From Candidatus Nitrotoga fabula (GTDB taxonomy: Bacteria > Pseudomonadota > Gammaproteobacteria > Burkholderiales > Gallionellaceae), in assembly GCF_905221025.1 (NCBI RefSeq), contig NZ_CAJNBL010000007.1:1-64000 (forward strand): a stretch of 64,000 bases of DNA. Direction: 5' to 3'. Made by a program: the position numbers and the translations under genes. Positions 1 to 64,000 of this stretch are shown piece by piece; within the stretch, counting starts at the first letter, position 1, and each line of letters begins with the position of its first letter. The notes beneath the pieces were generated by a model. The model searched no databases, was not told the origin of the DNA, and saw only the letters and a list, made by a program, of their open reading frames with translations.

Positions 1-79
1 TTTTGTGCAGCCGGATGACTTGCTTTCGCCTCTCGTGCAACTGTTCCAGCGTTTGGTATCGCGCGTCTTCTTTTTCCAT
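1..79 (-). CDS. IS630-family transposase, N-terminal fragment cut by the window edge
   Basis: Reading the minus strand from the ATG at 79 gives an open frame of 26 codons that runs off the left edge. It begins MEKEDARYQTLEQLHERRKQ and is very basic. From memory this resembles the start of IS630-type transposases of nitrosomonads, which continue into a helix-turn-helix; that part and the catalytic DDE domain lie outside the window. No inverted repeat or target duplication could be confirmed in 80-150. The identification rests on a short segment, so it is moderate at best. It could be an intact element continuing leftward or a remnant. Confidence 0.45.
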   Translation of the reverse strand, partial: MEKEDARYQTLEQLHERRKQVIRLHK

Positions 80-494
80 GCTCGTTTGGAGACACCGAAT
101 ACTTAAAAGTTCAATCTTTATAAGGCCGGATCAATATTTTTACGGGCCACCTGATACTAAATACAGAAATTTCTCCCGTTTCGGTATAACTTCGGCATAT
201 CAGGTATGCCAGTCATTTTATGAACGCCCATCCGGCAAACTATTTGTACATCATGACAGAAGCTTGACCTAATGAATCCTATGCCCGCCAATATGTACAC
301 CATCACGCAGTCAGAACACGCATTCCCGTCAAATGCAAAAGTCATTTCGTACAGTTTTTCTCTAAGGCAGGAAACTAAATTAACTTCAGCCAGATTCTAA
401 AAGGAACGTTTATATTTAAGTTGCAAAAATCATGAACCTGAGTAATCGAATGAATTTTCCCTGTAACAACGGAATGGTCACTACCTGGTATTTT
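80..494. other. Intergenic region with no supported gene
   Basis: About 415 bases between the transposase fragment and the end of ribD. Short open frames exist on both strands, but none has a convincing ribosome site, family resemblance or codon pattern. It is AT-rich and contains no obvious terminator hairpin. It may include the outer end of the insertion element, but no inverted repeat could be defined. Confidence 0.5.
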
Positions 495-1628
495 TTATTT
501 GCGCTTCACACGAGCCAGGATACGCAAATCCATGCCGACATTTCGCACATCCTGCCATTCGAGCTCTATGCGTTGATCCAATCTGGTCAATTCACCCAAT
601 TCCGCTATGCCACGAGCCATATCCCCCAGCAGCTGAGGTGCCACATAAATCAATAATTCATCCACAAGCCCAGCCTGAAGCAAAGCACCATTCAAAACCG
701 CCCCCGCCTCGACCAGTACTTCGTTACAGCCATTTGCAGCCAGATCACGCAAGGCTGCATTTAAATCCACACGGCCACTGACATCTGGCAACACAACAAC
801 TTGCGCCCCCACTTTTTCAAGGGCAGCAATTTTCTGTGAATCATGCGTCACCGTGTAAACCCGCACATTGCCACCGTGCAAAATACGAGCGGTGACCGGC
901 AACTGAAGTCGGCTATCCAGCACTACACGAAGAGAACCCGAAACAGATCGGGTCTTACGGTTACCATTTTCAGATTCCTGCGCGGTCAGCTGTGGTTCGC
1001 GCAGAGTAAGGCGGGGATCATCCGCCAGTACCGTTCCAATTCCGGTAAGCACCGCGCAGGAGCGCCCGCGCCAGCGCTGTACATCCTGCCGTGAACCTGT
1101 GCAGGATATCCACTGGCTTGCGCCATTCCTCAACGCTGTGCGCCCATCCAGACTCATGGCGATTTTGCTTCGTAACCAGGGTAATCCGCGTGACATACGC
1201 GAAAAAAAACCGATATTCAATTCACGGGCTACGTTTTCCATTAACCCGCAATCAATCTCGATACCTGCAGCGCGCAGCTTATTCATACCCTGACCTGCTA
1301 CCTGCGGATTCGGATCTTTGACTGCGGCCACCACCCGCTTGACTCCCGCACTCACCAGGGCATCGGCGCAGGGAGGAGTACGTCCATGATGGCTACAGGG
1401 TTCCAGCGTAACATAGGCAGTTGCCCCACGCGCAGATTGACCGGCGGCATGCAAAGCATGTATCTCGGCATGTGGCTCTCCTGCATACCTATGCCATCCT
1501 TCCCCGACAATCTGGCCATCGCGAACCAGCACGCAGCCAACCCTTGGATTCGGACAGGTGGTATACAGGCCGCGCTCAGCCAGTTGCAGAGCAACTGCCA
1601 TCCACCTGCTATCCTGTTCGGACAACAT
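495..1628 (-). CDS. ribD: Bifunctional riboflavin biosynthesis protein RibD (deaminase/reductase)
   Basis: Cytosolic enzyme for the second and third steps of riboflavin synthesis: it deaminates the GTP cyclohydrolase II product, then reduces its ribosyl side chain with NADPH. The N-terminal deaminase domain (about residues 1-145) has the zinc site HAE (H53, E55) and the PCSHHGRTPPC segment (C78, C87). The C-terminal reductase domain starts near 'LPWLRSKIAMSLDGR' and keeps the VLTGIGTVLADDPRLT signature. At 377 residues it has the usual full length. It lies downstream of glyA on the same strand with a gap of about 200 bases. A nrdR gene, often found between glyA and ribD in related bacteria, is absent from that gap. 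Confidence 0.97.
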   Translation of the reverse strand: MLSEQDSRWMAVALQLAERGLYTTCPNPRVGCVLVRDGQIVGEGWHRYAGEPHAEIHALHAAGQSARGATAYVTLEPCSHHGRTPPCADALVSAGVKRVVAAVKDPNPQVAGQGMNKLRAAGIEIDCGLMENVARELNIGFFSRMSRGLPWLRSKIAMSLDGRTALRNGASQWISCTGSRQDVQRWRGRSCAVLTGIGTVLADDPRLTLREPQLTAQESENGNRKTRSVSGSLRVVLDSRLQLPVTARILHGGNVRVYTVTHDSQKIAALEKVGAQVVVLPDVSGRVDLNAALRDLAANGCNEVLVEAGAVLNGALLQAGLVDELLIYVAPQLLGDMARGIAELGELTRLDQRIELEWQDVRNVGMDLRILARVKRK

Positions 1629-1642
1629 ATATACTTGCTTGC

Positions 1643-1672
1643 ATTATACAACCGACCTATTTTTCCTGAAAC
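1643..1672 (-). promoter_or_regulatory. Candidate sigma70 promoter of ribD
   Basis: On the minus strand a perfect TATAAT (plus-strand ATTATA, 1643-1648) lies 14 bases before the ribD ATG. A weak TTTCAG-like -35 sits about 17 bases upstream. Transcription would start only a few bases before the ATG, giving a very short or absent leader. No good Shine-Dalgarno precedes the ATG, which fits that reading. The -35 is poor, so this is tentative. Confidence 0.35.
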
Positions 1673-1834
1673 AAGCTATCACACGGTCAAACCTGATACC
1701 AGCCCGCACAAGAACATTGAAAATGCTCCAGACAAACACAGCATGGATTGAGGTACTCAACATCAGGACGCGGCTCAAACAAAAAAATCGCGAAACCACG
1801 GTTCCTTTCTTGCACGCTTTATTTCTGGTACGGT

Positions 1835-3079
1835 TTATCCATATACCGGAAATTTCACGCATAATTCATTCACCCCTGCTACTGCTCGTACAATCACCAC
1901 ATCATCATTAGGCGCATTCAGAATATCTGCGACCAAATGCGCAAGCTGTTCTGCCTCCAGCTCCTTAAAACCGCGAGTAGTCATAGCCGCACTGCCAATC
2001 CGAATTCCACTGGTAACAAAAGGTTTCTGTGGATCATTAGGAATTGCATTCTTATTGACAGTAATATGGGCACGACCCAGCACCGCTTCAGCTTCCTTGC
2101 CGGTTATATTCATAGATTGCAGGTCTACCAAAAACATATGACAATCGGTACGACCGGACACGATACGCAAACCGCGTTCCTGCAGCACCTTCGCCATTAC
2201 CCTGGCATTGTCAATCACCTGTTTCTGGTATTCCCTGAATTCCTTGCTCATTGCTTCCTTAAACGCTACAGCCTTGGCAGCAATCACATGCATCAGAGGT
2301 CCTCCCTGAATTCCTGGGAATATCGTGGAATTCAGTGGCTTCTCAAATTCTGCCTTGGCCAGGATAATTCCTCCCCGCGGACCGCGCAAAGTCTTATGCG
2401 TAGTACTGGTAACAAAATCGGCTATTCCAACCGGGCTGGGATAACAGCCAGCAGCAATCAAACCTGCGTAATGTGCCATATCCACGAACAAATATGCGCC
2501 CACGCTGTCCGCTATGGCGCGAAACCGCTTCCAGTCAATCACCAGTGCGTAAGCAGAAGCACCCGCAACGATCATCTTGGGCTTATGCTCCTGGGCCAGT
2601 TTTTCTACTGCATCGTAGTCAATTTCTTCATTTTCATTCAAGCCGTAAGCGATAGCGCGATATAATTTGCCACTCACGTTTACCGATGAGCCATGGGTCA
2701 GATGACCGCCATGTGCAAGCGACATCCCAAGGATGGTGTCCCCAGGCTTAAGCACCGACATATAAACCGCCTGATTGGCTTGTGAACCGGAATGGGGTTG
2801 CACATTGGCGTATTCTGCACCAAATAAAGCTTTCACACGGTCAATCGCCAGCTGCTCCGCTATATCCACATATTCACATCCGCCGTAATAACGCTTTCCT
2901 GGATATCCTTCAGCGTATTTGTTCGTCAGCTTGCTCCCCTGAGCCTCCATCACTGCCGGGCTGGTGTAATTTTCCGATGCAATCAGTTCAATGTGATCTT
3001 CCTGACGGCGACTTTCACTCTGGATCGCCACCCATAATTCAGGGTCAGCATGAGCAATGGTATTTTGATTGGAGAACAT
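1835..3079 (-). CDS. glyA: Serine hydroxymethyltransferase
   Basis: Cytosolic PLP enzyme that interconverts serine and glycine while charging tetrahydrofolate with a one-carbon unit. It is 414 residues, the normal bacterial length. The PLP lysine is K229 in [13 protein letters not shown]. The family segments [11 protein letters not shown] near the N-terminus, [13 protein letters not shown] (residues 55-67) and the glycine-rich [10 protein letters not shown] are all present. The ATG at 3079 is preceded by AAAGGA at good spacing, which supports this start. ribD follows on the same strand. No sign of truncation. Confidence 0.98.
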
Positions 3080-3250
3080 GCAGAATTCCTTTAAGTTAAT
3101 GAAGGTATGAAATTGTGGATATTATCACGTTAACTGCAAACAAACTTGTTGCACCCTGCCCATTCCCGTCTGCACCAGGAGATTTTCTGCATTCAAATCA
3201 ATATGCCGCATCTTTAAAATAGTAGAAACACCCGTACCGAAGGGCATCCT

Positions 3251-3706
3251 TCAATATGGATTGGCATATTTTAATTTTTCCATCAACTTGCTCTCTAATG
3301 CCTCCATCCGTACTGCATCATGTTCACTTTCATGGTCATACCCTTGCAAATGCAGGGTAGCATGAATAACAAGATGAGCATAATGCGCCTGCAAAGCCTT
3401 GCCTTGCTCACTGGCTTCACGCTCCACCACCGGCGCGCAGATTACAATATCTCCGTACTGTATATCCATGCCTCCTGGAGAAAATTCATTATCGGAATAT
3501 GTAAACGTAAGCACGTTCGTTGCATAATTCCTGCCTCGATATTTTGAATTCAGCGCAAGGCCTTCCTGTTCATCTACGATACGCAGGACAATTTGAAGAT
3601 TGCGCTGCTGCGCTACTTTAACCCAACGACGAAACTGCGGGCGTGTGGGCAGGCTACCCCTATCAGTTGCATACTGCACTGACATGGATAATTTATATAT
3701 GGCCAT
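3251..3706 (-). CDS. ybeY: Endoribonuclease YbeY (rRNA maturation factor)
   Basis: Single-strand-specific metallo-endoribonuclease involved in 16S rRNA 3'-end maturation and late ribosome quality control. The metal-binding triad is visible as HATLHLQGYDH (H115, H119, H125), the HxxxHxxxxxH signature of this family. The upstream segment with TNVLTFTY and GDIVIC is also typical. Length 151 residues is normal. It reads away from grxD across a 157-base gap that should hold both promoters. glyA lies downstream on the same strand after about 170 bases. Confidence 0.95.
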   Translation of the reverse strand: MAIYKLSMSVQYATDRGSLPTRPQFRRWVKVAQQRNLQIVLRIVDEQEGLALNSKYRGRNYATNVLTFTYSDNEFSPGGMDIQYGDIVICAPVVEREASEQGKALQAHYAHLVIHATLHLQGYDHESEHDAVRMEALESKLMEKLKYANPY

Positions 3707-3795
3707 GATTTTACATCCAAAAATAAATTGATGAATACTGCGCAGCCTGTACCTGCATCCTGTTAATCAAGCTTTACTTTTAAATCTGCGAATTC

Positions 3796-3825
3796 TTGAC
3801 CCGGCTGCAAACGTGCTGATAATAT
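3796..3825 (+). promoter_or_regulatory. Predicted sigma70 promoter of grxD
   Basis: TTGACC (3796-3801) is followed after 18 bases by TAATAT (3820-3825). Transcription would start near 3832, about 30 bases before the grxD ATG. A purine-rich ribosome site, CGAGGG, lies before the ATG at 3864. It is the best promoter match in the ybeY-grxD divergent gap. Predicted by eye only. Confidence 0.55.
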
Positions 3826-3863
3826 GCTTCGGTTAATCATTAACTAAATTATCGAGGGTATAT

Positions 3864-4172
3864 ATGGACGTACAAGAGCTCATCAAGCAACAAGTTACCA
3901 GCAACCCTATTGTGCTGTATATGAAAGGCACCCCGGGGGCTCCTCAATGTGGATTTTCCGCCAATGTAGTGCAAATTCTCAAGGCATGTGGCGTAACGGG
4001 ACTATTTAGCGTGGACGTACTTTCTGACCCAGAAATCCGTCAAGGAATCAAGGAATACTCAGACTGGCCAACGATTCCTCAGCTCTATGTCAATGGCAAT
4101 TTTATTGGTGGCTCTGACATCATCAGTGAAATGTATAGGAGCGGAGATCTTCAGAAGCTGCTCAATTCATAA
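3864..4172 (+). CDS. grxD: Monothiol glutaredoxin Grx4 (CGFS type)
   Basis: Small cytosolic monothiol glutaredoxin that binds a [2Fe-2S] cluster with glutathione and passes it to target proteins. The active-site motif CGFS is at residues 29-32, with the glutathione-contacting lysine in YMKGTP (K21), the WPTIPQLYVNG segment and a GGSDI motif. At 102 residues it has the standard length for a single-domain CGFS glutaredoxin. It has its own promoter candidate and a strong terminator directly downstream, so it is probably monocistronic. Confidence 0.97.
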   Translation: MDVQELIKQQVTSNPIVLYMKGTPGAPQCGFSANVVQILKACGVTGLFSVDVLSDPEIRQGIKEYSDWPTIPQLYVNGNFIGGSDIISEMYRSGDLQKLLNS

Positions 4173-4197
4173 ATACGTGCGCTTGACGCATATTTTA

Positions 4198-4222
4198 GGC
4201 GACCTTCTGGTCGCCTTTTTTT
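4198..4222 (+). terminator. Rho-independent terminator after grxD
   Basis: GGCGACC (4198-4204), loop TTCT, GGTCGCC (4209-4215), then a run of seven T (4216-4222). This is a perfect 7-bp GC-rich stem. It lies between the convergent grxD and argH and ends grxD transcripts. Confidence 0.93.
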
Positions 4223-4229
4223 ATTTAAT

Positions 4230-5618
4230 TCATCCTTCCAGATCCTTGCGAGCCTTGGTAATGGCTGCCTCAACCTGCCTGGGTGCTGTGCCACCGATAT
4301 GATCACGGCTGGCCAGAGAACCTTCCAGTGTAAGCACAGAATAAACATCATCCGCAACAAGGGGGGAAAACTCTTTTAATTTCTCCAGCGTTAATTCACT
4401 CAGATCGCAACTATTTTGTTCAGCAAAACGTACTGCCAGCGCAACCGCTTCATGCGCATCGCGAAAAGGCAGACCTTTCTTCACAAGATAGTCCGCCAGA
4501 TCAGTAGCCGTGGCATAACCCTGCATCGCAGCACTACGCATAGCATCCGGCTTGACCGTAATTCCCCTTACCATGTCAGAAAAGATACGTAAGGTCTGGG
4601 TTAGGGTATCAACACTGTCAAATAAGGGCTCTTTGTCTTCCTGGTTGTCCTTATTATAGGCAAGTGGCTGACTTTTCATTAAAGTTAGCAAGCTTACAAG
4701 ATTGCCGTTCACCCGGCCTGTTTTACCGCGCACTAGCTCAGGCACATCTGGATTTTTTTTCTGGGGCATTATTGAAGAGCCTGTACAGAAACGATCGGCG
4801 ATATCAATGAAACCCAGCCGGGGATTCATCCAGAGGATCAGTTCTTCGGAAAAGCGAGACAAATGTGTCATGATTAATGCTGCACACGCGGTAAATTCAA
4901 TAATAAAATCCCGATCGGATACCGCATCCAGCGAGTTTTCACTCACCCCGTCAAAACCGAGAAGCTCGGCAACCATCTCCCGCTTGATCGGATAACTGGT
5001 ACCTGCAAGTGCAGCTGCACCAAGCGGCAAACGATTCACTCGCTTGCGACAATCAGCAATACGTTCCGCATCACGCTTAAGCATCTCGAAATATGCCATC
5101 AGGTGGTGTGCGAAACTCACTGGCTGTGCAACCTGCAAATGGGTATAACCCGGCATTATGGTTCGAATGTGCCGGGCAGCAAGATCCAGTATGGAGTATT
5201 GCAGATCGCGGATCCCCTCTTGCAGCTCATCAATAGCATGACGTAAATATAGGCGCACATCTGTTGCCACTTGGTCATTGCGGGAACGTCCTGTATGCAA
5301 GCGCTTGCCCGCATCGCCAACTAGCGCGGTTAAGCGATTTTCTATATTAAGATGCACATCCTCAAGATCCAGCAACCAGGAAAATTTCCCTTCAAGAATC
5401 TCCTGTTTGATCTGCATCAAGCCTCTGCGAATATCGGTCAAATCCTGCGTCGCAATGATACCGCAAGCCTCAAGCATCGTTGCATGAGCAAGCGAAGCCT
5501 GAATATCAAATGGCGCCAGTCGCTTATCAAACTCCACTGAAGCAGTATAACGCTTCACCAATTCGTCAACAGGTTCGGAGAATCGCCCCGACCAGGTTTT
5601 ATTGTCTTGCGTTGTCAT
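4230..5618 (-). CDS. argH: Argininosuccinate lyase
   Basis: Cytosolic enzyme that cleaves argininosuccinate to arginine and fumarate in the last step of arginine synthesis. It belongs to the fumarase/aspartase superfamily. The superfamily signature [11 protein letters not shown] is at residues 280-290, with the [13 protein letters not shown] segment (108-120) and PGYTHLQ with H160. Length 462 is standard. The gene stands alone: grxD converges from the left, and ppc lies 212 bases to the right on the same strand. Confidence 0.98.
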
Positions 5619-5830
5619 CGTTTCTTATCCTGAGTAGCAACTCATCAAAATAGCTTACAACCGAGATAAATACAAACAGATCCATCCGGATGCCGAAGAA
5701 ATTGGCATCAAACAATTATATTTAACTCAAAAACACATAAGAACAGGCTCTCGCTCATTCACTTTGTGCAAAAATATGGCTAAACTGTATAATTAAAATA
5801 TTTACAAACAAACATTGCAAGCATTACCGA

Positions 5831-8611
5831 TTAGCCGCTATTCCTCAATCCTGCTGCAATTCCATTAATCGTCAGATGAATTGCACGCTTCACAAGATTG
5901 TTCGTATCACCGGAACGGTGGCGATGCAATAGTCCCACCTGCAGGTGATTAAGCGGGTCTATATATGGAGTCCTTGTAGCCAGGCTGCGCGCAAGGGTTG
6001 GGTTACTTTCCAGCAAGGTAGTTGCGCCGGTAATGGCAAACAGCATATCCACAGTACATTGCCATTCCTCTTCAATTCTACTGAAGATGGAGTGACGCAA
6101 CGTTTCATCCGGCACCAGTTCGGCATAACGTGAGGCAATGCCCATATCCGTCTTGGACAGAACCATGTCCATATTGGAAAGCAGACCACGGAAAAATGCC
6201 CAGTTCTTATACATAGCTTGCAACTGCTGTAACCCGGATTCGCCTTCCCTTGCGACAAATTTTTGAACCGCGCTGCCAAACCCATACCAGCCCGGCAATA
6301 AAATGCGGTTCAGGCTCCAGCTGAAGACCCATGGTATGGCGCGCAAATCCTCAATGTTGTTGGTAGCCTTGCGCGAAGAGGGTCGGCTACCAATATTAAG
6401 TTCCGCAATTTCACGTATAGGCGTAGATGCAAAAAAATAATCATTGAATCCAGGAGTTTCATACACCAATTGGCGATAGGATGCAAAAGCATCCGAACTA
6501 AGTTCCTCCCCGATTCGCAGATATTCGGGCATAACGCTGTTGTTTTGGTCGTGCTGAGGGTGCAGAAGTGTTGCTTCCATGGTGGCAGCGATAAGAATTT
6601 CCAGATTACGCCTTCCGATCTCATGATCGGAATATTTACTGGCAATTACCTCGCCCTGCTCAGTAATGCGAATCTGAGCATTTACGCTACCTGGTGGCTG
6701 CGCAAGAATTGCCTCGTAGCTCGGTCCTCCGCCACGTCCTACTGTGCCGCCCCGCCCGTGGAAAAGTCGCAGCTCAATACCATGTTTTTCAAATACGTTA
6801 ACCAGCTCCAGTTCCGCTTTATATAGTTCCCAATTGGCAGTGAGGTAGCCGCCATCTTTATTGCTATCTGAATAACCGAGCATGACTTCCTGTGTATTGC
6901 CACGGCTTTTTAGCAATTCGCGATAAAACGGGAGAGAAAACAGTTCATGCATAATCTTCCCACAGGAACGCAAATCAGCAATCGTTTCAAATAGCGGAAT
7001 AATATTTACATGCAGACGATCACGATTTTCCAGCAAACCAACCTGTTGCAGCATTAAAGCCACTTCAAGTAGATCGCTTACTGCATCCGTTTTGGAGATA
7101 ATATAATTGGGTAGCGCAACATGCCCGAATTGACTGTGAATTTTTGCTGCGACTTGCATCAGTTGCAGTTCACTTTTTACCGTATCTGAATATCCTTCCA
7201 GTTCATTGACCAATGTCTTTCCTGCCTGCAATGCAGCAATCAATACACTACAGCGGCCTGCTTCATCCAGATGGGCATAATTGGAATTACCTGCGATAGC
7301 AAGAACCTCTCCAATCACTTGCTCATGCACCCCGCTATGCTGACGCATATCGAGTGGAGCAAGATGGAACCCAAACACCTCTACAGCACGGCGAAGACAA
7401 GCCACTCGTCCACGTGCCAGATATAACGCGCCGTGCTGCTCAAGCGAATGAATAATAATATCGAGATCAGCTATATACTCTTGCGCATCTGCATATGGCT
7501 TGGCATTCTGACCAACCGGCTGCAAATGCTTGACATGATGTCCGAACTGTTTTGATGTTGCGACTAAACGCGAATATACGGAAATCAATGCCCGACGGTA
7601 TGGCTCATCTTCACGGCTTACCGCTTTATCTGGTGACTGAGCGGCAAATTCCTCCAGTTCCTTGCTAACATTCACCAAATGGGTAGAAAGACTCAGTCTC
7701 TTTCCAAGAAGATGGGTTTCCGACAAATAATATTCCAGTGTGGTAGCTGAATGACGCATTACTGTATCCAGCATAACCTGATGGGTAACAAATGGGTTAC
7801 CATCACGGTCGCCACCAATCCAGCTGCCAACACGCAGAAACGGAGGGATGTGCAACCGTTTACCGAAACGATCTTCTATCTGTTTTTCAAGGCTGGCATA
7901 AATCTTGGGTATTTCGCTGAAAAAAGTATAGCGGTAATACGCCAACCCATTCTTTACCTCATCCGGCACGGTTAGCTTCGATGTTCGCAACATACGGGTA
8001 TGCCACAAGATCAGCACGAACCGGCGCAACGCTTCTTCATTGTCAGCCAGTTCGTCAGGAGTCATATTGATCCGATCCCGATCGGATAGCAGACTGGCAA
8101 TAATCAGCTGACAATCTCGAATGCTCTTCCGCTGCACCTCGGTTGGATGCGCTGTAAGAACAGGGGAAATTAGTGCCTTATCAAAAAAAGCCTGTATCGT
8201 CTCAGCAGAAATATGCTTTTCTTGTATCCGGTCGAGTGCAAGTTGCAGACTTCCTTCCTGTGGGGGAGAACCCGCTGTAAAGTGGGCGCGACGGCGGCGG
8301 TTGTGATGCAGATCTTCAGCAATATTGGAAAGTTGTGAAAAATAACTGAAGGCCCTGACCACCGACAACGTATCACGAGGGGACAAGGCATCGAGGATTG
8401 ATTCCAATTGCTGACCATCGCGATCATCCTGGGTCTTTCTGAACAACACGGCGCAGCGCCGAACGTTTTCGACTATATCAAAGGTTCTCTCCCCTTCCTG
8501 CTCGCGCAATGTATCACCAAGGATACGTCCGAGCAGACGAATATCTTCACGTAACGGCATGTCTTTAAAGGAAAGATCGGCAGGAATGGCTGGCAGGTTC
8601 ATGGTATTCAT
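5831..8611 (-). CDS. ppc: Phosphoenolpyruvate carboxylase
   Basis: Anaplerotic enzyme that carboxylates phosphoenolpyruvate with bicarbonate to oxaloacetate. It is important in autotrophs that draw biosynthetic carbon from an incomplete cycle. The catalytic histidine segment VLTAHPTEVQRKS, the GYSDSNKDGG motif, the glycine-rich FHGRGGTVGRGGGP loop and the C-terminus AAGLRNSG are all present, so the protein is complete at about 926 residues. The frame opens at a GTG at 8632; the ATG codons at 8611 or 8602 are more likely starts, though none has a strong ribosome site. It is divergent from hemC. Confidence 0.97.
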   Translation of the reverse strand: MNTMNLPAIPADLSFKDMPLREDIRLLGRILGDTLREQEGERTFDIVENVRRCAVLFRKTQDDRDGQQLESILDALSPRDTLSVVRAFSYFSQLSNIAEDLHHNRRRRAHFTAGSPPQEGSLQLALDRIQEKHISAETIQAFFDKALISPVLTAHPTEVQRKSIRDCQLIIASLLSDRDRINMTPDELADNEEALRRFVLILWHTRMLRTSKLTVPDEVKNGLAYYRYTFFSEIPKIYASLEKQIEDRFGKRLHIPPFLRVGSWIGGDRDGNPFVTHQVMLDTVMRHSATTLEYYLSETHLLGKRLSLSTHLVNVSKELEEFAAQSPDKAVSREDEPYRRALISVYSRLVATSKQFGHHVKHLQPVGQNAKPYADAQEYIADLDIIIHSLEQHGALYLARGRVACLRRAVEVFGFHLAPLDMRQHSGVHEQVIGEVLAIAGNSNYAHLDEAGRCSVLIAALQAGKTLVNELEGYSDTVKSELQLMQVAAKIHSQFGHVALPNYIISKTDAVSDLLEVALMLQQVGLLENRDRLHVNIIPLFETIADLRSCGKIMHELFSLPFYRELLKSRGNTQEVMLGYSDSNKDGGYLTANWELYKAELELVNVFEKHGIELRLFHGRGGTVGRGGGPSYEAILAQPPGSVNAQIRITEQGEVIASKYSDHEIGRRNLEILIAATMEATLLHPQHDQNNSVMPEYLRIGEELSSDAFASYRQLVYETPGFNDYFFASTPIREIAELNIGSRPSSRKATNNIEDLRAIPWVFSWSLNRILLPGWYGFGSAVQKFVAREGESGLQQLQAMYKNWAFFRGLLSNMDMVLSKTDMGIASRYAELVPDETLRHSIFSRIEEEWQCTVDMLFAITGATTLLESNPTLARSLATRTPYIDPLNHLQVGLLHRHRSGDTNNLVKRAIHLTINGIAAGLRNSG

Positions 8612-8714
8612 CTTTAAAACAGGTTTTTCCACATCATACGGTTAAGGCGTACACAGTAGGCTCATGTTAGAATTCGGCACAATCGGATTTTTAACTAAAG
8701 ATTCAGGAAAACAA

Positions 8715-9668
8715 ATGAATCAGGTATCTCAGGCGCAAACCGCCCCCGCAAAACTTGTGATCGTATCACGTGAAAGCGCGTTGGCAATGTGGCAGGCAGA
8801 ATTTATCCGTGACCAGCTACGCGCATTATACCAACAAACCGAAATCAGCATATCGGGCATGACGACTCAGGGAGACCAGCTTCTTGATGTAACTCTCTCA
8901 AAAATCGGCGGCAAAGGCTTATTCGTAAAAGAGCTTGAAACCGCATTACAGGATGGATGGGCAGATATTGCGGTACATTCGCTAAAGGATGTTCCTATGC
9001 ATTTACCACCAGGATTTATGATCGCCTGCATTAGTAAGCGGGAAGACGCACGCGATGCTTTCATATCCAACCTGTATGCTAATCTTGAAGAACTGCCTCC
9101 TGGAAGCATAGTCGGGACTTCAAGCTTGCGTCGTGAGAGCCAGTTACGCGCATGTTTTCCGCATCTGAAGATTGAATCTTTACGCGGCAATGTGCAGACA
9201 CGCTTACGCAAACTGGATGAGGGCAGGTACTCTGCCATCATCCTTGCTGCTGCCGGTTTGAAGCGTTTAGGCTTGAACGATCGTATCCGTGCTTTCATTT
9301 CCCCTGAAAGCAGTCTACCAGCAGTAGGCCAAGGCGCGCTTGCTATCGAATGCCTCAGTTCACGCCCGGATTTGGAGGTATTGCTCAGACCGCTGCATGA
9401 TGCCGATACCGCGGCATGTGTCAAAGCGGAGCGAGCCTTAAGCCGTGCGCTTGCAGGCAACTGTCAGGTACCACTAGGCGGTTTTGCCGAAATTATTGAC
9501 AGTAAACTCCGCTTGCGTGGCTTTGTCGGAAGCCCTGATGGAAAACGTATGGCGCACGCTGAATTATATGGTACGACCGATGATCCAGAAGCATTGGGCA
9601 ATGCTGTGGCACAAGCTTTGCGCATGCAAGGAGCAGAAGAAATTCTCGCATCTCAGGATTTAAAATAA
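8715..9668 (+). CDS. hemC: Porphobilinogen deaminase (hydroxymethylbilane synthase)
   Basis: Cytosolic enzyme that joins four porphobilinogens into hydroxymethylbilane for haem synthesis. The cysteine carrying the dipyrromethane cofactor is C250 in GNCQVPLGG. The N-terminal segment [12 protein letters not shown] and the GRLLS-equivalent [10 protein letters not shown] are recognisable. The frame extends 17 codons further upstream, but the ATG at 8715 has AGGAAAA before it and gives the usual length (317 residues). hemD follows after about 150 bases, then hemX and hemY, the normal haem cluster order. Confidence 0.97.
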
Positions 9669-9824
9669 GCTTTTTTAAAGCAAGTGGCACGGATAGCGAA
9701 TGGCCATTCATTTTAATCAGATGAAGACTCCTACTCCATGGAAATGTGGGGATCATTTTTGCCTGATCCCCTTTTTCGTCCCCGCTCGGCCTCTGCAAGG
9801 CAACCAGAATTGCTGCAGAAAATA

Positions 9825-10655
9825 ATGCAAAAACGACCACTAACCGGCCTGAATATTGTAGTAACCCGCCCGCGCGGGCAGGCAGAAAAATTGGCCCAGT
9901 GCATTGAAATGGCAGGGGGCCATGCCACGCTTTTCCCCCTGCTGGAAATCAGCCCGGTGCTTGACTTGGCACCTTTATATTCGCTCGCTAAGCGTCTCCA
10001 CGAATTTAACTTGGCAATTTTTATCAGCCCCAATGCTGTACTTTATGGCATGCAAGCCATCCTGAATACAGACGAGAAAAAAGAAGAAATCGACATTAGG
10101 CGGCAAGTAAAATTTCCAGCCTCATTAAAAATTGCAACTGTAGGACAGGGGAGCGTACGCGCATTACGTGGTTACGGCCTTGAAAACATTCTTGCACCAC
10201 ATGACCGTTTTGATAGTGAAGCTTTGCTTGCATTGCCTGAGTTACAGCACGTTGCCGGCCAAAATGTGGTCATTTTTCGCGGCAATGGCGGGCGCGAGTT
10301 ACTGGGTGACACCCTGAAATCACGTGGCGCCCGGGTAGAATATGTCACATGCTACCAGCGCAATAAACCAACTCAGGACGCTACCCAATTGATTGCAACC
10401 CACCCCGATGCCATTATCATAACCAGTAGCGAAGCAATGGGTTATTTAAATGATATGGTCAATAATATTGAGAAACAAGAACTCACGATGGTTCCCATAT
10501 TTGTCCCGCACATTCGCATTGCCGAAGTCGCGAACCAGCTGGGCTGGAGCAATGTGATACTGACAAGTGCAGGAGACGACGGCTTGATGTCTGGCTTAAT
10601 CGCATGGGCACATACGCAAAATAATGCTTCACGCAGACCTGGAAAAAAATCATGA
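9825..10655 (+). CDS. hemD: Uroporphyrinogen-III synthase
   Basis: Cyclises hydroxymethylbilane to uroporphyrinogen III with inversion of ring D. The family is poorly conserved, but the N-terminal segment 'LNIVVTRPRGQAEKLAQ', the FPLLEI stretch, IFISPNAV and the late IITSSEA motif are typical. The open frame begins at 9738; the ATG at 9825 gives 276 residues and starts right before the conserved core, so it is preferred, although no strong ribosome site marks it. The stop overlaps the hemX start by four bases, which indicates translational coupling. Confidence 0.93.
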   Translation: MQKRPLTGLNIVVTRPRGQAEKLAQCIEMAGGHATLFPLLEISPVLDLAPLYSLAKRLHEFNLAIFISPNAVLYGMQAILNTDEKKEEIDIRRQVKFPASLKIATVGQGSVRALRGYGLENILAPHDRFDSEALLALPELQHVAGQNVVIFRGNGGRELLGDTLKSRGARVEYVTCYQRNKPTQDATQLIATHPDAIIITSSEAMGYLNDMVNNIEKQELTMVPIFVPHIRIAEVANQLGWSNVILTSAGDDGLMSGLIAWAHTQNNASRRPGKKS

Positions 10656-11746
10656 CCGGTCAAGCATTTCCACCTAAACCAACCCACCCTGCCACATCGG
10701 ATCCATTGCAGGAGGGATCCACTGCACCGACAACTCCGGCAGGAAAATTCCTGGCTAGCCTGAGTATTCAGCAGATACTCCTGGCTGTAATACTGGCGGT
10801 ATTTTTATGGCAGTGGTTTGACGCACATTTGCAGTTAAATGATATGCAAAAGGATTTAGCCCGCCGTTTAGCTGACATGGATGGCAATAATAAGGCCAAC
10901 CAGGTCCTGACGAAGCAGATACAAGAATCCATGCGGGAACTTTCTGTAAAAGTAAGCGTACTGGAAACCCACTCTGCCGAAGCGCAGAGTCAGCGAGCTG
11001 CACTGGAATCCTTCTATCAGGATCTGACTGAAAGTCGCGATGAAACAGTATTGGCGGAAGTAGAACAGATGCTGATGATCGCAGGTCAACAGTTGCAACT
11101 TTCTGCGAATGTAAAGGCCGCTCTAATTGCCCTGCAGCAAGCTGATGATCGCCTGAAGCGCATGGATCGTGCTGCTTTTAATGAATTGCGCAGAGCTATA
11201 AGTCATGACATCGATAAATTGCGCACACTACCTGATGTAGACGTGCAGGATATAAACTTCCGCCTTGATAACCTGATCGAAAAAATCGACAGTTTGCCTT
11301 TAATTCAGGATATCGCCCACGCTTCTCTGGAAAAAGAAATCACGATAGTCCCGCCAGCAGGCGAAGAGAATACATGGAAAAAACTAATTCGCGAAATGTG
11401 GGGAGACATAAAGCGCTTTGTGCGTATTGAAAATATGTACAAAAATGAACTTCCGTTGCTACCTCCCGCACAAAGTTTTTTTTTGCGGGAGAATTTGAAA
11501 TTACGCCTTCTATCTGCACGCCTTGCTTTATTGTCTCACGACGAAGCAATCTATAAGCATGACTTGCAAACAGCAAAAAAGTGGGTTGAACAATATTTTG
11601 ACATCACAAGCACTGCTGGCAAACTCTTCGTTTTCAACTTGCAAAGTCTGTGGGAGTCCAGCATTGACATCGAATTGCCTGATGTAAGCGCAAGTCTGGA
11701 AGCGGTACGGAACTATCGCTCCTCTCTTGGTAAGGTTTCACGATGA
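10652..11746 (+). CDS. hemX: HemX-like inner-membrane protein (uroporphyrinogen-III C-methyltransferase family name)
   Basis: Member of the HemX family, found between hemD and hemY in proteobacteria. Despite the family name it has no visible SAM-binding methyltransferase motifs. It has a proline-rich cytosolic N-terminus (1-35), one membrane segment around residues 37-55 (ILLAVILAVFLWQWF) and a long periplasmic region with heptad-like, coiled-coil character (about 60-130). The role is unproven; a scaffold for haem enzymes at the membrane is a common suggestion. It overlaps both neighbours by ATGA. 364 residues. Confidence 0.9.
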   Translation: MTGQAFPPKPTHPATSDPLQEGSTAPTTPAGKFLASLSIQQILLAVILAVFLWQWFDAHLQLNDMQKDLARRLADMDGNNKANQVLTKQIQESMRELSVKVSVLETHSAEAQSQRAALESFYQDLTESRDETVLAEVEQMLMIAGQQLQLSANVKAALIALQQADDRLKRMDRAAFNELRRAISHDIDKLRTLPDVDVQDINFRLDNLIEKIDSLPLIQDIAHASLEKEITIVPPAGEENTWKKLIREMWGDIKRFVRIENMYKNELPLLPPAQSFFLRENLKLRLLSARLALLSHDEAIYKHDLQTAKKWVEQYFDITSTAGKLFVFNLQSLWESSIDIELPDVSASLEAVRNYRSSLGKVSR

Positions 11747-12921
11747 AATTCCTAGTATGGCTGCTGGGATTATTCTCGCTAGCAGTGGCATTGAAGTTGG
11801 CTGCACAGAATCCCGGGTACTTGCTGCTTTTATATCCACCTTACCGCCTTGAAATATCTCTTATCCTGTTTCTGATATTATTGCTAACCCTGTTCATAAT
11901 GGGATATTTCACGGTGCGTCTGGTTCTTTCTGCCATCCGTCTCCCCGCCTATATACGTCAATCCCGAATTGAGCGCTCTCACAGCAAAGCACATGCTGCC
12001 ATGATGGAAGCGCTGAACGCTTTTTTCGAAGGACGTTATGCACTTGCGGAAAAAGCAGCGGTACGGGCAATGAAGCTGGGCGAGAACTCCAGCCTCAACT
12101 CTGTCATTGCAGCGCGCTCAGCACATGAACTGCGCGAATTCAGCAGACGTGACACCTACCTCGCAGCATCCGATGGAAAGTCAACAGAAATATCTACCAT
12201 GCATTTAATGGCCCAGGCAAAATTCAGCCTCGATCAACACCAGCCGCAAGCCGCTCTTCATGCTCTGACGGAATTGCGTAACAGCGGCGTAAAAGGGCAT
12301 ACGGGCGCACTCCTGCTCGAACTTCGCGCGCAGCAACAGGCCGGCAACTGGGATGCGGTACTGGACATGACCAATCAGCTGGAAAAGCAGGACGCCATGG
12401 ACTCCAGCGCTGCCATGCAGATTCGCCAGCAGGCTTTGCTTGAAAAAATTCGCGCACACACACTGGATGCACCGACACTGTTAGCACTTTGGAAAAATAG
12501 CCCTCAAGAATTCAAAAGACTCCCAAAAGTTGTAGCAGCTATAGCACGTGCCCTGATCTATCAGGGAGATTGTCGTAGCGCCAGACAAATTGTAACGGAT
12601 AAATTGAACCAGGAATGGGACCGGGATTTGGTGTTGCTGTATGGAGACTGCCTGGCAGATGAAACAGTGTGCCAGATTGAACAGGCTGAACGCTGGCTTA
12701 AACAACACCCGGATGATGCCGGGTTGCTGTTGGTATTGGGTAAACTATGCCTTCAGCAAAAATTGTGGAGCAAAGCCCAAAATTATCTGGATGCGAGTAA
12801 TAGCATCACGCCAAGTATCGATGCATATACAACCTTAGGTCATTTGGCAGAAAAACTGCAACAACCAGACGAGGCATTTAAATATTTTCAAAAAGCCATG
12901 TCATTAGCGCAAGGAAAATAA
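11743..12921 (+). CDS. hemY: HemY, TPR-containing inner-membrane protein of the haem operon
   Basis: Proteobacterial HemY, which is not the Bacillus protoporphyrinogen oxidase of the same name. Two N-terminal membrane segments (about residues 1-20 and 40-65) are followed by a soluble helical region with tetratricopeptide-like repeats, most obvious at the C-terminus (YTTLGHLAEKLQQPDEAFKY). It probably helps organise late haem synthesis at the membrane; the exact function is not established. It is the last gene of hemC-hemD-hemX-hemY. 392 residues, start overlapping the hemX stop. Confidence 0.92.
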   Translation: MKFLVWLLGLFSLAVALKLAAQNPGYLLLLYPPYRLEISLILFLILLLTLFIMGYFTVRLVLSAIRLPAYIRQSRIERSHSKAHAAMMEALNAFFEGRYALAEKAAVRAMKLGENSSLNSVIAARSAHELREFSRRDTYLAASDGKSTEISTMHLMAQAKFSLDQHQPQAALHALTELRNSGVKGHTGALLLELRAQQQAGNWDAVLDMTNQLEKQDAMDSSAAMQIRQQALLEKIRAHTLDAPTLLALWKNSPQEFKRLPKVVAAIARALIYQGDCRSARQIVTDKLNQEWDRDLVLLYGDCLADETVCQIEQAERWLKQHPDDAGLLLVLGKLCLQQKLWSKAQNYLDASNSITPSIDAYTTLGHLAEKLQQPDEAFKYFQKAMSLAQGK

Positions 12922-13094
12922 AGCGTTTTTCCTTGGGGCTACCCAGACCTTAGGTTTTTGCCATTGTCACCACAGGCATGACTGGGACATATTGTCCGCT
13001 GATCCACTATTTCAGTGATAGTCACAAACCTTAAAGTCTGTTCTGATTTACCCCGCTTCTCTTATCTGTATGGTTGTACAACGCCATTCCGTTC

Positions 13095-13664
13095 TCAACC
13101 CTGCCACTGCCGTACTCTACCCACATCCACATGCACGAAGTCAGATTTGGGATAAAAGCCTACCCCGCCACCTTGCAGTCTTAAAGCAGCGCTGCGTACA
13201 TGCACAAGCTCACGCCCGGGAACACGGATATCAATCGCCTTCCCATCCAGATGCATGCTATGTTTCGCCACCCCATTGCTCAAAGCTGCAAGCTTTTTAT
13301 TGGTTGTTGGCGAGCGATACCCAGAAATAATCTGGACAGGCTGGTTTCCACCGACCATGCTGTTAATCTCACGCACCAAATCAAGAAGCTCTGGGGATAT
13401 GCTTTTTATTTCGTTATTTCGATGATCCCGAAGAACGTAGTTGATCTCGGACAGTGCTTGAGGAATATATGCACCCTCTGCCCAGTAGACAGTGTTCAGG
13501 CTTTCCCCTGTATGTGTATTATACAAAGCCAGGGAGCGTTCTCTGGCAGCGATTTCACGCATTGCGGCCTGAGCGGGAAACGGCGCCACCAACCCGGCAA
13601 CAGCCACTAACAACCCAAACCTTAGAAATTCACGGCGGCTTTGGTGTTTTCTCATTTCGTTCAT
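13095..13664 (-). CDS. DUF882 / M15-like murein peptidase with Tat signal (YcbK/MepK-type)
   Basis: Periplasmic zinc peptidase of the M15-related DUF882 family, of the kind that cleaves peptidoglycan cross-links (E. coli MepK acts on 3-3 links). The N-terminus has a twin-arginine signal (SRREFLRFG, then a hydrophobic stretch ending AQA). Zinc ligands are visible in HSMHLDGKAIDI and FVHVDVG. 189 residues. Its ATG overlaps the stop of the L,D-transpeptidase gene upstream by four bases, so the two are co-translated. A crosslink maker next to a likely crosslink cleaver suggests a working pair; the substrate is inferred. Confidence 0.88.
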   Translation of the reverse strand: MNEMRKHQSRREFLRFGLLVAVAGLVAPFPAQAAMREIAARERSLALYNTHTGESLNTVYWAEGAYIPQALSEINYVLRDHRNNEIKSISPELLDLVREINSMVGGNQPVQIISGYRSPTTNKKLAALSNGVAKHSMHLDGKAIDIRVPGRELVHVRSAALRLQGGGVGFYPKSDFVHVDVGRVRQWQG

Positions 13665-14656
13665 TGCGTTTCTCCTAATGGCACTGGAGTATGCAGCCCC
13701 ACTTCACGAGCCACCCCATCCTTTAATTGAATAACTTCTCTCACTTTTTCCCAGTCAATCATGGCGGTTAGCCCTTGGGTGCGGGCTAAATGTTCTACAA
13801 CAGATAGCGGGTCACTATTCTTTCTATAAACATCCCGATTTACTTCCAGGAAAATACGTCCATCACTTATACGAGCCAATAACACCGGTGCATAGATGAT
13901 CTTGCCCTGCATATTTTTACGTACCCGCTGAACAAGTGCAGCAATATCATCCGGGTGCAGGCGAATACAGCCATGGCTCTGAAAATGGTAGACACTTGCT
14001 GGCGCATTAGTTCCGTGAATACCAATTGCAGGCAGACTAAGCCCGATCCAAAACTTGCCCAGCGGGTTTTCTGACCCAGGGGGCACTTGTGCCCGTACAG
14101 GCTTCCCTTCTCGCCGCATTTCCTCCTGAATTGATTTAGGTACATACCACACCTTGTTTTCCTGAATATCAAGCACATTGAAGCTGCCCGTTGGAGTTGG
14201 CCAGGCCCACGAACCCAGGCCTACTGGGTAATGAGCGATCAGCGTTCCTGACCCAAAATAATACAGAAGCCGCTGTGGCAGGTTAATCAACAGGCCATCT
14301 GTCAGTCGTTCCGGCACGATGTGCCGGTTCTCAATCTGCAACCGCTTGCCCGGATACAGCAGGCTGTTTCTCTTAATTTTGTTCATCCGAGCAAGAGTAG
14401 ATGGCTCCACTCCCAGGCGCGCACCAATACTGGTCAGGGAATCCCCTTTTTGCACCAAGTATTCAAACTCGCCACCTACAAGTTCATATGAGAATATTCC
14501 TGCATCTGGCACCCCTGCGATTAAAGTTACATCTTTAGGTTGAGCAACTACTGCTACAGGCCGAACATGCATTCGATTTTCGCCCAACGCCAAGGTCGAT
14601 AGAACGATTCCCAAAAACGCACAAAAGATCTTCTGATATGCCAAAAATATCCTCAT
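13661..14656 (-). CDS. L,D-transpeptidase with LysM domain (YkuD family)
   Basis: Periplasmic enzyme that makes 3-3 peptidoglycan crosslinks or attaches proteins to murein. It has a signal peptide (about 1-25), a LysM peptidoglycan-binding domain around residues 65-108 (EYLVQKGDSLTSIG), then the YkuD catalytic domain with the motif HFQSHGCIRLHPDD holding the nucleophile cysteine. 331 residues. It begins one base inside the thiE stop (TGATG) and its stop overlaps the DUF882 peptidase start, so thiD-thiE-ldt-peptidase may form one minus-strand transcription unit. Confidence 0.93.
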   Translation of the reverse strand: MRIFLAYQKIFCAFLGIVLSTLALGENRMHVRPVAVVAQPKDVTLIAGVPDAGIFSYELVGGEFEYLVQKGDSLTSIGARLGVEPSTLARMNKIKRNSLLYPGKRLQIENRHIVPERLTDGLLINLPQRLLYYFGSGTLIAHYPVGLGSWAWPTPTGSFNVLDIQENKVWYVPKSIQEEMRREGKPVRAQVPPGSENPLGKFWIGLSLPAIGIHGTNAPASVYHFQSHGCIRLHPDDIAALVQRVRKNMQGKIIYAPVLLARISDGRIFLEVNRDVYRKNSDPLSVVEHLARTQGLTAMIDWEKVREVIQLKDGVAREVGLHTPVPLGETQ

Positions 14657-15318
14657 CAGCTGATGCCATTCTGCGGGTACAGTTCAAACAGACTGGACAT
14701 TTTTTTTACAGCATCCGTAATATCTTCAGTTTGAAATAAAGCTGAAATCATTGCCAGCGCACTTGCCCCGGCGTGCAGCAACATTCCTGCATTATGCAGC
14801 GTGATGCCACCTATTGCCACCAGTGGGATATTCAACTCCCTGCGTGCCTGCTGCAGCAGCCCGACTGTTGCTACAGCCGCCCCAGGCTTAACAGCGGAAG
14901 GGAAAAATGCTCCAAATGCCACATAATCCGCACCTGCATTCACTGCATCGTGCGCCAAGGTCAAATGGTTATAACAAGAAACACCAATAATCTTCTGCAT
15001 ACCCAAAAGGGTGCGGGCTACTTCAACGCCATCATCCGTTGCTCCTACATGCACCCCATCAGCATCCACATGAGCCGCAAGACGTGCATCATCATTTACA
15101 ATAAATAGCGCACCGAACTCTCTAGTCAACATACGCAGCGCGTGTGCCTGCTCCACTCTTTGTTCACAATTTGCAGATTTATTACGATATTGCAGAATCT
15201 TTGCTCCCCCTGCCAGCGCCATGCGCGCCCGATGGAGTAAATCCGCAGAATCAACACAATCAGGCGTAATCGCATACACGCCTTTAATGGTGGCCGCCAG
15301 TGTCATCCTCTTCGTCAT
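14656..15318 (-). CDS. thiE: Thiamine-phosphate synthase
   Basis: Cytosolic enzyme that joins the pyrimidine (HMP-PP) and thiazole phosphates to thiamine phosphate. The family segments GVYAITPD, AGGAKILQYRNK, LFIVNDDARLA, GVHVGATD and VAIGGITLHNAG are present. The frame extends upstream to 15423, inside thiD, but the ATG at 15318 starts just before the conserved core and gives 220 residues, the usual size. It overlaps the thiD end by 35 bases, indicating coupled translation; the product partner is made by ThiD. Confidence 0.94.
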   Translation of the reverse strand: MTKRMTLAATIKGVYAITPDCVDSADLLHRARMALAGGAKILQYRNKSANCEQRVEQAHALRMLTREFGALFIVNDDARLAAHVDADGVHVGATDDGVEVARTLLGMQKIIGVSCYNHLTLAHDAVNAGADYVAFGAFFPSAVKPGAAVATVGLLQQARRELNIPLVAIGGITLHNAGMLLHAGASALAMISALFQTEDITDAVKKMSSLFELYPQNGIS

Positions 15319-16135
15319 CCCGCGCCCAAAATAAACGGTCAGGAATATGCTGTCCCATGCCTGGACGAAAAGCATATTGTAATGCCTGCCAAGTAAACTC
15401 TTGGGCCTCCTTAACTGCTTCATTCATTGGTAACCCATTTGCCAAAAGCGAAGCTATAGCCGAAGCCAGTGTACAACCAGAGCCATGGTAAATTCCTGAT
15501 AATCGCATCCAGCTATCACTTCGCACAACTCCATTCTCGCCATACAAAGTGTTAATCACCTGTGGCGTGTGCTCGTGCGTTCCAGTTACAAGAACATATT
15601 CACACCCAAGCTGGAGAATACGCTTGGCACACTCTGCAAGGTCGGGGTTATCCTCGTCATTTTCTTCATCTTGGATAATGCGGCGCGCCTCTATGCTGTT
15701 AGGTGTCAGAATGGTAGTCTGCGGCAATAGCAATTCGCGCAACGCATCCAGCATATCATCATTGGTCAGTTCATCACCACGGCCAGACGCAAGAACTGGA
15801 TCAAACACCAAAGGGATGTCCGGATAATCCGAAATCACCTCTGCGATCGCAGCGATATTCTCCACACTTCCCAGCAAGCCGATCTTAAATGCTGCCACTG
15901 GCATATCTTCCAGCACCGCACGTGCCTGGTCGGATACCCACTCAGCATCAATTGGCAGAACATCATCCACGCCACCGGTATCTTGTACCGTGACTGCCGT
16001 CACTACCGACAATGGGTGACATCCCATGCTGGCTATAGTCAGAATATCAGCCTGCAAGCCTGCCCCTCCGCAGGGATCGGTAGCACCAAAAGCAAGGACA
16101 ACAGGCGGAATAACGGACATGGGAGTATTGGTCAT
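15284..16135 (-). CDS. thiD: Hydroxymethylpyrimidine/phosphomethylpyrimidine kinase
   Basis: Phosphorylates hydroxymethylpyrimidine twice to give the substrate of ThiE. It is a ribokinase-fold enzyme: N-terminal segment ATDPCGGAGLQAD, AVTVQDTGGV, FDPVLASGRGD, and the C-terminal anion-hole region YHGSGCTLASAIAS. 283 residues; an acidic tail (DDEEDD) extends past the usual end and overlaps thiE. It is divergent from the rubredoxin gene with a gap of about 40 bases, a common arrangement in betaproteobacteria. Confidence 0.95.
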   Translation of the reverse strand: MTNTPMSVIPPVVLAFGATDPCGGAGLQADILTIASMGCHPLSVVTAVTVQDTGGVDDVLPIDAEWVSDQARAVLEDMPVAAFKIGLLGSVENIAAIAEVISDYPDIPLVFDPVLASGRGDELTNDDMLDALRELLLPQTTILTPNSIEARRIIQDEENDEDNPDLAECAKRILQLGCEYVLVTGTHEHTPQVINTLYGENGVVRSDSWMRLSGIYHGSGCTLASAIASLLANGLPMNEAVKEAQEFTWQALQYAFRPGMGQHIPDRLFWARDDEEDDTGGHH

Positions 16136-16177
16136 TGTAAAATGTCAAAATTGTAATTTTAACTGAAATTGCTCGTC

Positions 16178-16360
16178 ATGATTCCGAACGCTGAATACAA
16201 AACCTACATGTGCCTGATTTGTGGCTGGCTGTATGATGAGGCATCCGGCTCTCCGGAAGACGGCATACCGCCTGGTACGCGATGGGAGGATGTCCCTCTG
16301 AACTGGACATGCCCGGAATGCGGGGCTCGAAAGGAAGACTTTGAAATGGTTGAATTCTAG
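16178..16360 (+). CDS. Rubredoxin
   Basis: Small one-iron electron-transfer protein. The iron is held by four cysteines in two CxxC(G) knuckles, here C12/C15 (MCLICGW) and C45/C48 (TCPECGA), with the usual [12 protein letters not shown] linker. The open frame starts at a TTG at 16169, but the ATG at 16178 gives the standard length (60 residues). It is divergent from thiD. The redox partner is not evident from the neighbourhood. Confidence 0.96.
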
Positions 16361-16654
16361 CGGGCAATCTAAAAAAACATCCCCTGCATTTGCATCCTTA
16401 ATAATTACAGAAAACTTCTGCACCAGAATTTCATAGCAGAACCCAATGCACCTGATGATGTACGGCCAGCCCCACGATGACGCTGAGCTTTTAAATTAGA
16501 GATACACTGCAAATGATGCAGCTTATACTGCGGGCGTAATTCCAACCGTAAGCACTTGAATTATGTTATTACCCACGTACCGCTTAATTAGATACAAACC
16601 ATGCCGTTTTGAAGTTTGAATAATACAGTCGGATCACCAGGAATACACCCCACA

Positions 16655-17812
16655 TCATGATAATGTTCTAGCAACACGAATCCCTGTATAAGCATTACGG
16701 TTCAACTGGTCACACATGAAACGAACAGCACAACGGGCATCTCTTGGGTCAATCATCCAGGATCCTCCGCGCAGAACCCGCCATTCCTGATTGCCAAGTG
16801 TGCTCACTGCGCCATCGGACAACCAAGCGCTTCCATCCGTAGGAGCCCCATTGTAGGTATCATGCCATGCATCTTCAACCCATTCCCACACATTTCCTAG
16901 CATGTCATGCAAACCAAACTTGTTTGGTGAAAAACTGCCCACCGGCGAGGCACGCCGACAACTCCATTCGCTCTTGCTATCCTGGCAATTGCAATTGTTT
17001 TTTCCAAGCTCATCTCCCCAGTAATACTCCGTCGCCGACCCAGCACGACACGCATATTCCCATTCTGCTTCTGACAATAAGCGGTAGTTTTTGCCCGTCT
17101 TCGTCGATAGCCATCGCACATAGGCTTGTGCATGCACAAAATTAACATTGGTTACCGGTAGGTTGTCACCAGGCCATCCATTATCTGCAGGGGAATAAGA
17201 ACATCCGCCAGATGCAACGAATTGCCTCCATTCGGCTACCGTGACTGGATATCGGCTCACAGCAAAAGAATGGGCAATAGTGACTTTATGCTTATTCGAT
17301 ACTTCGCCCATACGAAAACTTCCCCTGGGTATCACTACCATTTCTGGGGCATCCGGTCCATCGCGAAAAATATGGGTAGTTCCCGCCTCTTTTGCTGCTG
17401 CAATTGCGGCTTGTTGTATTTCCGTGATTGTCCAGCACTCTATGCCTATTGGCCCTTTTAATTCATCCCTCTGTTCCAAAAACACGGACTGCGCCTGTCC
17501 ATGCTCTTCCGCCATCCTAATGAAAAAGGAGATATCCTCATTCTTCAATGCCTGCACCCACTCATCTTCTATTAGGCCATCGCATGTTTGAGCATTAATG
17601 AGGTGACTTCCAGCAGGTAAGAAAAACATTCTGGATATGTTTTTATCCAATTGCCCTTGATCTTGACCATTGATCATGAGACGACAATCCATATCGCTCT
17701 CTAGCGACAGGCAGATGTTTTGATTTGCTGAACCTTTTCTGCTGGAAGGATTTTCATCAAGGTTGTGAGCATTTTGCTGTTGAAAATACTCTTTATGCAA
17801 TTCCTTGCTCAT
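16655..17812 (-). CDS. SUMF1/FGE-fold protein, paralogue 1 of 4 (PEGA-like N-terminal domain)
   Basis: First (most downstream) of four tandem paralogues. Residues ~32-115 form a small domain shared with paralogues 2 and 3 (motif SDMDCRLMINGQ, then LPAGSHLINA), resembling PEGA-type surface domains. Residues ~155-385 are a formylglycine-generating-enzyme/C-type-lectin-like domain: MVVIPRGSFRMG, LPVTNVNFVHAQAYVRWLS, LLSEAEWEYACRAG, YYWGDE, NNCNCQDS, DMLGNVWEWVED and a C-terminal RVLRGGSW...GIRVAR. The cysteine pair needed for sulfatase activation is absent after GGSW, so true FGE activity is unlikely. No signal peptide. ATG preceded by AGGATGG. The function is unknown; a binding or ligand-display role is possible. 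Confidence 0.85.
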   Translation of the reverse strand: MSKELHKEYFQQQNAHNLDENPSSRKGSANQNICLSLESDMDCRLMINGQDQGQLDKNISRMFFLPAGSHLINAQTCDGLIEDEWVQALKNEDISFFIRMAEEHGQAQSVFLEQRDELKGPIGIECWTITEIQQAAIAAAKEAGTTHIFRDGPDAPEMVVIPRGSFRMGEVSNKHKVTIAHSFAVSRYPVTVAEWRQFVASGGCSYSPADNGWPGDNLPVTNVNFVHAQAYVRWLSTKTGKNYRLLSEAEWEYACRAGSATEYYWGDELGKNNCNCQDSKSEWSCRRASPVGSFSPNKFGLHDMLGNVWEWVEDAWHDTYNGAPTDGSAWLSDGAVSTLGNQEWRVLRGGSWMIDPRDARCAVRFMCDQLNRNAYTGIRVARTLS

Positions 17813-17924
17813 TCATAACCATCCTGTGTTAAAAAAGTTGAGATATTGAAAAGTAGAGATTCTGGAACGCAGGCAATATACCCACCGTCATTCATTTCTT
17901 GCCACAGGCTCTTTTCTTTAAAAG

Positions 17925-17947
17925 ATTCGGGCACAATCAGCCCGAAT
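17925..17947 (-). terminator. Possible terminator downstream of FGE-like paralogue 2
   Basis: Inverted repeat ATTCGGGC (17925-17932) and GCCCGAAT (17940-17947) with a 7-base loop. On the minus strand the stem is followed by CTTTTAAAG, a weak T-tract. It would partly separate paralogue 2 from paralogue 1. The T-run is short, so efficiency is doubtful. Confidence 0.4.
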
Positions 17948-18031
17948 ATCATCCGTAGCCATCACGGCCATCCTTCGCGCCCAGACACACAACACCGTTA
18001 CCTACATGAAAAATCAGGGAGACAAGCCAAC

Positions 18032-18050
18032 GATTGACTTGAAGTCAATC
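18032..18050. repeat. 9-bp palindrome (possible operator)
   Basis: GATTGACTT (18032-18040), one base, AAGTCAATC (18042-18050). The near-zero loop makes a protein-binding palindrome more likely than a terminator. A related palindrome with the same TTGACTT/AAGTCAA halves occurs at 27105-27120. Confidence 0.3.
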
Positions 18051-18146
18051 TGAACAAAAATCTTCTAGGAAACCCCGTCCATCACTTTAAAACCAGGGCA
18101 GTATCTGCTCTGATATTCAGGATCCACCATGCAATTATTTACCGTT

Positions 18147-19235
18147 TTACGGCAAGGTTCTCGCCAGGCGAAGGCCGAAATTACAATTTCTTACAGAGGG
18201 GACACTCCCAAGGCGGTGGGCACAGCGCGCATATTGCGGGAAACTGCTCCAAGAACCTCCCCGCATAACACGCCCAAGCGGATTTCCTCCGACAACCCAT
18301 GCTCCACCGTCAGTCGGGGATTCTTCGTAATTATCATGCCAGATGTCTTCCAACCACTCCCATACATTTCCTAGCATATCATATATACCAAAAGCATTGG
18401 GCTTAAAGCTTCCGACTGGAGAAGCAGACCTCCGGCTCCATTCACTCCCGCTATCCTGGCAATTACAGTTATTATGACCTATTTCATCGCCCCAATAATA
18501 TTCCGTCACAGTCCCGGCACGACTTGCATATTCCCACTCCGCTTCAGACAACAAACGATAAGTTTTGCAAGTATGGGCTGACAGCCAGCGGACATAGTTT
18601 TGAGCATCATACCAATTGACATTGGTGACCGGGAGAGTGTCTCCTTCCCAGCCATTATCCGATGGAACATACGAAACTCCGCTATTCTCGACATAATATT
18701 TCCAATCTGCCACCGTCACTGGATATTTGCCTATTGCAAAAGAACAAACAATATTAACCTTAAATTTATTATTTGCATTTCCCCTGCGATAACTACCTGC
18801 AGGTATCACTACCATTTCCGGAGTAACCGGAGTATCGCGAAAAACTGGATCGAGCCCTGCTCCCAATGCAGCCAACATTTGTTCTTGCTGAATCCTTCCC
18901 TCAGGCCAACATTCAATACCCAATGGCTCACGAACTTCTGCTTCACGTACTGCTCGTAACCGGTCATAATCATCCGCAAGGCAGACCAAATGAACAACCT
19001 GTTCTTTCGAGCTAATATTTTGCGTCCACTCTTTTTCCAACAACCCATCCTGAGTAATGACATTGATTACATGTGCACCAAAAGGCAACTCAATAGCAAA
19101 AGGAGTATTTTTCTGAAGTGCTCCATAATTATCGTCATTAACCATGAGGCGGCAATCCATATCGGTTTTAAGTAGCAAAACCGCTTTCTGCCAGCATTCG
19201 GATTCCTGTACTTTCTGTTTCCCCATGTTAGTCAC
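18147..19235 (-). CDS. SUMF1/FGE-fold protein, paralogue 2 of 4 (PEGA-like N-terminal domain)
   Basis: Same architecture as paralogue 1: an N-terminal domain with KTDMDCRLMVND and LPFGAHVINV, then an FGE/lectin-like domain with MVVIPAGSYRRG, LPVTNVNWYDAQNYVRWLS, LLSEAEWEYASRAG, YYWGDE, NNCNCQDS, DMLGNVWEWLED and RVMRGGSW near the end. The frame is open to 19376, but the GTG at 19235 follows GGGGAGAATCGG, matching the AAGGAGGAAGATCGG-GTG start of paralogue 3; this gives 362 residues. An ATG lies three codons further in. No signal peptide and no catalytic cysteine pair. The last 45 residues differ sharply from the other copies at scattered positions. Confidence 0.85.
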   Translation of the reverse strand: MTNMGKQKVQESECWQKAVLLLKTDMDCRLMVNDDNYGALQKNTPFAIELPFGAHVINVITQDGLLEKEWTQNISSKEQVVHLVCLADDYDRLRAVREAEVREPLGIECWPEGRIQQEQMLAALGAGLDPVFRDTPVTPEMVVIPAGSYRRGNANNKFKVNIVCSFAIGKYPVTVADWKYYVENSGVSYVPSDNGWEGDTLPVTNVNWYDAQNYVRWLSAHTCKTYRLLSEAEWEYASRAGTVTEYYWGDEIGHNNCNCQDSGSEWSRRSASPVGSFKPNAFGIYDMLGNVWEWLEDIWHDNYEESPTDGGAWVVGGNPLGRVMRGGSWSSFPQYARCAHRLGSVPSVRNCNFGLRLARTLP

Positions 19236-19428
19236 CCGATTCTCCCCTGTCGCTCTCCATCCATTTTTATTCCGGATGCCATATCGGTTTTTCCTGCCCG
19301 ACTGGCTTCTGACAACTAAGAACACATAACAGGAACATAACTTGTCGCTTGCGCTTCCTATCAGAACAATCCGCAACCTAATTAAAAGATCAGCACTTAT
19401 TTATGTAGCCATCACTACCAGGATGTCT

Positions 19429-20643
19429 TTAAAAACTGGATTCGCTTTCTTTATCGGCATCAACATCCGGCACATCCAGCATGCTGGCTACCCGGAACCC
19501 GAAATCATCGTATCGACTGGATGTTACAGCCCTGGCACGGCTTGCAGAACGCGCAAGACGCGGACCGCAATCCCATGATCCTCCCCGGACCACCCGGCTC
19601 TGCTGATTACCCCCATAAGTCCATGCGCTTTCATCTGATGGAGCCCCCTCGTAATTATTATGCCAGTGATCTTGTACCCATTCCCAAACATTTCCCAGCA
19701 TGTCATGCACACCAAACACATTCGGGGCGAAACTACCCACTCCTGAAGCACGCTTGCAGCTCCATTTACTTCCGCTATCCTGGCAATTACAATTATTTGC
19801 GCCCAGTTCGTCTCCCCAGTAATATTCCGTCATTGATCCCGCCCGGCAGACATATTCCCATTCCGATTCAGTCAACAGACGATAAGTCTGCCCCGTCTCG
19901 GCAGATAACCAGCGCACGTAGTCTTGGGCATCAAACCAACTGACATTGGTTACTGGTAGAGTAGTGCCCACCCACCCATTATCCGATGGGCGATGAGGAG
20001 GATATTCTGGCTCAACGTAAGGTTTCACCTCACTGCCATCACCTTCTGCGCCAAACAGGATACTCATTGGCTCTTGTTTGACTATACTTTTGGCATCAGC
20101 AAATCGATACCACTCCTCAACGGTAACTGGATATTTCCCGACAGCAAAGGAGCGAGAAATAGTTACTTTATGCTTATCAGATTCCTCGCCCATTCGATAG
20201 CTGCCCGCTGGAATTACCACCATTTCCGGAAAACCGGGACCATCGCTGAACTCCGGAGCAACCCCTGCTTTTTTTGCCGCCTCAATTTGCATTTGCTTTA
20301 TCTGCTCCACCGAAAGACATTCAATACCCAGTGGATGGCGCATTTCCTCCTCCAGCTTTGCTCGTTCGAAAGCATGCTGTTCAGCGAGACGGATGCTATG
20401 CTCGATAGTTTCTTCACGATAAAGCGGCTGCACCCATTCTATTCCCACCAAGCCATCTTTCGTAGAAGCATGAATTAGTGGATAACCCAGTGGCAGATCA
20501 AAGGTGCGCGGACAATCCCTTTCCAGCAAACCTTGATCCTCGCCATCAATAACAATGTAACAATCAATATCCGCTTCCAGTAGCAAAGTGGCTAACTGGA
20601 TACGTTCGGTCTCCTGATATTTTTGTCCTTCCTGATCAATCAC
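19429..20643 (-). CDS. SUMF1/FGE-fold protein, paralogue 3 of 4, with C-terminal acidic tail
   Basis: 404 residues from a GTG at 20643 with a strong AAGGAGG ribosome site. The N-terminal PEGA-like domain (EADIDCYIVIDGED, LPLGYPLIHA) is followed by a charged linker and the FGE/lectin-like domain (MVVIPAGSYRMGEES, LPVTNVSWFDAQDYVRWLS, LLTESEWEYVCRAG, NNCNCQDS, DMLGNVWEWVQD, RVVRGGSW, GFRVAS). It differs from its neighbours by a ~25-residue insertion with PYVEPEYPPHRP before the PSDNGW segment and by a C-terminal extension of about 17 mostly acidic residues after the lectin fold. One cysteine follows GGSW, but the second catalytic cysteine is missing. Function unknown. Confidence 0.85.
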   Translation of the reverse strand: MIDQEGQKYQETERIQLATLLLEADIDCYIVIDGEDQGLLERDCPRTFDLPLGYPLIHASTKDGLVGIEWVQPLYREETIEHSIRLAEQHAFERAKLEEEMRHPLGIECLSVEQIKQMQIEAAKKAGVAPEFSDGPGFPEMVVIPAGSYRMGEESDKHKVTISRSFAVGKYPVTVEEWYRFADAKSIVKQEPMSILFGAEGDGSEVKPYVEPEYPPHRPSDNGWVGTTLPVTNVSWFDAQDYVRWLSAETGQTYRLLTESEWEYVCRAGSMTEYYWGDELGANNCNCQDSGSKWSCKRASGVGSFAPNVFGVHDMLGNVWEWVQDHWHNNYEGAPSDESAWTYGGNQQSRVVRGGSWDCGPRLARSASRARAVTSSRYDDFGFRVASMLDVPDVDADKESESSF

Positions 20644-20870
20644 CCGATCTTCCTCCTTGCATGTTTCTTAAAATTTGGTTGTGTTCACAATGCCCAATTA
20701 TTTCGACAATAATATGCTGAATAAAAACCCACGCAACCTGATTAGCGCCTAAAATAACTATTTTAAAATAATCTGGATATTCGCTCTATATAGTAACGCA
20801 ATCCGTAATCACAACTGATTGGAAAATGATATCCCGTTGACCGCATCAAGTTATGTTATGTATCCGCCTG

Positions 20871-21800
20871 TTACAGCGCTCTTGCAACACGGAAACCGAT
20901 GCCATAATTTCGAATTGAAGGCTCAATCCACAATCGAAGAGGTGCGCGCGCATCACGCGGGTCACTATCCCAACAACCTCCACGTATCACACGCCACTGG
21001 CGATTTCCGCCATATTTCCATGCGGTTCCATCATTCGGAGCACCATCGTAATCATCATGCCATACATCCTCTACCCATTCCCATGCATTGCCCAGCATGT
21101 CATACAAACCGAATGCATTGGGCCTAAAGCTATTCACAGGAGAAGCGCTTTTAGCACTCCATTCGCTTCCGCTACCCTCACAATTACAATTGTTTTGACC
21201 AATCTCATCGCCCCAAAAATAATCTGTGACTGTCCCTGCACGACAGGCATATTCCCATTCCGCTTCCGATAAAAGTCGATAAGTATGCCCCGTCTGGGTT
21301 GATAACCAGCGAACATAATCCTGTGCATCAAACCAGTTAACATTAGTTACCGGTAACTCGCTGTTTGTCTCTTTGATATAACTTAATACCTCATGATGCA
21401 AATCTGTTGCCTTCCCTGGAGCCTTAAGCAGAGTTTTGTGGAAACCGCGTACGGTGCCTGTACCAGCGAGGTATCCGGGACCAATGCCAGGTAATTTTTC
21501 TGCCTTGGGTCGCAGCCTTTCGGTAAAAAGTTTCCACTCTTCCACCGTAACCGGGTATCTTCCTACCGCAAATGGCCGCGCAAAAACAACCTCATGCTTG
21601 TCGAATAACTCACCCATACCGTAGCTACCCGCAGGAAGCACCACCATCTCCGGGGTATTCTCACCATCACGGAACACTGTATCTTCCAGCCCTGCTGCCC
21701 TAGCTGCATCTTTTTGTGCTTGTTGTATTTGCTCGACCGACCAGCACTCTATGCCCATCGGCTGGTTCAACTCTTCAATCGTTTTTTGATCATCGCTCAT
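20871..21800 (-). CDS. SUMF1/FGE-fold protein, paralogue 4 of 4, lacking the PEGA-like domain
   Basis: First gene of the minus-strand array. The ATG at 21800 follows CGGAG at good spacing and is preferred to the longer frame start at 21851; this gives 309 residues. It lacks the N-terminal PEGA-like domain and begins almost directly at the shared MGIECWSVEQIQQAQ segment. The FGE/lectin-like domain is complete: MVVLPAGSYGMG, LPVTNVNWFDAQDYVRWLS, LLSEAEWEYACRAG, NNCNCEGS, DMLGNAWEWVED, RVIRGGCW, GFRVAR. It carries a ~40-residue insertion (GIGPGYLAGTGTVRG and following) between the PVTVEEW and LPVTNV segments. No catalytic cysteine pair. Function unknown. Confidence 0.84.
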   Translation of the reverse strand: MSDDQKTIEELNQPMGIECWSVEQIQQAQKDAARAAGLEDTVFRDGENTPEMVVLPAGSYGMGELFDKHEVVFARPFAVGRYPVTVEEWKLFTERLRPKAEKLPGIGPGYLAGTGTVRGFHKTLLKAPGKATDLHHEVLSYIKETNSELPVTNVNWFDAQDYVRWLSTQTGHTYRLLSEAEWEYACRAGTVTDYFWGDEIGQNNCNCEGSGSEWSAKSASPVNSFRPNAFGLYDMLGNAWEWVEDVWHDDYDGAPNDGTAWKYGGNRQWRVIRGGCWDSDPRDARAPLRLWIEPSIRNYGIGFRVARAL

Positions 21801-22264
21801 GATATCTCCGTGGCTTAATGAATGCAGTCGCAGGGACTGATATTTCCGCAATCAAAGGGCCATAAAGGCACCGTAGCACGGTCTATCCTTAATTAATCCA
21901 ATGCAAAACTCCAGCCAGACCTGATTAATATTCCGGGTTATCCATAAAACCCGGGCCATTTTGCAGGATAGCCCAAGACATTCTCTACAGTCAATGATGA
22001 ATAATGACACGCAGCTAATATTTCCCGTATTTGCCAACACACACCCATCCGGCCAAAGGCCTGCCCTACAGTTACGGCACAAGCATCCGTTCATCTGCTT
22101 ATAGACAAAAGCCATTTATCATTCCAACCCTGAAAATCCCCTGAAATGGAATCAGGCAACCTCGCCGACACAAATTTTCGCGTGCAAGATGGATGCAAAA
22201 CGCTGGGAAACGGTAATCATCCTGGTGGGCTGGAACATTTTTTCGTTACCCACCAAAATATGCA
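21801..22264. other. Intergenic region between the TonB receptor and the FGE-like array
   Basis: About 460 bases with no supported gene; an 87-codon minus-strand frame (21852-22115) has no family resemblance or clear ribosome site. TGGTGGG (22223-22229) and CCCACCA (22249-22255) form a long-loop hairpin just after the receptor stop but lack a T-run. An ACCTGATTA motif at 21919-21927 recurs upstream of paralogues 2 and 3 in slightly varied form. Confidence 0.5.
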
Positions 22265-24337
22265 TTACTCTTGGTAACTCAGCCCCAGGAATAGCATCCG
22301 CCCCGGCAATGGGTACGCGTTATATCTTCCTGGAACAAACTGGCTACTTACCGCATAATTATAATAATCTCTGTCAAACAAATTATTCACGGTCGCACTT
22401 ACCTGCCACGGGCCTTTTGTATGTATCAGCTTGATATCAGCAATCGTATAAGCCGGGATTTTGGTGCCAAAACTATTGGCCTGGTCGTTATCCATAAATT
22501 GAGAACCAACATAAACAATGGATGCATTCAAGAAAGTTTTTTCGTGAACAGTCCAAGCCAGGCCCAGATTCAGCTTACTGACAGGCACCAGGGGTACTTT
22601 CTTGTCAGCAAGATTTACATTGGTTTGTGTAAATACGCCGCCATCTAAGGTTCCACTTAAAAATTTTGCATTGATATATGTATAAGCAGCATTTACTACC
22701 AACCAGGGAGATACCTTCCACTTTCCATCCAGTTCCATCCCCCTGCGCAAGGTCGGTGGCAGATTGGTATTGCCAATACCTGTACTATATGGATCCAGAT
22801 GGATTTCGTCCCGCACCTTGATATTGAAAATGGACATCCTCCATCTTCCTTTACCCAAGCGATGCTCTGCGCTGATTTCATAGGTGTCTGAGGACTGTGG
22901 GCGTAAAAATTGAAACTGATTGGAAAACGATGGTGACGATTCATAAATTTCATCGATATTTGCAAATCGGAAACCCCGCCCAATTTTTCCGTTCAACGAA
23001 AAATTATCAGAAAGCTTATGGTGCAAGCCTAGTTCATAAGCATTTCTCGATCTTGCGAAATAACCCGGTGGAGCAGCAGAACCAAAAATTCCACCGGGAG
23101 CAGCATCATTGTAAACATCATAAGCATTCATAGAAACCCGTTCATTCCGCATCCCGGCCAACAGGGATGTTGCCTGGGAAATATAAGTCGTATTTTGTAA
23201 ATACCAGGCACTATTTTTCTGGGTGGAGAATATCTGATTGATTGGCTGTCCGATATTCATGGGAGAGTTAGACGTTTGCAAATCATAATTCCAGCGATAC
23301 AGATCCATTCCTGCTACTAAAATACTCCCCCCTCCTAATGCATGCGGTAGCTTGATCCGGGGTGTAAACGAAGTCATGTGCATATCTCCGTCCCGGTAAT
23401 TCGGAAACCCATTAAAATCAAAAAAAGATTTTTGATTCTTGGTGCGCCGTGCCACTCCTATATTGACATCCGCTTCAGAAAAACGCTGCTTCCATTCAAC
23501 AGCAACCCAATTGCCATCACGACTGGCGTAATCCAGTGGGGTGGCCGTACCGCGGGGATCCGTTTCCACCAGATTGATCCCGGCATCCGGTTGAACCAAA
23601 CGTGCACCAGGCAGGCGGATTTCCTGCCGGTCAATGCCCAATTTCAATGCCAGCTCACCTGCACTAAATTTCCATCGTGTATTTGCCTGGACATTGGTCT
23701 GTTCATTTTGATTATTCGCCCGATATCCATCAGTGTTAAATCGACTGGCTGTGATATCAAAACCTGTTTGCCCTGAAAAATAATTCGCATTCGCCTGGAC
23801 CTCGGCCATTCCATAGCTACCAGCTTTTACACTGATCTTGCCGGATTTCCCTGCTTGTGCAGGCGACTTTGTGATGATATTAATAACGCCGTTTGTAGCA
23901 CCGTCACCATACAAAACCGAGCCACTACCACGCATCACCTCAATACGTTCGATGGAGGCGAATGGAATAGCCGACCACTGAACCCCAGAAAGATCAACAT
24001 CAGTAATACGCCGCCCATCCAGCAGAATTAAGGTATTTTGCCCGGCAGCCGCACCAAATCCACGCATATCAACCGTGGTAGATGAAGCATTGTTTCCAAA
24101 TAAATCCCGCGCTAAAATACCTGCATGCTGCGTAAGTAACTCTGGAATGGTGCGCGCACTGCTTTCGTTGATCATATCCCGCGTGATAACGGATATGCCT
24201 GAAAGCTGGTCTGCGAACGGTTCTTCGAATCGCATCCCCGTGACAACAATTGTTTCAAGGACAGGGTCTTCGGTTATTGCATAAGCAAACGTGGTAGCCC
24301 CACCCAAAATGGCGGCAACCAATTTTTGACATTTCAT
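22265..24337 (-). CDS. TonB-dependent outer-membrane receptor, probably for cobalamin (BtuB-like)
   Basis: Outer-membrane beta-barrel transporter powered by TonB-ExbB-ExbD. A signal peptide (residues 1-20, ending FAYA) is followed by the TonB box-like ETIVVTG, a plug domain (VITRDMINESSARTIPELL, VDMRGFG, LILLDGRRITD, IERIEVMRGSGSVLYGDGATNGVINIITK) and a C-terminal barrel ending near NLFDRDYYNYAVSSQFVPGR. The frame opens at 24361, but the ATG at 24337 behind CAGGAT starts the signal peptide directly; this gives 690 residues. The cobalamin riboswitch directly upstream on the same strand is the main reason to assign vitamin B12 or a related corrinoid as ligand. No other B12 gene lies nearby. Confidence 0.9.
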   Translation of the reverse strand: MKCQKLVAAILGGATTFAYAITEDPVLETIVVTGMRFEEPFADQLSGISVITRDMINESSARTIPELLTQHAGILARDLFGNNASSTTVDMRGFGAAAGQNTLILLDGRRITDVDLSGVQWSAIPFASIERIEVMRGSGSVLYGDGATNGVINIITKSPAQAGKSGKISVKAGSYGMAEVQANANYFSGQTGFDITASRFNTDGYRANNQNEQTNVQANTRWKFSAGELALKLGIDRQEIRLPGARLVQPDAGINLVETDPRGTATPLDYASRDGNWVAVEWKQRFSEADVNIGVARRTKNQKSFFDFNGFPNYRDGDMHMTSFTPRIKLPHALGGGSILVAGMDLYRWNYDLQTSNSPMNIGQPINQIFSTQKNSAWYLQNTTYISQATSLLAGMRNERVSMNAYDVYNDAAPGGIFGSAAPPGYFARSRNAYELGLHHKLSDNFSLNGKIGRGFRFANIDEIYESSPSFSNQFQFLRPQSSDTYEISAEHRLGKGRWRMSIFNIKVRDEIHLDPYSTGIGNTNLPPTLRRGMELDGKWKVSPWLVVNAAYTYINAKFLSGTLDGGVFTQTNVNLADKKVPLVPVSKLNLGLAWTVHEKTFLNASIVYVGSQFMDNDQANSFGTKIPAYTIADIKLIHTKGPWQVSATVNNLFDRDYYNYAVSSQFVPGRYNAYPLPGRMLFLGLSYQE

Positions 24338-24355
24338 TATGATATCCTGAGCAGA

Positions 24356-24376
24356 TTCCAAGGCTCCCCGTTGGAA
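24356..24376 (-). promoter_or_regulatory. Hairpin in the riboswitch expression platform
   Basis: TTCCAA and TTGGAA (24356-24361 and 24371-24376) flank a G-rich loop just upstream of the receptor ribosome site. It may belong to the expression platform that hides or exposes the start, but the stem is short. Confidence 0.3.
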
Positions 24377-24485
24377 TGTTCAAACACGGAAAATGCTAAT
24401 TGATTGAAGCGGCATACCTTCCATCAGCCACTATGACTCTCAGCACTTGCCGACCCAAAGAACCTCTATTGAGATTCCTGTGCTC

Positions 24486-24800
24486 AAGGCCGGTATCCGG
24501 GCTTGCAGGACTAGACGCATCGCCTTCCCATGATTGCTCACAGTGGCTTAACCTGAATGTGGATCCGCATGCGCTTTTACCATTTACCAGAATCTAATTC
24601 CTGGCAACGAAATCCTTTGCGCCAGAATAAAATTACCTATCTGATGAACGCAAAGCAATCTTCACGCAAATTTTGATCTACCAGATTATTGACACGCCCG
24701 CACCTGCTTACCGTTGCGGGGGCAGCACAGGCTTTAAGAGATCGAACTCCCTCACCTGTTTCCCGTTTAACCAGACGATACTAGCAATCTGGCACCCAAA
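24486..24800 (-). promoter_or_regulatory. Cobalamin riboswitch controlling the TonB receptor
   Basis: On the minus strand the conserved elements occur in the correct order: GGTGCC (24791-24796), TTAAACGGGAA (about 24759-24769), GCTGCCCCCGCAACGGTAAGC (about 24706-24726), GCCACTG (24541-24547), GGGAAGGC (about 24522-24529) and the B12 box AGCCCGGATACCGGCC (24488-24503). The segment between GTAAGC and GCCACTG is about 158 bases, long for this variable arm. The receptor ATG lies about 150 bases after the B12 box. Adenosylcobalamin binding would be expected to lower expression. Confidence 0.95.
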
Positions 24801-25173
24801 GCGGCGCGCATTATATCAGACGTGACCACACGGTTTGCTCCATGCCGGAGCCTCCCAAAACGAATCCCCCTTTATAATTCCTCCAGCACAAAGGGGCAAA
24901 CCTCTACATCCATGAAGATTGCAATTTCCCAGGGCGCTACGTAATATTCAGCATGGACTTGCATTACCTTCCATGGCAAAAGCTGCATGTAATCAATCCT
25001 CACTCAGCTTGAATTTTCTCGACATTACTTTGTATCAGACCCTTTCAAAATTAAATGAACCTAATTTTATTGGTGTAATTTCATCTTGCTAAAGTGCATC
25101 TCGGCAACATGATAAAATCAACGCTATTATTCATAAATGTTTTTAATGCAACACTGGATTTAGGACCCCGTTC
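24801..25173. other. Divergent regulatory region between the cobalamin riboswitch and hemL
   Basis: 373 bases without a supported gene. It should hold the minus-strand promoter for the riboswitch and receptor and the plus-strand promoter for hemL. No hexamer pair stands out strongly enough to be called. Confidence 0.5.
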
Positions 25174-26454
25174 ATGGACTCACGCAACGCATATCTGTTT
25201 GAACAATCACAACACCTCATCCCCGGCGGAGTCAATTCGCCAGTACGCGCTTTCAAATCAGTTGGCGGCGTCCCTCTGTTTTTCAAGCGCGGACAAGGTG
25301 CATATGTTTGGGATGCCGACAACACGCGTTACATCGATTATGTCGGATCATGGGGGCCAATGATTGCTGGACACTGTCATCCCGCAGTTATTGCCGCAGT
25401 TCAGGATGCTGCCGCTCATGGTTTAGGTTTTGGGGCGCCCACTGAAGCCGAACTGGAAATGGCCGAATTATTATGCAAGCTTGTTCCATGTATAGATATG
25501 GTACGCATGCTCAGTTCTGGCACCGAAGCCACCATGACCGCAATCCGTTTGGCACGAGGATTTACCGGCCGAAGCCGGATTATTAAATTTGAAGGTTGCT
25601 ACCACGGTCATTCTGATGGCCTTCTGGTGAAGGCAGGCTCCGGCGCACTGACTTTCGGCCAACCAAGTTCATCGGGGGTACCTGCAGAAATCGCGGCGCT
25701 GACTACAGTACTTAATTACAACGATGTGGCTGGCCTGGAACAGACTTTTGACGAAATAGGAAAAGAAATTGCTGCAGTAATCGTTGAACCGGTCGCAGGC
25801 AACATGAACCTGATTCTTCCCAAACGCGAGTTTCTGGATGCATTACGTACGCTCTGTACAAAACACGGTGCGGTGCTTATTCTCGACGAGGTAATGACTG
25901 GATTCCGAGTCAGCCTGCAGGGCGCAGCGGGATATTATGGTATCCGCCCTGATCTGGTCACACTGGGCAAGGTAATGGGTGGGGGTCTGCCTGCCGCTGC
26001 ACTCGGAGGACGACATGACATAATGCAATATCTGGCGCCCATCGGGCCAGTGTACCAGGCCGGCACTCTTTCCGGGAACCCGGTCGCAATTGCAGCAGGT
26101 CTTGCTACCCTTAAACTGGTACAGCAACCTGGATTCTACGAACGCCTAAACACTCTGTCACGCAACCTGGCAGCTGGCCTGCAGCAGGCAGCCCATGAAC
26201 ACAATATCGCTTTTTCTGCGCAGTCGATCGGGGGTATGTTCGGTATATATTTCCTTTCCACCCCACCGACCTCTTATACCGAAGTCATGTCATCCAGCAA
26301 GGAGGCTTTCAATCGCTTCTTCCATGCCATGCTGAACAAAGGTATATACATGGCGCCATCAGCATTCGAAGCAGGATTCGTTTCCTATGCCCACACGGAC
26401 GCAGATATCGAGCAAACCATAACAGCCGCTAAAAATATTTTTTCAACTTGGTAA
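25174..26454 (+). CDS. hemL: Glutamate-1-semialdehyde 2,1-aminomutase
   Basis: PLP enzyme that converts glutamate-1-semialdehyde to 5-aminolevulinate in the C5 pathway of tetrapyrrole synthesis. The PLP lysine is K266 in [11 protein letters not shown]. The N-terminal [38 protein letters not shown] and [10 protein letters not shown] segments are all typical of the family. 426 residues, normal length. engB starts one base after its stop, so the two are probably co-transcribed; hemB lies shortly downstream. Confidence 0.98.
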
Positions 26455-26455
26455 A

Positions 26456-27079
26456 ATGGGAATTTTTTCAAGCGCAGCATTTTTTACTACCGTTAATCAA
26501 TTACGCGATTTGCCCATTCACATGGGTAAGGAAGTGGCCTTCGCCGGGCGCTCAAATGCAGGGAAATCCAGTGCCATCAATACGCTAACTAATCAGGTGC
26601 GTCTGGCGTATACCAGTAAAACTCCAGGACGTACGCAGCATCTGAACTATTTTGATTTGGGCGAGAATCGATTTCTGGTGGATTTGCCGGGTTATGGTTA
26701 TGCTAAAGTACCTCCAGGAATAAAATCGCACTGGGAAGCATTGCTGAGCGGATATATCCAGACGCGTAGGTCATTATGCGGGCTGGTTGTCATAATGGAT
26801 GCACGGCATCCTCTTACCCAGTTGGATGAACAAATGCTGGAGTGGCTTAAACCTACTGGCAAGCCTGTACATGTGCTGCTGTCCAAATCAGACAAACTAA
26901 GCCGCCAGCAGGCTTCTCTAACCTTGGACCGGGTTCGACTGCACCTCGCAAAATTTTTTCCATTTTGTTCGGTTCAGCTATTTTCCAGCCTGAAAAAAAC
27001 AGGCATGGATGAAGCGGAAGAAGTTATTGCCAGTTGGTTTTCTGCTGATTTCCAGACAAAAAAAACCCCTGGTCAATAA
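26456..27079 (+). CDS. engB: GTP-binding protein EngB/YsxC (ribosome biogenesis)
   Basis: Small essential GTPase needed for large-subunit ribosome assembly. The G1 P-loop is GRSNAGKSS (31-39), with KTPGRTQ as switch [11 protein letters not shown] as G3 and LSKSDKLS as G4. 207 residues. The ATG lies directly after the hemL stop with no clear ribosome site of its own, which suggests translational coupling to hemL. The last codons overlap a strong hairpin (27066-27094). Confidence 0.96.
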
Positions 27080-27094
27080 AGTAAAGACCAGGGG
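27058..27094 (-). terminator. Strong hairpin at the engB stop; intrinsic terminator when read on the minus strand
   Basis: CCCCTGGTC (27066-27074) and GACCAGGGG (27086-27094) form a perfect 9-bp stem. On the minus strand it is followed by eight T; on the plus strand no T-run follows. It would therefore stop minus-strand transcripts entering engB from the right. On the plus strand it may only be a stable 3' structure. Confidence 0.6.
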
Positions 27095-27229
27095 CGTAAA
27101 TGCCTTGACTTTTAAGTCAAAACACCCCGCTCAGGGAGGAAAAGCGGGAGACGACATTGCATCATCTGCAACATAAGATGAAACAATAATGAAAGAGTTC
27201 CAACGCAAATAAAAAATTTTGGACTTTAA

Positions 27230-28237
<1,008 letters not shown>

Positions 28238-28303
28238 CTTGCAGGAAGGGTTTCGTGCCGCTCCGGTGCAAACTCAAAAAACCGCTTTCAGGCGCAAGGA
28301 TTG

Positions 28304-28360
28304 TTTGGTTTGAATATATTATGGATTCCTTGCTATCTGGGTACAATCAAACCAAATTTT
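28304..28360 (+). terminator. Weak candidate terminator after hemB
   Basis: TTTGGTTTGA (28304-28313) and TCAAACCAAA (28347-28356) pair perfectly over 10 bp and are followed by TTTT. The 33-base loop is long and the stem AT-rich, so termination would be inefficient. It may instead be a structured leader of ridA. Confidence 0.3.
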
Positions 28361-28420
28361 ATTGCTCCCATCATATTTGATACCCACTAATTCATGTCCA
28401 GCAATATTCAGGAGAGGCAA

Positions 28421-28810
28421 ATGAATCCAAATAAAAAAATCATCCAAACCCTTGACGCACCAGCCGCAATCGGCATCTACTCCCAAGCTGTTTGCATCGG
28501 GGGTATGGTCTATTTATCTGGCCAGATCGGATTGAATCCCGAGTCCATGCAGATGGAAGAAGGCATAGAAGCCCAGATCCATCGGGTATTTCAAAATCTC
28601 CGCGCAGTAGCTGATGCTGCCGGTGGCAGCCTGAACGATATGGTAAAACTTAATGTTTACATAACCAGCATGGACAACTTCGTCAAAGTGAATGAAATCA
28701 TGACAACATATTTTCAGCACCCCTATCCAGCGCGAGCAGTCGTAGGAGTAGCGGCATTACCACGTAACGCATTAGTAGAAATGGATGGCATATTATGTAT
28801 TCAGGGCTAG
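28421..28810 (+). CDS. ridA: RidA family enamine/imine deaminase
   Basis: Small trimeric protein that hydrolyses reactive enamine/imine intermediates released by PLP enzymes, protecting against 2-aminoacrylate damage. The family segments IGIYSQAV, VYLSGQIGLNP, QNLRAVADAAGGSL, VKLNVYIT and the C-terminal arginine motif YPARAVVGVAALPRNALVEMD are present. The ATG at 28421 has a strong GGAGAGG site, so it is preferred to the ATG at 28394. 129 residues. recG follows after a short gap. Confidence 0.95.
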   Translation: MNPNKKIIQTLDAPAAIGIYSQAVCIGGMVYLSGQIGLNPESMQMEEGIEAQIHRVFQNLRAVADAAGGSLNDMVKLNVYITSMDNFVKVNEIMTTYFQHPYPARAVVGVAALPRNALVEMDGILCIQG

Positions 28811-28831
28811 GTTACCTGCTTTGTGCTACCA

Positions 28832-30877
28832 ATGAAATGCAGTCTTTCAAACCTGTTTCCCGGCAGCACTCCTTCGATCACGCTGGCCAAGTTTAAAAAA
28901 CTTGGGATTCACAACCGCTTTGACCTGGTATTGCATTTACCATCACGCTACGAGGATGAAACCCGTATTTCGCAAATCAGCGAACTGAAGCAGGGAACAA
29001 GCGCACATGTTGAAGGTACAATCATCTACAGCGAGGTCACGTTCCGGCCGCGCCTCAGCCTAATATGTCAATTGCAGGACCACAGTGGCATAGTGCACCT
29101 CCGGTTTCTGAATTTCTATCCAACCCAGCAAAAACAGCTCAAGGTAGGACAAAGAATCCGCGCCCTGGGAGAGGTACGGGCCGGATATTGGGGCATGGAA
29201 ATGGTACATCCAAAATGCCGCAGCGTGGTCAACAGCACACCCTTAAAACAAACCCTTACACCTGTATATCCCACGACCGCTGGCCTGCAACAAACAACCC
29301 TGCACAGGCATATTCAAGCCGCCCTGAACGATATTGAACTATCAGAAACCCTCCCGAAAAATCTGCTCAGCCGCTTGAAACTGTCCGGCTTTGCCGATAG
29401 CATACACTTACTGCATAATCCTCCTCCCGATACAGATAAAGATACATTGATTGGACGCATTCATCCCGCCTGGCAACGAATCAAATTTGATGAATTGCTG
29501 GCGCAGCAACTTTCCATGCGGGTGCATTACCGCCAGCGGCTCAACCGCAATGCACCACGTTTGAAGGCACTCGGTCACCTTACCCGGCAACTGCTGCGGG
29601 CTTTACCCTTTAGCCTGACTACTGCTCAGCAGAATACCTACCTGGAAATCAGCCATGATCTTGAGCAGCCCTACCCAATGCAACGCCTGCTTCAAGGTGA
29701 CGTAGGGAGCGGGAAGACTATCGTTGCACTACTTGCTGCATTGCAAGCAATAGAAAACGGTTATCAGGTGGCATTGATGGCTCCCACGGAAATCCTTGCC
29801 GAACAGCACTATCATAAATTGTGCAATTGGCTGTTTCCCCTTGGCATCAGCCCTGCATGGCTTTCCGGAAGCTTAAGAAAAAAGGAAAAACAGGAAGCCC
29901 TGAATAAAATTGCGCAAGGCGGTACACAACTGGCTATCGGTACACATGCACTATTCCAAAATCAAGTCCTGTTCCCCAATTTAGGCTTGATTATCGTGGA
30001 TGAACAGCATAAATTCGGTGTGCAGCAACGATTATCACTCCGTAACAAGGGAGGAGAACCCCACCAGTTGATGATGAGCGCAACGCCTATTCCCCGAACC
30101 TTGGCAATGAGCTACTACACTGATCTCGACATCTCAGTAATAGATGAATTGCCGCCAGGACGCACCCCTGTCATCACCAAGCTTGTGCATGACAACAGGC
30201 GCGATGAAGTACTGGAACGCATTCATCAGGCTTGTCTTTCAGGACAGCAAGCCTATTGGATATGCCCGCTGATTGATGGATCAGACACATTGGAACTGCA
30301 GACCGTTCTGGAAACACACCAGCACCTGGTTCAAGCGCTTCCTGATCTGCGTGTAGACCTGATTCATGGGAAGCTGGATGCTGCCAATAAAACCCGTTCA
30401 ATGACTGCATTCAAAATGGGGGAGACCCATCTCCTCATTGCAACCACTGTGATCGAAGTAGGAGTGGATGTACCCAATGCCAGCATCATGGTAATCGAAC
30501 ATGCTGAAAGAATGGGGCTTGCCCAGCTGCACCAGTTGCGTGGACGCATAGGGCGCGGTACTACACAAAGCCTATGCATATTGCTGTTTCAGGAGCCGCT
30601 TTCTGAATTAGCACGGGCACGCCTGAAAATCATATACGAAAATACTGATGGTTTCGAAATTGCCCGACAGGATTTAAATTTGCGCGGCCCTGGGGAATTA
30701 TTGGGTGCACGCCAGCATGGAATTCCCATGCTGCGCTTTGCCGATATCACGCAAGATACTGCCTTACTCCAGTGCGCGCGAACAATTGCTGACGAAATGC
30801 TATGCAACTTTCAACAGGAAGCACGTGCCCACTTACAACGCTGGGTGTCAAACAAGCAAGATTATCTGTATGTCTGA
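28832..30877 (+). CDS. recG: ATP-dependent DNA helicase RecG
   Basis: Branch-migration helicase that remodels stalled forks and Holliday junctions. An N-terminal wedge/OB domain (about 1-230) is followed by two helicase lobes: Walker A GDVGSGKT at 289-296, MAPTEILAEQH, DEQHKFGVQQR, MSATPIPRTLA, and in lobe two TTVIEVGVDVPNA, EHAERMGLAQLHQLRGRIGRG and the RecG-specific GPGELLG. About 681 residues. A GTG at 28823 and an ATG at 28832 are both possible starts. The stop overlaps the ubiC start by eight bases. Confidence 0.97.
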   Translation: MKCSLSNLFPGSTPSITLAKFKKLGIHNRFDLVLHLPSRYEDETRISQISELKQGTSAHVEGTIIYSEVTFRPRLSLICQLQDHSGIVHLRFLNFYPTQQKQLKVGQRIRALGEVRAGYWGMEMVHPKCRSVVNSTPLKQTLTPVYPTTAGLQQTTLHRHIQAALNDIELSETLPKNLLSRLKLSGFADSIHLLHNPPPDTDKDTLIGRIHPAWQRIKFDELLAQQLSMRVHYRQRLNRNAPRLKALGHLTRQLLRALPFSLTTAQQNTYLEISHDLEQPYPMQRLLQGDVGSGKTIVALLAALQAIENGYQVALMAPTEILAEQHYHKLCNWLFPLGISPAWLSGSLRKKEKQEALNKIAQGGTQLAIGTHALFQNQVLFPNLGLIIVDEQHKFGVQQRLSLRNKGGEPHQLMMSATPIPRTLAMSYYTDLDISVIDELPPGRTPVITKLVHDNRRDEVLERIHQACLSGQQAYWICPLIDGSDTLELQTVLETHQHLVQALPDLRVDLIHGKLDAANKTRSMTAFKMGETHLLIATTVIEVGVDVPNASIMVIEHAERMGLAQLHQLRGRIGRGTTQSLCILLFQEPLSELARARLKIIYENTDGFEIARQDLNLRGPGELLGARQHGIPMLRFADITQDTALLQCARTIADEMLCNFQQEARAHLQRWVSNKQDYLYV

Positions 30878-31490
30878 TATTTATGTAACAAACAGTGAAC
30901 CTGTACACCACGTTTTCCGCAAGCGTGCAAAAATCAATCGCAAGGAAAAATCCATTTCCCACATCGAAACCTGGCATACCATTCTACCGGTTATTGACAG
31001 GCCATATGCACATTGGTTGCGCACACAAGGATCCCTTACTTTACGCATACAGGAACGTTGCGATAAATTTACCGTACATAACGTGCAAAATTGCATGGCA
31101 TCCGCCACATACGATGAAGCGATACTTCTTGGCTTACCCGCCCGGCAAAAAATATATACCCGTGAGGTTTTCCTGTATGCGGATGATCTCCCTGTCGTAT
31201 ATGCGCATAGCGTAGTTACGGCGCAACATCTACGGGGCCCATGGCATGCGCTGCGGCACTTGGGCAGTCGCCCACTTGGAGAATTACTGTTTGCACACCC
31301 ATTAGTGCAACGCTCTGCTCTACATTTTCACGCAACCAGACCCAACCATCCGCTATATCAACGAGCCATTAGTGCCCTGAATATTCTGCCCCAAAAACTA
31401 TGGGCCAGGCGCTCATTATTCATTCTTCACCGCGCCCCATTATTGGTTACTGAAATTTTTTTACCAGACATCCTCAATCTAAAGAAATGA
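30870..31490 (+). CDS. ubiC: Chorismate pyruvate-lyase
   Basis: Removes pyruvate from chorismate to give 4-hydroxybenzoate, the ring precursor of ubiquinone. Family features are the N-terminal WL..GSLT region (WLRTQGSLTLRIQERC), the REVFLYADDLPVVYAHSV segment and LGSRPLGELLF. The open frame is longer upstream but lies inside recG; the ATG at 30870 gives 206 residues, slightly long for the family, with about 30 extra N-terminal residues. It overlaps recG by eight bases and ubiA by four, so all three are coupled. UbiA consumes its product. Confidence 0.93.
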   Translation: MSDIYVTNSEPVHHVFRKRAKINRKEKSISHIETWHTILPVIDRPYAHWLRTQGSLTLRIQERCDKFTVHNVQNCMASATYDEAILLGLPARQKIYTREVFLYADDLPVVYAHSVVTAQHLRGPWHALRHLGSRPLGELLFAHPLVQRSALHFHATRPNHPLYQRAISALNILPQKLWARRSLFILHRAPLLVTEIFLPDILNLKK

Positions 31491-32350
31491 CCTTATCCAG
31501 GCGAATCAATTTATATATCCAGCTGACAAGGCTCAACCGCCCCATCGGGATTCTGCTGCTGCTATGGCCTACACTATGGGGAATATGGATATCGGGTAAT
31601 GGTCAACCGGACTGGAATATTGTCGCCATTTTTGTATTCGGAACTATTTTAATGCGATCAGCTGGCTGTGTGATCAATGATTATGCAGACCGGAATTTCG
31701 ATAAACATGTAGAACGCACAAAAGACCGCCCCCTTACCAATGGGCAGCTTGCACCCAAGGAGGCGCTATGGCTCGCGGCTGGATTATCGTTTCTTGCCTT
31801 TCTATTAATTTTACCACTCAATAAACTCACACTACTCTTGTCTATACCGGCCCTGTTTCTTGCTGCCAGTTACCCCTATACCAAACGTTATTTGGCCATT
31901 CCCCAAGCATACCTTGGCATAGCTTTCGGATTCGGCATCCCGATGGCTTTTGCAGCGCAACTTGGCAGCATTCCAGATATTGCGTGGTGGTTAATGATCG
32001 CCAATATGTTTTGGGCGATCGCTTATGACACCGAATATGCAATGGTAGACCGAGACGACGACATTCTCATCGGCATCCATTCCTCCGCGCTTTTTTTCGG
32101 CAAATACGATATTACTGCAATAATGCTCTGTTATAGTTCCACACTAGCTATCCTAACCGTTATAGGCAGCATGCTAAAACTGGGAATGCTCTACTACTGC
32201 GGCTTGCTATTCGCTGCAGGCATTGCGATCTATCACTACATCCTGATCCGGCATCGCTACCGCGAAGCTTGCTTCAAAGCGTTCTTGCACAATAACTGGT
32301 TTGGGGCTGCAATATTTATCGGTATTGTTCTAGGTTATTTCAAATCATAA
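31487..32350 (+). CDS. ubiA: 4-hydroxybenzoate polyprenyltransferase
   Basis: Inner-membrane enzyme that attaches the polyprenyl chain to 4-hydroxybenzoate in ubiquinone synthesis. It has about eight or nine membrane helices. The two aspartate-rich prenyl-diphosphate motifs are NDYADRNFD (64-72) and the later DTEYAMVDRDDD. 287 residues, standard. The ATG overlaps the ubiC stop. corA converges from the right with a 40-base gap. Confidence 0.97.
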   Translation: MTLSRRINLYIQLTRLNRPIGILLLLWPTLWGIWISGNGQPDWNIVAIFVFGTILMRSAGCVINDYADRNFDKHVERTKDRPLTNGQLAPKEALWLAAGLSFLAFLLILPLNKLTLLLSIPALFLAASYPYTKRYLAIPQAYLGIAFGFGIPMAFAAQLGSIPDIAWWLMIANMFWAIAYDTEYAMVDRDDDILIGIHSSALFFGKYDITAIMLCYSSTLAILTVIGSMLKLGMLYYCGLLFAAGIAIYHYILIRHRYREACFKAFLHNNWFGAAIFIGIVLGYFKS

Positions 32351-32390
32351 ACGGGATGAATCCCCTTGAATAACCAAATTTTATAACACC

Positions 32391-33350
32391 CTATTTCAAC
32401 CAGTTCTTTTTATAGAAAACCCAGAACGGTACTGCCGAGGACAGCAACATCAATAGTAATGCAAAAGGGTACCCTAGTTCCCAGCTGAACTCGGGGACAT
32501 GCTTGAAGTTCATGCCATAGATGGATGCAATAAGCACGGGTGGCAACAATGCCACTGATGCCACTGAAAACAGTCGCACCACCTTGTTTTGGTTTACATT
32601 GATAAAACTGATAGTTGCATCCATCAAAAAGTTAATCTTATCAAACAGAAAGCTGGTGTGCCCATCCAAAGAATCGATATCCCGAATGATCTGACGCACG
32701 TCTTTAAGCTGCGTCAAAGTGAACAATTTACTGCGCATCAAAAAAGAAATTGCCCGGCGAGTATCCATCAAATTACGGCGAATCCGCCCATTGAGATGTT
32801 CAGCGTGCGCAATGCTGACTAATACAGAGGCAGCATGTTTATTGCTGAGCCTGGAATTCAGAACCTTGCTGCTCACCTCCCCTAGCTCGCCATACACCTC
32901 TTCCAGTGCATCGGCAGAAATCTCGACATCCATGGAATACAGATCAATCAGTACATCCTTGCAGTCTGTTAAATCACTTACCCCATGGTTGACCATACGC
33001 ATTTGATAAAACACGGGTAAATCTTCCTCATGTACGCTGAACAGAATATTGGCAAACAGCACAAAAGCCACAGTGACACTACGTGAACGGCTTTCTTTAC
33101 CAAGCAGAAAATCCGAGCGCAAATGCACCTCATCATTCTCCTTGTAAAATCTTGCACTTGCCTCTATATCACGCAGATGCTCAGGTCTAGGCAAAGATAA
33201 ATTATAGGTCCGTTTTATCCATTCCCGCTCCTCATCATTAGGTGCCACAATATCAATCCATACCGGAAAATCAGGATTGCGACCAATCGTTTCATCCAGA
33301 TAAATTTTATTCAGGCTACCATTACTGAGTCCATAGGCATGAATCATCAT
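32391..33350 (-). CDS. corA: Magnesium/cobalt transporter CorA
   Basis: Pentameric inner-membrane divalent-cation channel. A long cytosolic N-terminal funnel with alpha-helical stalk is followed by two C-terminal membrane helices; the selectivity motif YGMNF sits at the end of the first. The C-terminus is basic (FYKKNWLK), as usual. The frame opens at 33377; the ATG at 33350 behind CAGGGAA is preferred, with another ATG directly after it. About 319 residues. It stands alone, convergent with ubiA. Confidence 0.95.
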   Translation of the reverse strand: MMIHAYGLSNGSLNKIYLDETIGRNPDFPVWIDIVAPNDEEREWIKRTYNLSLPRPEHLRDIEASARFYKENDEVHLRSDFLLGKESRSRSVTVAFVLFANILFSVHEEDLPVFYQMRMVNHGVSDLTDCKDVLIDLYSMDVEISADALEEVYGELGEVSSKVLNSRLSNKHAASVLVSIAHAEHLNGRIRRNLMDTRRAISFLMRSKLFTLTQLKDVRQIIRDIDSLDGHTSFLFDKINFLMDATISFINVNQNKVVRLFSVASVALLPPVLIASIYGMNFKHVPEFSWELGYPFALLLMLLSSAVPFWVFYKKNWLK

Positions 33351-33518
33351 CTTTTCCCTGTATTGACTACATGACAAACTTGGCAGGCCACCGCTCTTCT
33401 GGTATTTATCGTGCCCAATATCATTATTATCAATTGTAAATTGACCACATTTTATGACAACTTGGCGCCGAAAAATCCCTATCTGAAAAAATGTCAGATT
33501 GCTACAGAACCATGAACC

Positions 33519-33656
33519 TCACACTTCATGGCTGACCGGCTTCCCAAAGAGAGTGCCGGCAAATCCCAGAACAGCCGCTTCATCCACAATCCTTTCAATG
33601 CAACAATCCACTTTCCCGGCTGCGACCCCAAGCAAACTGTACGCACACCAGAACAT
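33519..33656 (-). CDS. Possible 45-residue protein or remnant, unrecognised
   Basis: The minus-strand frame from the ATG at 33656 encodes 45 residues beginning MFWCAYSLLGVAAGK and ending GKPVSHEV. The amphipathic, alanine/valine-rich composition and lack of low-complexity sequence look protein-like, and the first half could be membrane-associated. No ribosome site is evident and no family is recognised. It may be the surviving 3' end of a lost gene, since an in-frame stop lies just upstream of the ATG. Confidence 0.25.
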   Translation of the reverse strand: MFWCAYSLLGVAAGKVDCCIERIVDEAAVLGFAGTLFGKPVSHEV

Positions 33657-33917
33657 CTGGAACAATTATCTATTTTTTAATTATGTATCTTTCTCCGGCC
33701 AGGGGCATCACCCCCATGAACCTGCTGCCCGATCTACTCAAATCTGGCAACTCCCCATAATTCTTTTCTATCCCCGTCCCAATTCATGACACCATTGAAA
33801 AGCTGGCTGCCTCAAATCAGACGATTCAACGATACCGCATAGACATTAAGAAAATAGACTGTAAGACCATCCAATCCACAGGCCAAGTTTGCAAGAAACG
33901 GGTAAAATTCAGGGCAC

Positions 33918-34040
33918 ATGAAATACACCATTGACTATTCTAAATCGCGTGGGGGATTGCCAATCAATCATGCAGTCCATGAATTTATGCCAACCATATT
34001 CAATGGGCCCTTTGCGAAATATGATTTCGAGAATGTTTAA
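33918..34040 (+). CDS. Possible 40-residue protein or remnant, unrecognised
   Basis: The plus-strand frame from the ATG at 33918 encodes 40 residues beginning MKYTIDYSKSRGGLP and ending KYDFENV. CAGGG precedes the ATG at reasonable spacing. The composition is mixed and protein-like, but no family is recognised and the length is marginal. It may be a gene remnant. Confidence 0.22.
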   Translation: MKYTIDYSKSRGGLPINHAVHEFMPTIFNGPFAKYDFENV

Positions 34041-34230
34041 GAGATTCCACCCCAAGTTTCTTTATCCGGTCATTCAGGCTACGTTCCAAATCATCAAAAA
34101 GGATACGAAACAAGCACCATAATATGGAGGCAACCTACCCTATGCTTGCCAGGCATGGACCACCTTGAATGCTTTCTCAAAAGCATTCGCATAAACATAA
34201 TCCAATACAAAAAATCTTTAACACCGAACC

Positions 34231-35463
34231 ATGAACCCTCTTGAGATCATAGAAAACAGAAACAGACTGGCCCTGATACTGACATTATTCCTCTCTGCCT
34301 GTTCCACTCCCCCCCCAAAGGTACCCGCACCTCAACCGGCTGAACCACCTCCCAAAGTGACCCAAGTTCCCATCCAGGAACCACCTGCTCCATTATTTCA
34401 AGAATCCCCTGCCCCATTATTTACAGTCAGCAAATGGGAAATGTTGCCAGACTGGGGAACGACAGACCTGACCCCGACCAAGCCAGCCTTTATGCAAAGC
34501 TGTCGTGTACTGAAAAATAAACCTCACTGGAAAGAAGTGTGCGCTCGAGCCGAAAAGCTGGAAAAAAATGATAATGCTACCCTGCATGCATTTTATGAAG
34601 AATGGTTTACTCCTTATCAAGTACGTAATCCTGATGGCAGCGAACTTGGAGTCATCACCGGATATTATGAGCCTTTACTCAAGGGAAGCCGCACCAAAAC
34701 ACCGCAGTTCAAGTTTCCTTTATATGCCGCGCCAATTGACCTGCTTGCGATTGACCTGGCTAATGCATATCCGCAACTCAAAGGTCTGCGATTGCGCGGA
34801 CGCTTACAGGATAAACGCATCGTACCTTACTACAGCCGTGCAGAAATTAATCATGAAACCAGTCCGCTTACAGGACAGGAATTGTTCTGGGCGGATAATG
34901 CAGTTGATCTTTTCTTCCTGCAGATCCAGGGTTCTGGGCGCGTTGAACTACCGGACGGCAGACAAATGAAAGTCGGGTATGCGGATCAGAACGGTCATCC
35001 CTATGTATCTATCGGCAAAAAACTGGTTGATTCAGGCGCACTAAAACTAGAAGAAGCTTCCATGCAAGGTATTAAGTCATGGGCTGAAAAACATCCGGAT
35101 CAAATAGATTCACTGCTTAAACAGAATCCAAGTTACGTCTTTCTGAGGGAATTACCGGACAATACCCCGGCGCCACTGGGTGCACTGGGCGTACCGCTCA
35201 CCAGTGAATACAGCATTGCCATCGACCCGCGCACCATTCCACTGGGAACGCCTGTCTTCCTCTCTACCACCTATCCGAACGATAGCGCACCGCTGAATCG
35301 CCTGGTTTTAGCCCAGGACACTGGAGGCGCCATTAAGGGTGCGGTACGTGCAGATTTTTTCTGGGGTTTCGGAGAATCTGCTGCCATCCAAGCAGGAAAA
35401 ATGAAACAACAGGGTCGGTTATGGGTTCTGTTCCCCAGAGGAGGGGAGCCGATATTGAATTAA
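34231..35463 (+). CDS. mltA: Membrane-bound lytic murein transglycosylase A
   Basis: Outer-membrane lipoprotein that cleaves glycan strands of peptidoglycan with formation of 1,6-anhydro ends. The lipobox is LSAC with C24, followed by a proline-rich linker (about 28-65). The MltA domain contains GVITGYYEPLLKGS, RAEI and LFFLQIQGSGRVELPDG; the C-terminal 3D domain includes the AQDTGGAIKGAVRADFFWG motif with the catalytic aspartate. 410 residues. It has no operon partner, and a perfect 16-bp inverted repeat follows it. Confidence 0.96.
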   Translation: MNPLEIIENRNRLALILTLFLSACSTPPPKVPAPQPAEPPPKVTQVPIQEPPAPLFQESPAPLFTVSKWEMLPDWGTTDLTPTKPAFMQSCRVLKNKPHWKEVCARAEKLEKNDNATLHAFYEEWFTPYQVRNPDGSELGVITGYYEPLLKGSRTKTPQFKFPLYAAPIDLLAIDLANAYPQLKGLRLRGRLQDKRIVPYYSRAEINHETSPLTGQELFWADNAVDLFFLQIQGSGRVELPDGRQMKVGYADQNGHPYVSIGKKLVDSGALKLEEASMQGIKSWAEKHPDQIDSLLKQNPSYVFLRELPDNTPAPLGALGVPLTSEYSIAIDPRTIPLGTPVFLSTTYPNDSAPLNRLVLAQDTGGAIKGAVRADFFWGFGESAAIQAGKMKQQGRLWVLFPRGGEPILN

Positions 35464-35492
35464 GAATTCATTCTGACTCAAAAATCAAAAGT

Positions 35493-35534
35493 ATTATCCA
35501 GCAGGCATCTTTGAGAAAATGCCTGCTGGATAAT
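35493..35534. terminator. Perfect 16-bp inverted repeat after mltA
   Basis: ATTATCCAGCAGGCAT (35493-35508) and its exact complement (35519-35534) with a 10-base loop. It lies between convergent mltA and the minus-strand nucleotidyltransferase-like gene, where a shared transcription end is expected. No T-run follows on either strand, so termination is inferred from position and stem strength only. Confidence 0.5.
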
Positions 35535-35594
35535 CATAACCTGCAATTTCAAAATCGATCCGGATCATTAGCGGTCGGCAACTCTGCAAAACAA

Positions 35595-36203
35595 CTACCC
35601 GCCTTCCAAATGCGCTTCCAATAACTGCTTCACCGCCCCCATATCAGCATATTTCCCCGTCCTGTAGCTACCACTATGCCTTGCGCTCTCAGGCAGAACC
35701 GCAATATGCACCGGCACACCGGTTTCAGTCCTTATCATAAAACTGGGTACATCTTTCTGTTTGCCCGTCAAATGCGCATCCCATACTCCCCCTTCGAAAG
35801 ACAGATTATGGTTGAGCAAAAACATCATCAAAGCTTTTTCGTCATCGGAAAAAATTAAAAGATTAATATCGGATTGCTCTCCTGCCGTACCATCCAACAC
35901 GGAACCGGTAAGAAAAGGATGGAACTGCTTCAATAAATGCATCGTGGCAAATGCCTGCTGGCGTAATTGATACAGGACAAGCGGATAGCTTTCACTTTGA
36001 TACAATGCACGGAAGCTGCGCAAGGCCATTTCGATTTCATTATTGCTAGGCAAATGCTGTGTATCTGCAATTCCTTTCTGTTTGGCAGCCTTACGCTTAG
36101 CGAATGCATAATCCGTTATGCCTCCTTCAGCCATTAAACGCGCAGCATCATAAGCAAGCTGCTCTCGCATCAGGTCACGCCGATGTAAATGATCTTTGCT
36201 CAT
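35595..36203 (-). CDS. Uncharacterised protein with nucleotidyltransferase-like region, downstream of mrcA
   Basis: 202 residues, function not established. The N-terminal half is helical and basic. The middle contains GSVLDGTAGEQSDINLLIF, which resembles the GS...D-x-D core of Pol-beta-type nucleotidyltransferases, but the second acidic residue is replaced by asparagine, so activity is doubtful. The C-terminal half includes PVHIAVLPESARHSG. The ATG at 36203 lies six bases after the mrcA stop, so the two are co-transcribed. The resemblance is by eye; another fold is possible. Confidence 0.75.
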   Translation of the reverse strand: MSKDHLHRRDLMREQLAYDAARLMAEGGITDYAFAKRKAAKQKGIADTQHLPSNNEIEMALRSFRALYQSESYPLVLYQLRQQAFATMHLLKQFHPFLTGSVLDGTAGEQSDINLLIFSDDEKALMMFLLNHNLSFEGGVWDAHLTGKQKDVPSFMIRTETGVPVHIAVLPESARHSGSYRTGKYADMGAVKQLLEAHLEGG

Positions 36204-36209
36204 GTAAAT

Positions 36210-38513
36210 TTAAAATAAGCGATTCATTATGTTTTCCATAAGCGAATTCAGCGGTGGAAAAGCAGGTTGTTCCTGCGGCAGATTTTCCTGGTAAAAATAT
36301 TCAACCTTTTCCCCATTCTCGTCCGGGAAACCATCATTATTGATACGTGCAGCGACCATATTTTCCGGCATCGTGTAAGCAATTTCAGGGGAATTTTTAA
36401 GAATTTTCCCCATATAATCCATCCACATGGGTAGTGCCGCGCCGCCACCGGTTTCCCGGCCGCCCAGACTGCGCGGATTATCAAAACCCATCCAGGCAAT
36501 CCCAACTACTGTCGGATGAAAACCACAAAACCAGGCATCCATCGAATCATTTGTCGTTCCGGTCTTACCCGCTAAATCGTTACGTCCCAGTTTCATGGCA
36601 GGAAAACCCGTTCCGTGCCGTACCACATCCTGCATCATGGTTACCATGGTAAATGCATTTCGTACATCCAAGACCTGCTGGGCAGTGTCTCCGGCTGGAA
36701 CTGGTGCAGCCTGATACAGCACATTACCACTGCCATCTTCAATACGCTGAATAAAGTAAGGTGGAATGCGGTATCCTCCGTTGGCAAAAACGGAATACCC
36801 CGTCAGCATTTGCATCGGGGTAACCGAACCTGCGCCTAGTGCCATGGTCAGATATGCAGGGTGCCTGGCCGCATCAAACCCAAATTTGGTAATGAACTCC
36901 TGTGCATATTGCGGCGTAATCTTTTGCAGAATTCGAATCGAAACCATATTCTTGGATTTGACCAAGGCTTGCCTCATACGCATAGGGCCTTCATACTCTC
37001 CATCATAATTCTTTGGCTCCCATATTTCGCTACCAGTTTCTGCTGCATCAATTACCAAAGGAGTATCCTCAATAACCGTAGCAGGAGTCAGCCCCTTTTC
37101 CAGCGCAGCGGAATAAATGAAGGGCTTAAAACTTGAACCGGGTTGCCTCCAGGCCTGGGTAACATGATTGAATTGGTTACGACTAAAATCAAAGCCACCT
37201 ACCAGTGCATATATTGCCCCATCACGCGGGCTCCCGGAAACGAAAGCAGCTTCAACCAGCGGCCTCTGAACAATCTTCCAGATGTTTTTCTCATTCTTCT
37301 GTACATAAATAATTGAGCCGGGACGTAAGCGCCGGTTCAGTGCAACCCGTCCGCTCAAGAAGGAGCGGACAAAATTCATTCCTTCACCACTGATATGAAC
37401 AACCTGCCCCCCTTTGCTATAAGCACGGATATTTTTCGAACTTACCTCGAGCGCAACCGCGGGAATCATATCATCACTATCTGCGACATCCTGCAGAGCT
37501 TCTTCCAGCTCTTCTTCCACTTGATCCTTGTTTAAATTGATGTAACCCTCCGGCCCACGATAACCATGCCGCCGGTCATACTCCATCACACCCTTGCGAA
37601 GCGCCTCATAGGCTGCTGTTTGGTCTTTCTGTCGAATCGTTGTATAAACCTTAATCCCTTGGGTATAAATGGCATCCTGATAGCGCTTGAATACTTCTTG
37701 CCGAACCATTTCTGCCAGATAATCTGCTTTGCCTGAAAACTCCTGATAACTACGCTTAACTGCAACCGGTTGATGCAGTGCTGCTTCATGCTGCTCGGCG
37801 GTAATGAAACCCAATTCATTCATTCGACGCAAAACATATGCCTGACGAAGTTTGGCGCGCTTAAAGTTGACCACCGGATTGTAAACGGACGGGGCCTTCG
37901 GAAGCCCCGCCAGCATTGCAATCTCCGGCAGATTTAGCTGATCCAGCCTTTTACCGAAATAACCCTGCGCAGCCGCTGCAAAACCGTAGGCACGCTGCCC
38001 AAGATAAATATGATTGATATAAAGCTGAAGGATTTCATCCTTGCTTAAATTGTGCTCTATCTTGATGGCAAGCAATACCTCATTAAATTTACGTGATAAT
38101 TTTTTCTCTCTTGTCAGAAAAAAATTGCGGGCTACCTGCATGGTAATTGTGCTGGCACCCTGCTTGGCGCCCCCGGAAGTAAAATTGTACAAAGTAGCAC
38201 GCAACACCCCTATGTAATCTACACCTCCATGTTCATAAAATCGGTCATCTTCCGCTGCAAGTACGGCTTTTTTCATCAGATCAGGAACAGCATCAATCTT
38301 CACGAGCGCACGACGCTCCTCACCAAACTCCCCAATCAGAACACCCTCCGCACTATAAACACGTAATGGAATTTTAGGCCGGTAATCTGTCAAGGCTTCA
38401 AGCGAAGGCAATTTTGGGTACATTACCATTGCCGCAAACACCAGTAGCAGCAATGGCGTAACAATGAGAGCAATGCCAGTTATAGCAGAATAAAACCACC
38501 AGCGCGAAGTCAT
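36210..38513 (-). CDS. mrcA: Penicillin-binding protein 1A (bifunctional murein synthase)
   Basis: Inner-membrane class A PBP that polymerises and crosslinks peptidoglycan. A short cytosolic tail and one membrane helix (about residues 8-32) are followed by the GT51 glycosyltransferase domain (EDDRFYEHGGVDYIGVLRA with the catalytic glutamate; GASTITMQVARNFFL). The transpeptidase domain has GSSFKPF (active serine), SKN and KTGTTND. An OB-like insertion lies between. The frame opens at 38579; the ATG at 38513 starts the usual cytosolic tail (about 767 residues), without a strong ribosome site. Confidence 0.96.
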   Translation of the reverse strand: MTSRWWFYSAITGIALIVTPLLLLVFAAMVMYPKLPSLEALTDYRPKIPLRVYSAEGVLIGEFGEERRALVKIDAVPDLMKKAVLAAEDDRFYEHGGVDYIGVLRATLYNFTSGGAKQGASTITMQVARNFFLTREKKLSRKFNEVLLAIKIEHNLSKDEILQLYINHIYLGQRAYGFAAAAQGYFGKRLDQLNLPEIAMLAGLPKAPSVYNPVVNFKRAKLRQAYVLRRMNELGFITAEQHEAALHQPVAVKRSYQEFSGKADYLAEMVRQEVFKRYQDAIYTQGIKVYTTIRQKDQTAAYEALRKGVMEYDRRHGYRGPEGYINLNKDQVEEELEEALQDVADSDDMIPAVALEVSSKNIRAYSKGGQVVHISGEGMNFVRSFLSGRVALNRRLRPGSIIYVQKNEKNIWKIVQRPLVEAAFVSGSPRDGAIYALVGGFDFSRNQFNHVTQAWRQPGSSFKPFIYSAALEKGLTPATVIEDTPLVIDAAETGSEIWEPKNYDGEYEGPMRMRQALVKSKNMVSIRILQKITPQYAQEFITKFGFDAARHPAYLTMALGAGSVTPMQMLTGYSVFANGGYRIPPYFIQRIEDGSGNVLYQAAPVPAGDTAQQVLDVRNAFTMVTMMQDVVRHGTGFPAMKLGRNDLAGKTGTTNDSMDAWFCGFHPTVVGIAWMGFDNPRSLGGRETGGGAALPMWMDYMGKILKNSPEIAYTMPENMVAARINNDGFPDENGEKVEYFYQENLPQEQPAFPPLNSLMENIMNRLF

Positions 38514-38937
38514 TGGGTATGAGAATCCATTATGGACATAATAATATTGGAGGCTGGCAAGGGACCCTCCCCCCAGCAATATTCATGGAACACGAAAATA
38601 TCATAAATCTGATAATGACCACTCCCTATCTTTGCAGATGAATCAAGCATCGGCCCAACCCACTTGACAAACAAGCCATCATGATATAGCGATTCAGATT
38701 CTTAGCTTCAACGATTTTAGAAGATATAAAAATCTTAGTGCGCAAAAACTGCAAACACAAACCACATAAACTCCCCCGCCTCAATTCATACGATCCGGGC
38801 ATTACAACCCGAGAGGACAAAGCCACGAAAAACAGCATGCACCATCCAAATCAGTCATCAGTCGTAACAAACTGCAAACAGACAACGATCGATATGAATG
38901 CAAAGATTCCACGAGCATGCGTATACGGCGCTACTAT
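38514..38937. other. Intergenic region between pyrD and mrcA
   Basis: About 420 bases, AT-rich, no supported gene. Short plus-strand frames lack ribosome sites and family resemblance. It should contain the mrcA promoter. Confidence 0.5.
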
Positions 38938-39954
38938 TTAGAAGCGCTCAATCGCCTTGACACATTCACTAATCAACCCGGGGCCACGATAAACCAGACC
39001 ACTATAAATCTGCACCAACCTTGCACCCGCTTGAATTTTTTCCACTGCATCTTCTCCTGTAAGAATCCCCCCCACGCCGATAATGGGCAGCGTTCCTTGC
39101 AGCGCAGCAGCAAGTTCACGGATTACTGCGGTAGACCGATCACGAAGCGGTGCTCCACTTAACCCGCCTTGCTCAGTGTGTTGTGAAAATTGCTCAACCC
39201 CAGTACGTGCCAGAGTTGTATTGGTAGCTATGACACCATCGATGCGATAACGTTGCAAAAGTAGCGCAATCTGACAAATTTGTTCGCTATTGAGATCAGG
39301 GGCAATTTTCAGCACCAGCGGAACATATTTTCCATGTGTGTCAGCCAGTTTTTCTTGCTCTGCCTTCAACTGCCGGAGCAGAACATCCAACTCATTACCT
39401 TCCTGCAATTGACGCAGATTTCTGGTATTGGGCGAAGAAATATTTATGGCGACATAACTTGCGTGTTGATAAACGCGGCGTAACCCGATCAGATAATCAG
39501 TAACGGCATGTTCAATCGGAGTATCAAAATTTTTACCTATGTTAATTCCGAGTATGCCCCGATATTTCGCATGCTTGACGTTTTCAACCAGAGCATCCAC
39601 ACCGTGATTGTTAAACCCCATACGATTAATAATACCCTCTGCCTCTCGCAATCGGAACAAACGCGGCCTGGGATTACCTTGCTGGGCCCGAGGGGTAATG
39701 GTTCCGATTTCAATGAAACCAAAACCCAATGCAGCCAGTGCATCAATATATTCACCGTTCTTGTCCAGTCCGGCAGCCAGTCCAACCTGGTTGGGGAAAG
39801 TCAGCCCCATCAATTGATGAGGATTATCCGGGGAATGGGTAGCCAACAATGGCAAAAAACCAAGCCGGTAGGTCAACTGTAGTGTTTGAAGCGTAATATG
39901 ATGGGCAGTTTCTGGGTCAAGCGAAAAAAGCAGCGGTCTGATCAGGGAATACAT
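38938..39954 (-). CDS. pyrD: Dihydroorotate dehydrogenase (quinone), class 2
   Basis: Inner-membrane-associated flavoenzyme that oxidises dihydroorotate to orotate with ubiquinone. The N-terminal amphipathic helix ([19 protein letters not shown]), [11 protein letters not shown], the [11 protein letters not shown] catalytic region and [19 protein letters not shown] (FMN phosphate) identify class 2. The frame opens at 40044; the ATG at 39954 follows CAGGGGAT and comes directly after the bpt stop, so it is preferred (338 residues). Last gene of the aat-bpt-pyrD unit. Confidence 0.97.
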
Positions 39955-39955
39955 A

Positions 39956-40690
39956 TCATCCCCTGTGACCGGGAAGCTCCTGCCACTTTCCCTGTACAAA
40001 TCCTTGCAGCGGACGAAACCTGGCTTTATATGCCATTTTATCACTCCCTTTTACCCAGTATCCCAGATACAAATAATCCAGCTGCAGTTCAAGGCATTTG
40101 GCTATCTGCCACAGGACATTGTAAGTGCCATAGCTGGCTTGTGCCACGTTCGGTTCATAAAATGTATAAACAGAAGAAAGTCCATCATCCAGGATATCAA
40201 TGATACTCACCATACGTAACACCCCGTTTTCGCGAAACTCTACCAGCGTGGAATCAACGTGGCTTTGGAGCAAAAAATTCCTGTATTGTTCTCGGTTGTC
40301 ATTTTTCATGCCGCCATCCGGGTGGCGTTCCCTCTGATAACGCTGATACAGACAAAAATGCTCCTCCTTGTCCCGCAATGCATGCATCGATGTCTCAAGA
40401 CCAATGTGGCGCTGCCTGGTACGGCGCTGCGTACGGTCAGGCATGAACGAGGCAACCTGAACACGGACAGGAATGCAGGTTTGACAAGCATCGCAGCTTG
40501 GCCTGTAGGTCCACGTTCCGCTGCGGCGAAACCCCTGTCGGACCAATTCCGAATACACTGTTGGAGTAATCAGCAAACTGGGAATGACGACCTGCGAACG
40601 CGCTACCCGATCCACCAGATAACTGCATGGATACGGGACCGTCAGATTCAGCTGCAGTTCCGACAACGAAATATCACGCAACAGGTTCAT
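39956..40690 (-). CDS. bpt: Aspartate/glutamate leucyltransferase (N-end rule)
   Basis: Transfers leucine from Leu-tRNA to proteins with N-terminal Asp or Glu, marking them for ClpAP; the family is also annotated ate. Characteristic segments: [15 protein letters not shown], the cysteine-rich [15 protein letters not shown], and [22 protein letters not shown] near the end. 244 residues. It overlaps aat by 17 bases and is followed after one base by pyrD. Together with aat it forms the two-transferase N-end rule set. Confidence 0.95.
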
Positions 40691-41381
40691 GTTCGAATTT
40701 CCATTTCAGAAGGGTGTCTGAACAGCGTATCAATTCCTGCAAACGGAGCATAAACTCCGACCGCGGAATTTCCCTCGCGCCAAGCGAAGCCAGATGGGGA
40801 GTATTCATCTGACAGTCGATCATGCCATAACCCCAGTTATGCAATTGTGCGGTCAGATAGGCAAGAGCAATCTTCGAAGCATCCGTAACGCGACTAAACA
40901 TCGACTCGCCATAAAACATGCGGCCGATACTGATACCATACAGCCCACCCACCAGATTGCCATTCATCCAGGCCTCCACGGAATGCGCTATGCCTAAGTG
41001 ATGCAGCCTGATATAGGCAGCAATCATATCTGCATGGATCCATGTCCCCGTCTGATTGCCACGTGGGGCGGCACAAGCAAGCATGACCTCCTCAAAAGCG
41101 CTATCTGTGCGAATTTCAAACTTTCTGGTGCGCAAAGTTTTGCGCAGCGAGTGCGAAATCTTAAATTCATCTGGAATCAGCACCATGCGCGGATCAGGAC
41201 TCCACCAGAGAATGGGCTCCCCTTCATTGAACCAAGGGAAAATGCCCTGCCGGTAAGCATCAAGCAACCGCTCCACCGATAGACAGCCTCCTGCCGCCAG
41301 CAAACCATTGGGGCTGCGCAAAGCCTGCTCCACTGGCGGGAAAGGGGTGTCCATATCCAGAAAAACAATCTTATCCTGCAT
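40674..41381 (-). CDS. aat: Leucyl/phenylalanyl-tRNA-protein transferase
   Basis: Attaches Leu or Phe to proteins with N-terminal Lys or Arg, the first step of bacterial N-end rule degradation. Family segments present: [83 protein letters not shown] and IDCQM. 235 residues. The gene end overlaps bpt, which suggests translational coupling. Confidence 0.97.
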
Positions 41382-41526
41382 CTAGCCAACTATCTAAAAA
41401 CCGTCCGAAAAAATTATCTGCAAGGTGAACCCACCCAGTTCTGGTTTTAACAGGCACGGCATTGAACTCCACCTGCCCAGAAGCTATTCCATTCCTGGAT
41501 AATACGCATTCCATCCATGATCAATG

Positions 41527-42069
41527 TCACATGTCCGAATTCTCCTGTTCCTGCGATGGCTTCTCCGGAAAAATCTCACGCAACACCTGGAAAATTTCAC
41601 GATAGCTCTTTGGCGGCTTTGCAAGTTCCTTTTCCCTGAGCGCATTCCGAATCAGCGTCCGCAACCTTTGCGCATCCGCTGCAGGATGATCGGCAAGCAA
41701 TTCGGTTAAAGCAGAATCGCTTTCCAGCAGGCGATCCCTCCAGCGCTCCAGTTGGTGAAGCCAGGCAATATGCTGAACCGACTTGCCCCGCAAAGCTTCC
41801 AGCTGAGCAACAATCGGGCCGGTTTCCACCTCGCGCATCAGCTTCCCGATATATTGCATTTGTCGCCGCCGGGCGCCAAATTTATGAATACGCTTCATTT
41901 CCATGATGGCATCCAGCAAGCTATCAGGCAAATTGAACTGCTTTAACTGGTCGACACCGAGTTCTGCCAGTTGCTCACCAATCTCCTGCAAATCATGCAT
42001 CTGCTTCTTGATCTTGGTTTTACTGAGAGTGATGTCTGTGTCTTCAGATTTGTAGTCGTAGCGATACAT
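41527..42069 (-). CDS. yjgA: Ribosome-associated DUF615 protein (YjgA/DarP)
   Basis: Small basic helical protein of the DUF615 family; the E. coli member associates with the 50S subunit and helps late assembly. Typical segments are SKTKIKKQMHDLQEIGEQL and LRTLIRNALREKELAKPPKSYREIFQVLRE. The frame opens at 42114; the ATG at 42069 gives 180 residues and removes a hydrophobic stretch atypical of the family, so it is preferred. Divergent from pmbA, a widespread proteobacterial arrangement. Confidence 0.93.
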   Translation of the reverse strand: MYRYDYKSEDTDITLSKTKIKKQMHDLQEIGEQLAELGVDQLKQFNLPDSLLDAIMEMKRIHKFGARRRQMQYIGKLMREVETGPIVAQLEALRGKSVQHIAWLHQLERWRDRLLESDSALTELLADHPAADAQRLRTLIRNALREKELAKPPKSYREIFQVLREIFPEKPSQEQENSDM

Positions 42070-42130
42070 AGGTACAAAATAATAAATAGATATTGTTATG
42101 ATATAACTTTCCAACGAAAGCGTTTACCTT

Positions 42131-43486
42131 ATGAATGTAACCACCCTATCCGAACCACGTTTTTCCCACCCGGAAGATACCCTGCGCCAGATTGCCCAAG
42201 AAATGATCGAGTATGCTCGTCAGCAGGGAGCCACTGCCTCTGCGACGGAAGTATCGGACGGATTCGGCCAATCCATCACGGTACGCCAGGGCGAGGTCGA
42301 AACTATAGAATATAATCGTGACAAAGGCGTTGGAATTACCGTGTACATCGATCAGCGTCGAGGCAATGCCAGCACTTCTGATTTTGCCCCTCAGGCTATA
42401 CGCGACACCGTGAATGCTGCCCTATCCATTGCCCGCCATACTGCGAGCGATGACTGTGCAGGACTGCCCGAACCGGAAATGCTGGCAAACGAATTCCCTG
42501 ATCTCGATCTCTACCATCCCTGGTTGCTGGATCTGGAAAACACCATCGAGATAGCCAGGACCTGCGAACAGGCTGCATTTAGCGCCGACAAGCGTATCGA
42601 AAACTCCGAAGGCGCTACGGTAAACATTCATGAATCCCAGTTTATTTATGCCAACAGCCTGGGTTTTATTGGCGGCTACCCCACTTCTCGCCACAGCATC
42701 AGCTGTGCGGTCATCGCCGGCAAGGATCACTCCATGCAGCGGGATTACTGGTATAGCGAAGCGCGTGCCGCAAATGACCTGCTGGAAGCAGAAAAAATCG
42801 GGCAGATCGCCGCAGAACGTACCGTGCGCAGACTGAATGCGCAGAAACTCGGTACCATGCAAGTTCCCGTGCTGTTCGAAGCCCCTGTGGCCACCAGCCT
42901 GCTCGGCCATTTTGTCGGTGCAGTGAGCGGTAGCAGTCTCTATCGAAGATCCTCATTCCTGCTTGACCAACTGGGCAAACCGGTATTCTCATCAAATATC
43001 TGCATTGATGACATTCCGGATATTGCCCGCGGTCTGGCGAGCAGCCCCTTCGACAACGAAGGTGTCAAAACGCTGCGCCGCTCCATCGTTCAGGATGGCA
43101 TCCTGCAGGGCTATTTTCTGGGTACCTATTCCGCGCGGAAACTGGGTATGAAGACAACCGGTAATGCCGGCGGCAATCACAACCTCATCCTTCGCCCGGG
43201 CAAGCTGGATTTCAAAGGATTGCTCACACAAATGGGACGCGGACTACTTGTCACGGAACTGCTTGGGCAGGGTGTAAATCATATCACCGGAGATTATTCA
43301 CGTGGCGCTGCAGGTTTCTGGGTGGAAAACGGGGAAATCCAGTATCCGGTTGAAGAAATCACCATCGCCGGCAACCTGAAAGACATGTATACCCATATTG
43401 CTGCTGTAGGCAATGATGTGCTGGTGCAAGGATCCAGGCAGTGCGGTTCCATTTTAATTGAACACATGACGGTAGCGGGGCAATGA
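42131..43486 (+). CDS. pmbA: Metalloprotease PmbA (TldE subunit)
   Basis: TldE subunit of the TldD/TldE zinc protease, which matures microcin B17 and CcdA in E. coli; the cellular substrate here is unknown. TldE subunits lack the zinc-binding HExxxH motif, and none is seen here. Recognisable segments: VRQGEVETIEYNRDKGVGITVY, SGSSLYRRSSFLLDQLG, GNAGGNHNL and GFWVENGEIQYPVEEITIAGNLKDM. 451 residues. tldD is not in this window. Divergent from the DUF615 gene. Confidence 0.97.
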   Translation: MNVTTLSEPRFSHPEDTLRQIAQEMIEYARQQGATASATEVSDGFGQSITVRQGEVETIEYNRDKGVGITVYIDQRRGNASTSDFAPQAIRDTVNAALSIARHTASDDCAGLPEPEMLANEFPDLDLYHPWLLDLENTIEIARTCEQAAFSADKRIENSEGATVNIHESQFIYANSLGFIGGYPTSRHSISCAVIAGKDHSMQRDYWYSEARAANDLLEAEKIGQIAAERTVRRLNAQKLGTMQVPVLFEAPVATSLLGHFVGAVSGSSLYRRSSFLLDQLGKPVFSSNICIDDIPDIARGLASSPFDNEGVKTLRRSIVQDGILQGYFLGTYSARKLGMKTTGNAGGNHNLILRPGKLDFKGLLTQMGRGLLVTELLGQGVNHITGDYSRGAAGFWVENGEIQYPVEEITIAGNLKDMYTHIAAVGNDVLVQGSRQCGSILIEHMTVAGQ

Positions 43487-43726
43487 CCGATGGCTACAGG
43501 CAAACACGCATTACACCCGGGGCCAGCAAGTCTTTGGCTCGCCCCGTAACCGGGCGCAAAATACCGATGTCCCGGCACTCTCTTGTTCCAGGCAGACATC
43601 CCTTGCCCTTCTGGCCCAGAATACAAACCTGAACAAGCTGGATGAAACCTGTATTCTCGCAGCTGCCAGCGCATTCTGGGTGCGTGATTTCTTCTGCCAT
43701 ACAGGATTGGGGTACAATCTCAAACA

Positions 43727-46700
43727 ATGACTGCTCCCCTGTCCCACACCATTCACACAGAATCTCTCCCGGCGCTGCGCGCAGCACGTATCAAACATCT
43801 CACCCCAATCGAATTCCCGCCCGATCTGCCAGTGGTATTGCAACGGGAGAAACTGGAAAAAACCATAGCGGCCAATCAGGTGGTCATCGTCTGCGGAGAA
43901 ACAGGTTCCGGTAAAACCACACAGCTCCCTAAAATTTGCCTGAACCTGGGGAGAGGTGTGGAGGGCATGATCGCACACACCCAGCCACGCCGCGTCGCGG
44001 CCCGGTCAGTGGCTGCCCGGATTGCACAGGAACTGAAAACCGGGTTGGGAGGACTGGTAGGCTACAAGGTACGATTCAACGATAAGGTATCCGCAGAAAC
44101 CAGCATTAAATTAATGACCGACGGCATTCTTCTGGCTGAAATTCAGAATGACCGACTGCTAAAAAAATACGACACCATCATTATTGATGAAGCGCATGAG
44201 CGTAGCCTGAACATCGATTTCCTGTTGGGATACTTCAAACAACTGTTACCCCGCCGTCGCGACCTGAAGCTCATCATCACTTCTGCCACGCTGGATGCGG
44301 AACGCTTCTCACGCCATTTTGGCGACGCCCCGAGCATATCGGTCACTGGCCGGAGCTATCCGGTCGAAATACGACACCGCCCATTGCAAGAAAATGCAGA
44401 AGGCGAAATGCAGGATATTCCAGAGGCGGTCAGCGCCGCCCTTGATGAACTGGCAGCAGAGGGCTTGCGCGGTGACATTCTGGCATTCCTGCCGGGGGAA
44501 CGGGAAATCCGCGAAACCGCAGAAACCTTGCGTAAGCATCATCCTGCCGGAGTGGAAATCCTGACACTGTTCTCACGCATGTCGGCTGCAGAACAGGATC
44601 GCGTATTCAGGCCGTCCGGCAAACGCCGGATCGTTCTGGCCACCAACGTTGCTGAAACCTCCCTGACGGTACCCAACATAGGCTACGTGATCGACAGCGG
44701 GCTGGCCCGCATCAACCGGTACAGCATACGCCAGAAAATCGAGCAGTTGCATATCGAGAAAATTGCGCGTGCCGCAGCCAACCAGCGCGCCGGGCGCTGC
44801 GGAAGGGTCATGAACGGGATTTGCATCCGCCTGTATGACGAGGCGGATTTCCTCTCGCGGGCAGAATATACCGATGCCGAAATCTTCCGTGTCTCCTTGG
44901 CAACCGTAATTTTACGCATGAGCTCGCTGGGGCTGGGACCGGTCGAGCAGTTTCCCTTCATCGAGCCGCCCGGATCACGATCCATTGCCGACGGCTACCA
45001 GTTACTGACGCAATTGAATGCGATCAACGAAAAACGGCAGCTAACCCCCCTGGGACGAGAACTTGCAAAACTGCCGCTCGACCCAAGAATTTCCCGCCTG
45101 CTGCTGGCCGGAAAAAAATATCAATGCCTGCAGGAAATCCTCATCATTGCCAGCGCCCTGTCCCTGCAGGACCCACGAGATCGCCCCTCCGAATGGCGCA
45201 AAGCCGCAGACGAGGCGCACCTTCGTTTTCATGACGAACGCTCCGATTTTCTGGCCTATGTAAATTTGTGGGCATGGTTCCAGAAAGCGGTAAAACATAA
45301 AAAATCCAACCGTATCTGGGCAACTGAGTGCCGCGAAAAATTTTTGTCGCCCATCCGCCTGCGCGAGTGGCACGAACTCTACCATCAGCTGCATGTCCAG
45401 GTCGCAGAAATGGGCATGCGGCTGAATGAACTGCCCGCCAGCTATGAGCAAATCCACAAGGCTCTTCTGACAGGCCTTCTGGGCAATATAGGCTGCAAAA
45501 ACGTAGACCGCGAAGCTTACTACCAGGGAGCCCGCGAAATAAAATTTTTTATCATCCCCAGTTCGGCACTTGCAAAAAAACCTCCGAAATGGATTGTGGC
45601 AGCCGAATTGACCGAAACGACCAGACTGTATGCCCGCTGTGTGGCGCGCATCGAACCGGAGTGGCTGGAAGAAGTGGGAGCGCATTTGATCAAGCGCCAC
45701 TATTTTGATCCACACTGGGAAAAAAAAGCGGCTCAGGTCGTTGCATTCGAACGCAGTACATTGTACGGACTGGTCATCAATCCAAAAAAACGTGTGCATT
45801 ACGGCCCGATGCATGTTGCAGAATCACGGGAAATCTTTATTCGTCAGGCTTTAGTAGCCGGGGACTTGCATACCCCCGCACCCTTCTTTGCGCACAACCA
45901 GCAATTGATCCAAGAAATTGAAGCATTGGAGCACAAGGCGCGTCGGCCTGACGTGCTGGTAGATGAGGAATTGATCTTTGCATTTTACGACAGCCTCATC
46001 CCTCAGCATATACACAATGGAATCACATTCGAGGCCTGGCGCAAAGAAGCGGAACGTGGTAGTCCGCGCCTGCTGTATCTCCGGCGTGACGACCTGATGC
46101 GCCATGAGGCAGCCGGTATCACCACCGATCAATTCCCGCCGCACCTGATAATGAACAACATCCGTTATTCACTGGCCTATAATTTTTCTCCCGGGAGAAA
46201 CGAGGACGGGATAAACATCACGGTTCCGCTGGCATTGATCAATCAGGTGTCCGCTCCATACTGCGAATATCTCGTTCCAGGCCTGCTGGCCGAAAAAGTA
46301 GTGCAATTGATCAAAACCTTACCACAGAAACTGCGACGCCATCTGGTACCGGTTCCGGAATTCGCCGCAAGGTTCTGTCGTGACGTACCCCCCTCGGAGG
46401 TACCGCTGCTTTCATCCTTGACACGCTACATTCGCGAACAGAAACAACTGGAAGTGCCACCCGATGCCTTCAGGCTGGAACAGTTGCCAGAACATCTGTA
46501 TATGAATTTCCATGTCATCGACGAACATGGCCGCCAGCTTGGCGCATCGCGCAATTTTATCCAGCTGCGCGCCGAGCTTGCCCCCAAAGTCGCGGCAGTC
46601 GCCAAGCAGAATTCCGGCACCGGCCAGGAAATGAGGCGATTCACCCGCTGGGACCCGAAAGAAAATGGCCTTGGTGAATTTATAGAAACAACAGAAATAC

Positions 46701-47491
46701 CCCGTGCCGGACAAACAGTTACGCTATTCAATGCGCTGGTGGATGAAGGCGACGCCGTATCCTTGCGGGCATTCGATACACGCGACGAAGCACTGACCGC
46801 CCATTGCGCCGGATTGCGGCGCTTGTTCATGCTGGCACTCAAGGAGCAGATTAAATTCCTGGAAAAAAATCTCGGTTTACAGGCCATGGCACTACAGTTT
46901 TTGCCCATTGGAAACCTCCAGGAACTCCGGCAGCAGATTTTGACAGCAGCTTTTAATCGCAGCTGTCTGGATACCCCATGGCCAACCAATGAAACCGAAT
47001 TTTCTTCCCGCTGCAGCGAGGCCAAAAGCCGGTTACCGCTGATCGCACAGGAAATCGCACGGTTAGTCAGGACCATCCTTGAGGAATATCAGCTTGTGCA
47101 TAAAAAAATGCTGACGACGAAATCACACACGCAAGCCACCCAGGATATCCGCACGCAGTGCGAATGGCTGCTGCACAAGGAGTTTATCGCAAACACTCCT
47201 TACGAGCGTTTACAGCACATCCCTCGCTACCTCAAGGCAATCAGCCTGCGGCTGGACAAACTACGGGCCGATGCCGCGCGTGATGCTCGCCTGCTTGCGC
47301 AAATACAACCCCTGCAGCAGGCCTGGCAACGCAAATCGGGTTCACGGAAGGACCATCAGAATCCGCGTATGGAAGAGTTTGGCTGGCTGTTACAGGAATT
47401 GAGAGTATCGCTGTTTGCCCAGGAATTGAAGACACCCGTGATTGTATCGGTAAAAAGGCTGGAAAAATTCTGGGCCACCCTATCACCCTGA
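43727..47491 (+). CDS. hrpA: ATP-dependent RNA helicase HrpA (DEAH box)
   Basis: Large DEAH-box helicase; E. coli HrpA acts on fimbrial mRNA processing and rescues collided ribosomes. Walker A is GETGSGKTTQ (57-66), the DEAH box is at 154-157 and motif III is SAT. The second lobe carries NVAETSLTVPNIGYVIDSG and NQRAGRCGR, followed by helicase-associated domains and a long C-terminal DUF3418-type region. 1254 residues, normal for HrpA. A 240-base non-coding gap separates it from pmbA. Confidence 0.97.
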   Translation: MTAPLSHTIHTESLPALRAARIKHLTPIEFPPDLPVVLQREKLEKTIAANQVVIVCGETGSGKTTQLPKICLNLGRGVEGMIAHTQPRRVAARSVAARIAQELKTGLGGLVGYKVRFNDKVSAETSIKLMTDGILLAEIQNDRLLKKYDTIIIDEAHERSLNIDFLLGYFKQLLPRRRDLKLIITSATLDAERFSRHFGDAPSISVTGRSYPVEIRHRPLQENAEGEMQDIPEAVSAALDELAAEGLRGDILAFLPGEREIRETAETLRKHHPAGVEILTLFSRMSAAEQDRVFRPSGKRRIVLATNVAETSLTVPNIGYVIDSGLARINRYSIRQKIEQLHIEKIARAAANQRAGRCGRVMNGICIRLYDEADFLSRAEYTDAEIFRVSLATVILRMSSLGLGPVEQFPFIEPPGSRSIADGYQLLTQLNAINEKRQLTPLGRELAKLPLDPRISRLLLAGKKYQCLQEILIIASALSLQDPRDRPSEWRKAADEAHLRFHDERSDFLAYVNLWAWFQKAVKHKKSNRIWATECREKFLSPIRLREWHELYHQLHVQVAEMGMRLNELPASYEQIHKALLTGLLGNIGCKNVDREAYYQGAREIKFFIIPSSALAKKPPKWIVAAELTETTRLYARCVARIEPEWLEEVGAHLIKRHYFDPHWEKKAAQVVAFERSTLYGLVINPKKRVHYGPMHVAESREIFIRQALVAGDLHTPAPFFAHNQQLIQEIEALEHKARRPDVLVDEELIFAFYDSLIPQHIHNGITFEAWRKEAERGSPRLLYLRRDDLMRHEAAGITTDQFPPHLIMNNIRYSLAYNFSPGRNEDGINITVPLALINQVSAPYCEYLVPGLLAEKVVQLIKTLPQKLRRHLVPVPEFAARFCRDVPPSEVPLLSSLTRYIREQKQLEVPPDAFRLEQLPEHLYMNFHVIDEHGRQLGASRNFIQLRAELAPKVAAVAKQNSGTGQEMRRFTRWDPKENGLGEFIETTEIPRAGQTVTLFNALVDEGDAVSLRAFDTRDEALTAHCAGLRRLFMLALKEQIKFLEKNLGLQAMALQFLPIGNLQELRQQILTAAFNRSCLDTPWPTNETEFSSRCSEAKSRLPLIAQEIARLVRTILEEYQLVHKKMLTTKSHTQATQDIRTQCEWLLHKEFIANTPYERLQHIPRYLKAISLRLDKLRADAARDARLLAQIQPLQQAWQRKSGSRKDHQNPRMEEFGWLLQELRVSLFAQELKTPVIVSVKRLEKFWATLSP

Positions 47492-47661
47492 ACCATGCCT
47501 TCCTTCAGGAAAAGGCTGCCTGTGAAAGAAAACCGGGAAACCGGTAAGGGTCAGGTATAATTTTCACAATTCTGGTAACAGAAAGTTTCCCGTCAGGGAA
47601 TTTCCGGGCTTTGCATGCTCCGCTGGCAAAAAGGCTGGCACTTACCCTTTAAGGAGGCCAC

Positions 47662-47919
47662 ATGTCGGACAGATTAAACACTCAGGAAGCCTCCATGCTT
47701 CGTGAAGAACTGGAAATATTGATGAATGAGCGTACCAGCCTGCTGCAGGTGGCAGGGGCGGCCGCTGTTCTGGTAGCCAATACCGATGCCCTCAGTCTGC
47801 CTCCGGAAGCAGCTGAAGCGGCCGAAATGCTTTCAAAATATGTGAATGACCTGCCTGAGGAAACCCTGAAAGATGCACTGGATATGGTGCATGCCGAGAT
47901 TGAATCCGGAGACAGGTAA
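47662..47919 (+). CDS. Small uncharacterised protein, 85 residues, first gene of the patatin-birA operon
   Basis: A strong ribosome site (AAGGAGGCC) precedes the ATG. The protein is acidic and mostly helical: a charged N-terminus (MLREELEILMNERTSLLQ), an alanine-rich centre (AGAAAVLVANTDALSLPPEAAEAAEML) and an acidic tail. No signal peptide; the central stretch is too mild for a sure membrane helix. I do not recognise the family. It lies 21 bases before the patatin-like gene and is probably co-transcribed. A TATAAT at 47556-47561 may be its -10 element. Confidence 0.8.
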   Translation: MSDRLNTQEASMLREELEILMNERTSLLQVAGAAAVLVANTDALSLPPEAAEAAEMLSKYVNDLPEETLKDALDMVHAEIESGDR

Positions 47920-47940
47920 ATCCCGGACGCATTCGGTCAA

Positions 47941-49110
47941 ATGAGCCCCCCTGAAAAACTTGGCCTGATTCTGACCGGAGGAGGTGCGCGAGTCGCCTAT
48001 CAGGTGGGTGTGCTCAAGGCGATTGCCGAATTTTTGCCGCGCCATGCCCACAATCCCTTTCCCATTATCTGCGGAACTTCATCCGGTTCGCTGAATGCTG
48101 CCACGCTGGCAACGAGTGCCCGATCTTTTCGCAAAGGCGTGCAACATCTTCTGGACATCTGGAAACACTCCCACGTCAACTATATTTATCGGAACGATCC
48201 GGTTGGAGTTTTCAAAAATAGTGCCCTGTGGTTTGCGGGGCTGATTTCCAGCAGCATGGGCATGGATCGATTAAGCAATGTTTCTCTGCTAAACAATACA
48301 CCGATGGCGGCCATGCTGGAAACCGTGCTGCCCTATGAAAAAATCCAGGAAAATATCGATGCTGGACACCTGTATGCCCTGAGTGTCACCGCCTCGAGCT
48401 ATGATTCAGGGTGCTCGGTAACTTTTTACCAGGGGGCTGAGGATATCCGGCCCTGGAAACGCGCACACCGCATGGGCATCCCTGCCACGATCGGACCCAG
48501 ACATTTATTGGCTTCTTCAGCCATTCCATTTATTTTCCCCGCAGTCCTGCTGAATCATGAATATTTTGGGGATGGCTCAATGCGCCAGACAGCTCCAATC
48601 AGTTCCGCTCTGCATCTTGGCGCTACCCGCGTGCTGGTGATCAGCCTGGAGCATAAGGAAAATGAGCAATCCCACTCCGGCGATATCGCTGACTACCCTT
48701 CTCTTGCAAAAATTTCCGGTCACGTGATGGATAGCATTTTTCTCGATGGCATGAAAGGAGATCTGGAGCGCATACGCCGCATCAACCACACAATAGGCAT
48801 ATTACCTGAGGATGCCAGGCAGCACACCAGCTTGCGCCATATAGAAGTCCTGGTCATCAAACCCAGCCAGGCGATCGAGAAAATTGCCCAGCTTTACTCC
48901 GGGAATTTACCCTGGGCGATCCGGTTTCTGCTACGCGGGATCGGTGCCATGCGCCATAGCGGGGCAAACCTGATGAGCTACCTGTTATTCGAAAAAAATT
49001 TTTGTAATGCATTAATCGACTTGGGATATCAGGATGCGCTCCGCCAGAAGCAAGAAATACTGATGTTTTTAAACCAGCAGAAGCAACCTGCGGAAAGCCT
49101 GCAACCATGA
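47941..49110 (+). CDS. Patatin-like phospholipase
   Basis: Serine lipase/acyl hydrolase of the patatin family using a Ser-Asp dyad. The oxyanion-hole segment is TGGGARVAYQVG (12-23), the nucleophile elbow is GTSSGS with S48, and the catalytic aspartate lies in FGDGSMRQTAP. 389 residues with a long C-terminal extension beyond the core. No signal peptide, so it probably acts on inner-membrane phospholipids from the cytosol; the substrate is unknown. It sits in a tight plus-strand cluster before birA. Confidence 0.92.
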   Translation: MSPPEKLGLILTGGGARVAYQVGVLKAIAEFLPRHAHNPFPIICGTSSGSLNAATLATSARSFRKGVQHLLDIWKHSHVNYIYRNDPVGVFKNSALWFAGLISSSMGMDRLSNVSLLNNTPMAAMLETVLPYEKIQENIDAGHLYALSVTASSYDSGCSVTFYQGAEDIRPWKRAHRMGIPATIGPRHLLASSAIPFIFPAVLLNHEYFGDGSMRQTAPISSALHLGATRVLVISLEHKENEQSHSGDIADYPSLAKISGHVMDSIFLDGMKGDLERIRRINHTIGILPEDARQHTSLRHIEVLVIKPSQAIEKIAQLYSGNLPWAIRFLLRGIGAMRHSGANLMSYLLFEKNFCNALIDLGYQDALRQKQEILMFLNQQKQPAESLQP

Positions 49111-49144
49111 AAATACCTGGCATGGACACCCGCCCCGAACCGGA

Positions 49145-50134
49145 ATGAAGCCGCTTACATTTGCGCTGTTGCGTCTGCTGACGGATGAACAATATCACTC
49201 CGGGGAAATGCTGGCGCAACGCCTGGGTGTATCGCGGGCCAGTGTAAACAATGCCCTCCAGGGGATGGAAAATTATGGCCTGACATTACATAGCGTGCCT
49301 GGCCGCGGATACTGCCTGATCCATCCGCCACAATGGCTCGATATTGCATTGATTTCCCTGCATCTTGGCGCACAGTTGGATCCATTTCGAATTGAAATTT
49401 TCGACAGCCTTCCGTCCAGCAACACACTGCTGCTGCAACGTGCACAGCTTGGCGCCCCCTGCGGGACGGTGCTGGCGGTGGAATGGCAAAGCAATGGGCG
49501 AGGGAGATTTGACCGCGCATGGCATAGTGGCCTCGGCAACGCACTGACCTTCTCGCTCCTGTGGCGTTTCGATCTGGGGGTATCGGCGCTGTCCGGATTG
49601 AGCCTGGCGGTTGGAGTGGCGCTGATCCGTGCCCTGCATTCGCTTGGAATGACAGCTGCACGGCTGAAATGGCCGAATGATGTCGTGGGCAGGAACAACG
49701 AAAAACTGGCCGGCATCCTGATCGAGGCACAGGGTGACATGCTGGGACCCAGTGCGATTGTCATAGGCATCGGCCTCAACCTGTCCTTGCCAGCGCAGAT
49801 TCTGCCCAGAATAAATCAGCCGGTATCCAGCCTGGCCGACCTATTTCCATGCCCGCCACCCATCCCTGTGCCGGAACGCAACTGCCTGTTTGCTTGTATT
49901 TTACGTGAGTTGCGGAGCATTCTTTCCGGGTTCGGCGAAGGCGGTTTTCCCGTGCTGCGCGAAGAGTGGGAGCATCATCATGCTTTCCATGACCAGAAGG
50001 TACGCCTGCTGTTACCGGATGGCAGCACCCGGACCGGTATTACCCGGGGGGTAAACGACGAGGGAGCACTGATTCTGGAAACGTCAGACGGGATACAGAC
50101 ATTGCATTCAGGGGAAATCGGCTTGCGCGCATGA
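49145..50134 (+). CDS. birA: Biotin-[acetyl-CoA-carboxylase] ligase / biotin operon repressor
   Basis: Activates biotin to biotinyl-AMP and attaches it to the carboxylase carrier protein. The N-terminal winged helix-turn-helix (SGEMLAQRLGVSRASVNNAL) indicates the bifunctional repressor type. The catalytic domain has SSNTLLLQRA, WQSNGRGRFDRAW, LKWPNDVV and GIGLNL; a C-terminal SH3-like domain ends with SGEIGLRA. 329 residues. Its stop overlaps coaX by four bases. Confidence 0.96.
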   Translation: MKPLTFALLRLLTDEQYHSGEMLAQRLGVSRASVNNALQGMENYGLTLHSVPGRGYCLIHPPQWLDIALISLHLGAQLDPFRIEIFDSLPSSNTLLLQRAQLGAPCGTVLAVEWQSNGRGRFDRAWHSGLGNALTFSLLWRFDLGVSALSGLSLAVGVALIRALHSLGMTAARLKWPNDVVGRNNEKLAGILIEAQGDMLGPSAIVIGIGLNLSLPAQILPRINQPVSSLADLFPCPPPIPVPERNCLFACILRELRSILSGFGEGGFPVLREEWEHHHAFHDQKVRLLLPDGSTRTGITRGVNDEGALILETSDGIQTLHSGEIGLRA

Positions 50135-50862
50135 TGAGATTATTGCTGATTGATGCCGGAAATAGCCGAATCAAGTGGGCCACGGTAAAAGAAAACCTCT
50201 GGTCGCACCACGGCGTGCTGGACAACAGGGAAATATCCGCATTACCTGTTGCATTCGCAGATCTGCCGCCTCCAGACAGGATATTCATATCCAATGTGGC
50301 TGGCGAAGATATGGCGCAACGGTTGTGCGCAGCCTGCATTTCCTGGCCTTGCCAGGCCGAGTTCATCACCGCTCAACCCGTGCAATGCGGTGTACGTAAC
50401 GGCTATGCGCACCCTGACCAGCTGGGCAGCGACCGTTGGGCCGCACTGATCGCGGCCTGGCACCAGGAACGAGCACCCTGTCTGGTGGTGAATTGCGGCA
50501 CCGCAACGACCGTGGATGCACTGTCTGCCACAGGAGAATTTCTGGGCGGCCTGATCCTTCCCGGGGTAAATTTAATGCAGAACAGCCTGGCCGCAGGTAC
50601 CTCCCAACTGCCACGGGCAACCGGGATATGGCGCGAATTCCCCCTCAATACGGCCGATGCCATTTTCAGTGGCTCAGTACAGGCAACGATTGGAGCCATC
50701 CAGTTGCAGCAACATGCACTGGCTGCAGCTGGAAATGTGCGCTGCCTGCTGAGTGGCGGCGCGGCGGATACCATCCAGCCGCACCTCCGGTTGCCATTCT
50801 CACGGGTGGATAATCTGGTATTGCGCGGTTTATACTTGATCAGCCAAGAAAATAATTCCTGA
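50131..50862 (+). CDS. coaX: Type III pantothenate kinase
   Basis: Catalyses the first step of coenzyme A synthesis in bacteria lacking CoaA. The ATP-binding segment is LLLIDAGNSRIKWA, with GSDRWAALIAAW, VNCGTATTVDAL and LLSGGAADTI. 243 residues. It overlaps birA by four bases; the birA-coaX pairing is common in betaproteobacteria. Confidence 0.97.
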   Translation: MMRLLLIDAGNSRIKWATVKENLWSHHGVLDNREISALPVAFADLPPPDRIFISNVAGEDMAQRLCAACISWPCQAEFITAQPVQCGVRNGYAHPDQLGSDRWAALIAAWHQERAPCLVVNCGTATTVDALSATGEFLGGLILPGVNLMQNSLAAGTSQLPRATGIWREFPLNTADAIFSGSVQATIGAIQLQQHALAAAGNVRCLLSGGAADTIQPHLRLPFSRVDNLVLRGLYLISQENNS

Positions 50863-50951
50863 AGAATGAACCTGAACTGTTGGACAAGTGGGATGCCTTT
50901 TTGCAAGATGCCTGCACATTGCAACAGTCATTGATAGAAAGCGGTTTGCTC

Positions 50952-51533
50952 ATGAAGTGGCTATTTGGGGTACTTGTTCTGATTAGCCTGGCTTTTGCTG
51001 CATTGATTCAATGGGGAGACCCCTGGACAGATCAGCACAAAAACCATGCACGCCCAGCAGGGCTGAACACGGATAAAATCCGCTTGCTGGATGCTCTTCC
51101 CCCGCCACCGGCCGACCCCTTGCCTTCCCCGGTTCCGCCTGCGGCACAAACCATGCCGGAAAAAACGGGAGCCTGCCCGGAATGTGGCAAGGCCGCCATT
51201 ACCCGGCCTGCAGAGCAACCGCCCGCCTTGACTACATTAAAACTGGCAGACCAACTGCTTCAGCAGCCAGCTGAAAATCCGGTTCGATATTGGGTATACA
51301 TCCCCCCAGCGCCCACCCGGGCAAAACTGGACAAAACCATTGCCGAACTCAAAAAACGCAATATCCGAAACTTTTACACTGTGCAGAAACCCGGTCCGTG
51401 GAAAAACGCGATTTCGCTGGGGGTATTCCAGAGCAGCAATTCAGCGCGCAAGGCGTTGAACCGCCTTCATGCACAGGGAATAAAAACGGCCATCATGGGC
51501 GATCTGAAACACCAGGAAGCATCTGCAGAATAA
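50952..51533 (+). CDS. Membrane-anchored SPOR-domain protein
   Basis: One N-terminal membrane segment (LFGVLVLISLAFAALIQW), a proline-rich linker with a single CPECGK knuckle, and a C-terminal SPOR-like domain (about residues 112-190, with VYIPPAPTRAKLDKTIAELKK, SLGVFQSSNSARKALNRLHAQG). SPOR domains bind denuded glycan strands at the division site. The frame opens at a TTG at 50880; the ATG at 50952 starts right at the membrane segment and is preferred (193 residues). Such genes commonly follow coaX in betaproteobacteria. A single CxxC cannot make a full zinc site in a monomer. Confidence 0.85.
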   Translation: MKWLFGVLVLISLAFAALIQWGDPWTDQHKNHARPAGLNTDKIRLLDALPPPPADPLPSPVPPAAQTMPEKTGACPECGKAAITRPAEQPPALTTLKLADQLLQQPAENPVRYWVYIPPAPTRAKLDKTIAELKKRNIRNFYTVQKPGPWKNAISLGVFQSSNSARKALNRLHAQGIKTAIMGDLKHQEASAE

Positions 51534-51850
51534 GCCGCTGAATGTTTCTCGTAGCAGACCGATTTAGCCAACCTTGCAGGTGGCAGATAAAAACCAGCCC
51601 CCTCCGCAGCAAGCCTGTATGAATCCGCGCAAGCAATCACCTATTCCCAGGGAAAACCGCGATCATGGGATGGTATCCAATCTTTCCGGCTCCATCCTCC
51701 ATTTGACTTCAATCGGTATGAATCCGGCCTGAACCGGCACCTGCACTGATTGCAGCCAGCCGTGCCATTGACAAGCGACGGTAAAATCTGGAAAATATTT
51801 GATTATTCTTGGGCGCCCAGGAAATTGGGCGATTTCAGGAAGAAATTTCA
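51534..51850. other. Intergenic region upstream of tRNA-Met
   Basis: About 317 bases with no supported gene. The last ~85 bases hold the probable tRNA promoter (51768-51796). The rest shows no clear structure. Confidence 0.5.
51768..51796 (+). promoter_or_regulatory. Candidate promoter of tRNA-Met
   Basis: A perfect TTGACA (51768-51773) is followed after 17 bases by GAAAAT (51791-51796), a weak -10. Transcription would start about 48 bases before the mature tRNA. Predicted by eye. Confidence 0.45.
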
Positions 51851-51927
51851 GGTGATATAGCTCAGGTGGTTAGAGCGCAGCACTCATAACGCTGAGGTCG
51901 GTGGTTCAAATCCACCTATCACCACCA
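51851..51927 (+). tRNA. tRNA-Met (CAT), elongator type
   Basis: 77 bases that fold into a complete cloverleaf: acceptor GGTGATA/TATCACC, D-stem GCTC/GAGC, anticodon loop CTCATAA with CAT, T-stem GGTGG/CCACC with TTCAAAT loop, encoded CCA. The anticodon stem CAGCA/CGCTG has an A-C mismatch at its last pair. The perfect first acceptor pair excludes an initiator tRNA. tRNA-Ile2 (lysidine-modified CAT) is the alternative, but the anticodon loop resembles elongator Met. Confidence 0.95.
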
Positions 51928-51937
51928 GTAACCGGCG

Positions 51938-51969
51938 ACCCGCATGCATGAACACGCTGCGGGTTTTTT
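51938..51969 (+). terminator. Rho-independent terminator after tRNA-Met
   Basis: ACCCGCA (51938-51944) and TGCGGGT (51958-51964) form a 7-bp stem with a 13-base loop, followed by a run of T to 51969. It lies 10 bases after the tRNA CCA end. Confidence 0.85.
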
Positions 51970-52092
51970 ATTTCCCGAGGGAACCAAGTGAATTTCCCTC
52001 GACCGTACCGGTATCTTGATCTTATTACAGGGGCAATGGTAAATATCCGCCCCGGAAATTAAGGAGCTGGCATTTTCAAATCTCCCCCCTAC

Positions 52093-53129
52093 ATGCCACA
52101 GCTGGATGGACTTCGAGCTATCTTAGTACTTGCTGTCATGTACACCCATTACCTTCCCAAACCGTACTGGATTCTCTCAATACACTGGGGTGGATGGGCA
52201 GTGCGGGTATTCTTTATTATCAGTGGTTTCCTGATGACGCAAATCCTGCTGCACAAGCGGGAATCCTGTCCAGTATCCGCAAGGGAGCGATGGCGAGTCA
52301 TAAAAAATTCTATATCAAACGCTTCCTGCGCCTGGCCCCGGTTTTTTATCTGGCGCTATTACTCATGTACGCCTTCAATGTGCCCAACGCAAGGGAAACA
52401 TTCTGGTGGCACATTCTCTATCTGTCTAACATTCATTTCGCAATCACGAATAGCTGGCAAGAATACGTGGCGCATTTCTGGTCGCTGGCTGTCGAATTCC
52501 AGTTCTATCTGGTATGGCCTTTGGTCATGCTTTTCCTGCCGAAAAAAACAATATTCACCTCCATTCTGATGGCCGTGCCGGCTGTTTTGGCCTACCGCTT
52601 CCTATGTCCCGTCCTGGGTGTGCCCGAAATTGCCATGTGGGTACTCCCCCCATATTCATTGGATGCACTCATGCTGGGAGCCCTCCTGGCTCTTTTGTCG
52701 CATCATGGAAAAATATCCAGCAACGACTGGTGGTTCAAAATTTGCGCATGGTCAGGAGTAACGATTGCGGCATTTGGTGGGCACATTTTCGGATCATCAG
52801 AAATCCTGACGCATACAGGGCCAACGTTACTCGCAATTTTCTCTTCCTGGGTTGTCCTCCGTGCAGCTGAAGGAGCAGAGGGTGCCCCCTGGAAAATTCT
52901 CCAAAACAAAACTTGGATAAGTATTGGAAAAATCAGCTATGGAATTTATGTCTTCCATTTGGCAGTTCAATATTTACTTGAACCAAGATTGAAGACCTTG
53001 TTTTCCATGACCAATGCATGGACGGATATAGGCACTGCAATGACGATGATATTGATATCGACAGCACTTGCAGCAATGTCCTGGCGTTATTTTGAGGAAC
53101 CGATCAATCGATACCGGCGGCATTTCTAG
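52093..53129 (+). pseudogene. Acyltransferase-3 family membrane protein, interrupted by a one-base frameshift
   Basis: Integral-membrane O-acyltransferase (OafA/NodX type) that would acylate a surface sugar. The N-terminal part is in one frame (PQLDGLRAILVLAVMYTHYL; VFFIISGFLMTQILL). The rest (KKFYIKRFLRLAPVFYLALLL; FWSLAVEFQFYLVWPL; ending WRYFEEPINRYRRHF) is in another. The frames join near 52266: one extra C in TCCTGTCC would restore a continuous protein of about 345 residues. This may be a real mutation, a programmed shift or a sequence error. The first ATG is at 52093, but AAGGAG at 52061-52066 stands before an in-frame ATT (52072), which could be an unusual start. Confidence 0.8.
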
Positions 53130-53290
53130 AATGAAGATCAAGTACTGACGAAAACCATCGATCCGCTGCATCAGGCATTTTCTGTTTTTTCACACCTGTT
53201 CTGGCACTCCCGCCATTGCAGATCGCGCCATTCCTGGCATGCGCAACATACCGGGCAAACGCACTCTTATTCAAATGAGACAAATGAATC

Positions 53291-55359
53291 TCAGTGTTTT
53301 TTTAGTTTTTCCAGAATATCGTTCCGGATTTGATTGATCAGGAATTCTGATCCTGCAGCAGTCAGGTGTCCCCAGTCAATCGCTGTTAATTCGCGTGATG
53401 TATCGCCCACCCTGGTCAGGCACCCATCCTCTCTACACAGGGCATCATAAGCAGAAACATACTGAATATTCAGCTTGGCCAGCTCATTCTTTAAAAAAGA
53501 ATCCAATTCTTTTGGCATTTTTCTTAAGCTATAGTTGGTATACGCTGGAGGTGGCCGACCTCTGTGAGATTTTGCATACTCAATAATGGCATCTTTCAGT
53601 GAACCTTGCCAATCTCCTTTCCAATGTGGTACAGGGCCAATAAAAATAACGGTGGTATCTGGCGCCACACTTTTAATTCGGTTATGCGTGGAAACCAGTG
53701 CAGCAAGTAATTGTGTTTGATTTTTTATACCATTTTTGCCGTTATACATACATGTCAATAGAACTATAGACGGCTGGATTCTGGATAAAATGTGCAATTT
53801 TTCACTATTTATATCATATAAAGATTGAGTATCTGGGGATGTGACTTTCTTGTTTTTGTCAAAGAAAGGCGGCGCATCAGTGTTGGTGAATTGAGCAATT
53901 CCAAAAGAATTGGCTTGATCTTTCTGTAATTTCAACAGCCCTGGGTAAAGTGCAGCCGCGTAAGAGTCCCCCCATAAAAAAACTAAAGGCCTATGCGAAT
54001 CTACGCAATCACGAATTTTCTGTTGAATAGCTGTAGTGTTGGGAGGAGAAAGGCATTTACCCCAACGCCAGTTAGAGTCATAATGTTTCCATACGTCTGT
54101 AATTTCGGATAACTGGCGGACCAAAGTATTCTGCTGGGATGATATGATTTTTCTGAATAACAGCCCATCTCTTAGATAGGTGATATATCCGGCGCAGGCA
54201 ATCCCGAACATCAGCACGACCAGTGCAATGGTTTTTGCCTGGGCATGCTTCCCGAAACGCAAGGGTTTCTCAACTGCACGGTATGTGAGCCACGCCAGCG
54301 CCACAGCCAGAACAACCGCTGCAATGCGGATATTCCTGTCCGGAGTTTCGCTTTCCAGAATGCGTGCAAACGACAGCAGGGGCCAATGCCATAGATACAG
54401 TGGAAAACTGATCAGGCCAAACCATACCAGCATGCGGCTGGACAGGATTGTCCGATTGATCCAGGCCTGTGCGCCCGCGGCAATGATAAACGTCGCGCCC
54501 AATGTGGGCAGCAATGCCCACCCGCCCGGGAAGGCAATTTCTTTGGTAATCCGCCAAAACCCAAAGGCCAGCAACAGGGAACCCAGCAGGGACTGCACGT
54601 TGTTCAGAGTACTGCCGTTCGCCCCGGATGCATGCCTGGAAAAAACCCTGGTGAATCCGGCATCAAGCCGGCTCTTTGCGTTAGCGTAGGCACTGGGGTT
54701 ATGGAGCGTCAACCATGCCAGCAGGCTTCCGCACAGCAATTCCCAGAAACGGGTTTGCGGCGAATAGAAGGCCGCAACGGCATCCTTGCCTGCCCCCTGC
54801 ATATTGAAATAAAGCGATATGCCGCCCAGGAACGCCGCAATATAGAACAGGTTGAATTTTTTCTTCCATGCTGCCCATAACATCAAAGGCCAGACTATGT
54901 AAAACTGCTCCTCGATGCCCAAACTCCACAAATGCAGCAAGGGCTTGGTTTCTGCAGCGCTGTCAAAATATCCCGCCTCGTTCCAGTACAGGAAGTTGGA
55001 TACAAAGCCTGCCCCTCCGGCGATATGCTTGCCTAGCTGTTTGTATTCATCCGCCAGCAACACCAGCCAGCCAAAAACGAAACAGGCCATCAGCACCAGA
55101 ATCAGCGCTGGAAAAATGCGCCGGATGCGTCGCGCGTAAAATTCCGCAAAGCGAAAAGTCCCGTTCTCCAGGTTCGCGAACAGGATAGTGGAATGAGAAA
55201 TCCCGAGATGACAAAAAAGATGTCCACACCGATGAATCCACCGTTCACCCATTCAGGAAAAGCGTGGAAACCAACAACGGATAGCACAGCGATGGCACGC
55301 AAGCCATCGATATCCGGGCGATATTTGGGGTGCGAGAGGGACGCGGCAGGAGCTTTCAT
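53291..55359 (-). pseudogene. Acyltransferase-3 fused to SGNH hydrolase domain (OafA-like), interrupted by a one-base frameshift
   Basis: Two-domain O-acetyltransferase: an N-terminal acyltransferase-3 membrane domain, then a periplasmic SGNH domain (WGDSYAAALYPGLL with the GDS serine; DWGHLTAAGSEFL with the catalytic Asp-His). The first ~56 codons ([31 protein letters not shown]) read in one frame from 55359. The remainder ([27 protein letters not shown] onward) reads in another. One missing T near 55192-55196 (ATTCC for ATTTCC) explains the break; repaired, the protein is about 690 residues. It faces the other broken acyltransferase tail to tail. Confidence 0.82.
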
Positions 55360-55588
55360 CAAAAATAATTTACCCGGGCATTACCATCCGCTTTGCATCC
55401 TGCCTGATGAATTTCATGGCTTACGCGCTTTTGGTTTATCATAATATAACATTGGCACAGCGGGCGTTTTCCTGACCGTATGGACATCCGGATTTATGAA
55501 CTGGAAACAGCCTCGGCATGAATGAAATTCTTTCTGGCGGGGTTAATTCTTAATTGAACATTGACCGATAAAAACATGTACACCTTGT

Positions 55589-56308
55589 ATGAATAGAGCC
55601 GGATCATTGACATTTAAATTTTTAAGTTCCCTGATAATACTGCACCCGGCGGCAAGTATTGCACAGGATTTCGGGAGTTCTACGCATGACTCCATGATTT
55701 ACACAGGCATCAACCTGGCCAAATATAACAGTGTTTATTATTCAGGATACCTGACTCCATTTGAAGGGAGCAAGCTGGCAAACGGTTACGTTCATCGATT
55801 CGCGGCGGATTACATGACCTATCATTACACGGATGGATCAACCAAAGTGACTGCAAGCGCCCCTGCGCTTGGTTATTCTGCCGGCTACAGAAAAACCACA
55901 GATCATTACTCATTGGGTGCATATCTGGGCATGCAGAACCGGTATACCCTTCTGTCTCCGGGTGAGGTGCACAACACCGAGAAAGGGAATAAAACATCCG
56001 CCGCTGTTACGTTTGAAAGCCGGCTGAATCTCAACAACTCCCAGGCCGCCCTGTGGGCGGGCGGATATGCTTCAGACAGCAACTACTGGACCAGAGCGCG
56101 TTACCAGATTGGATCCAGCATCATAACCGGCCCCGAACTTCTCATTCAGGGAAACTCCAATTTCCGGTCCAACCAGTATGGCTGGTTCGTCGGTAATTTC
56201 AATGTAGGCCACGACTGGAGAGCCATGTTCAATCTGGGTTATTCAACCAATAACGGCACCGACTCCCCATTCAGCGGCGGCATGAGCCTGTATAAATATT
56301 TTGACTGA
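55589..56308 (+). CDS. BcsS-like outer-membrane beta-barrel protein
   Basis: 239 residues with a signal peptide (about 1-25, ending ASIAQ) and a body of short alternating strands rich in Tyr, Gly, Asn and Ser (SAGYRKTTDHYSLGAYLGMQ; QAALWAGGYASDSNYWTRARYQ; a final aromatic YKYFD), typical of an outer-membrane barrel. It resembles the cellulose biosynthesis BcsS family by length and strand pattern; this is by eye. It lies directly before the sugar-nucleotide and GT2 genes, which supports a role in polymer export or assembly. No strong ribosome site at the ATG. Confidence 0.6.
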   Translation: MNRAGSLTFKFLSSLIILHPAASIAQDFGSSTHDSMIYTGINLAKYNSVYYSGYLTPFEGSKLANGYVHRFAADYMTYHYTDGSTKVTASAPALGYSAGYRKTTDHYSLGAYLGMQNRYTLLSPGEVHNTEKGNKTSAAVTFESRLNLNNSQAALWAGGYASDSNYWTRARYQIGSSIITGPELLIQGNSNFRSNQYGWFVGNFNVGHDWRAMFNLGYSTNNGTDSPFSGGMSLYKYFD

Positions 56309-56514
56309 TGGCAGGTGGTCATTTTCTGTAATGGAAATGCGGTTCCTGGAATTTCTCGGTCCGAAATTACTGCAATCCTGTCAACGCCAGCTTGCTGAAG
56401 TGCGTTTGTTCAAATATCAGTACACTTTACTGTTTGTATCCTGCCTTGTTGTATCCTGTCTTTCCAGGGACACTTAGCGGCGGATTGATTACTGGAATAG
56501 AAATTATTGGAAAT

Positions 56515-56543
56515 TTGTAACTAATTTTTTAGTGGATTATAAT
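56515..56543 (+). promoter_or_regulatory. Predicted sigma70 promoter of the polysaccharide operon
   Basis: TTGTAA (56515-56520), 17 bases, then a perfect TATAAT (56538-56543). Transcription would start near 56551, about 34 bases before the UDP-glucuronate decarboxylase gene. This is one of the best hexamer pairs in the window. Confidence 0.6.
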
Positions 56544-56584
56544 TCGCGTTAGCAGTTGAAAAACAAGTATTAAAAAACAACTAT

Positions 56585-57550
56585 ATGAAATATCAGTCTT
56601 TGCGCATCCTGGTTACTGGGGGCGCTGGTTTTGTTGGATCTCATTTATGCCGACGACTCCTGGCAGAAGGTCACGATGTAATTTGTGTGGACAACCTGTT
56701 CACCGGCCGGAAGGAGAATATCCGCGACTTGCTGAATAATCCAAAATTCGAGTTTATTCGCCATGACGTCACTTTCCCGCTGTATCTGGAAGTGGATCGC
56801 ATCTATAATCTGGCTTGTCCTGCTTCCCCTCCACATTACCAGCATGACCCCATACATACCCTGAAAACCAGCGTCCTCGGGACCATGAATATGCTGGGCC
56901 TGGCCAAACGTACCGGGGCGCGCATACTTCAGGCCTCTACCAGCGAAGTATATGGCGATCCGGAACAGCACCCGCAGTCAGAAAGTTACTGGGGCCACGT
57001 CAACCCGGTTGGCATCCGTTCCTGCTACGATGAAGGCAAGCGCTGTGCGGAAACCCTGTTTTTCGACTACCAGCGCCAACATGGCATCGAAATTCGCGTA
57101 GTCCGGATTTTCAATACCTACGGCCCCAACATGCATCCCAATGATGGCAGGGTTGTCTCAAATTTCATCGTCCAGGCATTGACCAACCAGAACCTCACCG
57201 TATATGGCGAGGGTTCCCAGACCCGCAGCTTCCAGTATGTGGATGATCTGGTGGAAGGTATGATTCGTATGATGGATAACACTCAGGGTTTCAGCGGCCC
57301 GGTCAATCTGGGGAATCCCGGTGAATTCACGATCCGCGCACTGGCAGAAAAGATCCTTGCAATATTGCCGGAAAGCCGCAGCAGGCTGGTATTCGAGCCG
57401 CTTCCCGCTGACGACCCCAGGCAGAGGCGACCGGATATCGCTTTAGCCGGGCGGCATCTTGACTGGGCCCCGGAAATCAGTCTGGATCAAGGGCTAGGGA
57501 AAACCATCGATTATTTTCGAAAAATCGTATTACACCAAGATCAACAATAA
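56585..57550 (+). CDS. uxs: UDP-glucuronate decarboxylase (UDP-xylose synthase, SDR family)
   Basis: NAD-dependent extended SDR enzyme that converts UDP-glucuronate to UDP-xylose. The Rossmann motif is [10 protein letters not shown] (11-20); the UXS hallmark [10 protein letters not shown], the STSEVYGDP segment, the catalytic YDEGK and [22 protein letters not shown] are all present. 321 residues. The next gene (ugd) makes its substrate. The plain alternative is a related dTDP/UDP-sugar epimerase, but [10 protein letters not shown] strongly favours UXS. Confidence 0.9.
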
Positions 57551-57556
57551 ACCAGA

Positions 57557-58726
57557 ATGAAAATTGCAATCGCAGGGACCGGATACGTCGGTTTATCAAA
57601 CGGAATATTGCTCGCGCAGCGCCATGAAGTTGTGGCACTGGACATTATCCCGGAAAAAGTGGCAATGCTGAACTGTAAGGAATCGCCTATCGAGGATGCT
57701 GAACTGGCAGACTATCTCAGGAACCAGCCGCTGAATTTCCGCGCCACTCTGGATAAGCGCGAAGCGTATGAAGAAGCAGACTATGTCATCATCGCCACCC
57801 CCACCGACTACGACCCGGACACCCGTTACTTCAATACCCGATCCATTGAATCCGTCATCCGCGACGTAATGGCGATCAACCCTCAGGCCGTCATGGTCAT
57901 CAAATCTACAATACCCGTCGGCTACACCCTCAAGACCCGCAAGACCCTCGGTTGCGAAAACCTCATCTTTTCCCCCGAATTCCTGCGTGAAGGACGCGCC
58001 CTGCACGACAACCTGCACCCATCTCGCATCGTCGTTGGAGAACGTTCCCAGCGCGCCCGGATTTTTGCGGATCTGCTCAGGGAAGGGGCCGTCAAACCGG
58101 ATGTGCCCGTTCTGTTTACCGGCGCGACAGAAGCAGAGGCCATCAAACTATTTGCCAATGCCTACCTCGCCATGCGCGTCGCATTCTTCAACGAACTGGA
58201 TACCTATGCAGCCAGCCACGGCCTGGACAGCAGGCAGATCATCGAGGGGATCAGCCTCGATCCGCGGATTGGCGCACATTACAACAACCCATCCTTTGGA
58301 TATGGGGGCTACTGCCTGCCCAAGGATACCAGACAATTGCTTGCCAACTATCATGACATCCCGCAAAACCTGATACACGCGATTGTCGAATCTAATGCAA
58401 CCCGCATGGATTTTATTACTGACGACATTATCAAGCGCAACCCCAAGGTCGTGGGCGTCTTCCGTCTGATCATGAAAAGCGGTTCCGACAATTTCCGCAG
58501 CTCCAGCATCCAGGGGATCATTACGCGCCTCAAGTCCAGGGGCATTGAAGTCTTCATCCACGAGCCTGCGCTCGACGAGTCCGAATTTTTCGATTCCCCG
58601 GTAGAAAATGATCTTACGCTCTTCAAACAGAATGTTGATGTCATCATCAGCAACCGCATGTGCAACTCTCTGGCAGATGTAGCCCACAAGGTTTACACCC
58701 GTGACATCTTCGGCAGTGACCTGTAA
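57557..58726 (+). CDS. ugd: UDP-glucose 6-dehydrogenase
   Basis: Oxidises UDP-glucose twice to UDP-glucuronate with NAD. N-terminal GTGYVGL (7-13), the [10 protein letters not shown] segment, FSPEFLREG and the catalytic cysteine C253 in [11 protein letters not shown]. 389 residues, the short class like the E. coli enzyme. It lies six bases after uxs and supplies its substrate, so the pair can make UDP-xylose from UDP-glucose. Confidence 0.97.
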
Positions 58727-58851
58727 ACCTGCCGCAATGCCTGACGTCATGCATGACCACGCCACCCTACCGCCAGAAGCTTCCCGCCACCGGGAAATAT
58801 CCGCGGATTGGGCAAAAACAATTGGATTGATTATTGTCAGATACTGATTAC

Positions 58852-59820
58852 ATGAGAAAAATATTGGTAACCGGCGGTGCGGGATATATCGGCTCCCATA
58901 CCTGTAAATTACTGGCTTTGTCTGGCTATGAGCCCGTTGCATACGACAACCTGTCCACCGGGCACAGGGAATTTGTAAAATGGGGGCCGCTGGTAACAGG
59001 TGACTTGCATGACACTGCCAGACTGACCCAAACCATGCTGGATCATAGGCCGCTGGCCGTCATACATTTCGCCGCCAGCGCCTATGTAGGCGAATCGGTA
59101 GCCAATCCGTTCAAATATTACAGAAACAACGTAGGTGGCACACTTTCCCTGCTGGAGGCGATGCGGAATGCCGGTCTCCGATACCTGGTCTTTTCAAGCA
59201 CCTGCGCAACTTATGGCATACCCGAAACCGTGCCGATTCATGAGAAATGCACGCAGAGACCCATCAATCCCTACGGGCAGAGCAAAATGATGATTGAACA
59301 GATCCTGCGTGATCTCTCCGACCGGCATGAGATCAACCAGGTTTGCCTGAGATACTTCAATGCAGCGGGAGCAGACCGGGATGGGGAAATCGGAGAAAAG
59401 CATATCCCGGAAACCCATCTAATCCCGCTGGCCATTCAGTCTGCCCTGGGAGGCCCGGAACTCAAGATATTCGGCACGGATTTTGCCACACCGGATGGAA
59501 CCGCGATACGGGATTACATTCACGTGGAAGATTTGAGCCGGGCTCACGTTCTGGCGGTTGAATACCTGTTATCTGGCGGGGCCTCGGATTGCATCAATCT
59601 GGGTACCGGACACGGAAACTCGGTAAAAGAAATTGTCCTGTCCCTGGAAGCGCTCGGGTTGCCGGTAAAAACCTGCAATGCACCGAGAAGGGAGGGCGAT
59701 CCGGCCTGCCTGGTAGCAGACGCATCCCGGGCAAAACAGCAATTGAACTGGGTTCCCCGGTACCTGGATATCAGGGACACATTAGCCACCGCTATTGCGT
59801 GGCATAAAAACCAGGGCTGA
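58852..59820 (+). CDS. galE: UDP-glucose 4-epimerase
   Basis: Interconverts UDP-glucose and UDP-galactose. NAD-binding VTGGAGYIGSH at the N-terminus, HFAASAYVGESV, SSTCATYG and the catalytic YxxxK in NPYGQSK, then YFNAAGAD and RDYIHVEDL are all diagnostic. The frame opens at a TTG at 58834; the ATG at 58852 is preferred (322 residues). It is the third sugar-nucleotide gene in the locus. Confidence 0.95.
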   Translation: MRKILVTGGAGYIGSHTCKLLALSGYEPVAYDNLSTGHREFVKWGPLVTGDLHDTARLTQTMLDHRPLAVIHFAASAYVGESVANPFKYYRNNVGGTLSLLEAMRNAGLRYLVFSSTCATYGIPETVPIHEKCTQRPINPYGQSKMMIEQILRDLSDRHEINQVCLRYFNAAGADRDGEIGEKHIPETHLIPLAIQSALGGPELKIFGTDFATPDGTAIRDYIHVEDLSRAHVLAVEYLLSGGASDCINLGTGHGNSVKEIVLSLEALGLPVKTCNAPRREGDPACLVADASRAKQQLNWVPRYLDIRDTLATAIAWHKNQG

Positions 59821-59904
59821 TTCAATTCGTGATGTTGTACAGCCCTTCATCAACATCGTGCCGCCGGGATTTCATTCCACCCGAAAATTGCATATTGAAC
59901 ATAC

Positions 59905-61515
59905 ATGATTAATGCACCCGCTCCATATCTGGTCAGCCCCTTTTCTGCAACCCAGCGTTCCGTTCTGATCGGTCTGGCGGCATTCTGGCTGGCTACGGTT
60001 TTCTTTTTCTACAACTGGTGGTTCAATCCCGCCCATGTGGTAACCCCTGCCCGCTTCTGGACAATTACACTTGCACTTTTCTGGATTACGATCCTCCCTG
60101 CCTATTTCCTGTTTTTTATTCTGCGCGCGCGCGTTCCCAACCCTGAGCTGGCAATCCCTGACGGCTGGCGCGTCGCAATGGTGGTGACCAAGGTTCCTTC
60201 GGAACCGTTCTCCCTGGTAAAAAAAACCATCGAAGGCATGTTGCGCCAGCGTTACCCGCATGATACCTGGCTTGCCGACGAAGACCCGGATCCGGAAACC
60301 GTTGCCTGGTGCCGCCGCCATGGAATCAGAATCAGCACCCGTAAAAATGTTGCCGAATATCATCAGCCGGACTGGCCAAGAAGAACGCGCTGCAAGGAAG
60401 GGAATCTTGCCTATTTCTATGACAAATTCGGCTACGATCATTATGACTTCGTGATCCAGATGGATGCCGATCACATTCCCCAAAAAGGATACCTCGAAGA
60501 AATGCTGCGGCCTTTTGTGGACCCGGGCGTGGGTTACGTATCCGCTCCAAGCATCTGTGACCTGAACGCAGGGGAAAGCTGGGCGGCACGTGCCCGGCTG
60601 TATGCGGAAGCACACCTGCACGGGCTTCAGCAAAACGGACATACCAACCGATTTTCTCCTTTGTGTATTGGATCCCACTATGCGGTGCGCACCAAGGCAT
60701 TAAAACAGATTGGGGGGCTGGGGCCGGAACTGGCGGAAGACCACTCAACCACGCTGCTGATGAATTCTGCAGGCTGGCGGGGAGTGCATGCGATTCATGC
60801 CATCGCCCGCGGCTTCGGCCCACAGAATTTTTCTGATTTCGCCATCCAGGAATTTCAATGGGCCCGCAGCCTGACTACCATACTGCTTGAATACACCCCC
60901 AAATATTGGCGCGGCTTGAGCTGGAGACAAAAATTTCAATTTGCATTCAGCCAGCTTTGGTATCCTCTGTTTTCCTGTTCCATGTTCGTGTTTCTGTTGC
61001 TTCCGGCCATCGCCCTGTACACCTCCACCCCATGGGTAAAAGTAATTTATCTGGATTTCCTTTGGCGTGCTTCACTCATGGTTTTACCAATGCTGCTGTT
61101 CAACTTCTACCTGACCAGACTAAAACTTGCGCGACCCCTTTCTGCGAAAGTAATTTCCTGGGAAAGCATACTGTTTTTGTTTGTTAGATGGCCATGGTCC
61201 CTGCTCGGATGCATCATCGCAGTCTGGGATCATTTCAAGGGCCGGCGCGCAGCCTTCAAAATCACTCCCAAACCCGGGGTTCCAGGGACAGATCCTGCCA
61301 TTCCGCTCCGTTTTTCCCTGCCTTATCTCGCTTTCTCGCTATTTGCACTCGCTCCGGTATTTGTAATGGAACAGGCACCCGGGATATCAGGTTATATCAT
61401 CTTCAGCCTGCTCAATGCATTGATCTACGCACTGATCTTCTCGATGGTCGTTTTTCCAGCGCCAGCCACCGACCCTGACGAGGATCTAAATCCCCTGATC
61501 GAGGAAAAAATATAA
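59905..61515 (+). CDS. Cellulose-synthase-like family 2 glycosyltransferase (processive polysaccharide synthase)
   Basis: Inner-membrane GT2 with two N-terminal helices (about 17-38, 52-73), a cytosolic catalytic domain and several C-terminal helices. The catalytic residues match processive beta-glycan synthases: DED (125-127), DAD (187-189), AEDHST (277-282) and QEFQW (315-319), equivalent to the D, DxD, TED and QxxRW motifs. There is no PilZ domain, so no direct c-di-GMP control is visible. 536 residues. The product is not predictable from sequence; with the neighbouring GH26 a beta-mannan or mixed glycan is as likely as cellulose. Confidence 0.88.
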   Translation: MINAPAPYLVSPFSATQRSVLIGLAAFWLATVFFFYNWWFNPAHVVTPARFWTITLALFWITILPAYFLFFILRARVPNPELAIPDGWRVAMVVTKVPSEPFSLVKKTIEGMLRQRYPHDTWLADEDPDPETVAWCRRHGIRISTRKNVAEYHQPDWPRRTRCKEGNLAYFYDKFGYDHYDFVIQMDADHIPQKGYLEEMLRPFVDPGVGYVSAPSICDLNAGESWAARARLYAEAHLHGLQQNGHTNRFSPLCIGSHYAVRTKALKQIGGLGPELAEDHSTTLLMNSAGWRGVHAIHAIARGFGPQNFSDFAIQEFQWARSLTTILLEYTPKYWRGLSWRQKFQFAFSQLWYPLFSCSMFVFLLLPAIALYTSTPWVKVIYLDFLWRASLMVLPMLLFNFYLTRLKLARPLSAKVISWESILFLFVRWPWSLLGCIIAVWDHFKGRRAAFKITPKPGVPGTDPAIPLRFSLPYLAFSLFALAPVFVMEQAPGISGYIIFSLLNALIYALIFSMVVFPAPATDPDEDLNPLIEEKI

Positions 61516-62481
61516 ATGAACAGGTGGATCGCTTACATTCTGGTAATTTGTGCATTGACCCTGCCGGCCCTTGGCATCTTTCTCAAGGGAAAACCGGGCA
61601 TCCAGGGGATTCTATATGGCGCGCAGGAAGTATGGGCTCCCCCCATTTCACAGGTCAAGCACTCCACAATTCAGTATGGAGTCTACGACCCTGCATTTGC
61701 ATCGGGGAAAGAAAATACTTTCCGTGACGCCAAAGGTATCGGCATCGAGCATATTTTTGTTTCCTGGCTGTACATTGATCCGGCATATATTGAAAAAATT
61801 CACCAGTACGCCAAGGACCGCAATCGCTGGCTGATGATTACGATTGAACCATCCTCCGATGCCAGATCCTCCTCTCCGGAAGAATACCTGGACCAGATAC
61901 GTACAGGAGGATATGACCAGGAAATCGAAAAAACCTGTAAAAGTCTCGGCCACTTGAACGCGCCGCTTTTCATACGCTGGGGCCATGAAATGGAAACCAA
62001 CCAGAAAAGGTATCCCTGGTCCGGGCAGCTTCCCGAAAAATACATCTCCGCCTATCAGCATTTTGTCCGTTCCTGCCGGAAATGGGTTGTCGAGGCATAT
62101 TACGTCTGGTCCCCGGCCGGAGATCCACGCATGGTTCACTACTGGCCAACCGAAGCATATGTAGACTACGTTGGCCTGTCGGTATATTCAATCCCAACCT
62201 TGAACGACCCATCTTATGGACATCAACCCTCGTTTTCAGAGGTTTTTAACCCGAAATATGAACGGGCGGCCCTTTATGGTCGCCCAGTAATGATCGCAGA
62301 ACTCGGCGTATCCGGCGAACCGGCCTTCCAGGAATCGTGGCTACGCGAACTTTTCCGGAATGCAGATCAATACCCCCTGCTCAAGACCGCGGTTTATTTT
62401 AATGCGAAAGACCACCCCGGAGTATGGAAAAACCTGAGTTACATCCCCGACTGGAGGATATCCAGCAAAACTTTTGAATAG
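61516..62481 (+). CDS. GH26-type glycoside hydrolase (beta-mannanase-like), exported
   Basis: Starts on the base after the GT2 stop, so the two are coupled. An N-terminal signal/anchor helix (about 5-22) is followed by a clan GH-A barrel with the GH26 motif RWGHEMETNQKRYPW, in which E158 would be the acid/base, and IAELGVSG with E262 as nucleophile. 321 residues. The hydrolase probably trims or releases the polymer made by the GT2, the job BcsZ (GH8) does in cellulose operons. The family assignment is firm at clan level; the substrate (mannan, mixed glucan or other) is open. Confidence 0.85.
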   Translation: MNRWIAYILVICALTLPALGIFLKGKPGIQGILYGAQEVWAPPISQVKHSTIQYGVYDPAFASGKENTFRDAKGIGIEHIFVSWLYIDPAYIEKIHQYAKDRNRWLMITIEPSSDARSSSPEEYLDQIRTGGYDQEIEKTCKSLGHLNAPLFIRWGHEMETNQKRYPWSGQLPEKYISAYQHFVRSCRKWVVEAYYVWSPAGDPRMVHYWPTEAYVDYVGLSVYSIPTLNDPSYGHQPSFSEVFNPKYERAALYGRPVMIAELGVSGEPAFQESWLRELFRNADQYPLLKTAVYFNAKDHPGVWKNLSYIPDWRISSKTFE

Positions 62482-62690
62482 CGTTCATGATTTCCCGGCT
62501 CCAGATGATGCGCACTCGGGACAGGAATGGCGGTTATAGCCTTGAACCCCTATTGCACTCTGCAAAAATCCCTGCAATTTGCTGAAAAAGTCTCCTGCAG
62601 TGCGCAATCACAACAGCGCCTACGCTTCGCAAACCATAAAATGCTGCCAAACCATACTGTGGATTCCCTTTGGCTGCTGGCTGGCGCAAC

Positions 62691-63920
62691 TCAGCCAGGC
62701 TGGCCATCGGATCGTGGCCGCCAGTAGACAGTCAGATAACGTACGGCCCACGTAACGAAACACGCCAGCCAGACTATCCCGGCAACAAAATGCAGCCAGG
62801 GGCTGACGGCTATAAACAGCATGTCTGCCAGCACCCGCAGCAAAGCAGCGAGCTGCAACCCCACGAACAGAACATAGACTGAACGCCCCACTTTCATCGG
62901 CATTCCGGCATGACCCAGGGTTACACGCGTGGCCATGCCGATCAGCAGGGTAGCGAAGCAGCCTATCGTTAGCGCATGTAACGGAGCGAGTCCCCAGATC
63001 ATGGTATTGCCGTGACTGAGGAGCGAAGCGAAGCTTTGCAAAGCAAACAGCAGCATGGCAATCCCAAGCCATGCAAATCCAAGGTGCAGAACGGCCAGTA
63101 ACGGAACTTGCAGACTGCGGCGGAATCCCCATCTATTCGCCAGAAAAAGCGCCACGAACGCCAAGGGAAAATCGCACAGCCAGAGCCAGACAGATGCGCC
63201 ATTCACTTCCAGCATCCCATGCCCGGCACTGGCCGCCAGCATGACCCACCAGGCCCATTCTGGACTTGCAATCGGCTGCTGCTTCAGCGCACTGGCAGTA
63301 AAAAACGGGATCATGCGATGCGCGATGCTGGAAAACACCGGCAGCAGGAACAGCCACAGTCCGCCCTGGACAGAGAGGCGCAACCACGAAGCATCCCCGC
63401 CCCACAGCCAGGCAAGATAGGCCAGGAGCCCGCACCAGCCCAGACACAAAGCGATGAAAATGATTTGCGGGTGCCGCTTGTCCTGGCGCGGGGTATCGAT
63501 CAATACACGCAACAGCGCATTTTGTGCCACTCCCCATCCGGATAGCGTACATATGACGGAGATGATCAATACGGCATGGCTGAATAGCAACCCGGCATAA
63601 AAACCGACTAACCCCAGCATCAACAATGCAAAGGCGGGCACATATTGACGCGGGGCAATTTCCCTGCCTTTCATCCAACGCGGGTAGGTGGTCATCAGGA
63701 AACCGAACATAAACATTGGAAACAGGCCGTAGATCATCAGCCAGGGGTGTGCCACACCTGGCGCAATTTTCCATGCGACTGCCTGCCATGAAAGAACATG
63801 CCTTGACCCCAGTTCTGCCAGCAGCCACACCATGGCAGCAACCGCCTGCAATGCGCCTCCAAAGAACATCACGCGATGAGGCGCTGCCGTAAAGATCTGC
63901 CATCTTTTTGAAATCAGCAT
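62691..63920 (-). CDS. nnrS: NnrS family haem-copper membrane protein
   Basis: Polytopic inner-membrane protein of about 12 helices; NnrS proteins bind haem and copper and protect cells from nitrosative stress during nitric-oxide metabolism. Recognisable segments: AAPHRVMFFGGALQ at the start, HPWLMIYGLFPMFMFGFLMTTYPRWM, SIAHRMIPFF and HALTIGCFATLLIGMATRVTLGHAG. 409 residues, usual length. The start at 63920 has no strong ribosome site. A role in NO tolerance would suit an ammonia oxidiser, but that is inference. Confidence 0.95.
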   Translation of the reverse strand: MLISKRWQIFTAAPHRVMFFGGALQAVAAMVWLLAELGSRHVLSWQAVAWKIAPGVAHPWLMIYGLFPMFMFGFLMTTYPRWMKGREIAPRQYVPAFALLMLGLVGFYAGLLFSHAVLIISVICTLSGWGVAQNALLRVLIDTPRQDKRHPQIIFIALCLGWCGLLAYLAWLWGGDASWLRLSVQGGLWLFLLPVFSSIAHRMIPFFTASALKQQPIASPEWAWWVMLAASAGHGMLEVNGASVWLWLCDFPLAFVALFLANRWGFRRSLQVPLLAVLHLGFAWLGIAMLLFALQSFASLLSHGNTMIWGLAPLHALTIGCFATLLIGMATRVTLGHAGMPMKVGRSVYVLFVGLQLAALLRVLADMLFIAVSPWLHFVAGIVWLACFVTWAVRYLTVYWRPRSDGQPG

Positions 63921-63936
63921 GATAAAAATCTACAGG

Positions 63937-64000
63937 TTACTGCAATCCGAAGACACGATCATTGAACGGGCGCATATTAAAACGGCAAGGAAGGATCCAG
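63937..64000 (-). CDS. Possible C-terminal tail of a gene entering from the right
   Basis: On the minus strand an open frame of 20 codons plus stop (ending MRPFNDRVFGLQ, TAA at 63937-63939) runs off the right edge, 16 bases before the nnrS start. It could be the end of an upstream co-transcribed gene; the segment is too short to name. Confidence 0.25.
   Translation of the reverse strand, partial: WILPCRFNMRPFNDRVFGLQ

Follow-up and report, generated by a model that had tools for sequence, protein, structure and literature searches.

The tandem gene array in the 64,000-nucleotide stretch of DNA analysed here (the window), from the nitrite-oxidising bacterium Candidatus Nitrotoga fabula, is best explained, with a probability of roughly 0.8, as four genes that arose by old tandem duplication from one encoding a PvdO-like protein with the C-type-lectin-like formylglycine-generating enzyme (FGE) fold, and that have become fixed in Candidatus Nitrotoga. 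Between species, each gene keeps its C-terminal residues, with g1 the least strict of the four. Because the tip of each protein hardly varies within the genus, the four look stable and specialised, and do not resemble a running diversity machine.

Four FGE-fold genes in tandem

The array, described in a first-pass annotation as four tandem SUMF1-fold genes, indeed comprises four minus-strand open reading frames that all match PF03781 (FGE-sulfatase; E 8e-51 to 5e-53; 174-181 bits against a cut-off of 23.3). The first gene, g4 (20871..21851, minus strand), carries the FGE-fold domain and is listed with 326 aa from a TTG, with an ATG at ~21800 appearing by eye to be the likelier start. An N-terminal small beta domain accompanies the FGE-fold domain in g3 (19429..20643, minus strand; 404 aa, GTG start), in g2 (18147..19376, minus strand; 409 aa from a TTG, with an ATG at ~19226 likelier by eye), and in the last gene, g1 (16655..17812, minus strand; 385 aa, ATG). 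The C-terminal stretches equivalent to the variable region (VR) of diversity-generating retroelement (DGR) targets lie, all on the minus strand, at 20886..20984 in g4 (33 codons counted from RGG), 19489..19587 in g3, 18165..18263 in g2, and 16673..16771 in g1. Re-reading of all four proteins returned the tip motifs after RGGSW/RGGCW just as they had been quoted: RGGCW-DSD-P-RD-AR in g4; RGGSW-DCG-P-RL-AR in g3, where relatives instead have DCS-P-K; RGGSW-SSF-P-QY-AR in g2, with SSF-P-RY in 13 of 14 relatives; and RGGSW-MID-P-RD-AR in g1, with IID in most relatives.

Structural relatives of the array proteins

Structure comparison of the AlphaFold model of g1 (mean pLDDT, 90.5) agreed with the FGE/C-type-lectin fold assigned at first pass. 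The closest solved fold was PvdO (PDB 5hha; Z 32.3; 2.0 Å over 234 residues), which was also the nearest sequence among solved structures, and the DGR variable protein TvpA (2y3c) followed with Z 28.5 (2.2 Å over 223 residues), showing that the modelled g1 has the C-type-lectin fold with a C-terminal VR-equivalent stretch, a feature of DGR targets. The aligned stretch of g1 spans residues 137-384 and leaves the N-terminal beta domain outside. The array genes scored 158-177 bits against the NCBIfam PvdO model NF051459 (cut-off, 500) and are therefore not PvdO equivalogs by that model. The array also differs from PvdO in having four copies in a row and in the apparent lack, by eye, of signal peptides, whereas PvdO is described as periplasmic (PMC6206403).

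The FGE-subclass DGR variable proteins (TvpA, 2y3c; Mtd, 1yu3) and the FGE targets of three DGR loci (L027, L186, and L187) share the fold of the array, whose copies differ from one another at the C-terminal positions that vary in such targets; unlike these targets, the array has no RT or template that we could find, its sites are nearly fixed between species, and its framework codons are not shared. FGE itself (2q17, 6muj, human SUMF1) has PF03781 and the fold in common with the array. The cysteine pair that forms the copper site of FGE, the second and seventh residues after the aromatic just past RGGS in 6muj, is missing from the array: in ungapped register the seventh residue is alanine in all four proteins and the second is I, S, C, and S in g1 to g4, respectively, with the profile alignment placing a three-residue insert at this point. 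GldK/PorK, named as the ring lipoprotein of type 9 secretion, is another homolog with the FGE fold; the array genes reached 60-83 bits with its family model, whose cut-off is 350. That family is not known to have enzyme activity.

Conservation across the genus

The array was found, in the order g4-g3-g2-g1, in 14 of the 18 other Nitrotoga genomes (two truncated at contig ends). Orthologs of g4 occurred in 14 relatives, one of them truncated at a contig end, and the g1 tip was visible in 13 of 14, the G103 copy being truncated likewise. At the 36 sites (nine in each gene), 514 of 531 residues equalled the group majority in this between-species comparison. Pairwise residue difference at the nine sites was 0.17 in g1 and 0.015 in g2 and g4; the looser state of g1 relative to g2 and g4 counts against the explanation by fixed duplicates.

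Variable columns at the nine sites were distributed over codon positions 1, 2, and 3 as 6/1/33 (of 36 codons), compared with 7/2/37 (of 40) at template-defined sites and, for the part of the domain that precedes the VR, 224/155/699 (of 815). Such third-position crowding (6/1/33) is the opposite of adenine mutagenesis, and the concentration of differences at first and second positions expected of AAY-derived codons in DGR targets was not seen in this species-level comparison. The first-pass annotation had held that an even spread of between-strain differences over codon positions would speak against diversification; the spread was uneven, yet it crowded on the silent third position, so that the objection applies in substance if not in its literal form.

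In a tree of 73 rows, 14 array rows from four genomes formed one clade (support, 99/99), within which each of the four genes formed its own clade. As each gene has its own orthologs throughout the genus, the duplications predate the array-bearing species. The array stood apart from five DGR-linked rows, with the deeper placement weakly supported (88/44).

Divergence between the four paralogs

Columns that are gene-specific and fixed within genes were concentrated in the C-terminus (12/32 versus 13/191 before it; P = 1.5e-5), which upholds the view that the copies vary in the C-terminal region targeted by DGRs. When three true DGR templates were compared, 15 of 28 positions had AA or AGG in one or more of them, and 10 of the 12 gene-specific VR sites coincided with these positions (P = 0.008). 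Fourfold-site differences were 0.68 in the VR and 0.69 before it among the window paralogs, and 0.45 and 0.49, respectively, for majority codons. The VR framework is not shared between the genes in the way expected of common DGR targets, and at 9 of 11 shared framework positions the codons are different, in line with the earlier argument that framework codons weigh against recent activity. No shared template has rewritten the tips, because their framework codons are no less diverged than the remainder of the domain. The idea of one shared template targeting all four genes since their divergence is contradicted by this result, synonymous divergence being the same within the VR as beyond it. The DGR locus L027, with 4/61 synonymous differences in the VR and 14/153 upstream, is a poor contrast for homogenisation, since its codons are similar upstream of the VR too.

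Codon footprint at the variable sites

A recount gave exactly the 34 of 36 codons ending in C or T (NNY) reported at first pass for the nine sites. Amino acids and window codon usage predict 29.7 of 36 (P = 0.006, for sites picked after the data were seen; a real choice exists at no more than 13 of these codons). When ten sites were defined instead by the three true DGR templates, NNY codons numbered 37/40 versus 31.2 expected (P = 0.0015 in the window; P = 0.0044 for majority codons), compared with P = 0.40 and P = 0.12 at the other VR sites. FGE genes outside the genus were also high (317/405 in 45 genes; 297 expected; z = 2.95), so the pattern is not array-specific, and 34/36 was reached in 2% of draws of four genes from 48 control genes (L027 included). 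The NNY pattern is thus real, comes mostly from amino-acid composition, and is not special to the array. Chance or composition as its sole source is less likely but possible.

Serine codons showed the same tendency, with AGY at 5/5 template-defined sites in the array versus 32/63 upstream. In 26 FGE genes from 23 genomes without a detected DGR-type RT, the counts were 23/25 versus 167/320, and in 39 control genes 30/35 versus 256/496 (P = 7e-5); in 19 Gallionellaceae genes at loci without a DGR RT, the difference was not significant (20/23 versus 167/237; P = 0.14). For A, G, I, L, P, T, V, and R codons in the same 26 genes, NNY made up 67/92 at template-defined sites, 263/424 at other VR sites, and 1309/2786 upstream; since the other VR sites are raised too, the excess is in part a property of the C-terminus as a whole. 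An AAY-like codon footprint exists in the array, but FGE genes from genomes in which no DGR-type RT was detected carry it as well. The explanation by fixed duplicates has no need of this footprint.

Search for retroelement machinery

The absence of a reverse transcriptase (RT) and of a template repeat, previously noted for the window, extends to the whole genome (44 contigs; completeness, 100), in which a search proposed at first pass found neither: PF00078 gave 0 matches, and none of the four VRs had a DNA match other than itself above 33 bits, as against the 120-129 bits at which blastn, run on the single loci of three true DGRs as a positive control, recovered their templates. PF00078 matched in 10 of 18 sister genomes, at 18 places. 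The SQ motif is a sign of DGR-type RTs, as opposed to SP-type motifs, and L027 served as its positive example; none of the 18 places showed the DGR motif, ten being SP-type and eight lacking SQ by eye (one of these truncated before the motif).

N-terminal domain and gene neighbourhood

The N-terminal domain of g1 (approximately residues 31-119; 17456..17722, minus strand) has seven strands and one helix; a homologous stretch occurs in g2 and g3 and is missing in g4. It had zero Pfam matches in g1, g2, and g3, gave nothing convincing by sequence against solved structures (best E, 0.66), and in the fold search matched only weakly to beta-sandwiches (best Z, 8.4; 3.6 Å; 79 residues). Downstream of the array, thiD was present in 12 of the 13 relatives whose stretch extends that far; in G096 (L153) it does not adjoin the array, which counts against the explanation by fixed duplicates. 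The upstream TonB receptor is not taken as a partner because, among the 11 relatives with enough upstream flank to judge, it lies next to the array in 5. Promoter-like sites (11 versus 11.0) and terminator-like sites (5 versus 5.4) occurred at the shuffled rate, and no pyoverdine-type genes were found among ten named neighbours.

Weighing the explanations

The array had been proposed as the target of a DGR acting at present, in cis or in trans from an element elsewhere. The fold, the site, and the NNY codons fit this proposal, but the lack of any RT or template match in the genome and the near-fixed residues, with changes mostly at third positions (6/1/33), rule against it and leave it a negligible chance. 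An ancestral DGR may instead have set the four pockets, after which one variant of each was selected and the retroelement disappeared ahead of the radiation of the genus, with the AAY imprint kept in the codons. The coincidence of gene-specific VR sites with template AA/AGG positions and the NNY excess at template-defined sites are consistent with such a relic, as are the FGE-type DGRs (L186 and L187) of non-Nitrotoga members of the bacterial family and a further such genome (G054) in which an FGE gene adjoins an RT remnant interrupted by two stops. Pocket positions are, however, expected to differ under specialisation anyway, a like footprint occurs where no DGR-type RT was detected, the VR is not homogenised between paralogs, most shared framework codons differ, and the tree sets the array apart from the DGR-linked rows, albeit with weak deeper placement; a relic origin is therefore unlikely.

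A further reading, which overlaps the preferred one as its catalytic branch, sees four working PvdO/FGE-type enzymes acting on different substrates. PvdO as the nearest solved structure and a deeply conserved domain core favour it, against the missing copper-FGE cysteine pair, PvdO family scores far under the cut-off, and the absence of pyoverdine-type genes among the named neighbours; we consider it possible but doubtful. Under the preferred explanation by fixed duplicates, an ancestral PvdO/TvpA-like gene duplicated in tandem before the array-bearing species split, and ordinary selection would have given each duplicate its own specialised pocket, which has remained fixed since. The last ~35 residues of each protein may form a surface that binds its own constant ligand, the N-terminal beta domain of g1-g3 may be a partner-binding module, and the proteins probably act in the cytosol, no signal peptide being seen by eye. 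This putative assignment rests on fold and conservation; a pure binding role is somewhat likelier than PvdO-like catalysis.

Meaning of the array

Among the papers searched, none joined Nitrotoga with formylglycine, or a diversity-generating retroelement with Gallionella or Gallionellaceae, and the words formylglycine, sulfatase, and retroelement were absent from two genome papers (PMC6050957 and PMC10734462). If the relic origin were true, the array would represent rapid targeted diversification caught and frozen by evolution, and the AAY imprint in FGE genes without a detected DGR-type RT would make loss of the element, with one variant retained, a common end of DGRs. When a single genome is read, a fixed array of lectin-like paralogs easily mimics retroelement diversification; the test that separates the two is the codon position of between-species change together with the synonymous divergence of the framework.

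Organization of the array

The four tandem FGE-fold genes lie on the minus strand, from g4 (20871-21851) through g3 and g2 to g1 (16655-17812), and encode proteins of 326-409 residues, each with an FGE-sulfatase domain, with g2-g4 sharing 53-58% identity with g1. The genome, a 2.3-Mb draft in 44 contigs, contains eight FGE-sulfatase genes; nine of the 12 nearest homologous loci also belong to Candidatus Nitrotoga (69-72% identity), a genus that NCBI places in Gallionellaceae. The neighbors of the array are thiE, thiD, hemL, and a TonB receptor (22265-24361, minus strand) resembling vitamin B12/siderophore receptors, whose best family model was the vitamin B12 receptor at a score under its cut-off. 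A cobalamin riboswitch (24471-24814, minus strand; 70.4 bits) is located directly upstream of this receptor, which stood beside the array in five of the 11 relatives with sufficient flank. An anti-hemB sRNA (Rfam RF02837; 27058-27151, minus strand; 64.6 bits) was also identified upstream of, and in opposite orientation to, porphobilinogen synthase (27233).

Conservation across the genus

The array was present in 14 of the 18 other genomes of the genus, contig ends cutting it in two of them (g1 in G103; g4 in G106), and the four genomes lacking it were 71, 91, 83, and 97% complete. Gene order was identical in all relatives where it was readable, and thiD lay downstream in 12 of the 13 relatives whose stretch reached that far, the exception being G096 (locus L153). 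The first-pass annotation had suggested that the C-terminal stretch equivalent to the variable region (VR) of a diversity-generating retroelement (DGR) might have been diversified at adenines. DGR mutagenesis alters AAY codons at positions 1 and 2. At the nine variable codons per gene singled out in that annotation, 514 of 531 residues matched the majority of their group among 59 genes (the four window genes plus 55 of relatives), a comparison made between species and not within one population. Variable columns at codon positions 1, 2, and 3 numbered 6, 1, and 33 of 36 at these nine sites and 224, 155, and 699 of 815 in the domain before the VR; positions 1 and 2 of the nine sites are the most conserved, contrary to DGR action. 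This predominance of third-position changes between species argues against present-day adenine-site diversification. The loosest of the four was g1, with a pairwise residue difference of 12% (5% in the others) across the C-terminus and of 17% at the nine sites (1.5% in g2 and g4).

When all 59 proteins were aligned, 12 of 32 C-terminal columns, versus 13 of 191 earlier ones, were invariant within each gene and differed in three or more of the four genes (P = 1.5e-5). The array sequences formed one clade (support, 99/99) with a separate clade for each gene, and five DGR-linked sequences fell outside it, the deeper placement of the array being weakly supported.

Search for DGR machinery and a shared template

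The first-pass annotation had allowed for a DGR elsewhere in the genome. A PF00078 profile search, which gave matches in three of 14 control genomes, found no reverse transcriptase (RT) in this one, and searches of the same genome with each of the four C-termini recovered only self-matches above 33 bits, while blastn on three true DGR loci (L027, L186, and L187) recovered their own templates at 120-129 bits. Within the genus, PF00078 matched at 18 places in 10 of the 18 relatives. All 18 sequences were inspected: 10 carried motifs of group II intron or retron style, and the DGR motif was seen by eye in none of the remaining eight, one of which was cut before the motif. With a DGR-type RT as the query, matches came from three sister genomes and were all weak (E = 4.5e-9 to 8.6e-11).

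A template common to the four copies would have made their VRs alike, yet fourfold-site differences were equal inside and outside the VR (0.68 versus 0.69 in the preceding domain among the window genes; 0.45 versus 0.49 for majority codons), which contradicts it. Nine of the 11 common framework codons of the VR differed among the four genes, as the first-pass annotation had observed for synonymous changes. Of the 33 VR codons, 20, 18, and 27 varied among the four at the first, second, and third position, respectively. Separate templates may have served each gene, or an element may have been active prior to the duplications.

Codon footprint at the variable sites

The earlier count of codons ending in C or T (NNY) was exact: 34 of 36 at the nine sites. 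For many of the residues there (D, N, Y, F, H, and C), NNY codons are the sole option, and 29.7 were expected with amino acids fixed (P = 0.006, post hoc). Ten VR codons chosen from the three true DGR templates gave 37 of 40 against 31.2 expected (P = 0.0015), and the remaining VR sites showed no significant enrichment (P = 0.40), these site sets overlapping in part with the initial choice.

A less probable reading is that the four genes are a relic of old DGR activity. Consistent with this, the 12 gene-specific sites of the VR included 10 that fell on AA/AGG positions of at least one of the three templates (P = 0.008), and serine at the template-defined sites was encoded by AGY in 5/5 cases versus 32/63 upstream. 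Other genera of Gallionellaceae carry DGRs, the DGR motif being present in 14 of 20 RT loci inspected; in two (L186 in genome G115 and L187 in G013), an FGE target adjoins an N-rich template, with 17 and 18 changes at template adenines and 1 and 0 elsewhere, respectively. We found no paper pairing diversity-generating retroelements with Gallionella or Gallionellaceae. However, the same footprint was evident in 26 FGE genes from 23 genomes in which no DGR-type RT was detected (E of 1e-12, single 237-residue query), with AGY serines in 23/25 cases at DGR-equivalent sites versus 167/320 upstream (P = 8e-5). The footprint therefore marks the wider FGE family and not this array; past action of DGRs, RTs that escaped detection, or simple derivation from ancestral asparagine codons could each account for it.

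Several other RT loci were observed. At L188 (G054:C30), an FGE gene adjoins the remains of an RT interrupted by two in-frame stops, possibly a decaying DGR. In G158, the genome of L023, which has FGE genes, an RT match (C420:817-1146) with one internal stop and 68% identity to the L027 RT is perhaps another broken DGR. L027 itself (uncultured Latescibacteria, OY282377.1) appears complete, with the RT motif GLPIGNLTSQ, a template at about 724, and variable regions at 6654, 8670, and 12344, two of them in open reading frames of 547 and 566 amino acids that read by eye as a kinase plus FGE. The DGR-type RTs L170 and L171, from two genomes of the family, adjoin a different short stretch (RGGYW...GVFNL...GFR).

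Fold and possible function

In fold comparisons, the structure model of g1 (mean pLDDT, 90.5) scored Z 32.3 against PvdO and Z 28.5 against the DGR variable protein TvpA. By equivalence to DGR variable positions, the gene-specific columns would line one surface pocket. This fold is described as a general ligand-binding motif that is sometimes enzymatic (PMC5006420). Unlike FGE, g1-g4 lack the cysteine pair, which favors binding over catalysis as their probable role. Catalysis is still conceivable, since purified PvdO is described as having no detectable cofactor although it is required for an oxidation (PMC6206403). We conclude that the duplicates specialized and then remained fixed.
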